DNA from: Thermoanaerobacterales bacterium
GTDB lineage: Bacteria; Bacillota; Desulfotomaculia; Desulfotomaculales; JASEER01
Length of the DNA: 34,584 nt
Direction of reading: 5' to 3'
Assembly (NCBI GenBank): GCA_030019475.1
Contig: JASEER010000024.1
Coordinates: 1 to 34,584, forward strand
Every line of letters starts with the position of its first letter. The stretch's first letter is position 1. Under the pieces are notes generated by a model. That model saw only the letters and a program-made list of their open reading frames with translations. It made no database searches and was not told the origin of the DNA. Positions 1-34,584 of this stretch are shown piece after piece. The translations under genes and the position numbers were made by a program.

Positions 1-15
1 GAAAATCATAGTCAG

Positions 16-44
16 TTGAGCAGGCCGGGCTTCACACCTGTATT
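16..44 (+). promoter_or_regulatory. Putative sigma-A promoter of the leader and first operon
   Basis: A -35-like TTGAGC (16-21) and a -10-like TGTATT (39-44) are separated by 17 bases. Transcription would start near 51, just at the beginning of the structured leader. The match is moderate and rests only on consensus similarity and position. Confidence 0.4.
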
Positions 45-45
45 C

Positions 46-128
46 CGGCACTTGGCCTCGGTCTTCCGAGGCCGGATCGAGGGGGAACTGCCAGGGTGAG
101 GAAGTTCAGGTCCCTAAGAAAGTGCCGG
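46..128 (+). ncRNA. Structured 5' leader, possible cis-regulatory RNA
   Basis: CCGGCAC (46-52) can pair with GTGCCGG (122-128) to close a domain. Inside lie an 8-bp hairpin with a TCTT loop (54-73) and a second arm in which GAACT (86-90) can pair with AGTTC (104-108). The domain sits between a promoter-like sequence and the ribosome binding site of the first gene, as a riboswitch or attenuator would. I do not recognise the family. A T-run (133-138) follows, but no convincing terminator hairpin directly precedes it. Confidence 0.4.
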
Positions 129-164
129 CTCATTTTTTGAGTCTGTTAGGAGGTTTAATTCATC

Positions 165-635
165 GTGGCCCTTACGCCGCTGGAAGTTCTTTGTCAGGCC
201 CTGCCCGAAATGATGGCCATCGTCCTCTGCTGCCTGGCCCTTTTACGCCGGCCATGGACCATCCGCCCTTTGCTGATGGTGGCCATCCCCTTAACCTTCG
301 CTGTCTGGGTCTTCCGTGCCATCGGTTTGCCTTTCGGTGTGCACACCATCCTCATCAGTGTCTTCCTGGCAGCGCTCCTCGTCCTGGTGTACCGGGTGAA
401 CCTGCGACAGGGATTGATCGCCGCCGTGCTGACGATTATGCTGGTGGCCGTCTTCGAGATCATCGGCGGGGGGATTATCCTAGTGAGCACGGGATGGACC
501 TACCAGGACTTTGAAGCCAATCAACTGGTCCATATCCTGAGCGGCCTGCCACATGTTATTCTCCTTCTGGCCACCGCCCTTCTGATCAGGACGCGGCATG
601 AGGGAGGCTGGCGCCGGTGCATCGGACTAGAATAA
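165..635 (+). CDS. Small polytopic membrane protein upstream of a histidine kinase
   Basis: This is a 156-residue, very hydrophobic protein with about five membrane segments (roughly residues 12-28, 33-52, 60-78, 84-106 and 122-142). The GTG start at 165 follows the ribosome binding site TAGGAGG at a good distance. The histidine kinase gene follows on the same strand, so the two are probably co-transcribed. No family was recognised. Small membrane proteins next to membrane kinases often act as accessory sensors, but that role is inferred here only from position. Confidence 0.75.
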   Translation: MALTPLEVLCQALPEMMAIVLCCLALLRRPWTIRPLLMVAIPLTFAVWVFRAIGLPFGVHTILISVFLAALLVLVYRVNLRQGLIAAVLTIMLVAVFEIIGGGIILVSTGWTYQDFEANQLVHILSGLPHVILLLATALLIRTRHEGGWRRCIGLE

Positions 636-760
636 CCCCTTGAAGGGAGCGAACCAAGGTCGTTAAAGAAAACGAATTTCTGCAGCCGTATATTGAGACG
701 CTCCGCACCCACTACTGGACGGGGCACTTTTTCTTTCTCCTGGCGTGCCTGATCGCTCTA

Positions 761-2611
761 TTGACTTATTTTCCTATGAAGCCCTTCTTTTACTACACTT
801 CCCTTCAAGGGGTTACGGTTCTCTGGGCGGTCACCATCGGGCTGATGATCATCCTGCAGCGGAACCTCTACCTGGCCGACTTCCGTTTCGCCCGGCCCTG
901 GTCATGGGGCGGCATAGTCTACGCCATCCTTTCCACGGGGACAGTCGTCCTACTGGTCGCGGTCACCGGCGGCCATGCCAGCCCCTTCCGCCTCCTGGTC
1001 GTCCTCCCGGTCATCCTCTGCGCCCTGCACTACGGCTGGCGCACGAGCCTCCTCACAGCCTTCCTGGCGGTAGTTCCCCTGATGGTTTTTGATCACCTTG
1101 CCGGTGTGCAACCCCTCGCCACGAAGATGGGTGAGGACATCTTCCTCTTCGCCGTGGCCGCCACCATCGGCTGGCTCGTGGGCCAGGTTACCGACCTGAA
1201 CCGCCAGATGGCGCGCGACCTGGCCGGGGACCGGTCTTTTCTCCGCAGTGTTCTCGACAGCCGGCCCAACGGGCTGGTCGTATTCGACGACGGGAACCGC
1301 ATCACGTTCGCCAACGCGGCTTTCGAAAAGATGCTCGGGCAGGAAGCCAGGGTTTTAACTTGCCTTGAGATGGCGGACCTGGGGCTGACGGTGGAAGGAG
1401 ACCTGGGCAAAATCCTGGCCGGTGCAAGGGCCGGAACGGCAACCCGGAGTGTCCGGGGGAACCTCGTCCGGGACGGTGAACTGCGGCACCTGGAACTGGA
1501 TTTCATCCCGCTGCCGGCGGACACCCCGCAGGGGTCGGTGCTGTCCACCGTCCGTGACGTCACTGCGGTAACGATCCTCGGCGAGCACCAGTTGCAGTCG
1601 AACCAGGTCCTGGAGATGCTTGAGCTGGCCGTCGTCGGAGTGGATGCCTCGGGGCATGTGACGCTTTTCAACCCCGCCGCCGAACGCCTGCTGGGCCTTT
1701 CCCGGGAAGAAGCGCTGGCGCTTGACGAACCCGACCTCTGGCGCTGGGCGAAGTTCAGCCCGGAAGATATATCCCGGTTACTTGAGGGGACCACGAATAA
1801 CGTTCCTCTCACCCGCGGGGAACAGCACATCCTTGTCAGCCAGAGCAGCCTGCGTGACGCGGAAGGGGGGCGTCACGGCCGGATCATCATCATCAACGAC
1901 GTCACCGAGCGGCGGCGGATGGAGGACAACCTGGCCCGGGCGGCCACCCTGGCCGTCGTCGGCGAGATGGCCGCCGGTGTGGCGCATGAAATCCGCAACC
2001 CCCTGACCGGGGTGCGCGGATTCGCCCAGTTGCTGGCCGAACGCCGCCCGGAGGAACCCATCGGCAACATCCAGCCCTACCTGGAGGCCATCATGGGGGA
2101 GATCGACCGGGTGAACAAGCTGATCACGGACTTCCTGATGCTGGCCCGTCCCCGGCAGTCGATCCGCCGGCCGGTGGACCTGCGGGCCCTGGCCCAGTCG
2201 ACCATCGACCTCGCCCGGAACGAGGCCCTGCTCCACGGGGTGAACCTCAAGGCGGACCTGACACCGGTGCCCGTGGTGGCCGGGGACGGCGAACAGCTGC
2301 GCCAGGTGATCCTGAACCTGCTGAGCAACGCCTTTGCGGCCGCCGGGCAAGGGGGAAGGGTTTGGTTGAGCACCGGTGTGACGGGCGGGGAGGTTTTTCT
2401 GCGGGTCACGGACAACGGGCCGGGGGTTCCCCCGGAAATCCGGGGAAGAGTGTTTGACCCCTTTTTTACCACCAAGGACCAGGGTACGGGCCTTGGTTTG
2501 GCGATCTGCGAGCGCATCGTGCAGGAACACGGCGGACGCGTGGAAATGGAGTGCGGCCCCGGCGATACGTCCTTTACCGTACGGTTACCGGTTTCCGTAC
2601 CGCAGCATTGA
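761..2611 (+). CDS. Membrane PAS sensor histidine kinase, sporulation/AtoS type
   Basis: The protein autophosphorylates on histidine and would pass phosphate to a response regulator; none is encoded nearby, as for orphan sporulation kinases. An N-terminal membrane region (about residues 1-145) is followed by two PAS domains (about 155-265 and 275-385), a HisKA domain with the H-box HEIRNPLTG (His409) and an HATPase domain with N-box, DNGPG and GTGLGL motifs. The TTG at 761 lies inside a hydrophobic helix and has no good ribosome binding site. The frame stays open back to 644 and the upstream codons complete that helix. AAGGGAG (643-649) sits nine bases before a GTC at 659, so translation probably begins upstream at a non-standard codon, or the sequence has an error. 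The 3' end overlaps the convergent nrdG by 27 bases. Confidence 0.9.
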   Translation: MTYFPMKPFFYYTSLQGVTVLWAVTIGLMIILQRNLYLADFRFARPWSWGGIVYAILSTGTVVLLVAVTGGHASPFRLLVVLPVILCALHYGWRTSLLTAFLAVVPLMVFDHLAGVQPLATKMGEDIFLFAVAATIGWLVGQVTDLNRQMARDLAGDRSFLRSVLDSRPNGLVVFDDGNRITFANAAFEKMLGQEARVLTCLEMADLGLTVEGDLGKILAGARAGTATRSVRGNLVRDGELRHLELDFIPLPADTPQGSVLSTVRDVTAVTILGEHQLQSNQVLEMLELAVVGVDASGHVTLFNPAAERLLGLSREEALALDEPDLWRWAKFSPEDISRLLEGTTNNVPLTRGEQHILVSQSSLRDAEGGRHGRIIIINDVTERRRMEDNLARAATLAVVGEMAAGVAHEIRNPLTGVRGFAQLLAERRPEEPIGNIQPYLEAIMGEIDRVNKLITDFLMLARPRQSIRRPVDLRALAQSTIDLARNEALLHGVNLKADLTPVPVVAGDGEQLRQVILNLLSNAFAAAGQGGRVWLSTGVTGGEVFLRVTDNGPGVPPEIRGRVFDPFFTTKDQGTGLGLAICERIVQEHGGRVEMECGPGDTSFTVRLPVSVPQH

Positions 2612-3286
2612 TTTCAGCCGTTTGATTTCCTCCGGGCAACCGGCTTCCATCCCGTTGTAGGCCGGGTCCAGACAGGTGCCCGGACGAAAGGGCTGCAGAC
2701 GGTGACCGTCCGCCGTAAGGCCGGGCAGTTCATCGATCATGCGCTGCAAAAGCGCCGGCGTGTGCAATCCCGGGACCACCGTTGTCCGAACGACGGCGCA
2801 ACCCGCCGCCAGACCCGCCGTCAAGGTCTCCCTTACCGCATCGGGATTCCGGGCGCCGACAAGAGCGACGTATGCTTCAAACGGAACTTTATAATCCACA
2901 GCAAGGTGTCCGATCAGCCCCTCCCGCAAAAGGGCACGGACCACGTCCGGGCGGGAGCCGTTGGTGTCCAGCCTGACGGGCAGCCCGGTCTTCTCCCGCA
3001 CAAGCTCGAGAAAAGCAGGTAGTTCCGGCCAGAGGGTCGGTTCCCCGCCGGTCACCACCAGGCCGTCCAGCACCTTGCGGCGCGCGGCGAGATAGTCCAG
3101 GACCGCCGCCACCGCCACTCCCTCCCCCGGATGGCCGTTCACCAGGTCCGGATTCTGGCACCACGGACAGCGGAAGTTGCAGCCGCGGGTAAAGACCACG
3201 GAGGCCACCCTTCCCGGCCAATCGACCAGCGAGACCCGCGTAAGCCCGGCGAGGATCGGCTGGAGACGGCAGTCCAGGTCCGTCAC
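2585..3286 (-). CDS. nrdG: Anaerobic ribonucleotide reductase activase, radical SAM (NrdG type)
   Basis: This 233-residue radical SAM protein would use a 4Fe-4S cluster and S-adenosylmethionine to generate the glycyl radical of class III ribonucleotide reductase. The cluster cysteines are Cys36, Cys40 and Cys43 in CNFRCPWC, and a GGEP motif follows further on. The preceding LVDWPGR stretch is typical of this activase subfamily. Its ATG overlaps the stop of the kinase gene by four bases (ATGA), so the two are translationally coupled. The reductase nrdD lies upstream on the same strand, beyond the kinase. The activase assignment rests on motif and context; other pyruvate-formate-lyase-activase-like enzymes look similar. 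Confidence 0.88.
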   Translation of the reverse strand: MTDLDCRLQPILAGLTRVSLVDWPGRVASVVFTRGCNFRCPWCQNPDLVNGHPGEGVAVAAVLDYLAARRKVLDGLVVTGGEPTLWPELPAFLELVREKTGLPVRLDTNGSRPDVVRALLREGLIGHLAVDYKVPFEAYVALVGARNPDAVRETLTAGLAAGCAVVRTTVVPGLHTPALLQRMIDELPGLTADGHRLQPFRPGTCLDPAYNGMEAGCPEEIKRLKSMLRYGNR

Positions 3287-5292
3287 TCCCCTTCCCCATC
3301 CCCCTTCGGAAGGTCACTCCCTATGGGCAGGAACACCCTGAAGGTTGTTCCCACGCCCTCGCTGCTTTCCACTGCAATCCGCCCGCCATGCGCCTCAACA
3401 ATGTTCCGGCAAACCGTCAGGCCCAACCCCGTGCCCGTTTCCTTGGTGGTCAGGAAGGGCTGAAAGATATTCGGCAAGACTTCCGGCGGGATACCGTGGC
3501 CCGTATCGGATACTTTAATGACAAGGGTATCCCCGTCGGCCCGGACGCCGATCAGCAGGCGGCCCCCGCCGTCCATCGCCTGGACGGCGTTCTTGACGAG
3601 GTTAAGAATGACCTGCCGGATCTGGTCCGGGTCCACCCAGACCGTCGGCAAATCGCAAAGGACGTCCAACTGCAGGGTGATGTCGTGGAGCATAGCCTCG
3701 CTCTCAAGGATCAACCGCAGGTCTTCGATGATCTCCGCCGGGTTCACCGGGCGGCGCTCCGGCGGCCGGGGGCGGGCCAGAGAGAGGAAGTCGGAGGTGA
3801 TACGCCGGACATGCTCCAGCTCACGGGCGACCCAGCCGGCGTATTCACGGACCTTGGACGACTCCGGCGACTCCATAATCAATTGCAGGAAGCCTGCGGC
3901 GGCGGTCAGGGGGTTACGGATCTCGTGCGCGATACTTGCCGCCAGCTGTCCCGCCGCCGCGGCCTTCTCCTGTCCCCGCACGAACTCCCGGAGCGCCGTC
4001 AGTTCGGTGAAATCGCCCAGGATGAGGACGCTCCCCAGCAGGGAACCGTCCTTCCCCGGCACCCCCAGATGGCATACCCCTAAAGCAAGGTCACGCCCTG
4101 CCAGGTTCACCTTGATCTCCTGGTGTGAGACGGGAACGTGCTCCCCATCCGGGGCAGGTATAATCGGTGCCGGGGCAACAATGTGCAGGGCTCCTGTCAC
4201 ATCCCGCCCGAAGAGGGCCGTCGAGGCAAGCCCCGTGAGACGCATAACCTGCCGGTTCCCGAAGCGGATCCGCCCCTCCGCATCCAGGAGCAGGATGCCG
4301 GCAGGGAGAAGGTCCAGTAAGGTGCCGAACTGGGACCAGATACCGTGGCACAGGTCGGCACACTCCAGGGTGACCTTCAATGAATCCGCCATGACCTGTA
4401 AGGCGTCGTCCACCGCGGGGGGGTCACCTCCCGTCACACCGAGCCACCCGCGAACCATTCCCCTGCTTACGAGGGGCACTGCCCTCCGGAGGGAAGCCAG
4501 GTCGATGAGGTCCATGCGCGCCAGCTGCTCATCCGCCGCCGGGGCGCCCGGCTCCCAGGCCAGGCGTTCCCAGTCGAAGGCCCCCAGCCGTTCCCTTAGA
4601 CCGGCCAGCGTACCGTTGGCGGCGCAAAGCGTCTTCCCGTCGGGCGCCCGGACAATGCACCAGCCGCCTTCCACGTCCAGGACGGCAAAGAGCAGCGCCG
4701 GCACCAGGTCGGCCATCGCCCTGAGCCCACAACCGTTCACGTCCGGGACAGAAAGCACCAGGTCGGCCGCCTTGCGCAGCGTGCCGGCACAATCCGGCGC
4801 CGAACCCGTCACGCATTCCACCACCCCCAGGACGGCCTCCGTCCGGCAGGACAGTTCCTCGGCGGTCGTGCGGGGCGCCCAATGCGGCTGCGGCACCGGA
4901 ACAGAAGAGCGGTGCCCCAGCAGGGCACCCAGACGTGCGTGCACATCGTCGGCCGGGGGCTTTCCGTCACAGATCCCCCCGCAAACGGCAAGGCACAAGT
5001 TCAGGCCGGGTATGGGATAAACGCGGTGGGTAAGGCCGGCCGGGCAGACCGCGGTCCGGGACGGTTCCGGATCGGCCGGGCCCCAGGCCAGGCCGCGGTA
5101 AAAGCTGCGGCAGAGCTGGCACAGGCCCGCCTCATCGATCACCCGGCAGAGAGCAAACGGGTGGGACGTGTGAATGATGTCCCCCGCCGTGTTGACAACG
5201 GTGAGGCCCAGGTTAAGGCTGCGGGCCAGGGCGTCCTGGAGTTCGGTCCATTTGCAGGAGGCCAGGGGGAGGCGCCAGGACACTTCAGTCAT
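3283..5292 (-). CDS. Sensor histidine kinase with N-terminal PocR-type domain
   Basis: This is a 669-residue kinase without clear membrane segments. Residues about 12-115 resemble the PocR sensory domain, with cysteines in a C-x8-C-x2-C pattern and a later CPAGL, then VYPI. A GAF-like region (about 150-320) and a PAS domain (about 330-445) follow. The catalytic core has the H-box HEIRNPLTA (His456), an N-box, DTGHGIPP and GTGLGL. It lies between nrdD and nrdG and overlaps nrdG by four bases, which suggests a link to anaerobic nucleotide metabolism or redox sensing. No response regulator gene is present. The ribosome binding site before the ATG at 5292 is weak, so the exact start is uncertain. 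The signal sensed is unknown. Confidence 0.88.
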   Translation of the reverse strand: MTEVSWRLPLASCKWTELQDALARSLNLGLTVVNTAGDIIHTSHPFALCRVIDEAGLCQLCRSFYRGLAWGPADPEPSRTAVCPAGLTHRVYPIPGLNLCLAVCGGICDGKPPADDVHARLGALLGHRSSVPVPQPHWAPRTTAEELSCRTEAVLGVVECVTGSAPDCAGTLRKAADLVLSVPDVNGCGLRAMADLVPALLFAVLDVEGGWCIVRAPDGKTLCAANGTLAGLRERLGAFDWERLAWEPGAPAADEQLARMDLIDLASLRRAVPLVSRGMVRGWLGVTGGDPPAVDDALQVMADSLKVTLECADLCHGIWSQFGTLLDLLPAGILLLDAEGRIRFGNRQVMRLTGLASTALFGRDVTGALHIVAPAPIIPAPDGEHVPVSHQEIKVNLAGRDLALGVCHLGVPGKDGSLLGSVLILGDFTELTALREFVRGQEKAAAAGQLAASIAHEIRNPLTAAAGFLQLIMESPESSKVREYAGWVARELEHVRRITSDFLSLARPRPPERRPVNPAEIIEDLRLILESEAMLHDITLQLDVLCDLPTVWVDPDQIRQVILNLVKNAVQAMDGGGRLLIGVRADGDTLVIKVSDTGHGIPPEVLPNIFQPFLTTKETGTGLGLTVCRNIVEAHGGRIAVESSEGVGTTFRVFLPIGSDLPKGDGEGE

Positions 5293-5500
5293 GGCGCACC
5301 GTTGATTGCAGGAGTGGACATCCCTGTGGAACTATTATCATCCAGCGGCTCCCCCTTCCCTGGCTGTGACGTTTTCCCGACTGGTATTGAGATCGCCGGA
5401 ACTTATAATCAGGGAGGTAACATCTTTGGCCCTGCTCCCCGTGCCTTCCTGCTTTTTAAAAGACCATCATGTTATATTTTCCCACCGACCTTTATGTTGG

Positions 5501-7594
5501 TCAATAGTGGAACATCTTCCGCTCGGCGTATTCGGCCTTTTTCCCTTCGTTCCACTGGCTGACCGGGCGGTAGTAGCCCACAATGCGGGAGTAGATCTCC
5601 GTAGTGCCGCCACAGCGCGGGCAGCGGCGGTGTTCGCCGCTCAGGTACCCGTCGCTGGCGCAGACCGAGTAGGTCGGAGTCAGGGAGACGTAGGGCACGC
5701 GGTAGTTATTCATGACCTTGCTGACCAGGCCGGCGCAGCTCTCCGGGTCGGGCAGCGCCTCGCCCAGGAAGATGTGCACCACCGTACCGCCCGTATACAG
5801 TTCCTGGAGCCGTTCCTGGTGGTCCATGACCGCGAACACGTCGTCCGTGGCATAGACCGGAAGCTGCGTGGAGTTCGTGTAGTAGGGAGCCGCCCCCTTC
5901 CGCCAGGCCTCCTCGTTGGCGCACCGGATGGCGGGGTAGCGCTTCTTGTCGATACGCGCCAGGCGGTGCGAGGCGCCTTCAGCCGGCGTGGCCTCCAGGT
6001 TGTAGAGGTTGCCGGTCCGCTCCTGGATCCCGGCGATGAACTCGCGCAGGAAGAGCAGGATACGCTCGGCGAAGGCCCGCCCCTCGGACGCCTCAATGCC
6101 GTCACCGAGAAGGTTCAAGGCCGCCTCGTGCCCCCCGACGAGGCCGATGGTGGAGAAGTGATTGGCCCAGAAAGCGCCGGTGCGCTCCTTCACCCCGCGC
6201 AGGTAGCGGCGGGAGTATGGGTAGAGCCCGGCCTCGGTCAGGCGTTCGAGGACGCGCCGCTTGATTTCCAGGGAGGTCACGGCCAGCGACGCCAGCTCGG
6301 CCAGGCGGGCGAAGAAGTCCTGCTCGTCGCGCGCCAAGTGGGCCAGGCGGGGCAGGTTCAGGGTGACGACGCCGATGGAGCCGGTCAGCGGGCTGGCCCC
6401 GAAAAGGCCGCCGCCGCGCCTCAGGAGTTCACGGTTGTTAATCCTGAGGCGGCAGCACATGCTCCGCACGTCCTCCGGCTTCAGGTCGGAGTTCATGAAG
6501 TTCGCGAAATAGGGCGATCCATACTTGCCCGTGACCTCAAAGATCCGCCGCGAGACGTCCCCCTGCCAGTCGAAGTCGGGCGAGATGTTATAGGTCGGGA
6601 TCGGGAAAGAGAACCCCCGGCCGCGGGCGTCCCCGCCGTAGAGGACGTCGGCAAAGGCGCGGTTGATCATATCCATCTCTTCCTGGAAGTCGCCGTAACC
6701 GGCGGCCAGTTCGCGCCCCCCGGCGACCGCCGGCTCGTTGCGCATGAAGCCGGGCACGGCCAGGTCGAAGGTGGCGTTGGAAAAGGGGGTCTGGTAGCCC
6801 GTGCGCGTGGGTACGTTCAGGTTGAAGACAAACTCCTGCAGCGCCTGCCGCACCTGTGGATAGGAGAGGTTGTCCGCCCGGACGAAGGGGGCGAGCAGGG
6901 TGTCAAGGTTGGAGAAAGCCTGGGCGCCGGCCGCCTCCCCCTGCAGCGTGTAGAGGAAGTTGACCATCTGCCCGAGCGCCGAGCGCAGGTGCTTCGGAGG
7001 GCCGGCTTCGATCTGGTTCGGCACCCCGCCGAAGCCCTCCTCCAGGAGCTGCTTGAGGTCCCAGCCCACGCAATACACCGAAAGGTAGCCGAGGTCGTGG
7101 ATGTGGAAGTCGCCTTCGCGGTGGGCGCGGCGCACCTCCGGCGGGTAGACCCTTTCCAACCAGAAGTGGGCGGCCGCGGTGTTGGCGATGTAGTTATGCA
7201 GTCCCTGGAGCGAAAACGAGGAATTGGCGTTTTCCGCCACCCGCCAGTCGGCCTGGTTCAGGTAGGATTCGATCAGGTCGCAGCTCACCAGGGACTTCAT
7301 ATCCCGCATCTGGCGGTGCTGCTCGCGGTACAGGATATAGGCCTTGGCGGTTTCGAAGTAGCCGAGTTCCATCAGGGCGGTCTCGACCAGGTCCTGGACC
7401 TGCTCCACGGACGGGGTGCGGATATCCTGGCGGGCCAGCGCCTCCAGCACGCGCTGCGTAACCGCCGGGGCGGCCTCCTCGGCCCATGAACTCTCGCCGG
7501 TGGCGCGCAGGGCCTTCAGGATGGCCGTGGTGATGCGGCTGCGATCAAACGGAACGATCCGACCGTCGCGTTTCTGGATCACTTCGAACAACAT
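5501..7594 (-). CDS. nrdD: Anaerobic ribonucleoside-triphosphate reductase, class III
   Basis: The enzyme reduces ribonucleoside triphosphates to deoxyribonucleotides without oxygen, using a glycyl radical installed by NrdG. The 697-residue protein opens with an ATP-cone domain (about residues 1-90) for allosteric control, followed by the reductase barrel. The C-terminus carries a zinc-site CPRC and the glycyl radical motif RIVGYYRP with Gly673. I chose the ATG at 7594 rather than the longer frame to 7702, because AGGAGG sits just upstream and the conserved ATP-cone sequence starts there; the extra 36 codons would read through a terminator-like hairpin. The kinase and nrdG follow on the same strand after a gap of about 200 bases with no gene. 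Confidence 0.95.
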   Translation of the reverse strand: MLFEVIQKRDGRIVPFDRSRITTAILKALRATGESSWAEEAAPAVTQRVLEALARQDIRTPSVEQVQDLVETALMELGYFETAKAYILYREQHRQMRDMKSLVSCDLIESYLNQADWRVAENANSSFSLQGLHNYIANTAAAHFWLERVYPPEVRRAHREGDFHIHDLGYLSVYCVGWDLKQLLEEGFGGVPNQIEAGPPKHLRSALGQMVNFLYTLQGEAAGAQAFSNLDTLLAPFVRADNLSYPQVRQALQEFVFNLNVPTRTGYQTPFSNATFDLAVPGFMRNEPAVAGGRELAAGYGDFQEEMDMINRAFADVLYGGDARGRGFSFPIPTYNISPDFDWQGDVSRRIFEVTGKYGSPYFANFMNSDLKPEDVRSMCCRLRINNRELLRRGGGLFGASPLTGSIGVVTLNLPRLAHLARDEQDFFARLAELASLAVTSLEIKRRVLERLTEAGLYPYSRRYLRGVKERTGAFWANHFSTIGLVGGHEAALNLLGDGIEASEGRAFAERILLFLREFIAGIQERTGNLYNLEATPAEGASHRLARIDKKRYPAIRCANEEAWRKGAAPYYTNSTQLPVYATDDVFAVMDHQERLQELYTGGTVVHIFLGEALPDPESCAGLVSKVMNNYRVPYVSLTPTYSVCASDGYLSGEHRRCPRCGGTTEIYSRIVGYYRPVSQWNEGKKAEYAERKMFHY

Positions 7595-7632
7595 ACGTCC
7601 TCCTCGCCCTTTCAAATATCGTTCCCATACCA

Positions 7633-7664
7633 GAAAAACCGGCCCCCTGAATGGAAAGCCGGTA
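7633..7664 (-). terminator. Rho-independent terminator between dtxR-type gene and nrdD
   Basis: Read on the minus strand, ACCGGC and GCCGGT form a six-base-pair stem directly followed by TTTTT. It would end transcripts coming from the iron-uptake operon. It lies in the leader of nrdD, so it could also act as an attenuator if nrdD is transcribed from further upstream. Confidence 0.6.
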
Positions 7665-7710
7665 TTCAGCGGACCATGTTTGTTTTCGCCTAACAGGAAC
7701 ACTTATCCTT

Positions 7711-7726
7711 CAAAACATATGTTTAG
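7711..7726. promoter_or_regulatory. AT-rich palindrome in the nrdD upstream region
   Basis: The perfect 12-base palindrome AAACATATGTTT (7713-7724) stands out in GC-rich sequence, about 120 bases before nrdD and just after the stop of the regulator gene. It is a plausible operator, for example for NrdR or an iron regulator, but it does not closely match a consensus that I can confirm. Confidence 0.35.
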
Positions 7727-7747
7727 GAATTGCCGTAGTGCAAAAAA

Positions 7748-8224
7748 TCAATGATCCTCGCCCGGACGGCAGCCGCGGCACTCACCGTGCTCCCCGGTCT
7801 CAGCGAAATGCGTGAAGCGGCGCAAGAACTCCACCCGCCCGCGGGGGCAGGAGCGCACGAATTGGACGAGCTTGAGCAGCCTTTCCCGGGCCGCCGGCGA
7901 AAGGTGGTGCTCCACCCGGCAGGCGTCCCGCTCGGCGTCTTCGGCCTGCAGGCCCAGGACTTCGTGGAAAAAGGCGAAAAGCATCTGGTGGCGGGCGAAG
8001 ACCTCCCGCGCCACGGCCTGCCCCTTCGGCGTCAGTTCAATGTGCCCGTACGGCTCCTGGACGGCCAGGCCCTTATCGGCCAGGGACTTGACCGCCGAAA
8101 CGACGGAAGGCATCTTTACCCCGAGGAAACGCGCCACGTCCTTGACCCGCACCACTTTTTGTTCCAGGCCGATCACGTGCAGGGCCTCGAGGTAGTCCTC
8201 GATGGCCGGGGAATAACCTGACAC
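7748..8224 (-). CDS. DtxR/IdeR-family iron-dependent transcriptional regulator
   Basis: This 158-residue repressor has an N-terminal winged helix (about residues 1-65) and a metal-binding dimerisation domain. The ligand positions His79, Cys102, Glu105 and His106 can be read directly. A cysteine at 102 is the DtxR (iron) arrangement, whereas MntR proteins carry glutamate there, so iron is the likely co-repressor. The gene lies directly downstream of feoAB, which supports control of ferrous iron uptake. The tail carries an extra CRGC motif. The start is a GTG at 8224 preceded by AAGGGGGG. A promoter and a palindrome lie just upstream, inside the preceding small gene. Confidence 0.9.
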   Translation of the reverse strand: MSGYSPAIEDYLEALHVIGLEQKVVRVKDVARFLGVKMPSVVSAVKSLADKGLAVQEPYGHIELTPKGQAVAREVFARHQMLFAFFHEVLGLQAEDAERDACRVEHHLSPAARERLLKLVQFVRSCPRGRVEFLRRFTHFAETGEHGECRGCRPGEDH

Positions 8225-8421
8225 CGGAGTCCCCCCTTAGGTTCCACCTGACCCTGGTCTAGACCATTATACCGCCCCGCCCTGCACCGTGAACAGCAGC
8301 CGCCGCAGAGGACCGGCGCCAACAGCGGGGCCCGGCAGCGCGGGCAGCGCAGGGCCCCGCTGCCCCCGACCGGCAGGCCGCACCGGGGGCAACGGCCCGG
8401 ATCCTTCACCCCGTTCCTCAC
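8173..8421 (-). CDS. Small zinc-ribbon protein coupled to feoB
   Basis: The GTG start (8421-8419) overlaps the TGA stop of feoB in a GTGA arrangement, which implies translational coupling. The 82-residue product has a double zinc-ribbon look: CPRCG, then CPRC, then a cluster CGGCCSRC, all within the first 45 residues. The last part overlaps the start of the regulator gene by about 50 bases and has no recognisable features. Small cysteine-rich proteins next to feoB are common, but their role is not well established. The cysteine spacing argues that this frame is real. Confidence 0.6.
   Translation of the reverse strand: MRNGVKDPGRCPRCGLPVGGSGALRCPRCRAPLLAPVLCGGCCSRCRAGRYNGLDQGQVEPKGGLRCQVIPRPSRTTSRPCT
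8255..8294 (-). promoter_or_regulatory. Promoter and operator-like palindrome of the dtxR-type gene
   Basis: On the minus strand a consensus TATAAT (8271-8266) has a TTCACG -35-like element 16 bases upstream. The perfect palindrome TGGTCTAGACCA (8255-8266) starts at the end of the -10 box, where a repressor would block initiation. It lies between the promoter and the GTG of the regulator, which suggests autoregulation. Confidence 0.5.
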
Positions 8422-10409
8422 TTGACCACCCCCTGCTCCGGCACCGGCGACCCCGTTGCACCCCGGCGCCTTAACCGGCAGAAGGCGGCCCCCAGCACAC
8501 CCGCCCCGATAAGCGCGCCGGCGGCCGCCGCCGCCCCCGCCCAGGCGCTGCCGGGGAAAAGGGCCGCCGCGTGGGCCACCAGGCCGCCGACGGCAAAGGC
8601 GACGGTCCATGTCCCAAGCCACATCAGGACCGCCTCCCCGCGGCCCAATTCCTTGAGAATGACCAGCATGGAGGCGATACACGGCACAAAAAGGGTGATG
8701 GTCGTGAGGGCCACCGCCATCTGCAGGGGTGTGAGCGGCATCGTGTACAGCCCGGCGGCCCCGAAATCCCTGCGGACGATGCCCATCAGAAAGGCGGTGG
8801 CCGCCTCATCCGGGAGATGCAGCCAGCCCACGGCCAGGGGCGCCAGGGCACCCTGCAGCCGATCGAGGGCTCCCGTCACCTGCATCGTGCCGATGATCAG
8901 CGCCCCCAGGGCGAAGATTGGTGCGGCTTCCCGCAGAAACTGGAAAGACCGCCGCCACGTCTTCTTCAACACGTTCCCGGGGCGCGGCACCCGCAGCGGC
9001 GGCAGGTCGATGAGCAGGTCGGTCGACCTCCCCGGCAGGACCGCGTTCAGGACCGCCCCCACGACCGCAAAGACGACCAGGATCGTCAGGGTGTACAGGG
9101 TGACGTAGGGCGCCCCCAGCCCGGCGAGCAGGCTCGCGATCACGGCCATCTGCGCCGAGCAGGGCACGGCCAGGCCCAACAGGAAGATGGCGATACGGCG
9201 CTCCCGCGACGAGCCGAGCAGGCGGGTGACGATGGTGGCCATGGTCACGCAGCCGAAGCCCAGGATGAGGGGGATGACGGCCCGGCCGTTAAGCCCGATC
9301 CCGGTCAGCACGCGGTCGGCCAGGGTGGCGACGCGCGGCAGGTATCCCGAGTCCTCGAAGAGGGACAGGAAGAAGTAAAAGGCCGTGACGAGGGGCAGCA
9401 ACAGCCCGAGGACGTACGTAACGGTCATGGTTAAGACGCCGAACTCCCCGGCCAGGATGGTATACGGCGCCGAACCGGGGGCGAAGAACCGCTCCACCGA
9501 CCCGCGCACCGCAGGTTCGTAATACCCCAGCATCACCGTTTCCTCGGTAAAGCCGACGACGCCGCCGGCGACGAACCGCCCGATGACCTCGTACATCAGC
9601 CAGAGGGCGAGCGCCAGGATGGGAACACCGGTCCAGGGCGAAAGCATCCAGCGGCCCAGGCGCTGCCCGAAGGCCGCCCCCCGCCCTTCCTCAGCGAGCA
9701 CCCGGTCCACAATCCCGTTGACGTGCGCGCGCCGCCGGGAGTAGATCTCCTCCCGCCGGTCCCCGGGCGGCAGCCCGTGCCTGGCGGCCACGTGCGGGTC
9801 GCCCTCGAGGATGAGAAGCGCCTCGCCCCGGCCACCCACCCGGTCAACCATCTCGCCCGGCAGGGACTGCAGGCCGGGGGTCGGGTTCCCGGGGCAGGCC
9901 TCGGAAAGGCGCGCCTTCACCTCCTCCAGGCCCTCGCCGCGCACGGCCACGGTGGGGACCACCGGCACCCCGAGGAGTTCAGACAGGAGGGCCACGTCAA
10001 CCCGAAGCCCCTGGCGGCGGGCCTCGTCCGCCATATTCAGGGCGACGATGACCGGCACTCCGGTGTCAATGATCTGCTGCGTCAGGAAGAGGTCGCGCTC
10101 CAGGTACGCGGCGTTAACGACGTTCAGCACCAGGTCGGCGGAAAGGACGATATCGCGGGCGATGCGCTCCTCGTCGTTGAAGGATGAAAGGCCGTAGACG
10201 CCGGGAGTGTCGACCACCACGTCCCGGCCACACCGTCCGTGGCTGATTTCCAGGGTCGTTCCCGGGTAGTTGGAAACATCGACGTAAAGCCCGGTCAGGG
10301 CGTTAAAGAACACCGACTTGCCGGTATTGGGGTTTCCGGCCAGGACGACCTTCCGCCCCCCGTCCGGCAGATTGAACGCGGGAAGAGCGTTAGCGTCGGA
10401 GCGCGACAT
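8418..10409 (-). CDS. feoB: Ferrous iron transporter FeoB
   Basis: FeoB is the inner-membrane ferrous iron permease with an N-terminal GTPase. The 663-residue protein shows the G1 motif GNPNTGKS (residues 25-32), the G3 motif VDTPG and the G4 motif NMAD, followed by a helical spacer, membrane segments and the two Gate-type regions characteristic of the family. The length is within the usual range. I chose the ATG at 10409; a TTG lies one codon upstream and the ribosome binding site is GGGAGGGGCGGG. It overlaps feoA by 20 bases and the zinc-ribbon gene by four. Regulation by iron is likely from the operator-like dyad ahead of feoA and the adjacent DtxR-type gene. Confidence 0.97.
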   Translation of the reverse strand: MSRSDANALPAFNLPDGGRKVVLAGNPNTGKSVFFNALTGLYVDVSNYPGTTLEISHGRCGRDVVVDTPGVYGLSSFNDEERIARDIVLSADLVLNVVNAAYLERDLFLTQQIIDTGVPVIVALNMADEARRQGLRVDVALLSELLGVPVVPTVAVRGEGLEEVKARLSEACPGNPTPGLQSLPGEMVDRVGGRGEALLILEGDPHVAARHGLPPGDRREEIYSRRRAHVNGIVDRVLAEEGRGAAFGQRLGRWMLSPWTGVPILALALWLMYEVIGRFVAGGVVGFTEETVMLGYYEPAVRGSVERFFAPGSAPYTILAGEFGVLTMTVTYVLGLLLPLVTAFYFFLSLFEDSGYLPRVATLADRVLTGIGLNGRAVIPLILGFGCVTMATIVTRLLGSSRERRIAIFLLGLAVPCSAQMAVIASLLAGLGAPYVTLYTLTILVVFAVVGAVLNAVLPGRSTDLLIDLPPLRVPRPGNVLKKTWRRSFQFLREAAPIFALGALIIGTMQVTGALDRLQGALAPLAVGWLHLPDEAATAFLMGIVRRDFGAAGLYTMPLTPLQMAVALTTITLFVPCIASMLVILKELGRGEAVLMWLGTWTVAFAVGGLVAHAAALFPGSAWAGAAAAAGALIGAGVLGAAFCRLRRRGATGSPVPEQGVVK

Positions 10410-10644
10410 CAACCCGCCCCTCCCTTCCCTGCAAGTCGACCGTGATCTGCCGGGCCAGGCGGCGCCCCAGGGCTATCTCCTGGCGCTTCTTGCGGACCAC
10501 GACCGGGCCGGAGGGAATTACCTCGGCACAGGTCAGGATTTCGCCCTCCGAGATACCGAAACGTATGGCCTGGGCCCGGACAACCGGGTCGGGAATGGCG
10601 GTGACGCGGATTACGCTGCCTCTCGTGGCCTGGTCGAGCGTCAA
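10390..10644 (-). CDS. feoA: Ferrous iron transport accessory protein FeoA
   Basis: This is an 84-residue SH3-like small protein of the FeoA family, which acts in the cytoplasm with FeoB in ferrous iron uptake. The pattern of an RxxAIRFGISEG segment, a central beta-rich part ending in VVVRKKRQEIALGRRLA and the short length fit the family. The end overlaps feoB by 20 bases, so it is the first gene of the feo operon. A CAGGGGG ribosome binding site lies before the ATG. Confidence 0.93.
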   Translation of the reverse strand: MTLDQATRGSVIRVTAIPDPVVRAQAIRFGISEGEILTCAEVIPSGPVVVRKKRQEIALGRRLARQITVDLQGREGRVDVALRR

Positions 10645-10679
10645 GTAAATACCCCCTGGCTTAGAGCGGTAGAACTAAA

Positions 10680-10726
10680 TTAGATATGACTAACTTTATA
10701 AGAGCATACTAATAGCCCGCCGTCAA
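10680..10726 (-). promoter_or_regulatory. feo operon promoter with DtxR-like operator
   Basis: A -35 element TTGACG (10726-10721) precedes a TCTTAT/TATAAA -10 region (about 10703-10695). Just downstream lies TTAG-N6-CTAA (10680-10693), part of a longer imperfect dyad with flanking TAAA and TTTA. DtxR/IdeR boxes share TTAG and CTAA half-sites, so the adjacent iron-type regulator is a good candidate. The assignment rests on resemblance and position. Confidence 0.55.
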
Positions 10727-10746
10727 GGGGGAGTTTCGGCGGCAAC

Positions 10747-10790
10747 ACAAAAAAAACAGGGGTGCATCCCGACCGAAATGCACCCCTGGT
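10747..10790 (-). terminator. Strong rho-independent terminator after the DUF2325 gene
   Basis: On the minus strand an 11-base-pair stem (CAGGGGTGCAT with ATGCACCCCTG, 10757-10767 and 10778-10788) is followed by a run of eight T. It ends the MFS / aminotransferase / DUF2325 transcript and insulates the feo operon. Confidence 0.9.
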
Positions 10791-10809
10791 CAGTCTAAAG
10801 AGCGCCGGA

Positions 10810-11886
10810 CTAGCCGTCCACGTCCTTTTCCAGTTTGCGCAGCACCTCGCGTACCGCGCCCGTGGCGCCCCGCGAGGGGGCGTAGACGTAGGGGCGGCCG
10901 TAACGTTCGCAGATGTTCTCAACGTCCGGCATCTTATGTTTCATCGCCTCGGTGACGATGACCACGATGTCGGCCCGCTTCACCTTGCCTTCCAGGAAGC
11001 GGCCCACCATAAACCCCGATTCCCAGGTAAAGGACGCCCCCAGGCGTTCGAACATGCGCTTGAAGCTCTCCTTGTAAGCGTCGGCGCCGACCACCAGGAC
11101 GTTTACGCCGTCCAAGGGCAGGCGGTCATCGGCCGCGGCCTCTTTGGCCGGCCGCTCCCTTTTGTCCCGGCGGGGCGCGGTACGCGGTTCGCGCACGTCC
11201 AAGAACGCCTCCCCGGGGTCATATCGCCATGCCACCCGGGCCGTGGAGAGGTCGCCCGCCTCGTAGGCGATCTCGACCAGGTCCCCCTCGGCGAGATCCA
11301 GGCTTGTTACGTCCTGCGGGGGGACGGTCACAAAGGTCTCTTCCTCTTCACTGTACGCGCCCCAGGCGCCCCCGTGCTGTTCCAGCGGGGCCACGAAACT
11401 TGCCCGTCCGGAGGTGTCCGCCAGGCCTCGCCGCTCCAGGACCTGAAAGTAGTAGACCGGGGCCCCGCGCTCGTTGACCCCCCGGTCCCGCGCGCCGATC
11501 AGGTCGCCGTGCTCGATGCCCTCGGCGCGCACGACGGCCTCCGGGACGAAGATCTCCCGCCCGCTGCGGCTCTCGTTCAGAATCCCGCCGCGTACCAGCC
11601 GCGTGAACTCGCCGACGTGGTCCCATTCCTCCGCCTCCGCCGGCGGGAGCGGGGGCGGGGCATCCGCCCCGGTTCCGCCTTGTCCGGGGCCGGCGCCGTC
11701 CGCCGCGGCGGCAAGGTCGTCCTCGTACCTGCGCAGCCCCTCCTCTAAGAGCAGGAGGTCATGCGCCCGATCCACCAGTTCCCTTTCCTCTTCCGGCCCC
11801 GGGCGTTCCTCGTGCAGTCGCCGGTAAAGTCCCTCCCGTGCGGCACGCAGCAGCCCGATTACCCTCGCTACCGCCTCGCGCGGCAT
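10810..11886 (-). CDS. DUF2325 domain protein
   Basis: The protein has about 358 residues. The first 80 are charged and helical, with an acidic and proline-rich linker (about 60-85). A middle beta-rich region (about 90-230) follows, and the C-terminal 100 residues match the DUF2325 fold: VNVLVVGAD, then a segment around ADIVVIVT, then MPDVENICERYGRPYVYAPSRG split over two beta-alpha units. Function is unknown; a Rossmann-like regulatory domain is likely. I chose the ATG at 11886 because GGGAAGGGG precedes it at good spacing; a TTG at 11895 is less likely. It begins five bases after the aminotransferase stop, which makes an operon probable. Confidence 0.8.
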   Translation of the reverse strand: MPREAVARVIGLLRAAREGLYRRLHEERPGPEEERELVDRAHDLLLLEEGLRRYEDDLAAAADGAGPGQGGTGADAPPPLPPAEAEEWDHVGEFTRLVRGGILNESRSGREIFVPEAVVRAEGIEHGDLIGARDRGVNERGAPVYYFQVLERRGLADTSGRASFVAPLEQHGGAWGAYSEEEETFVTVPPQDVTSLDLAEGDLVEIAYEAGDLSTARVAWRYDPGEAFLDVREPRTAPRRDKRERPAKEAAADDRLPLDGVNVLVVGADAYKESFKRMFERLGASFTWESGFMVGRFLEGKVKRADIVVIVTEAMKHKMPDVENICERYGRPYVYAPSRGATGAVREVLRKLEKDVDG

Positions 11887-11891
11887 ATGGA

Positions 11892-13085
11892 TCAACCCCT
11901 TCCCTGCGAGGTCTCCCGTGCGATAACCGCCCGCACCCCGGGACGTCTCCCGACCTCGCGCAGCCGGTTTTCGCCACAGACCAGGGCTATTCGCACATAT
12001 CCTTCCCCCCGCGCGCCGAAAGCGACCCCGGGAACCACCAGCACTCCGGACTCCCGGACCAGGGTAACGGCGAAATCCCGTGAGGAAGTCCAGCCGCCGG
12101 GCAGGGGAGCCCAGACGAACATCGAGGCCTTCGGCCGGGGAACGTCCCAGCCCAGGGAGCGAAGTCCGTCGATTAAAACATCTCTCCTTCGCTGGTAGGT
12201 TGCGGCCGTTTGGCGGACGGCGTCCTGCGGCCCCCGCAGGGCGGCGGCTCCCGCCTTTTGCACGGCCCGGAAGACGCCGTAGTCGATGTTCGACTTAAGG
12301 ACACGCAGGGCGTCAAGCACCCGGGCGTTGCCGACGGCGAGCGCCAGCCGGCACCCCGCCATGTTGTAAGTCTTGGACAGCGAGTGGAACTCCACGCCGA
12401 CCTCCCGGGCGTTCCGCGCCTGCAGGAAACTGGGTGGGCGGTAGCCGTCAAAGGCCAGCTCGGAGTAGGCGGCGTCGTGTACCACCACGATGTCATAGCG
12501 CCGGGCGAAATCCGCCACTTCCTCGAAGAAGGGTACCTCGGCCGTCGCCGCCACCGGGTTGTTCGGGTAGTTCAGGACCAGGACCTTGGCCCGGCGGGCG
12601 ACCTCCGGGGGAACCGCTCCCAGGTCGGGCAGAAAGCCGTTTTCTTTCAGGAGCGGAAGGGGGTGGATCTCCCCGCCGGCGATGATCACCCCGGCACTGT
12701 AGATGGGGTAGCCCGGGTCCGGCACCAGGGCCGTGTCGCCCGGGTTCAGCAGGGCAAGGTAGATGTGGGCCAGGCCGTCCTGGGAGCCCATCAATGAAAG
12801 GACCTCACGCCGCGGGTCCAGCTCGACCCCGAAGCGCTCGCCGTACCAGTCGGCCACAGCCTGCTTGAACTCGGGCAGGCCCTCGGTCAGGGCGTAGCGG
12901 TAGGCGTCCGGCTCGTCCAGAGCCTCGTGCAGGACCCTGATGACGTGGGGCGCCGGCGGCAGGTCCGGGCTGCCGATGCTCAGGTCGATGATGTCCACTC
13001 CCCGCGCTTTCACCTCCCGCCCGATGGCGTCCAGTTCCGAAAAGACGGCGGTGTCAAGGCGCTGCAAGCGCCGGGCAAGCTCCAC
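11892..13085 (-). CDS. Class I/II PLP aminotransferase, LL-DAP aminotransferase-like
   Basis: This is a 397-residue fold-type I aminotransferase. The PLP-binding lysine is Lys238 in SLSKTYNMAG. Other family landmarks are IGSPD, YPNNP (around 173-177), HDAAYSEL and a C-terminal GEGYVRIAL-type arginine segment. The sequence resembles LL-diaminopimelate or aspartate/alanine aminotransferases of Clostridia. Substrate specificity cannot be read with certainty and no lysine-biosynthesis neighbours are present. The start is a GTG with AGGAGAG upstream. It sits between an MFS permease gene and the DUF2325 gene on the same strand. Confidence 0.92.
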   Translation of the reverse strand: MELARRLQRLDTAVFSELDAIGREVKARGVDIIDLSIGSPDLPPAPHVIRVLHEALDEPDAYRYALTEGLPEFKQAVADWYGERFGVELDPRREVLSLMGSQDGLAHIYLALLNPGDTALVPDPGYPIYSAGVIIAGGEIHPLPLLKENGFLPDLGAVPPEVARRAKVLVLNYPNNPVAATAEVPFFEEVADFARRYDIVVVHDAAYSELAFDGYRPPSFLQARNAREVGVEFHSLSKTYNMAGCRLALAVGNARVLDALRVLKSNIDYGVFRAVQKAGAAALRGPQDAVRQTAATYQRRRDVLIDGLRSLGWDVPRPKASMFVWAPLPGGWTSSRDFAVTLVRESGVLVVPGVAFGARGEGYVRIALVCGENRLREVGRRPGVRAVIARETSQGRG

Positions 13086-13131
13086 TTAGCAGCTCTCCTC
13101 TCCCTGTCATAAGGTGGTGGGGTTTGTGACG

Positions 13132-14349
13132 TTACCTCCCGGGCGCGGGGCAAGGGCCGTCCGGCGCGGGCCAGTCGCGCAGCGCCAGGTAAACCGCGAG
13201 GCCGGCCAGGGCCACCCCGGCCGAGGCCATGTACATCCACTGGTAGCCGGCAAACTGCGCCAAAAAGCCAAGCAGTACGGCGCCGGAGCCGATCCCCAGG
13301 TCAAAAGACGAGGTAAAGGTGGCCTGAGCCGCCCCGCGCCTGGTCGGCGCGCAGGCGGCCACGGCCAGGGCCTGCAGCGCGGGATGGATGGCGCCGAACC
13401 CCAGGCCGCTGACCACCGCCGCTGCCAGGAACATGGGCAAGTTCGTCGCCAGGCCGAGGATGGCCATCCCGGCGCTGAGCAGGATCAATCCGGGAATAAT
13501 CACCACCCGGTGGCCGTAGCGGTCGAACAGCATTCCCATAGTCGGTCGCGCGAGCATCAGGGTGATGGCGTAGACGGTAAAGTACACCCCGGCGTTGGTG
13601 ATCCCGTGCTGCCCGGCGTGCAGGGCGATGAAGGTGGTCACCCCGCCCCAGGTGAAGGTAGCGAAATACATTACCAGCGAGGGCTTCAGGGCGCTGGGTT
13701 CCCAGAGCGCCGGCGGCGGCCCCCCGTGCCTGGCGCGCACCGGAGGCACCCGGATCGTGGTGATCACCAGCAGGGCCAGCAGCGAAAGGACGGCCGTGCT
13801 CCAGAAAAGGGCCGGGAAGCCGTAGTGGTTGGCGGCGAAGAAACCCAGGATGGGTCCGACGGCCATTCCGAGGTTGGCCCCCAGGCCGAAGAAACCCATC
13901 CCTTCGCCGCGCCGGGGTAAGGGCACCAGGTCCGTGGCAACCGTGGCCGCGGAGGTGGTCACGATACCCCACCCCACGCCGTGGATGACGCGCAGGACGA
14001 GCAGCAGGGCGACGGTCGCCGCCCCGTTGTAGCCGGCCACGGCCAGGGTGAAGACGGCGGCCCCCACCAGCCAGATCCCCCGCCGCCCGTGCCGGTCGAG
14101 CCCCAGCCCGGTCAAGGGTCGGACCGCCACCGAGGAAACGGTGAAGATCCCGGTGACGAGACCGACGATCAGCCTGCTTCCGCCCATGGCGTCGACATAG
14201 ACCGAAACGGTCGGCATCAGCATCTGAAAGCCGACGAAGATAACGAGGTTATAGATGCAGATCAGGGTGAAGTCCCGCGTCCAGAGGACAGGCCGCGCCC
14301 CACCGGCGCCGGCGGGTGAGGCCGCCGCGCCCGGCGCCTGCTTGGCCAA
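13132..14349 (-). CDS. Major facilitator superfamily transporter (12 TM)
   Basis: This is a single-subunit secondary transporter of about 405 residues with roughly 12 membrane helices. The loop after the second helix carries a G-x-x-x-DRxGRR-type motif (LGLDRHGRRG), and a second copy (LFDRYGHR) occurs in the second half. Substrate is unknown; an efflux role is typical of this type. I prefer the TTG at 14349 over the GTG at 14358 because GAGGTGAT lies at ideal distance from the TTG and would overlap the GTG. It may share a transcript with the downstream aminotransferase. Confidence 0.88.
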   Translation of the reverse strand: MAKQAPGAAASPAGAGGARPVLWTRDFTLICIYNLVIFVGFQMLMPTVSVYVDAMGGSRLIVGLVTGIFTVSSVAVRPLTGLGLDRHGRRGIWLVGAAVFTLAVAGYNGAATVALLLVLRVIHGVGWGIVTTSAATVATDLVPLPRRGEGMGFFGLGANLGMAVGPILGFFAANHYGFPALFWSTAVLSLLALLVITTIRVPPVRARHGGPPPALWEPSALKPSLVMYFATFTWGGVTTFIALHAGQHGITNAGVYFTVYAITLMLARPTMGMLFDRYGHRVVIIPGLILLSAGMAILGLATNLPMFLAAAVVSGLGFGAIHPALQALAVAACAPTRRGAAQATFTSSFDLGIGSGAVLLGFLAQFAGYQWMYMASAGVALAGLAVYLALRDWPAPDGPCPAPGR

Positions 14350-14478
14350 AAATATCACCTCGGCAAAGGCGTATGAAGTACACTATTTCGCCACCCTTCT
14401 CAGCATTCCTCTAGAGGCCCGTATAACGCCTTCCCCGGCGGTGGCAAACTGATCCTGACCGTAAGGAGGCGAAAACCC

Positions 14479-14838
14479 ATCCATAGGCGTGCGTTAACCC
14501 TCAAGTTTACTTTCACGGCGCTCATTCTTCTGGCCGTCTTCGGCCTCTGGCAGGGCCTGTCCCCTCTGAACCCCGTCCTTACCGCCGTAGTCCTGACCGG
14601 GATCGCCTATGTCATCGGCGACACCTGGGTCCTCCCCAATTTCGGTAACCGGGTGGCCACAGCCATCGACGTCGCGCTCGCCGGGGTCATAATTTGGGCG
14701 GTACAGCTCGTCCTTGCCGGCTTCGGGGTCTCCCTTAACGCCGTCGTCCTCGCCGCCCTGCTGACGGGTGCTGCCGAATGGTTTTATCACCGTTACCTGG
14801 AAACCACGGGAGGAGTCGACGTCTCCCCGCCTTCATGA
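14479..14838 (+). CDS. DUF2512 (YndM-like) membrane protein
   Basis: The frame reads a 119-residue protein with four membrane helices, resembling Bacillus YndM (DUF2512). Segments such as YVIGDTWVLPNFGNRVAT followed by a long hydrophobic helix are typical. AAGGAGG (14463-14469) is followed nine bases later by ATC at 14479, and there is no ATG, GTG or TTG in frame before 14653, which would cut off half the protein. The gene therefore either uses an ATC start or carries a sequence error at the start codon. Function is unknown. It diverges from the MFS transporter. Confidence 0.7.
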   Translation: MHRRALTLKFTFTALILLAVFGLWQGLSPLNPVLTAVVLTGIAYVIGDTWVLPNFGNRVATAIDVALAGVIIWAVQLVLAGFGVSLNAVVLAALLTGAAEWFYHRYLETTGGVDVSPPS

Positions 14839-14966
14839 GCCACGCTCCGCACCCGCCCTTCCCGCTTCGCCGTCCTCCGCCCTAAAATACAATTCTTTAG
14901 CCCTTATCCCGGGTGCAACGAACGTGGTAATATTTGGAATAATAGCGGGAGGGGGATGGTACGTCG

Positions 14967-15233
14967 ATGCCATGGGGTTGGAGAAGGAAAGCGACCCTCG
15001 GGAGCACACTGGGGACCTTCCTCGCCGGGGCGGTACTGGAGAACCATCTCAACTTCCTGAACGCGCTGGGAAGCGGGATCGGGGCCGTCATCGCCGGGCT
15101 TCTGGCTCTGGCCGGGGCCGTTTTCCTGGTCCGCCTCGTGGTCTTGCGCATTATCGCTTTCCGGCGCTGGCGCGCCTTCTGTCAACGGCCGCAGTATGTG
15201 GCGCCGGCACGCCGCCCGATGGAGGAGCCGTAG
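14967..15233 (+). CDS. Small membrane protein, unknown function
   Basis: This 88-residue protein has a basic N-terminus and two hydrophobic segments (about residues 13-30 and 35-62), then a basic tail. GGGAGGGGG precedes the ATG at good spacing. The last 83 bases overlap the convergent cysteine desulfurase gene, so the C-terminal residues carry little independent evidence. No family recognised. Confidence 0.55.
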   Translation: MPWGWRRKATLGSTLGTFLAGAVLENHLNFLNALGSGIGAVIAGLLALAGAVFLVRLVVLRIIAFRRWRAFCQRPQYVAPARRPMEEP

Positions 15234-16377
15234 CGCGTAACCGCTCCACCAGCGGCGGCAGCACCTCCAGGAGGTAAGAGATCTCGGACTCGGTGGTGCC
15301 GCGCCCCATGCTGATCCGGATGGTGCCCAGCGCCGTCCCGGGTTCGATCCCCATGGCCAGGAGGACGTGAGAGGGCCGGGGGTTGCCGGTCGTACACGCC
15401 GAGCCCGTGGCCACGGCCACTCCGAGGGCGTCCAGCTCCGCCGCCAGGGCGCGCCCTTCAAGGCCCTTAAAGGAAAGGCTCAGATGCCCGGGCAGGACCT
15501 CCCGCGGATGCCCGTTCACCCGGACACCATCCACCCTGTCCAAGAGCCCCCGCAGGAAAAGAGAACGCAGCCGGGCCAGTTTGCCGCGCACCGCCCCGCG
15601 GTCCCGGGCCGCGACCTCCACCGCGCGCCCGAGCCCCACAATGGCGGCCAGGTCCTCCGTGCCGGCCCGCCTCTTGCTCTCCTGGAGGCCCCCGCTCACC
15701 AGCGGAACGAGGGGCGTTCCACGGCGCACGTAGAGGGCCCCGATGCCCTTCGGCCCGTAAATCTTATGCCCCGACAGGCTCACCAGGTCCGCCCCCAGGG
15801 CGCGGACGTCCAGTTCCTCGCAACCCGCCGTCTGCACGGAATCCACGTGGAAAAGGATCCCCCGCCGGGCGGCCAGGGCGGCCACCTCCCGCACCGGCTG
15901 CAGGGTGCCCACCTCGTTGTTGGCGTGCATGACCGATATGAGGACGGTGTCAGGTTCCACGAGGGCCTCCAGGGCCTGCACGTCCACCCGCCCCGTCGGG
16001 TCCACGGAGGCCAGGGCGACCCGCCACCCCTGCTCCTCCAGAAAACGGCCTGACTTGAGCACCGACTGATGCTCGACGGCCGTCGTCACCAGGTGCCGCC
16101 CGCGCTCCCGCAACGCCCAGGCCGATCCCTTGACGGCCAGGTTGTTCGCCTCCGTGCCCCCGCTGGTGAAGATAATCTCATCCGGGGCGGCGTGCAGGAA
16201 AGCGCCGACCTTCTCCCGCGCCTCTTCCACGGCCGCCCGTGCCCGCCGCCCGAAGCCGTGGCCGGAGGCCGGGTTTCCGAAGACCTCGCCGAAATACGGG
16301 AGCATGGCCGCCAGGACCTCCGGGTGCACGGGCGTCGTCGCCGCATGGTCGAGGTAGACCGGGTAACCCATCGTCAT
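15151..16377 (-). CDS. Cysteine desulfurase, NifS/IscS family
   Basis: This PLP enzyme takes sulfur from cysteine for iron-sulfur cluster and thio-cofactor assembly. In the 408-residue protein, YLDHAATTP opens the chain, the PLP lysine is Lys205 in SLSGHKIYGPKG and the catalytic cysteine is Cys328 in GSACTTG. Around the cysteine it resembles the NifS/IscS group with a flexible loop. The ATG at 16377 has AAGGGGGAG upstream; another ATG two codons later is possible. The short tail after about residue 385 is variable. No IscU-type scaffold gene is adjacent. A partner role in selenium delivery cannot be judged from sequence. Confidence 0.95.
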   Translation of the reverse strand: MTMGYPVYLDHAATTPVHPEVLAAMLPYFGEVFGNPASGHGFGRRARAAVEEAREKVGAFLHAAPDEIIFTSGGTEANNLAVKGSAWALRERGRHLVTTAVEHQSVLKSGRFLEEQGWRVALASVDPTGRVDVQALEALVEPDTVLISVMHANNEVGTLQPVREVAALAARRGILFHVDSVQTAGCEELDVRALGADLVSLSGHKIYGPKGIGALYVRRGTPLVPLVSGGLQESKRRAGTEDLAAIVGLGRAVEVAARDRGAVRGKLARLRSLFLRGLLDRVDGVRVNGHPREVLPGHLSLSFKGLEGRALAAELDALGVAVATGSACTTGNPRPSHVLLAMGIEPGTALGTIRISMGRGTTESEISYLLEVLPPLVERLRATAPPSGGVPAPHTAAVDRRRASAGKR

Positions 16378-16446
16378 TCGCGTAAGTCTCCCCCTTTCGC
16401 AGCACTAACAGTATATGGGGCGGGGCCGCGATCGTCACAACGACGA

Positions 16447-16475
16447 GAAAGGCCCGGGATATCCATCCCGGGCCT
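16447..16475 (-). terminator. Rho-independent terminator
   Basis: An 11-base-pair perfect stem (AGGCCCGGGAT with ATCCCGGGCCT) with a four-base loop is followed on the minus strand by TTTCTCG. It closes the transcript of the small gene at 16501-16812 and separates it from the cysteine desulfurase gene. Confidence 0.75.
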
Positions 16476-16500
16476 CGTTTGCGCATGGAAACGGAAGACT

Positions 16501-16812
16501 CTAATTGGCGAGGCGCTGGCGTGAAATCGTCCACTCGCGGCGCGGCCGCCACCGGCGCTTGCTGCGCAGGGCCTGCAGCCCTTGTCCCTTCGAACCCGAA
16601 AGGGCAAGAATCCTCTTCTTCGCCACCACGTGGTCCATCCCCAGGCCGTCACAGATCACCGCGAAAAGAGGTGACCGCAGAAAGCCGACAGCTGAGAGGA
16701 AGGACGAACGGTCAGGACCATACGGCCCACGGCTGATGTCACGGACGACCTCTTTGAGCACAGCCGCTCCCAGCCGCAGATGCCCCTCCATTTCGTGCGC
16801 TACCCTTCGCAT
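16501..16812 (-). CDS. Conserved-looking hypothetical protein, 103 residues
   Basis: The product is a basic, mostly helical small protein with a tryptophan- and arginine-rich C-terminus. The ATG at 16812 follows GGGAGGG at eight bases. The frame extends upstream to 16887, but that part runs through the -10 region of a good promoter and is unlikely to be translated. The gene has its own promoter and terminator, which supports its being real. No domain recognised. Confidence 0.65.
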   Translation of the reverse strand: MRRVAHEMEGHLRLGAAVLKEVVRDISRGPYGPDRSSFLSAVGFLRSPLFAVICDGLGMDHVVAKKRILALSGSKGQGLQALRSKRRWRPRREWTISRQRLAN

Positions 16813-16876
16813 CGCCGCATCCCTCCCGTCTGTACCTCCGGCAATAGTCGAGGGGCCTGCAAAAGGCTTACTGAAA

Positions 16877-16905
16877 TATTGTAGCAAGACAGCCCCTCGA
16901 GGTCA
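16877..16905 (-). promoter_or_regulatory. Sigma-A promoter of the 103-residue gene
   Basis: On the minus strand TTGACC (16905-16900) and TACAAT (16882-16877) are separated by exactly 17 bases. The gene start lies 65 bases downstream. Confidence 0.75.
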
Positions 16906-16934
16906 AAGGACAAAACAGGAAATGCGGTCTAAAA

Positions 16935-17129
16935 CTATCTCTTCTCGTCGAAGTTCTCAAATATCTTCTTAAAAACGAAGATCAGGGCGATATTAACCAC
17001 GCCGGCGAAGATGAAAAGACCCGCCAGGACGAAGTTAATCACCTCCCGGCCGATAAACAGGAAGGTCGCCCCGGCGGCGATGAACAACAGCCCGGAGATT
17101 AGACGGAGAACATAAGAACTGGAAAACAA
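16935..17129 (-). CDS. Small two-helix membrane protein
   Basis: This is a 64-residue protein with two membrane helices (about residues 8-26 and 31-53) and a charged C-terminus ending in FDEKR. The TTG start follows GAAAGGAAG at nine bases. It is probably an independent small gene divergent from the CDF transporter. No family recognised. Confidence 0.6.
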   Translation of the reverse strand: MFSSSYVLRLISGLLFIAAGATFLFIGREVINFVLAGLFIFAGVVNIALIFVFKKIFENFDEKR

Positions 17130-17221
17130 AGTCCTATTCTTCCTTTCACAAATTACCTGTCAGGCCCGGAGCCCTTTCTCCCATAATGTCATATCCACGG
17201 GCCCCCGCGCAAGGCCGCACG

Positions 17222-17251
17222 TTGCCTTTCGCCCGTCCCCGGTGATAGAAT
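17222..17251 (+). promoter_or_regulatory. Putative promoter of the CDF transporter operon
   Basis: TTGCCT (17222-17227) and TAGAAT (17246-17251) are separated by 18 bases and lie about 50 bases before the start codon of the transporter. Confidence 0.5.
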
Positions 17252-17302
17252 CTCCTTAATCCCCACCATCCGCAGAAGCTTGGCGGACCGGGAGGCAGCT
17301 TT

Positions 17303-18217
17303 ATGGACGATAAGAAAGTCGCCGTCGCCAGGCTGTCGGTGGCCTCGAATACCCTGCTCACCACCGGCAAGCTCCTCGTCGGTCTGGCCATGGGATCGGT
17401 CAGCGTCCTCTCGGAGGCCATACACTCGGGGCTCGACCTCCTGGCGGCCGTCATCGCCTTCCTTTCGGTCCGCAAGTCCGGCCAGCCCGCCGATGAACGG
17501 CACCGCTTCGGCCATGGCAAGTTCGAGAACGTGGCCAGTATCATCGAGGCCCTGCTGATTGCCGGCGCCGCCGTAATGATCATCGCCCAGGCCGTCCCCA
17601 AGTTCTTTCAACCGCACACGGTCCACGCCCTCGGCCTGGGAGCCGCGGTCATGGGCTTCTCGGCGGCCGTCAACATGTACGTTTCCCACGCCCTTTTCAA
17701 GGTCGCCCGCGAGACCGATTCCCCCGCCCTGGCCGGGGACGCCTGGCACCTGCGGACCGATGTCTACACCTCTCTCGGGGTCTTCGCCGGCCTCGGGCTG
17801 ATCAAGCTCACCGGGTTGACGATCCTCGACCCCGCGGTGGCCATCGTCATCGCCCTCTTAATCCTTAAGGCCGCGTACGATCTGATAAGGGAGTCGATGA
17901 AGAGCATCCTGGACGTCCGCCTGCCCGAGGAGGACGAAAAGCTGATTTGCAGCGTGCTGGATGAATACAAGGGCGAGTACCTCGACTTCCACGCCCTCCG
18001 CACCCGGAAAGCCGGCCCTTACCGCTTCGTGGACCTGCACCTCGTCGCCCCCTCCAACCGCCCCCTGGCCGAGGTCCACCGCCTGTGCGACCGCATCGAG
18101 CAGACGATCGAGGCCCGTCTCCCGCGCTCCGAGGTCATGATCCATATCGAACCCTGTGACGAAAGGTGTGACCAGTGCCGCAAATGCGACACCACCCCGC
18201 TGAAAGAAAAACCGTGA
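17303..18217 (+). CDS. Cation diffusion facilitator metal exporter (FieF/ZitB type)
   Basis: CDF proteins export zinc, iron or manganese in exchange for protons. The 304-residue protein has six membrane helices with paired metal-site motifs, HSGLD in helix 2 and HLRTD in helix 5, followed by a cytoplasmic metallochaperone-like domain (about 205-290). Unusually, the end carries CDERCDQCRKC, a cluster of four cysteines that could bind metal and is not part of the basic family design. The ATG at 17303 has GGGAGG seven bases upstream. The stop overlaps the next gene by four bases (GTGA), so the two are probably co-translated. Confidence 0.93.
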   Translation: MDDKKVAVARLSVASNTLLTTGKLLVGLAMGSVSVLSEAIHSGLDLLAAVIAFLSVRKSGQPADERHRFGHGKFENVASIIEALLIAGAAVMIIAQAVPKFFQPHTVHALGLGAAVMGFSAAVNMYVSHALFKVARETDSPALAGDAWHLRTDVYTSLGVFAGLGLIKLTGLTILDPAVAIVIALLILKAAYDLIRESMKSILDVRLPEEDEKLICSVLDEYKGEYLDFHALRTRKAGPYRFVDLHLVAPSNRPLAEVHRLCDRIEQTIEARLPRSEVMIHIEPCDERCDQCRKCDTTPLKEKP

Positions 18218-19635
18218 CCCCCGGCGCGGCGGGCAAATGGCCCACGATGGCGGCGGTGGGACTGGGCACGTTTATGTCCGCCCTGAACGCCAGCATCGTC
18301 AACATCGCTCTCCCCTATATCGGCACCGCCTTCCAGGCCAGCCTGGGCACCACCGAATGGGTCGTCATGGCCTACCTCCTGATCATCTCCAGCCTCCTGC
18401 TCACCTTTGGCCGGCTGGGCGACATCTACGGACACCGGCCGCTCTACAACCTGGGCCTCTTCCTCTTCGCCGTCGGCTCGGCCCTCTGCGCCCTGGCCCC
18501 CAGCATCCACGTCCTGATCGCCTGCCGCGTCTTCCAGGGACTGGGGGCCGGGATGGTGATGGCCATCGGCCCGGCCGTCTTGACGGCCGCCTTCCCAGCC
18601 ACCGAGCGGGGGAAGGCCCTCGGCCTCCTGGGCACCTCGGTCGCCATGGCGCTGGCGCTCGGCCCTACGGTCGGCGGCCTGTTGCTCTACTACTTCGACT
18701 GGCGTTACATTTTCCTGCTCAATGTGCCCATCGGCATCACAGCCCTCTTCTTGTCCTGGCGCGTCCTGGCCCCCGGGGTGCGGCGCGAGCGGCCCTTCGA
18801 CCTGCCGGGTTCGCTGGTCCTCTTCGTCGCCCTGGGCAGCCTGCTCCTGGCCCTGAGCCACGGTCAGGAGTGGGGCTGGTCCACGCCGCCCGTCCTGGGC
18901 CTGCTGATCCTGGCCGCCGCCGGCTTCGCCTTCTTCATCCGGCACCAGGGGCGCATTCCTCATCCCATGGTGCCCCTGGCCCTGTTCCGAAACCGCGTGT
19001 TCAGTGCCGCCAACATCAGCCAGCTGCTGAACTTCATCGTCCAGTACACCGTCGTCTTCCTCCTCCCCTTCTACTTCAAGGAGGTCCTGCGCCTCGCCCC
19101 GGCCGCCGGAGGGCTCCTGCTCTCGTCCTTTCCCCTTACAATGATGGTCGTGGCGCCGCTCGCGGGCGCTCTCTCGGACCGTATCGGGTCCCGGTCCCTG
19201 GCCGCACTCGGGATGGGCCTGGGAACGGTGAGCCTTCTGCTCCTGGCCGCCCTGGACGCCGGCAGCCGGACCTGGGCCGTCGTCGGACCGCTCCTCCTAC
19301 TCGGCCTGGGCAACGGGGTCTTCCAGGCGCCCAACAACAGCGCAATCATGGGAGCCGTGCCCCGCGAACACCAGGGGCTGGCCGGGGGCTTTATGGCCAG
19401 CATGCGCAACATCGGGATGGTCATGGGGGTCGCCCTGGCCGGGGCGGTCTTCAACACCCGCCTGGCGGCCCACCACGCGAGCCTCCACGCCGCGGGGCTG
19501 TCGGGCGGCGCGCTGCAGGACCGGGCCTTCGTCGCCGCCCTGCACGACGCCCTGATGGTATCGGCGGGTCTGGGCCTTATAGGTGTCATAACCTCCCTGG
19601 TCCGGGGCGACGGCGACCGGCCGGCGAAGGCCTGA
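18214..19635 (+). CDS. MFS drug transporter, DHA2 (14 TM) family
   Basis: This protein of about 473 residues has roughly 14 membrane helices. The N-terminal ALNASIVNIALPYI resembles the family's D-x-x-IVNVALP motif, and GRLGDIYGHR matches the loop motif of DHA2 multidrug exporters (EmrB/QacA-like). I chose the GTG at 18214, which overlaps the CDF stop in a GTGA arrangement; an ATG at 18175 in the same frame lies inside the CDF gene. It probably works as an efflux pump, substrate unknown. Co-transcription with a metal exporter suggests a joint detoxification unit, which is inference. Confidence 0.9.
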   Translation: MTPGAAGKWPTMAAVGLGTFMSALNASIVNIALPYIGTAFQASLGTTEWVVMAYLLIISSLLLTFGRLGDIYGHRPLYNLGLFLFAVGSALCALAPSIHVLIACRVFQGLGAGMVMAIGPAVLTAAFPATERGKALGLLGTSVAMALALGPTVGGLLLYYFDWRYIFLLNVPIGITALFLSWRVLAPGVRRERPFDLPGSLVLFVALGSLLLALSHGQEWGWSTPPVLGLLILAAAGFAFFIRHQGRIPHPMVPLALFRNRVFSAANISQLLNFIVQYTVVFLLPFYFKEVLRLAPAAGGLLLSSFPLTMMVVAPLAGALSDRIGSRSLAALGMGLGTVSLLLLAALDAGSRTWAVVGPLLLLGLGNGVFQAPNNSAIMGAVPREHQGLAGGFMASMRNIGMVMGVALAGAVFNTRLAAHHASLHAAGLSGGALQDRAFVAALHDALMVSAGLGLIGVITSLVRGDGDRPAKA

Positions 19636-19661
19636 CCACTTGGCGGAATCTTGTGGTAATA

Positions 19662-19691
19662 TTGACAACGGCGTAACCATACCCCTATATT
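19662..19691 (+). promoter_or_regulatory. Sigma-A promoter of the 69-residue gene
   Basis: A perfect -35 TTGACA (19662-19667) and a near-consensus TATATT (19686-19691) are separated by 18 bases. The gene start follows 26 bases later. Confidence 0.75.
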
Positions 19692-19717
19692 AAGAAAAAG
19701 CACGCCGGAGGTGGACA

Positions 19718-19927
19718 ATGTTCGACGTCTTCTGGCAATCCTTGAGCGAGCGGGAGCGCCGCCTCCTGCGGCAGCTCTACGAGGCTTCCCAGCCGGTACA
19801 CGTTAACCGGCTGCAGGGCGAACCGCAGCAGCTCTCTTCCATGGGACTGGTCTACCAGGTGGGACCCTTCTGGTATCTGACCAGCGAGGGGCATCAACTC
19901 CTGCAGGCCTCCGGACGGGCGGGCTGA
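19718..19927 (+). CDS. Small helix-turn-helix-like protein, unknown
   Basis: The 69-residue protein starts at an ATG eight bases after CCGGAGG and has its own promoter. A helical first half (LSERERRLLRQLYEA) is followed by a segment that could form a winged helix, ending in YLTSEGHQLL, which resembles the wing of small DNA-binding proteins. It is too short to classify. Downstream of the stop (19928-20094) are two adjacent hairpins (about 20028-20059) without a clear T-run and no gene. Confidence 0.65.
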   Translation: MFDVFWQSLSERERRLLRQLYEASQPVHVNRLQGEPQQLSSMGLVYQVGPFWYLTSEGHQLLQASGRAG

Positions 19928-20094
19928 AAGACCGCGAGACGGCCCGAACCGGTCCGGAGCATCCTCCGCATCCGATCCCCATCCCCCGCGGCGCCCCGGA
20001 ATGGCCGGTTCCCCAACGCCCGCCGGTAGTAGCGGGCTGCCTACGGTCCACAGGCAGCTTCATCAGGAGACGCACGACCCCATGGCAGGCCCCT

Positions 20095-20643
20095 TCACTT
20101 CAGCGATGCCGGCGAACCATCTTGAGAGGGCATTACCTTTTCCGCCTCGGCCTTGAACTGCTTCAGGGATCCGCCACCCCAGCCGATGTGGGTCCGGCGC
20201 ACGGTTCCCCCGGCGTCGATGAATACGGTGTGGGGAATGCCCCCCACGTTGTAGGCCTTACCGCCCTCATTCATCGTGTCCAGCAGGACGGGGTATGAAA
20301 GGTTGTTCTCCCGCAAGAGGACCTCGACACTTTCCGCCGTGTCGCGCGTGACCAGCACAATGTCCAGGCCTCTCTCCCGCCACCCGGCCGTGTAGGGCTG
20401 CAACTGCAGCACCTCCTGGACGCATGAGCCTCACCCCGCAGAGAAGAAGAGCAGGGCCAGCGCCCGCCCCCGGTACGCGTCCGGGACGGTTATGGTCTTC
20501 CCCGTTTCCATGTCCACCGCCTTGAACGATGGGGCGGCCGCCCCTGCAGGGGTCTTCTTCCCGCCCACGCCGGCGCAGGACGCCAGGAAAAGGGCTAAGA
20601 ATAAGACCATCATCAAAAGCCAGGCCTTCCTAATCTCGTTCAC
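20095..20643 (-). CDS. TlpA-like lipoprotein thioredoxin, probable selenoprotein (UxxC active site)
   Basis: Two halves of one TlpA/thioredoxin-like domain lie in the same frame, separated only by a TGA at 20433-20431. Read through, the site is FFSAG-U-GSC, so TGA replaces the first cysteine of the CxxC active site. Upstream are a lipoprotein signal with lipobox LASC and the APSFKAVDMETGK strand; downstream are LDIVLVTRD, LDTMNEGGKAYNV and the cis-proline segment IPHTVFIDAGG. A hairpin resembling the bacterial SECIS lies just after the TGA. The outer bound is a GTG at 20643, but it overlaps AGGAGG; ATT at 20634, eight bases after the site, gives a better signal peptide (179 residues, Sec68, Cys71). 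It starts 12 bases after the polyferredoxin gene and likely acts as an extracytoplasmic disulfide reductase. The alternative is a nonsense mutation. Confidence 0.82.
20395..20413 (-). promoter_or_regulatory. SECIS-like hairpin for selenocysteine insertion
   Basis: On the minus strand, GG, a bulged T, GCTGC, the loop AGTT, GCAGC and CC form a seven-pair stem with one bulged U and a G-U in the loop. These are the features recognised by SelB in the E. coli fdhF SECIS. The stem begins 17 bases after the TGA, about six bases further than in fdhF, within the broader range known for other bacteria. It falls inside the coding sequence as bacterial SECIS elements do. Confidence 0.65.
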
Positions 20644-20654
20644 CTCCTCACTGT

Positions 20655-21533
20655 CTATCCCGGTATCCGAGGCCTGACGACCGACGACCGAATTGATGCC
20701 GGGCCGCACCTGAAGCTCAGGGCGCCACTGGGACAGGCCCGGGTGCACTCCAGGCAGCGGACGCACTCCCGCCCGTTCAGCTGCTCGTCCACCGGAAGGT
20801 CAAGGGGGCAGGCCGCCCGGCACGCGCCGCAACCAATACAACGCGCCCGGTCCCGTTCCAGGCGCCAGATGCTGACCGGGTTCAGCAGACTGTAAAAGGC
20901 ACCCAGAGGACATGCCACCCGGCAAAAAGGCCGGTACACGAAAACCATGGCTATCAGGAAGGCGGCGAGGACCAGGAACTTCCAGACCAGCAACGGTCCG
21001 GCAAGCGCACGGAGAGAGGCATCGGCGGCCAGCAGGGGGACGGCCGCTTCCAACGTCCCTGCCGGACAGAGGTATTTACAGAAATACGGCGCCCCGATCC
21101 CGCCGGCCCCGAGCCAGATGACGGGCAGGGCGACCGTCAGGGCCAGGACCACATATTTGCCCCCCAGGAGCCATCCCGGCAGGCGCCTGCGCCTCGCCCG
21201 GGGCCGGGCCAGCACCTCCTGCAGCAGCCCGAAGGGGCAAAGCCAGCCGCAGACGGCCCGTCCCACCACCACCCCCACAGCCATCAGGACGCCCAGCACG
21301 TAAAGGGGGACGGCATGTACGGGTCCGGCGAGGATGGCCTGGGCCGAGCCGACGGGACAAGCCCCCAGGGCGCCCGGGCAGGAATAGCAGTTCAAGAAGG
21401 GCAGGCAGATCTTCTTCGCCGGACCCTGGTAGATGGTTCCCCGGGCGAATCCCGGCCAGTAACCGTTCGCCGCCGCCGTGGCGGCAAGCTGCCAGAACCG
21501 CCGCGGCAGGCCGGCCAGGCGCGCCGCCCGCAT
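20655..21533 (-). CDS. NapH/YccM-like 4Fe-4S polyferredoxin membrane protein
   Basis: This is a 292-residue membrane electron carrier with about four to five helices. Cysteine motifs in order are CLPFLNCYSC with a following CPVG, CGWLCPFG, CKYLCPAG and CRVACPLG, then a C-terminal ferredoxin-type domain with CIGCGACRAACP and CVRCLECTRACP for two 4Fe-4S clusters. Related NapH/NosR-type proteins pass electrons from quinol or cytoplasmic donors across the membrane. It lies between the CXXC peptide gene and the seleno-thioredoxin gene on the same strand, which suggests that it supplies electrons to the thioredoxin. ATG at 21533 is chosen because CAGGGGG lies nine bases upstream; TTG at 21551 is possible. 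Confidence 0.9.
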   Translation of the reverse strand: MRAARLAGLPRRFWQLAATAAANGYWPGFARGTIYQGPAKKICLPFLNCYSCPGALGACPVGSAQAILAGPVHAVPLYVLGVLMAVGVVVGRAVCGWLCPFGLLQEVLARPRARRRRLPGWLLGGKYVVLALTVALPVIWLGAGGIGAPYFCKYLCPAGTLEAAVPLLAADASLRALAGPLLVWKFLVLAAFLIAMVFVYRPFCRVACPLGAFYSLLNPVSIWRLERDRARCIGCGACRAACPLDLPVDEQLNGRECVRCLECTRACPSGALSFRCGPASIRSSVVRPRIPG

Positions 21534-21604
21534 CTTCGGAGCCCCCTGCAAGATCCGTCACCACTCACTTCCCAATTGCCAGGCGATGTTATGCAAGCGT
21601 CATC

Positions 21605-21736
21605 CTAGCCAAGGCCGATGCACTCCAGGCATATCCGGACCGCCTTCGCCAGGACCTGCCCGCCCTCCCCGCGGGCCAGCCCGGCCCATGCCAGCGCCAG
21701 CCCGAGCGCCAGAAGAAGCAAAGAGCCCTTGCGCAA
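21605..21736 (-). CDS. Small CXXC membrane peptide, CD1871A-like
   Basis: A 43-residue peptide starts at TTG 21736, nine bases after GGGAGGAG. It has a basic start (MRKGS), one membrane helix (about residues 5-20), a GEGG turn and a C-terminal helix ending in ICLECIGLG. The length, single helix and terminal CLECIG match the CD1871A family of CXXC-containing peptides as I remember it. It is the first gene of an operon with the polyferredoxin and seleno-thioredoxin, 71 bases upstream of the former. Its function is not established; a redox or structural link in the membrane complex is a guess. Confidence 0.75.
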   Translation of the reverse strand: MRKGSLLLLALGLALAWAGLARGEGGQVLAKAVRICLECIGLG

Positions 21737-21786
21737 CCTGACCGACTCCTCCCCGATGCCTAGAACCACCCTTCGTCTCTCCCGCC

Positions 21787-21816
21787 ATTATAACCGCTAT
21801 GCGCGCGGCGCGTAAA
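21787..21816 (-). promoter_or_regulatory. Promoter of the seleno-thioredoxin operon
   Basis: A perfect TATAAT (21792-21787) on the minus strand has a TTTACG -35-like element (21816-21811) 18 bases upstream. It lies about 50 bases ahead of the small CXXC gene. On the plus strand, a TATAAT (21841-21846) marks a possible divergent promoter. Confidence 0.6.
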
Positions 21817-21926
21817 CGCCCCCGGATACGTCCCATGTGCTATAATTAGGACACGCGGCGCCGGTGAGGCGACCCGGGTACGCCGTCCGGCGACGGTGTT
21901 GCCGGGGGAGAGGAGGGGGATGGGTC

Positions 21927-22133
21927 ATGCTCTGCGCCACCTGTACCAAAATTAAGGAATGCAAGAAGAAAAAACGCTTCGAATACGCGGTGGAGTCGAC
22001 CTACCTGCAGCAGGGCGTCATCCCCGACGAACCCTTGACTTTCCAGACCTGCGACGGGGCGATCCTGGTCTGGACGCCCGAAACCGGGATCTCCGCCAAG
22101 CACTGCGGCGATTATGAGAAGATCCAAACCTGA
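21927..22133 (+). CDS. Small cysteine-containing protein, unknown
   Basis: The 68-residue product has a CATCxxxxxC start, a lysine-rich patch (KKKKRF), a central beta-like part and a further CGDYE near the end. The start chosen is ATG 21927, preceded by GAGGAGGGG; a longer frame to 21864 is arginine-rich and unlikely. A strong terminator follows. No family recognised; a small metal-binding or redox protein is possible. Confidence 0.65.
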   Translation: MLCATCTKIKECKKKKRFEYAVESTYLQQGVIPDEPLTFQTCDGAILVWTPETGISAKHCGDYEKIQT

Positions 22134-22158
22134 AAGCACAGGCGCAGTCCACTCACAA

Positions 22159-22199
22159 CGGGCCGGAGGCCGTCCGGGCACTCCGGCCCGTTTCCTTTT
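22159..22199 (+). terminator. Rho-independent terminator
   Basis: A ten-base-pair stem (CGGGCCGGAG, 22159-22168, with CTCCGGCCCG, 22181-22190) is followed by TTTCCTTTT. It ends the transcript of the small cysteine-containing gene. Confidence 0.85.
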
Positions 22200-22207
22200 G
22201 GACGGCC

Positions 22208-22464
22208 CTAGGAGCGCCTGAGGGTCACCCCGACCCATGCAACGGACACGGGGAGGGTCCTGGTCCGGGCGTAGCCCGGGGCCTGCTCGCGGTTGAGAAA
22301 AAACAAGGCCGGCTGACCAGGTAGCGGAAGGCGTCGTCGAAGGACGTAAAGATCAGAGGCGCATCCCGGCCGCCGAACCAGGGCTTGCGGGTCATAACCC
22401 GGCCCCCGGCGACGATCGGGTAGGCGAAACTGCTTTAGCGCTGACCCGGACAATGTTTAACCAT
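22208..22464 (-). pseudogene. Decayed gene downstream of tupC
   Basis: An ATG at 22464 overlaps the end of the ABC ATPase gene and reads nine codons to an in-frame TAA. The same frame continues with a plausible sequence (FAYPIVAGGR, KPWFGGRDAPLIF, FDDAFRYLV), then near 22320 the natural-looking reading moves to another frame (ALFFLNREQAPGYARTRT, VSVAWVGVTL) up to a stop at 22208. The pattern fits one former gene of about 80 residues broken by a stop and a frameshift. I do not recognise the family. It belonged to the tungstate operon by position. Confidence 0.45.
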
Positions 22465-23200
22465 TTTCCCAGGGCATCCGCGCCGTGGCCGACGGAACGC
22501 CCGCGATGCCGAAGAGTTCCTCCACGTCACCCTCGCGGATTAGACGGCCGTCACGCAGGACGGCCACGTCCCGGGTCAGGTAGGGAATCTCGGTATAGTC
22601 GTGGGTGACGAAAACAGTCGTGATCCCCGTGCCCTTCAAGATATCGCCCATCTCCCGCAGCAGGCCTACCCGCGTCGGGTAATCCAGGGCGGAGAAGGGC
22701 TCGTCAAGGAACAGTACCTCCGGCTCCAGGGCGAAGGCGCGCGCCAGGCTGGTGCGCTGCGCCTCCCCGCCCGAGAGGAAGCGCGCCGGGCGGTCCGCCA
22801 GGTGGGCGATACCCAGCCGCTCGAGCCAGGCCTGCGCCCGCTCCAGGGCCGCCGCCCGCGGCACGCCCCGCAGCTTCAAGCCCAGGATCACATTCTCCCG
22901 CACCGTCGTGTCCAGGAGCAGCGCATCCTGGAAGACGACGGCCATCCGCCGGCGCAGGGCCAGGTTGTTGGCGCGGGTGGCTGTCTCCCCGGCCACGATT
23001 ACCCGGCCGGCGGTCGGCCGCTGCAGGAGCGCCAGAACCTGCAAAAGACTTGATTTCCCCGCCCCGTTCGGTCCCACCAGGGCCAGGACCTGGCCGCGGC
23101 GCACCGTAAAGGCCGGGATCTCCAGGATGGGGTGCCGCCCCTTGACCAGGCGCAGCCCCTCGGCGGCAATGGCGGCACCCGTGAGCGACGCATCGTTCAT
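22457..23200 (-). CDS. tupC: Tungstate ABC transporter ATP-binding protein
   Basis: This 247-residue ATPase powers tungstate import. Walker A is GPNGAGKS (residues 43-50), the signature is LSGGEAQR and Walker B is VLFLDEP, followed by the switch histidine in FVTHDY. Its ATG overlaps the permease stop by four bases (ATGA). The gene order A-B-C on the minus strand and the strong match of the binding protein to TupA identify the substrate class; molybdate cannot be fully excluded. Confidence 0.92.
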   Translation of the reverse strand: MNDASLTGAAIAAEGLRLVKGRHPILEIPAFTVRRGQVLALVGPNGAGKSSLLQVLALLQRPTAGRVIVAGETATRANNLALRRRMAVVFQDALLLDTTVRENVILGLKLRGVPRAAALERAQAWLERLGIAHLADRPARFLSGGEAQRTSLARAFALEPEVLFLDEPFSALDYPTRVGLLREMGDILKGTGITTVFVTHDYTEIPYLTRDVAVLRDGRLIREGDVEELFGIAGVPSATARMPWENG

Positions 23201-23898
23201 GCCGGCTGCCGCCCCCTCTGCTGCAGGTATGTCAGGGCACCCGTGATGATAAACGAGATGGCCAGGAGGATAATACTCAGCGCGGTGGCCAGCTCAAACT
23301 TGCCCTTCGAGACCTCCAGGACAATGGCCGTGGTCATCACCCGCGTCATCCCGGCGATGTTCCCCCCGACCATCATCGAGGCCCCGACCTCCGAGATCAC
23401 CCCGCCGAAGCCGGCGATGATCGCCGCCAGGAGGCCCAGGCGCGCCTCGCGCCAGATCAGCCACAGGAACTGGCCGCGCGAGGCGCCCAGGGCCAGGATC
23501 TGCAGCCTGATCTTCGGGTTCACGGACTGGATGGCCGCCACCGTGAACCCGGCCACGATCGGGGTGGCGATGATGGCCTGGGCGATGATCATCGCCGTCT
23601 GGCTGTAGAGCAGCCCCAGGAACCCGAGCGGCCCGTAGCGCGCCAGGGTCAGCCAGGTCACCAGCCCGACCACCGTCGGGGGGAAGCCCATCCCCAGGTA
23701 GACCAGACTCAAGGTCAACTGCCGCCCGGCGAAACGGTGCAGCGCCAGGTAGGTCCCCAGGGGCACCCCCAGCAGGACGCTGACCACCGTCGCCGTCGTC
23801 GAAACGCGCAGGGTGCGCAGGACGATGTCGTAAACCTCCGGATCAAGCGATATCAGAAGGCGGACCGCCTCCGCGAATCCCTCGGCGTAAACGCCCAC
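23197..23898 (-). CDS. tupB: Tungstate ABC transporter permease
   Basis: This 233-residue integral membrane permease has about five to six helices. An EAA-type loop lies near residues 140-165 (segment GASRGQFLWLIWREA), which contacts the ATPase. GTG start at 23898 follows AAAGGGG at seven bases. It overlaps tupC by four bases and lies 22 bases after tupA. Confidence 0.92.
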   Translation of the reverse strand: MGVYAEGFAEAVRLLISLDPEVYDIVLRTLRVSTTATVVSVLLGVPLGTYLALHRFAGRQLTLSLVYLGMGFPPTVVGLVTWLTLARYGPLGFLGLLYSQTAMIIAQAIIATPIVAGFTVAAIQSVNPKIRLQILALGASRGQFLWLIWREARLGLLAAIIAGFGGVISEVGASMMVGGNIAGMTRVMTTAIVLEVSKGKFELATALSIILLAISFIITGALTYLQQRGRQPA

Positions 23899-23920
23899 GA
23901 TCTAGCCCCTTTGCGATCTA

Positions 23921-24817
23921 CTAACCGAGATCGGCCTCGTTCTTCCCGGCGTCCGGCACGAACAGGGACTGGCCGAACTTGTCTTTGCCGAACTCGCCGA
24001 TCATCTTTTGCGTCTCCGGGGCGACCATGAAGTCCACGAAGGCCTTCGCCCCCTCGTAATTCACCTTCTCAAACTTCTCGGGGTTGACGGCCATCACATG
24101 GTAGATGTTCAGCAGGGACTTGTCGCCTTCCTTCAGGACGGCCAGCTTCAGGTTGGCCTTCTGGGCCAGGTAGGTCGCCCGGTCGGTCAGGGTGTAGCCC
24201 TGCTTCTCGGAGGCCACCTGCAGGGTCTGGCCCATGCCGGCGCCCGTGCTCTGGTACCAGGCGCCCGAAGGCTTCTCGATCCCGGCCGCCTTCCAGATGG
24301 AGAGTTCCTTCTTATGTGTCCCGGAGTCATCGCCGCGGGAGACGAAGATCACAGGCTTGGAAGCGATCTGCATTAAGGCCTTGGGACTGGTCTTGGCGTT
24401 CTTAATCCCCGCCGGATCGTTTTCCGGGCCGACGATAATGAAGTCGTTGTGCATCACCAGGGTGTAGTCGATGCCCACCCCCGCGTCGACCAGTTCCTTC
24501 TCGCTGGCCGGGGCGTGCACCAGCAGGACGTCGGCCTCCCCTTTCTTGCCCATCTCCAGGGCCTGGCCGGTACCGACAGAGATCGTCTTCACCTTGTAGC
24601 CGGTCTGCTTCTCAAACTCCGGCACCAGGACGTCCAGCAAACCCGAGTCGACGGTGCTGGTCGTGGTGGCCAGGATGACGTCCTTGACCTCCGGCTCCGC
24701 CGCCTGCTGCTGCGGTTCCTTCCGGGCCTGATCCGCCGCCTGTCCGCCGCAGCCGGCGGCGAAGGCCGCCACCAGGGCCAGGGCGATGATGAGAGCGAGA
24801 ACCTTCTTGAGATACAC
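23921..24817 (-). CDS. tupA: Tungstate-binding lipoprotein TupA
   Basis: This is the substrate-binding protein of the transporter (298 residues). A lipoprotein signal ends in AAGC (Cys23) and is followed by a charged linker. The mature domain begins ILATTTSTVDSGLLD, the hallmark TTTST segment of TupA proteins that helps bind the oxyanion. A later SRGDDSGTHKKE segment is another signature of the family. The GTG start follows AAGGAGG at ten bases. It is the first gene behind a structured leader with a terminator, so expression is likely controlled by a tungsten- or cofactor-related signal. Confidence 0.94.
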   Translation of the reverse strand: MYLKKVLALIIALALVAAFAAGCGGQAADQARKEPQQQAAEPEVKDVILATTTSTVDSGLLDVLVPEFEKQTGYKVKTISVGTGQALEMGKKGEADVLLVHAPASEKELVDAGVGIDYTLVMHNDFIIVGPENDPAGIKNAKTSPKALMQIASKPVIFVSRGDDSGTHKKELSIWKAAGIEKPSGAWYQSTGAGMGQTLQVASEKQGYTLTDRATYLAQKANLKLAVLKEGDKSLLNIYHVMAVNPEKFEKVNYEGAKAFVDFMVAPETQKMIGEFGKDKFGQSLFVPDAGKNEADLG

Positions 24818-24858
24818 TACCGTTCAGCCTCCTTAAAAATGAATTGGTGAAGCGTCCA

Positions 24859-24904
24859 CAAAAAAAGCCGGGCCCTGCGAAAAGTACAGCAAGGCCCGGC
24901 TTTT
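24859..24904 (-). terminator. Intrinsic terminator in the tupA leader
   Basis: On the minus strand, AAAAGCCGGGCC and GGCCCGGCTTTT form a 12-base-pair stem around a loop of about 20 bases, ending in a run of seven T. It lies between the structured domain and the tupA start codon, the arrangement of a transcription-terminating riboswitch. Confidence 0.9.
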
Positions 24905-24920
24905 GCGACCGAGACATCTT

Positions 24921-25030
24921 GTTCTCCTTTCCGCACTGGGAGGCGCACCCGTTTCCCGGTACACCCTGAGCGGTCCGCCGTCCATAGCCTTCAGTGGTGC
25001 CGAGGCCTTAGGTCCGGGGACTCGGAGATA
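24921..25030 (-). promoter_or_regulatory. Structured leader of tupABC, possible Mo/W-cofactor riboswitch
   Basis: On the minus strand the element opens with TCTCC and closes with GGAGA, which can pair. A CCGAG/CTCGG helix follows near the 5' side, and a later arm pairs GTGTACC with GGGTGCGC around a GAAA-containing loop. Promoter, folded domain, terminator and tupA follow in order. Molybdenum/tungsten-cofactor (Moco) riboswitches are known ahead of such transporters and contain GNRA-loop hairpins, so this is my leading candidate. I cannot confirm the match by covariance here. Confidence 0.6.
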
Positions 25031-25031
25031 C

Positions 25032-25061
25032 TTTATACGATTGTCTTAGTGGCATTGTCTA
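25032..25061 (-). promoter_or_regulatory. Promoter of the tupABC leader
   Basis: TAGACA (25061-25056) and TATAAA (25037-25032) on the minus strand are separated by 18 bases. The structured leader starts immediately downstream. Confidence 0.6.
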
Positions 25062-25153
25062 TTCTCCCTTCTTGCGCAAAATCCTGCCCCCCATCGCAAA
25101 AACTTTCCGCCGGCGGACAGACTGCCCTCCCCAAAGCCCTTCTTGCATAAATC

Positions 25154-25165
25154 GCCTCTAGAGGC
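25154..25165. promoter_or_regulatory. Palindrome upstream of the second TupA homologue
   Basis: The perfect 12-base palindrome GCCTCTAGAGGC lies 40 bases before the start codon and next to a CATAAA -10-like sequence. It is a good candidate operator. The inner ten bases recur at 14408-14417 in the divergent region between the MFS transporter and the DUF2512 gene. Confidence 0.4.
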
Positions 25166-25204
25166 AAATGCTAAGCGTACCGCAAGCCAAGGAGGGATGG
25201 CAAC

Positions 25205-25987
25205 ATGCCGAGAACGAACCTCGTCCTGGCCACCACCACCAGCGCCCAGGACAGCGGCCTCCTGGGATCCCTGCTGCCGGCCTTCCGGAACAAGACCGGG
25301 CTGGTCGTCGAGGTCCAGGCCGTCGGGTCCGGGATGGCCTTCGACAAGGCGCGCCAAGGACAGGCCGACGTCCTTCTGACCCACGACCCGTTGACCGAGC
25401 GGGAACTCCTGGACCAGGGGATCATCACCGAGTATAAGCTCATCATGCACAACGACTTCATCATCGTCGGCCCGCCCGACGACCCGGCCGGCATCCGCGG
25501 CGAAGACAAGGCCTCGGCGGCCTTGCGCCGGATCGCCGAGCGTAACGCGCTGTGGGTCTCACGGGGCGACTGGTCGGGCACCCACACCCGGGAAATGCGG
25601 CTCTGGAAGGACGCCGCCGCCAAGCCGTCCAACGTCACGGAGACCAAGCGCGGCATGGCCGAAACCCTGGCCATCGCCTCCGGCAAGAAGGGCTACTGCC
25701 TGACCGACCGCGCCACCTACCTGGCCGGGAAGCAGGACCTCGCCCTGGACGTTATGGTGGAGAAAGACGAGCCCCTGCTCAACCTGTATCACGTCTCCAT
25801 GGTCAACCCGGCCCGCTTCCCCGAGGTGAACGCCGACGGCGCGCGCCGCCTGATAGACTTCTTCCTTTCGGGCGAAGCCCAGGGGATCATCGCCGGCTTC
25901 ATGCGCGACCGCTTCCCGACCCCCCTCTTCTACGCCGACGCCGGAAAAACCGAGGAAGACGTCGCCAGGGAACGCCTGCAAATTTAG
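25205..25987 (+). CDS. TupA-like tungstate-binding protein without signal peptide
   Basis: The 260-residue protein is clearly homologous to TupA (ATTTSAQDSGLL, MHNDFIIVGP, SRGDWSGTH, CLTDRATYL) but begins MPRTNLVLATTTS, directly at the binding domain, with no signal peptide or lipobox. The ATG follows AAGGAGGG at good spacing, and no plausible secretion signal occurs upstream in frame. It would stay in the cytoplasm and may buffer, sense or deliver tungstate or molybdate. It is transcribed divergently from tupABC, separated by the leader region. Confidence 0.88.
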   Translation: MPRTNLVLATTTSAQDSGLLGSLLPAFRNKTGLVVEVQAVGSGMAFDKARQGQADVLLTHDPLTERELLDQGIITEYKLIMHNDFIIVGPPDDPAGIRGEDKASAALRRIAERNALWVSRGDWSGTHTREMRLWKDAAAKPSNVTETKRGMAETLAIASGKKGYCLTDRATYLAGKQDLALDVMVEKDEPLLNLYHVSMVNPARFPEVNADGARRLIDFFLSGEAQGIIAGFMRDRFPTPLFYADAGKTEEDVARERLQI

Positions 25988-26006
25988 GCCGGTCTTTGCA
26001 CCGGCC
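25987..26006 (+). terminator. Hairpin after the second TupA homologue
   Basis: A seven-base-pair stem (GGCCGGT/ACCGGCC) with a six-base loop begins at the last base of the stop codon. No T-run follows, so it is a weak terminator or RNA-stability hairpin at best. Confidence 0.35.
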
Positions 26007-26024
26007 CGGCACTTCGTTCGCTAA

Positions 26025-26053
26025 CTGACGGTTTAGCCAAAAAGCGGTATAAT
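26025..26053 (+). promoter_or_regulatory. Promoter of nrdJ
   Basis: CTGACG (26025-26030) and a perfect TATAAT (26048-26053) are separated by 17 bases. The leader to the chosen start codon is about 30 bases. Confidence 0.65.
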
Positions 26054-26086
26054 GAATACGACACTTTGTTCAACGGGGGCGACAGG

Positions 26087-29000
26087 ATGCGCGAGCTATC
26101 CGAAGCGGGACGGAAGGTGTTCGAAGCACGTTACGCGGCCAAAGATGAGCGGGGACGGGTCGTGGAAACGTTTGAGCAGGCCGTGGAACGGATCGCGGTC
26201 GCCGCGGCGGGCGCCGAAAAGGGAAGGCAGAAGAAAACCTGGGCATCCCGCTTCGCCGCCGCCATCGGGGACCTGACCTTCGTACCGTCCACCCCTATCT
26301 GGGCCAATATGGGCAAGACCGACCGCCCCTGGCAACCATCCGCCTGCTTTGTCCTCGCCCTTGAGGATTCCCTGGAATCGATGTACCAGACCCTGAAGGA
26401 AACCGCCCTGGTCTTCAAATCCGGCGGCGGCGTGGGCTACAACTTCAGCCCCATCCGCCCGCGCGGCGCCATGGTCAGCTCCACGAAGGGCCACGCCAGC
26501 GGGGTCGTGGAACTCATCCGGCTCTACGACGCCTCCTCGGGGATGGTTATGCAGGGCGGGGTGCGGCGCGGAGCCTCGATGGGCATCTTAAACGCCGACC
26601 ACCCGGAGATCATCGATTTCATTAACAGCAAGCGCAGCGGGGCGATCACCCACTTCAACCTCTCCGTGGGGATCACCGACGCCTTCATGGAGGCGCGGGT
26701 AAAGGACGCCGATTGGCCGCTGGTCTTCGACGGGAAGACCTACGACGTGGTCAAGGCCCGCGACCTCTGGCACCTGATCACCGAAGCCGCCCACGCCTGC
26801 GGCGACCCGGGGCTCGTCTTCCTGGACCGCCTGCAGCGGGACAACCCCGTCCCGTCCAAACCGATCAACGCGACCAACCCGTGCTTCCATCCGGATACCC
26901 TTATCGCCACGGAAAAGGGACTGGAGCGGATCGAAGACCTATATGCCCGTGCCCGGCAGGAAGATGTCTGTGTAGCGACGGACGACCGGGTATTCGGCTG
27001 CCTGAAAGTGGTTAATGGTCGTACCTACCTGATTCCCGGGGTGACTCTGCGTCGAGCGGCGGTAGTCAAGACCGGACGGCGACCGACCGTCAGGGTGAAT
27101 CTGGCCAATGGCCAGGAGATCAAGGTAACCCCTGAGCACCGCCTGCTCACCGCCCGCGGCTGGGTAGAAGTATCCCGGCTCGTCGTAGGAGACCAGATCC
27201 TCGTGCAGTCGGGTACCGGCGGATTTGCTTCAACTGACGGTATTGGAAAGGAACTTGGTTATTTCCTGGGCTGGCTGACCGGGGACGGTTGGCTCACCAA
27301 GGACCTGGTTGTCGGCATGGTCTTCAGCGCCGATGATGAACACCTGATTCCGATGTTCCTGTCAATTGCCGAAAAGTACGGTGGTGGCCGGCGTAAGGCC
27401 TACAAGAGACCCAATGGTACCTGGAATGTCTTCTGGAAGCGGAAGGATTTTGTCCGCCGTTTAATGCAGCTTGGTGTCCGCCCGGTCAAAGCCCGTGGGA
27501 AACGTGTACCGGCAGCCGTTTTCACGGCCGCGAAGGATACCGTAGTCGCCTTTCTTCAGGCCCTTTTCAGCGCCGACGGAACGGTTAATTTCCATTCGGC
27601 AAACCACCGTGATGTCCGGCTGTCGTCCGGTTCGAAGGCGCTTCTGCAGGATGTTCAATTACTGCTCTTAAACCTGGGCATCTTCAGCAACATCTATGAG
27701 CGCCGAAAGAAGCATCCCAAGTCTTTTGTCTACTATGCGACCGATGGGCAAAGGAAAACGTACACCGGAGAAGACTATTATGAACTGATCATTAACGGCA
27801 ACGATCTTCTCCGCTTCAACGAAACCGTGGGCTTTCGGCTCAGCCCTGCTAAAGACGAAAAACTGCGCTTGGCGGCCCGTCCTTCCAGGAAGTCAACCTA
27901 CTTTGTTTCTCCCGTTGTCAGTGTCGAGCCGGCTGAGGAGGTTGACGTTTACGACATTGTTGAGCCCGTTACGCATTCTCTGATTGCAAATGGCATCGTG
28001 GCTCACAATTGCGGCGAGCAGCCTCTGTCCCCCGGGGAGTCCTGCCTGCTGGGGAGCATCAGCCTGGAGAAGATGCTCCGACCGGCCGGGGACGGCTATG
28101 AAATCGACTGGGACAGGCTCGCCGAGACCACCTGCACCGGCGTCCGCTTCCTGGACGACATCATCGACGTCGCCGCCTACCCCCTCGATTACATCGCCGA
28201 GGCCACCCGCGCCACCCGCAAGATCGGGCTGGGGGTCACCGGCCTGCACGACATGCTGATCATGCTCGGCCTGCCTTACGACAGCGAAGAAGGGCGGAAT
28301 AGGGCCGCCGAGGTCCTGCGCTTCATCCGGAAGACGGCCCACGCCTACTCCGAAGAGCTGGCCGCGGCGCGCGGCCCCTTCCCGGACTGGGAGAAAAGCG
28401 TCTTCTACCCGCACACGAAGCGCCGCAACGCGGCCTGCATCACCATCGCCCCCACCGGCTCGGTGACCACCATGGCCGGCTGCGAGGGCTACGGCATCGA
28501 GCCCATCTTCGCCGTGGCCTACTCCAAGGCCACCGACGTCGCCGGAACCTTCGAAGTCTTCTCCCCCCTCTTCCGTGCGGCCTGCGAGCGGCGCGGAGTC
28601 CCGCGGGAGGTCATGTCCGAGGTCGCCCGCCGCGGTTCCTGCCAGGGCGTCGAGGGCGTCCCCGAAGACCTGCAGGCCATCTTCAAGGGCGCGCAGGACA
28701 TCGCGCCGGAGGATCACGTCCACATGCAGATCGAACTGCAAAAACACGTCGACAACGCCATCTCCAAGACCGTCAACCTCCCCAACTCGGCCACCATCTA
28801 CGACGTGGAACGGATCTATGAAACGGCCTACGAAGGCGGGCTGAAAGGAATCACCATCTTCCGCGACGGCTGCAAAGAGGGCGTCGTGACCGTCGGCAAG
28901 AAAGAGGCTGCTCCCCGCGCGCGGGGCGAGTTCGCCCGCGGCGAAATCAGGCCCCGGCCGGCCAACGCCCAGGGCGTCACCCACCGCCTGGACTCCGGCT

Positions 29001-29446
29001 GCGGCAAGATCTACCTTACGGTCAACTACCTGCCGGAAAACGGCGAGATCATCGAGACCTTTATCACCACCGGCTCCGACGGCGGCTGCCTGATTTACAC
29101 CGAAGCGACCTCGCGCCTCATCAGTCTGGCCATCCGCGGCGGGATCAGCATCGAGGAGATCGTCGAGCAGTTGAACAGCACCCACGCCTGCCCATCCTAC
29201 CAGTTCGCCCGAGGCCGCGGCAAGCCGGTCTCCCCCGGCAAGTCCTGCGCCTCGGCCATCGCCCGCAAATTGACGGAAATAAAGGAACAGCTGGCATCGC
29301 GGCACCGGGAAGGCCGCCTCAGCGAGCAACTGGAAAGCCAGCCGGAGGACAAAGAGCGCCCGGACCACTGTCCCGTGTGCGGCGAGGTGATGCGCCGCGC
29401 CGAGGGGTGCTTCGTCTGCCAGAACTGCGGGTACGGGAAGTGCTAG
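26087..29446 (+). CDS. nrdJ: Adenosylcobalamin-dependent ribonucleotide reductase, class II, intein-containing
   Basis: The enzyme makes deoxyribonucleotides using vitamin B12 coenzyme and works with or without oxygen. The precursor has 1119 residues; without the 376-residue intein it is about 743. The intein splits the conserved active-site segment NP^CGEQPL, whose cysteine carries the thiyl radical. Other family segments include FVLALEDSLESMY, FKSGGGVGYNFSP and GGVRRGASMG. The C-terminus ends in a zinc-ribbon-like CPVCGEVM...CFVCQNCG, typical of the redox tail. I chose ATG 26087 with GGGGG upstream; TTG 26066 adds seven residues. It works alongside the class III enzyme encoded by nrdD. Confidence 0.95.
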   Translation: MRELSEAGRKVFEARYAAKDERGRVVETFEQAVERIAVAAAGAEKGRQKKTWASRFAAAIGDLTFVPSTPIWANMGKTDRPWQPSACFVLALEDSLESMYQTLKETALVFKSGGGVGYNFSPIRPRGAMVSSTKGHASGVVELIRLYDASSGMVMQGGVRRGASMGILNADHPEIIDFINSKRSGAITHFNLSVGITDAFMEARVKDADWPLVFDGKTYDVVKARDLWHLITEAAHACGDPGLVFLDRLQRDNPVPSKPINATNPCFHPDTLIATEKGLERIEDLYARARQEDVCVATDDRVFGCLKVVNGRTYLIPGVTLRRAAVVKTGRRPTVRVNLANGQEIKVTPEHRLLTARGWVEVSRLVVGDQILVQSGTGGFASTDGIGKELGYFLGWLTGDGWLTKDLVVGMVFSADDEHLIPMFLSIAEKYGGGRRKAYKRPNGTWNVFWKRKDFVRRLMQLGVRPVKARGKRVPAAVFTAAKDTVVAFLQALFSADGTVNFHSANHRDVRLSSGSKALLQDVQLLLLNLGIFSNIYERRKKHPKSFVYYATDGQRKTYTGEDYYELIINGNDLLRFNETVGFRLSPAKDEKLRLAARPSRKSTYFVSPVVSVEPAEEVDVYDIVEPVTHSLIANGIVAHNCGEQPLSPGESCLLGSISLEKMLRPAGDGYEIDWDRLAETTCTGVRFLDDIIDVAAYPLDYIAEATRATRKIGLGVTGLHDMLIMLGLPYDSEEGRNRAAEVLRFIRKTAHAYSEELAAARGPFPDWEKSVFYPHTKRRNAACITIAPTGSVTTMAGCEGYGIEPIFAVAYSKATDVAGTFEVFSPLFRAACERRGVPREVMSEVARRGSCQGVEGVPEDLQAIFKGAQDIAPEDHVHMQIELQKHVDNAISKTVNLPNSATIYDVERIYETAYEGGLKGITIFRDGCKEGVVTVGKKEAAPRARGEFARGEIRPRPANAQGVTHRLDSGCGKIYLTVNYLPENGEIIETFITTGSDGGCLIYTEATSRLISLAIRGGISIEEIVEQLNSTHACPSYQFARGRGKPVSPGKSCASAIARKLTEIKEQLASRHREGRLSEQLESQPEDKERPDHCPVCGEVMRRAEGCFVCQNCGYGKC
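26882..28009 (+). mobile_element. Intein with LAGLIDADG-type endonuclease within nrdJ
   Basis: The insert is 376 residues in frame. It starts with Cys (CFHPDTLIATEKG, block A), has a TPEHRLL block B, two LAGLIDADG-like motifs (LGWLTGDGW and LQALFSADGT), a block F region (VYDIVEPVTHSL) and ends in VAHN followed by Cys, the classical splice junction. It appears less GC-rich than its host gene, which fits horizontal transfer. The protein must splice out for the reductase to work, since it separates NP from CGEQPL. The endonuclease may still be active. Confidence 0.95.
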
Positions 29447-29476
29447 ACCAAACACCTGTCAAAGGGAGGCACCCTT

Positions 29477-30775
29477 TTGTCCCGCCTACACTTTATCGTC
29501 CTCACCCTGGTTTTTTGCATTGCTTGCTTTATATCGTTCCAGCCGACCGCCGGAGCAGCTTCTCAAACCGCTGCAATCGGTATAGTTCTTGACGGCCTGC
29601 CCCTAACCACCGATGTTCCCCCGCTGGCGCGGAACGGGCGCGTGTATCTCCCGTTCCGCGTCCTGGCCGAAGCGATGAATATCACGGTCTCCTGGGACCC
29701 CGCCACGCGGACGGTCCACGCCCGCGACGGCGGGACAGCCCTGGAGCTGGCCGTCGGCCGCCCAACCGCCGTCAAGAACGGCTCTCCGGTACCCCTTGAC
29801 GCCCCGCCCCTGGCCGCCGCCGGCCGTACCCTGCTCCCCTTACGCTTCTTCGGGGAAGCCTTCGGGGCACAGGTGCAATGGGATCCCGCCACCGGGAGCG
29901 TCCGTGTCTTCTCCCCGCCGCGGGTGATACCCGTCACCGGCTTTTACGCCCTTGGGGACAGCCGTACCAGCAGTTGGGAGGACCTCTTCGACCACCCGTA
30001 CCCGCAAACGGCAAGAGGGCGCACCGACCTGTGCGGAGAGCTGGCCCTCGGCTGGTATAGCCTGGACGCCGGGGGGAACCTGTTGACCCAAAGCACCACC
30101 GGCTGGCGCCGGCCGGACGGCTGGGAGAATGTTTTGCAGGCGGCGGAGAAGTACGACCTCCGCACCGCGATGGTCGTGCACGTCACCGACGCCGACGGCG
30201 GGCTTTCCCGCCTGCTCGGCGACCCCGGCGCGGTGGACCACGCAGTACAGGCCATCGCCGCCGAAGCCCGGCAGTACCAGGGCATCAACCTGGACTTCGA
30301 AGGCCTGGGATGGCGGGAAGAGGGCGCGGCCCTGGCCGCTACGCGGGCCGGGTTTACCGCTTTCGTCACCCAGCTGGCCGAGCGTCTTGAAGCGTCCGGG
30401 CTGGAACTCACCCTCACCCTGCATGCGCCCAACAGCGCCTACCGCGGCTATGATTACCGGGCGCTGAGCGAACTGGCCGACCGTATTATTGTCATGGCCT
30501 ACGATTACGGCCCGCGGCCCGAACCGGCCGACCGCGTCCTGGAAGCAGTGCAAATGGCCGCCCGTGAGGTACCGCCGGAGAAGCTCGTCCTGGGCATCTC
30601 CGTCCCCAATGAAACGCCGGAGAGTATCCTGACCAAGGTGGGTATCGCCAAGCGCTGTCGCCTCGGCGGCATCGCCCTGTGGCGCCTGGGCCTGCTTTCC
30701 GATGAAATGTGGCAGACCCTGGGCCGGACCATCGCACCGCGGCCGGCCGCCGGCCCGCCACCGGTGCAGAAATAG
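29477..30775 (+). CDS. Secreted GH18-like protein with copper amine oxidase N-domain
   Basis: The 432-residue protein has a signal peptide (about residues 1-28), then a copper-amine-oxidase-N-like domain (about 35-145, with VYLPFRVLAEAM and LLPLRFFGEAFGA) that probably binds cell wall or matrix, then a GH18-type barrel (about 155-420). The catalytic strand reads INLDFEGL, with Glu275 as the acid; one acidic residue of the full DxxDxDxE motif is replaced. Related proteins act on peptidoglycan of spores (YaaH-like) or chitin-like sugars. TTG start at 29477 follows AAAGGGAGG. It converges with the MEDS gene. Confidence 0.85.
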   Translation: MSRLHFIVLTLVFCIACFISFQPTAGAASQTAAIGIVLDGLPLTTDVPPLARNGRVYLPFRVLAEAMNITVSWDPATRTVHARDGGTALELAVGRPTAVKNGSPVPLDAPPLAAAGRTLLPLRFFGEAFGAQVQWDPATGSVRVFSPPRVIPVTGFYALGDSRTSSWEDLFDHPYPQTARGRTDLCGELALGWYSLDAGGNLLTQSTTGWRRPDGWENVLQAAEKYDLRTAMVVHVTDADGGLSRLLGDPGAVDHAVQAIAAEARQYQGINLDFEGLGWREEGAALAATRAGFTAFVTQLAERLEASGLELTLTLHAPNSAYRGYDYRALSELADRIIVMAYDYGPRPEPADRVLEAVQMAAREVPPEKLVLGISVPNETPESILTKVGIAKRCRLGGIALWRLGLLSDEMWQTLGRTIAPRPAAGPPPVQK

Positions 30776-30787
30776 GATATCGGCGGC

Positions 30788-31492
30788 CTATCCCGTCCCC
30801 CCTGGCCCCTTCTTGTGCACCAGAGCCAGGTACGGAGCGCACTCCCGAAGTTGCTCCAGGTAATGCCGCAGGATGGCCGCTGAGGCCAGCGGGTCCAGCC
30901 GCAGATCGGGATTCGAAATGTAATAAAGGTTGCGGCAGAGCGCGCCATCCAGTAAAACCAGGGGATGGACGGTCAGCGCGTTGACCGTTGTCACCGGCGG
31001 GAAACGCAGGAGGTCATAGGCGCAAAGCACCATACAGCGGCTTTGCGAGCAATACGCGTTCAGTATCTTCTCATAATCCACTATCCGGTCCAAAGGAACA
31101 CCTGCCCCGATCATCCACGTCATTTCCACGGCCACCCGCAGGCCGGCGAAGCCCTCTTTCAAGGCCTGGGACTCCCGTACGGCGAGCATGGTGACCGATT
31201 CGTCCGGATTGAACGAGGCTCCTCCCGGGAAGAAGTCCTCCCAGGAGGCGAAAACCAATTGTCCGGGGCGTAACCCCTCCATCTCCTTCAGCAGCCCGCG
31301 GCAGAGTTCCCAGATCAGAAAAACCGTCTGGTAGTCGTCGACCACGTAGACGCATTTCATCCCGCCGGCCAGACCGTCCCGCAAAAGAGACAGCAGCAGC
31401 ATAATCCGTTCTCTAATCCCTTGGTGCAAAATGCAGACATGGTCACCCGCCCACAGAGGCGGGGCGTTACTCAGTGTTGCCGGGTCCTTCAT
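30788..31492 (-). CDS. MEDS-domain (DcmR-like) sensory protein
   Basis: The product of about 234 residues consists of one MEDS domain, the sensory module named after methanogen and methylotroph proteins such as DcmR. Typical segments are GDHVCILHQG near the start, then CVYVVDDYQTV, WEDFF and VVDYEKILNAYC, in a RecA-like fold without a Walker A. Such modules occur alone or fused to histidine kinases or DNA-binding domains; here it stands alone, so any output must come through a partner. I chose ATG 31492, six bases after a G7 tract; ATG 31498 and TTG 31507 are alternatives. Confidence 0.82.
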   Translation of the reverse strand: MKDPATLSNAPPLWAGDHVCILHQGIRERIMLLLSLLRDGLAGGMKCVYVVDDYQTVFLIWELCRGLLKEMEGLRPGQLVFASWEDFFPGGASFNPDESVTMLAVRESQALKEGFAGLRVAVEMTWMIGAGVPLDRIVDYEKILNAYCSQSRCMVLCAYDLLRFPPVTTVNALTVHPLVLLDGALCRNLYYISNPDLRLDPLASAAILRHYLEQLRECAPYLALVHKKGPGGTG

Positions 31493-31530
31493 GGTCATCC
31501 CCCCCAAAGTGGTGTTTTAGGGAGTAGGGC

Positions 31531-31573
31531 GGTGGCCGGAGCCGGCCGGACGCCGCCAGGCGGTCCGGCCACC
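31531..31573. repeat. Inverted repeat between MEDS gene and upstream gene
   Basis: GGTGGCCGGA (31531-31540) and TCCGGCCACC (31564-31573) form a perfect ten-base-pair stem with a 23-base loop that contains further GC-rich pairing. No T-run follows on either strand, so it is probably a weak terminator or an RNA-stabilising structure. Confidence 0.45.
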
Positions 31574-31593
31574 AACCCCAAGCGCTGGGTGGC

Positions 31594-31947
31594 CTAACGA
31601 GGCAGGAACGCCAGCAACTGCTCGAAGACCGTATCCAGAAGGCCGATGACCTTCGCGGGTTCAGCTTTTAGCTCGGGGACCAGCTCCCCCAAGCGCGTGA
31701 ACACGCTGTTCAGCGGATCCAGGAACGGCACCGGTTGATCCGGCAGGGCGGTCAGCAGCCCGGCCACCGCCTGCAGGAGTACGCCCACGGCTCGGAGAAG
31801 CTCCCCGGCCGGGGCGATCACGGCGTTCGCCAGGGCCTGCACGAGCGCGACGGTCGCGGACAGGAGTTCTTGCTCCGGATAGGTCGCCAGGGCGTTGAGC
31901 TGAGCATTGATCATTATCCGGGCGGCCGCCAGATCGTCCACCTTCAC
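31594..31947 (-). CDS. Hypothetical helical protein, 117 residues
   Basis: The product is alanine- and leucine-rich with several amphipathic helices (ALATYPEQELL, LLRAVGVLLQAVAGLL, LLDTVFEQLLAFLP) and no signal peptide. The GTG start overlaps the preceding stop (GTGA). It may be the 3' part of a larger gene broken by frameshifts (see 31944-32196), since the upstream frame has the same composition and no independent ribosome binding site is clear. Function unknown. Confidence 0.55.
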   Translation of the reverse strand: MKVDDLAAARIMINAQLNALATYPEQELLSATVALVQALANAVIAPAGELLRAVGVLLQAVAGLLTALPDQPVPFLDPLNSVFTRLGELVPELKAEPAKVIGLLDTVFEQLLAFLPR

Positions 31948-32196
31948 CGCGCCACCGTGCCGGCGGTGTTGTTGACCGCCGCCTGTACACCCACCGGAGC
32001 GCCGGACTGCTGCAGAACCCGCCCCAGATCACGCAGGACGGCGGAAACCGCGCCCGGCAGGCTCTCCGGCGTCGGAGCCGGGAGGGTGTTGATCATCTGC
32101 CGCGCCATCGCCGTCACCGCTGCCGGGCAGTCCCGGAAGATCGTCCAGGACATCGCCGGGAATATCCGTCACCTGGCCCAGCGTATCATCTACCAC
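31944..32196 (-). pseudogene. Probable frameshifted gene ahead of the 117-residue protein
   Basis: A GTG at 32196, ten bases after AAGGGG, opens a natural-looking reading (VVDDTLGQVTDIPG, DVLDDLPGLPG), but after about 30 codons the composition becomes unnatural. From near 32110 another frame reads well (MARQMINTLPAPTPESLPG, AVLRDLGRVLQQ) to a stop at 31944. The simplest view is one gene with a frameshift near 32100-32120, perhaps originally continuing into 31594. Two coupled short genes are the alternative. The 248 bases between 32197 and 32444 hold no gene that I can support. Confidence 0.4.
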
Positions 32197-32444
32197 ACCG
32201 ATTAAGCCCCTTCGACCTGCAGTGGCGGCCGGCGCGGGGGCGCCTTCACCCGTCTCCTCGTACCGGGGGCGCAGTCACCGGCGCAAGAAGGACGCAGCGG
32301 GCCAGGGGTGGGCGCCCGACAAGACGCCGGCCACCACCCAGCAGGTGGACAAGAATCCGCAGGGCCGGGAGGAAACCCTGGCCTCGGGATCCGCTATTCA
32401 GTTGTGGCTAGTGAGACCGTGGGAAACTTGAAGAAGGGCAGACT

Positions 32445-33575
32445 TCACCCCGGAAGGGCAAAAAGGGACATGTCGGGCGAGAAATAGCACAACCGGGAGG
32501 CCTCCGGCAGCCAGCCCGACGGCAGAGGCGAAACAACAAGGAGACCGTCCGCGGTCAGGGCGCCGGACACAGCGCCGGCACCCGCGGCGCTTCCCCCGGA
32601 AGCAGTGCAGCCGTCGCCAGCCGTGGTCGCCGCCTGGGAGATCACGGCGTCGGGAACGCCCGGAGTTCCATTTGCCTTATACCGGCGGGCGGGGCACGCC
32701 GGAGCCGGCTGGCAGCCGTCTTGGGAAGCAATGAAAGCCAATGATGCTCCGTCACTCAACCCGCCGAAACGGAGGGCCGGCAGCAATACACCCGGTTCAC
32801 CGGCGTAATCTGGAGCAACCCCCGCGGTAATAACAATTTGCTCCTGACAGGCGGGAGCCTCGTTTACGGGACTCGGGCCGTTCGGCGCACCCGGGGCAAC
32901 CGCCTCTGCCACGTCCTCAACCGGTGGCGGCAACTCTTCGTCGCAGGGGAGCGGGGAACCGGGCTCCTCGTCACCGGGCAGGTCGCTGCCCGCGCCCGGG
33001 GTACCGACACCGACATCCAGGTCCGGACCCGTGTCCACGCCGATGCCCAGCCCGTTGTCACCGATCCCCACGTCCACGCCGGCTTCCACACCCGTGTTCA
33101 GCGAGAGATTCGTACCTAGCGGCAAAGCGGTTTCCAGCGCCACGCCAGTGTCTGCGCCTACACCGACGTCCAGGCCTTCATCGCTCAAACCGGCCCCTGT
33201 ACTAAGATCCACGCCCACGTCCGCGGTGGGCAACACCGCATCCACCACGGGCAGATCGTCCAGATCCGCATCCACACCAACATCGGCATCCAGCAGGGAC
33301 GAACCGCCGACATTAAGACCCACCGAGGCACCGGCGCCCGCACCCGGCATAACGCTGCCGCTATCGACCCTCGCCGAGACCCCCGGCAGGCCGTCCCCTT
33401 CGCCGACACTGACCCCGACATTCGCCAAACCGCCCAGGTCGAGTTTCAGTGAAAGGGCCTCTGCGGAACGGACGGGACCCGTAACCAGGAAAAATAATGT
33501 CATGGCAACCAGCCACGGCCAGAACCGTCCGCAGCCTGCGCCTATCGATTTTCCCCGGCCCATCCCGACCATCAT
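32445..33575 (-). CDS. Secreted Asp/Gly/Val-repeat protein with cysteine-containing C-terminus
   Basis: The 376-residue protein has a signal peptide (about residues 1-40, cleavage after a SAEA-like site). Residues about 42-205 are a low-complexity region of short beta-like units in which G, V, D and L recur (DVGVG, DLDVGVG, GVDVGIGDNG), strongly acidic. A proline- and glutamate-rich linker (about 200-245) and a C-terminal region with six cysteines follow. No known domain was recognised. The pattern is reminiscent of calcium-binding or stacked-beta surface proteins. AGGAG precedes the ATG. It may be a cell-surface or spore-surface component. Confidence 0.8.
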   Translation of the reverse strand: MMVGMGRGKSIGAGCGRFWPWLVAMTLFFLVTGPVRSAEALSLKLDLGGLANVGVSVGEGDGLPGVSARVDSGSVMPGAGAGASVGLNVGGSSLLDADVGVDADLDDLPVVDAVLPTADVGVDLSTGAGLSDEGLDVGVGADTGVALETALPLGTNLSLNTGVEAGVDVGIGDNGLGIGVDTGPDLDVGVGTPGAGSDLPGDEEPGSPLPCDEELPPPVEDVAEAVAPGAPNGPSPVNEAPACQEQIVITAGVAPDYAGEPGVLLPALRFGGLSDGASLAFIASQDGCQPAPACPARRYKANGTPGVPDAVISQAATTAGDGCTASGGSAAGAGAVSGALTADGLLVVSPLPSGWLPEASRLCYFSPDMSLFALPG

Positions 33576-33780
33576 AGACCTCTCCTGTTGTCACTGTCAT
33601 CCGCCTCCACCTTAACGTGCTCATAACAAACGCGTCAACGCATATAAGCTTTTTGTAATGTATACCTTTCGGGCTTTTTCGACGTATGTCGCAAACCAGG
33701 TTTCCTTAACTGGCAGCGGCGCATAAACCCCACCCGCCCGTCCCATACTAGGCCAAACCTACCGTGGAGGAGAACGCCGA

Positions 33781-34035
33781 ATGACAGTCGAAACCAGGAT
33801 TCAGCAAGCCATGTCCTTACTGAAGACGGCCAGCGGTAACCTCTCCACCTTTGCGCTGGAAACGAAGGATCGGGAGGCCAGGAAGTTCTACATGGAGGCG
33901 GCGCAGCAGCTGGACGCCATCAACGACAAACTCTCCGCGCGCCTGAATACGGTCCGCAACGAAGAACCCCCCGCGGCCGATACCGGTGCAGCGGTCTCGG
34001 GTCTGCTACGCCGGCGGCCGATCAAGAAGCTGTAA
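33781..34035 (+). CDS. DUF1657 protein
   Basis: The 84-residue protein matches DUF1657, small proteins of spore-forming Firmicutes: MTVETRIQQAMSLLK, NLSTFALETKD and a following FYMEAAQQLD segment. The family is about 70 residues long; here a basic tail (LLRRRPIKKL) is added. Its function is unknown; genes for it often lie with sporulation genes. GTGGAGGAG lies at good spacing before the ATG. Confidence 0.9.
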   Translation: MTVETRIQQAMSLLKTASGNLSTFALETKDREARKFYMEAAQQLDAINDKLSARLNTVRNEEPPAADTGAAVSGLLRRRPIKKL

Positions 34036-34137
34036 AAGCACCGCTCCCCTTGTCAACCCCCACCTTTGGCCGGCGTCCGGCCGGCCATCTCCCTTCTTCT
34101 TATCGCATCCTGTGCCGTTTGGCAGCGGGTCAAGTCC

Positions 34138-34371
34138 TCACGGCCTTGGTGCTTCAGAACCGCTTTGTTGCCTACGCGTCGAAAGCCACTCCAGGCCAAC
34201 CCCCAGCAGGGCCACGGCCACGTAGGCCAGCCATCCGCCAAAGAACGCCAAGCCGAAGTAAACGGTGTTCCACTCGTTAAAACAGATCGGCATAACGAAC
34301 TGGTCAAGCACAAAACCGATCCCCGTCGTAACGTACCAAACGCCAAGCGTTATCCGTTCAAGCACTGCCAC
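34138..34371 (-). CDS. Small membrane protein, 77 residues
   Basis: Two to three hydrophobic segments (about residues 7-30 and 38-64) and a polar tail characterise this small protein. The GTG start follows GGGGGCAG closely; a second GTG two codons later is possible. No family recognised. Downstream of it towards the end of the window no further gene is seen before the CRISPR repeats. Confidence 0.6.
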   Translation of the reverse strand: MAVLERITLGVWYVTTGIGFVLDQFVMPICFNEWNTVYFGLAFFGGWLAYVAVALLGVGLEWLSTRRQQSGSEAPRP

Positions 34372-34462
34372 CTGCCCCCGTCCCGCCGGCTACCGACGCT
34401 GATCCGGAAGCCTTACAGACTTACGATGAGCATACCACAACCGCGCCTAGCATCGGCCTGTG

Positions 34463-34584
34463 TACACCTTCCTCGCCCGGCGTGCTGGCCGGGCGCAACG
34501 TCAGAGCCCCCATGTCCTGCGTCTAGCACGATCTTAGTTTCAACCCTCGCCCGGCGTGCTGGCCGGGCGCAACACCTGCCCAAG
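34463..34584 (-). CRISPR. Trailer end of a CRISPR array
   Basis: A 29-base sequence (CCTCGCCCGG to GGGCGCAAC) occurs exactly at 34471-34499 and 34545-34573. The second copy extends to 37 bases with GTTTCAAC on its left (34537-34573), whereas the first is degenerate there. This gives a 37-base repeat and a 37-base spacer (34500-34536), and a new spacer begins at 34574. Read on the minus strand the repeat starts GTTGCG and ends GTTGAAAC, as many type I and III repeats do, with an internal GCCCGGC/GCCGGGC hairpin. The degenerate copy is the expected last repeat, so leader and cas genes would lie beyond the window. Confidence 0.78.

Follow-up and report, generated by a model that had tools for sequence, protein, structure and literature searches.

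A selenocysteine-containing TlpA/ResA-type lipoprotein, predicted from an in-frame UGA, and its conserved NapH/MauN-type Fe-S membrane partner

On the minus strand of the window (the whole stretch of DNA analysed here, 34,584 nucleotides in length) a gene for a NapH/MauN-type membrane protein is followed closely by one for a TlpA/ResA-type lipoprotein; coordinates for both, and for the features discussed below, are collected in Table 1. The lipoprotein gene forms a single frame from GTG 20643 to a TGA stop at 20097–20095, in which the sole internal stop is itself a TGA. Translation may begin at this GTG, which abuts a GGAGG, or at a codon shortly after it; every candidate start lies 5' of the lipobox. 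An earlier note on this DNA had proposed that the two open halves around the internal TGA make up one TlpA domain, as is borne out by matches of the read-through protein to the Pfam families AhpC-TSA (residues 34–150, 8.3e-17) and Redoxin (residues 33–154, 3.1e-14), both of which span the TGA. The same note placed the TGA at the first cysteine of a CxxC motif, and the alignment agrees with this; the immediate surroundings read LLFFSAGU71GSC74VQEVLQLQPY. Also upheld are its statements that the gene encodes a lipobox, and that the second half has no convincing start of its own—the possible GTG at 20412 falling after the active site.

Table 1. Features of the lipoprotein gene and its upstream partner (window coordinates)
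Feature	Position	Strand	Remarks
NapH/MauN-type membrane protein gene	20655..21551	(-)	298 aa; ends 11 nt before GTG 20643
TlpA/ResA-type lipoprotein CDS	20095..20643	(-)	182 aa, with TGA read as selenocysteine; start codon uncertain
Lipobox LASC, lipidation Cys23	20575..20586	(-)	ends hydrophobic signal-like stretch
Sec-UGA codon	20431..20433	(-)	residue U71, first position of CxxC; motif U71 G S C74
Cys74 codon, second active-site residue	20422..20424	(-)	invariant among relatives
bSECIS hairpin (predicted)	20394..20414	(-)	frozen codons; fits published bSECIS limits
Pro137 codon, thioredoxin-fold cis-proline position	20233..20235	(-)	invariant alignment column

An AlphaFold2 model of the lipoprotein, built with 27 aligned relatives, has a mean pLDDT of 92.9 and adopts a thioredoxin fold with the TlpA/ResA layout. 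ResA is the best match both by sequence profile against the PDB (4nmu, 1e-33) and by fold (TM-score 0.87–0.92 on the target). The CxxC-type active site (here UxxC), the cis-proline and the signals for export and anchoring are all present, with a lipobox-like motif, [LVI]xx[GAS]C, also found in the listed relatives. Judged from its predicted fold and lipobox, the product of 20095–20643 is almost certainly a membrane-anchored, extracytoplasmic TlpA/ResA-type thioredoxin, with selenocysteine as its putative attacking residue.

The upstream partner has two stretches of Fer4_5 and, at its C-terminus, a 4Fe-4S dicluster domain, and carries invariant cysteine motifs. It matches the Pfam families Fer4_5 and Fer4 but scores well under the cut-offs of the NapH models (TIGR02163, 61.4 against 213 bits; NF007013, 49.4 against 234 bits), and we therefore refer to it as ‘NapH/MauN-type’ rather than as NapH. 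Its AlphaFold2 model is poor (pLDDT 58.7) and was not used. The family-averaged hydropathy indicates three strong hydrophobic helices, with positively charged loops at 102–133 and 206–297; we offer, as a suggestion only, a topology in which the invariant pair C158/C162 would face outwards and the ferredoxin domain inwards, with C49/C55/C58/C65 also outside should a weaker first helix be allowed. Elsewhere in the window, the open reading frames at 22457–25987 resemble a tungstate-type ABC transporter (ATPase, permease and substrate-binding protein), with another substrate-binding protein, placed divergently, at 25205–25987; both are named from the ORFs alone. A vitamin B12-type ribonucleotide reductase, carrying an intein with a LAGLIDADG domain, lies at 26066–29446 (+), and a 361-residue protein that ends in a DUF2325 domain, and whose N-terminal part has no known domain, at 10810–11895 (-).

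As to the UGA codon itself, 31 distinct loci, drawn from separate assemblies, have a TGA at the identical active-site position, and none has TAA or TAG. Within the order of the source organism these loci span five families or more, and in the rest of Bacillota several others, Syntrophomonas included; among cultured strains, Syntrophomonas wolfei subsp. methylbutyratica JCM 14075 carries the gene (locus L056). Sixteen of them were collected with the pattern C[VRA]x[EK]VLQLQP, which biases that part of the sample towards an amino-acid motif and not towards particular codons; other loci were gathered without it. The homologue comparison called for in the earlier note thus returns TGA at this codon, with cysteine in one nested relative (see below), so that an in-frame UGA stands where homologues have Cys. 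A scan of 113 genomes for a TGA, 18 nt and the core of the hairpin described below gave a single hit apiece in 12 genomes, every one of them within this gene; in the same 113, a control with the pattern reversed gave no matches. In the phylum at large, genome G256 contains two TGA-bearing matches to the Sec family (C34:188316 and C1:189260).

The source genome also has the apparatus for SelB-dependent insertion of selenocysteine, and the absence of selB/selC that the note named as grounds for abandoning its reading was not seen. selB scores 381.9 bits, over its cut-off, and is adjoined by selA on contig C20; tRNA-Sec (78.6 bits, anticodon TCA, i.e. UCA) was not found beside selAB and is located on another contig; and selD is present in two copies, each with one in-frame TGA. 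In both of these selD copies (L063, C32:13654; L064, C2:53505) the TGA opens the glycine-rich loop (GUAAK and GUACK).

Downstream of the UGA we find a predicted hairpin with a core stem of 5 bp (20410–20406 paired with 20401–20397) and an apical loop, AGUU (20405–20402), that starts 25 nt after the UGA; below the core, an unpaired U at 20411 is followed by three lower pairs (20414–20412 with 20396–20394), giving 8 bp with the lower stem included. The published limits for bacterial SECIS elements cover loop size, a G at loop position 2 followed by U, stem length, spacing and energy (PMC13188914), and the hairpin satisfies every one of them. Its energy is −12.0 kcal/mol for the window's own sequence, weakening to as little as −5.5 in a few relatives on the same 22-nt piece. 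Folding energy alone lends the SECIS no support, the z-score of the 50-nt stretch, calculated from sequence only, being an unremarkable 0.28; likewise, an Rfam scan of the region gave no match, to a bSECIS family or otherwise.

The more telling signal lies in codon choice. Across the 31 loci, codons +7 to +11 after the UGA read xxG YTG CAG KTG CAR, with synonymous identities of 1.00, 0.77, 1.00, 1.00 and 0.94 set against the 0.26, 0.27, 0.55, 0.27 and 0.55 that codon usage in those genes predicts; in the codons on either side, synonymous identity is near expectation. At codon +7 the amino acid varies (V, M, A, L) and the third base is always G. The one variable stem pair (C-G, U-G or U-A) remains paired in every sequence; evidence from covariation is nonetheless thin (77 of 500 shuffles perform as well) because the hairpin is almost invariant and offers few changes to count, and the case for it therefore rests on synonymous freezing, which argues that the hairpin is under selection at the level of RNA. 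Conservation, machinery, the SECIS and this RNA-level selection provide four independent lines of evidence, and leave little room for doubt that the UGA would be read as selenocysteine; comparative genomics could hardly make a predicted assignment much firmer.

In a maximum-likelihood tree the Sec family forms one group (support 100/99). The sole intact Cys homologue, from genome G016 (SPNCPACVQELIALRDQ), is nested in this group with strong support and, because it sits there, is most simply read as a putative Sec-to-Cys reversion. No trace of the hairpin is left in codons +7 to +11 of this homologue (CTT ATC GCC CTA CGG), and the NapH-type partner gene is still present beside it. Since these codons are frozen in the 31 Sec members and have thawed in the Cys revertant, we infer that the protein motif (V/A/M)LQ(L/V)QP is probably imposed by the RNA rather than by protein function. 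Loss of the Sec machinery was considered as an explanation for the revertant and rejected, G016 and its near relative G027 both retaining selB. Genome G027 has a Cys-type copy of its own (L122 / L031, C1:1730152–1730620), frameshifted over two frames through either decay or assembly error.

Of the 23 distinct relatives that could be tested, 22, the Cys revertant among them, have the Fe-S partner, which the earlier note left unmentioned, immediately 5' of the thioredoxin gene; two loci that end too early to judge are left out, and a Sec gene without a partner occurs at locus L051. Partner homologues are 44–65% identical, and are usually found within a few hundred bases of the Sec codon. No third gene near the pair is common to all families, the larger neighbour clusters at Sec loci being either specific to a lineage or out-of-frame shadows. 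Genes of the same partner subfamily are also found in front of another TlpA-type lineage of the order, separate in the tree, in which both active-site kinds are found: NFWTTTUGYC (G023, G080, G081, G082) and NFWSTTURPC (G057) as Sec forms, NFWATFCGPC (G041, G096) and NFWATYCGPC (G050) as Cys forms, none of them reaching an NCBIfam cut-off. The pairing thus outlasts a change of both lineage and redox atom. The Sec loci of this second lineage are L159–L161, L163 and L166, in genomes G023, G082, G080, G081 and G057.

The two kinds of ResA-like gene differ sharply in their linkage to CcdA. Cys ResA-type genes of the order, defined as all matches at E 1e-12 or better, adjoin a CcdA (DsbD_TM) gene in 31 of 31 cases, as against 0 of 14 for genes of the Sec family (lineage A). 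At the level of whole genomes, CcdA is present in 1 of 14 with the module and in 50 of 99 others (Fisher p = 0.003, relatedness ignored); restricted to genomes at least 90% complete, the figures are 1 of 10 with and 38 of 70 without (p = 0.015, relatedness again ignored). The split recurs within families: in f6, G005, G020, G031 and G040 have the module without CcdA, and G049 and G058 have CcdA without the module; f14 divides in the same way (G089 versus G044, G053 and G088). The exception is the window's own genome, with one CcdA on contig C63, and there the partner is therefore not the sole possible donor. Several genomes with the second TlpA lineage have both the partner and CcdA. A link to cytochrome c maturation through ResB was dropped, as ResB occurs in at most 7 of the 14 module genomes, and also in genomes without the module, giving no clear association.

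From these observations we infer an electron donor, a direction of flow and a substrate for the lipoprotein. The UGA would be recoded by SelB and tRNA-Sec via the coding-region stem-loop that lies 25 nt further 3', to yield a lipoprotein held at the outer surface of the cytoplasmic membrane, where its selenol would attack disulfides; Cys74 would then resolve the adduct, generating a U71–C74 selenenylsulfide. The Fe-S membrane protein would re-reduce this bond with electrons from a low-potential, ferredoxin-like donor in the cytoplasm, leaving the reduced lipoprotein to reduce disulfides, or other oxidised sulfur/metal sites, of exported proteins, as CcdA/ResA does elsewhere. Of the readings considered, the most likely is that the lipoprotein works as a reductase supplied with electrons by the Fe-S protein, a view we hold with measured rather than high confidence; taken jointly, selenoprotein assignment and Fe-S-driven reductase role make up an account that we regard as probable.

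A rival reading, in which a ResA-type gene is decaying and the TGA is a nonsense mutation or else an error of sequencing, is one to which we give practically no credence. A pseudogene would indeed show a stop inside the thioredoxin domain, and the G027 relative does have its frameshifted Cys copy; the recurrence of the same stop, and of no other, in 31 separately assembled loci, the frozen hairpin codons, the complete Sec machinery and the lack of any further stop in frame all speak the other way, and the comparative data have already refuted it. A miscalled TGC or TGT, the other outcome that the note had said would undo its reading, is for the same reason—31 distinct loci from independent assemblies—excluded in practice. 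Nor do we see much in the idea of a short protein starting at GTG 20412, with the first half as a separate peptide: an AGGAG precedes this codon, yet many relatives have GAAGTG there without it, and the UxxC region that such a start would leave 5' of the protein is conserved in all relatives; we judge it highly improbable.

Two further alternatives accept the selenocysteine and differ over what it does. The lipoprotein could be a peroxidase, reducing peroxides outside the membrane and itself re-reduced by the Fe-S protein or another donor: its Pfam matches are to AhpC-TSA and Redoxin, some members match peroxiredoxin models weakly, and selenols are suited to peroxide reduction. The layout here is UxxC, though, with the disulfide-type resolving Cys74 invariant, whereas peroxiredoxins have (T/S)xxC, with Sec/Cys second; the motif PxxxTxxC/U is absent from the Sec family, which has FFSxGUxxC in its place, and ResA remains the best match by both sequence and fold. 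We consider a peroxidase rather unlikely. Alternatively, the Sec lipoprotein may serve the Fe-S protein, by extracytoplasmic Cys reduction or by metal/cluster insertion, with the latter having some other job such as metal reduction—an activity that has reportedly been seen for CcoG. TlpA-type proteins act in metal-site maturation in other systems, and sequence conservation is higher in the partner (50–65% identity, versus 29–50% for the lipoprotein), which would favour this reversal. Two points count against it, neither of them decisive: the partner is paired with two TlpA lineages and both active-site kinds, and genes of lineage A are never found linked to CcdA, which is the usual donor. This arrangement, too, seems to us unlikely.

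More broadly, we propose that a NapH/MauN-type [4Fe-4S] membrane protein and a (seleno)TlpA lipoprotein may work together as a trans-membrane disulfide reductase, driven by ferredoxin and taking the place of CcdA in anaerobic Bacillota, Sec being ancestral in one lineage and either Sec or Cys being used in another; this we put forward tentatively, its chances being in our estimation a little short of even. If true, it would add a third electron route to extracytoplasmic thioredoxins, besides the CcdA/DsbD-type and quinone-type. For anaerobes that have no CcdA, the conserved pairing suggests a concrete and testable way in which extracytoplasmic disulfides could be reduced, with Fe-S chemistry linked directly to a selenol. 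The Sec family, for its part, is a natural experiment of unusual clarity on a SECIS, its codons frozen in all Sec members and released in one revertant. As automated annotation splits or truncates such genes, this exported redox protein will be missing from most gene lists of syntrophic and sulfate-reducing-type Bacillota.

Selenocysteine-containing TlpA-type proteins are already a known kind. A 2026 inventory of 119 prokaryotic selenoprotein families or subfamilies (PMC13188914) includes in its Table 1 a UxxC ‘thiol-disulfide isomerase-like protein’ (cd02966) and a UxxC ‘Redoxin family protein’ (PF08534), and lists ‘UGC-containing TlpA’, DsbA-like and DsbG-like selenoproteins besides. The remark in the earlier note that a selenol working outside the membrane is uncommon is thus a fair one; as an idea it is not new, given the DsbA-like, DsbG-like and TlpA-like (cd02966) entries. 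The cd02966 and PF08534 entries, compared by table description only, share the domain class and Sec position of the present family, and unlike it have no partner described there (PMC13188914). The inventory's representative of the cd02966 entry is MGB1650493.1; HEU0032618.1 is another representative that it gives. A published pair of NapH-type protein and seleno-TlpA was not found in the open-access literature. The ResA-like WAxxUGC protein NF041054 and the ‘UGC-containing TlpA’ similarly join a ResA-like domain to Sec, differing in motif (UGC rather than the UGSC, or UxxC, seen here); our protein scores 31.7 bits against the NF041054 cut-off of 300 (WAxxUGC_long, a 354-position model). It has no match at E 0.001 to the UGSC family NF041046, and the shared letters are a coincidence, relatives reading UPGC, URPC, UPAC etc. 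Across NCBIfam, neither the Sec lipoprotein nor its partner reaches the cut-off of any model.

ResA is a membrane-anchored thiol-disulfide oxidoreductase of cytochrome c maturation. With ResA/StoA the Sec lipoprotein has in common the thioredoxin fold, the TlpA layout, the active-site pair, a glutamate (Glu77) three residues past the second Cys and the cis-proline position; it departs from them in the replacement of the first Cys by Sec, in having FFSxGU for NFWATWC, and in never lying beside CcdA, the gene linkage that marks ResA proper. It scores 65 bits against a cut-off of 170 for the NCBIfam ResA model NF002854, a comparison to be read in the knowledge that even a CcdA-linked ResA fragment of the same order falls under that cut-off (117.6). 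In the mau cluster, which serves the maturation of methylamine dehydrogenase, the TlpA-like MauD is paired with the NapH-type ferredoxin proteins MauM/MauN; both window genes match these models weakly, at scores far under the cut-offs, and no mau genes lie nearby within the window. In its proposed job, finally, the pair would resemble CcdA/ResA and DsbD/TlpA, delivering electrons across the membrane to a thioredoxin-like protein that is anchored to it, with the distinction that a NapH/MauN-type Fe-S membrane protein would stand in the place of CcdA/DsbD.
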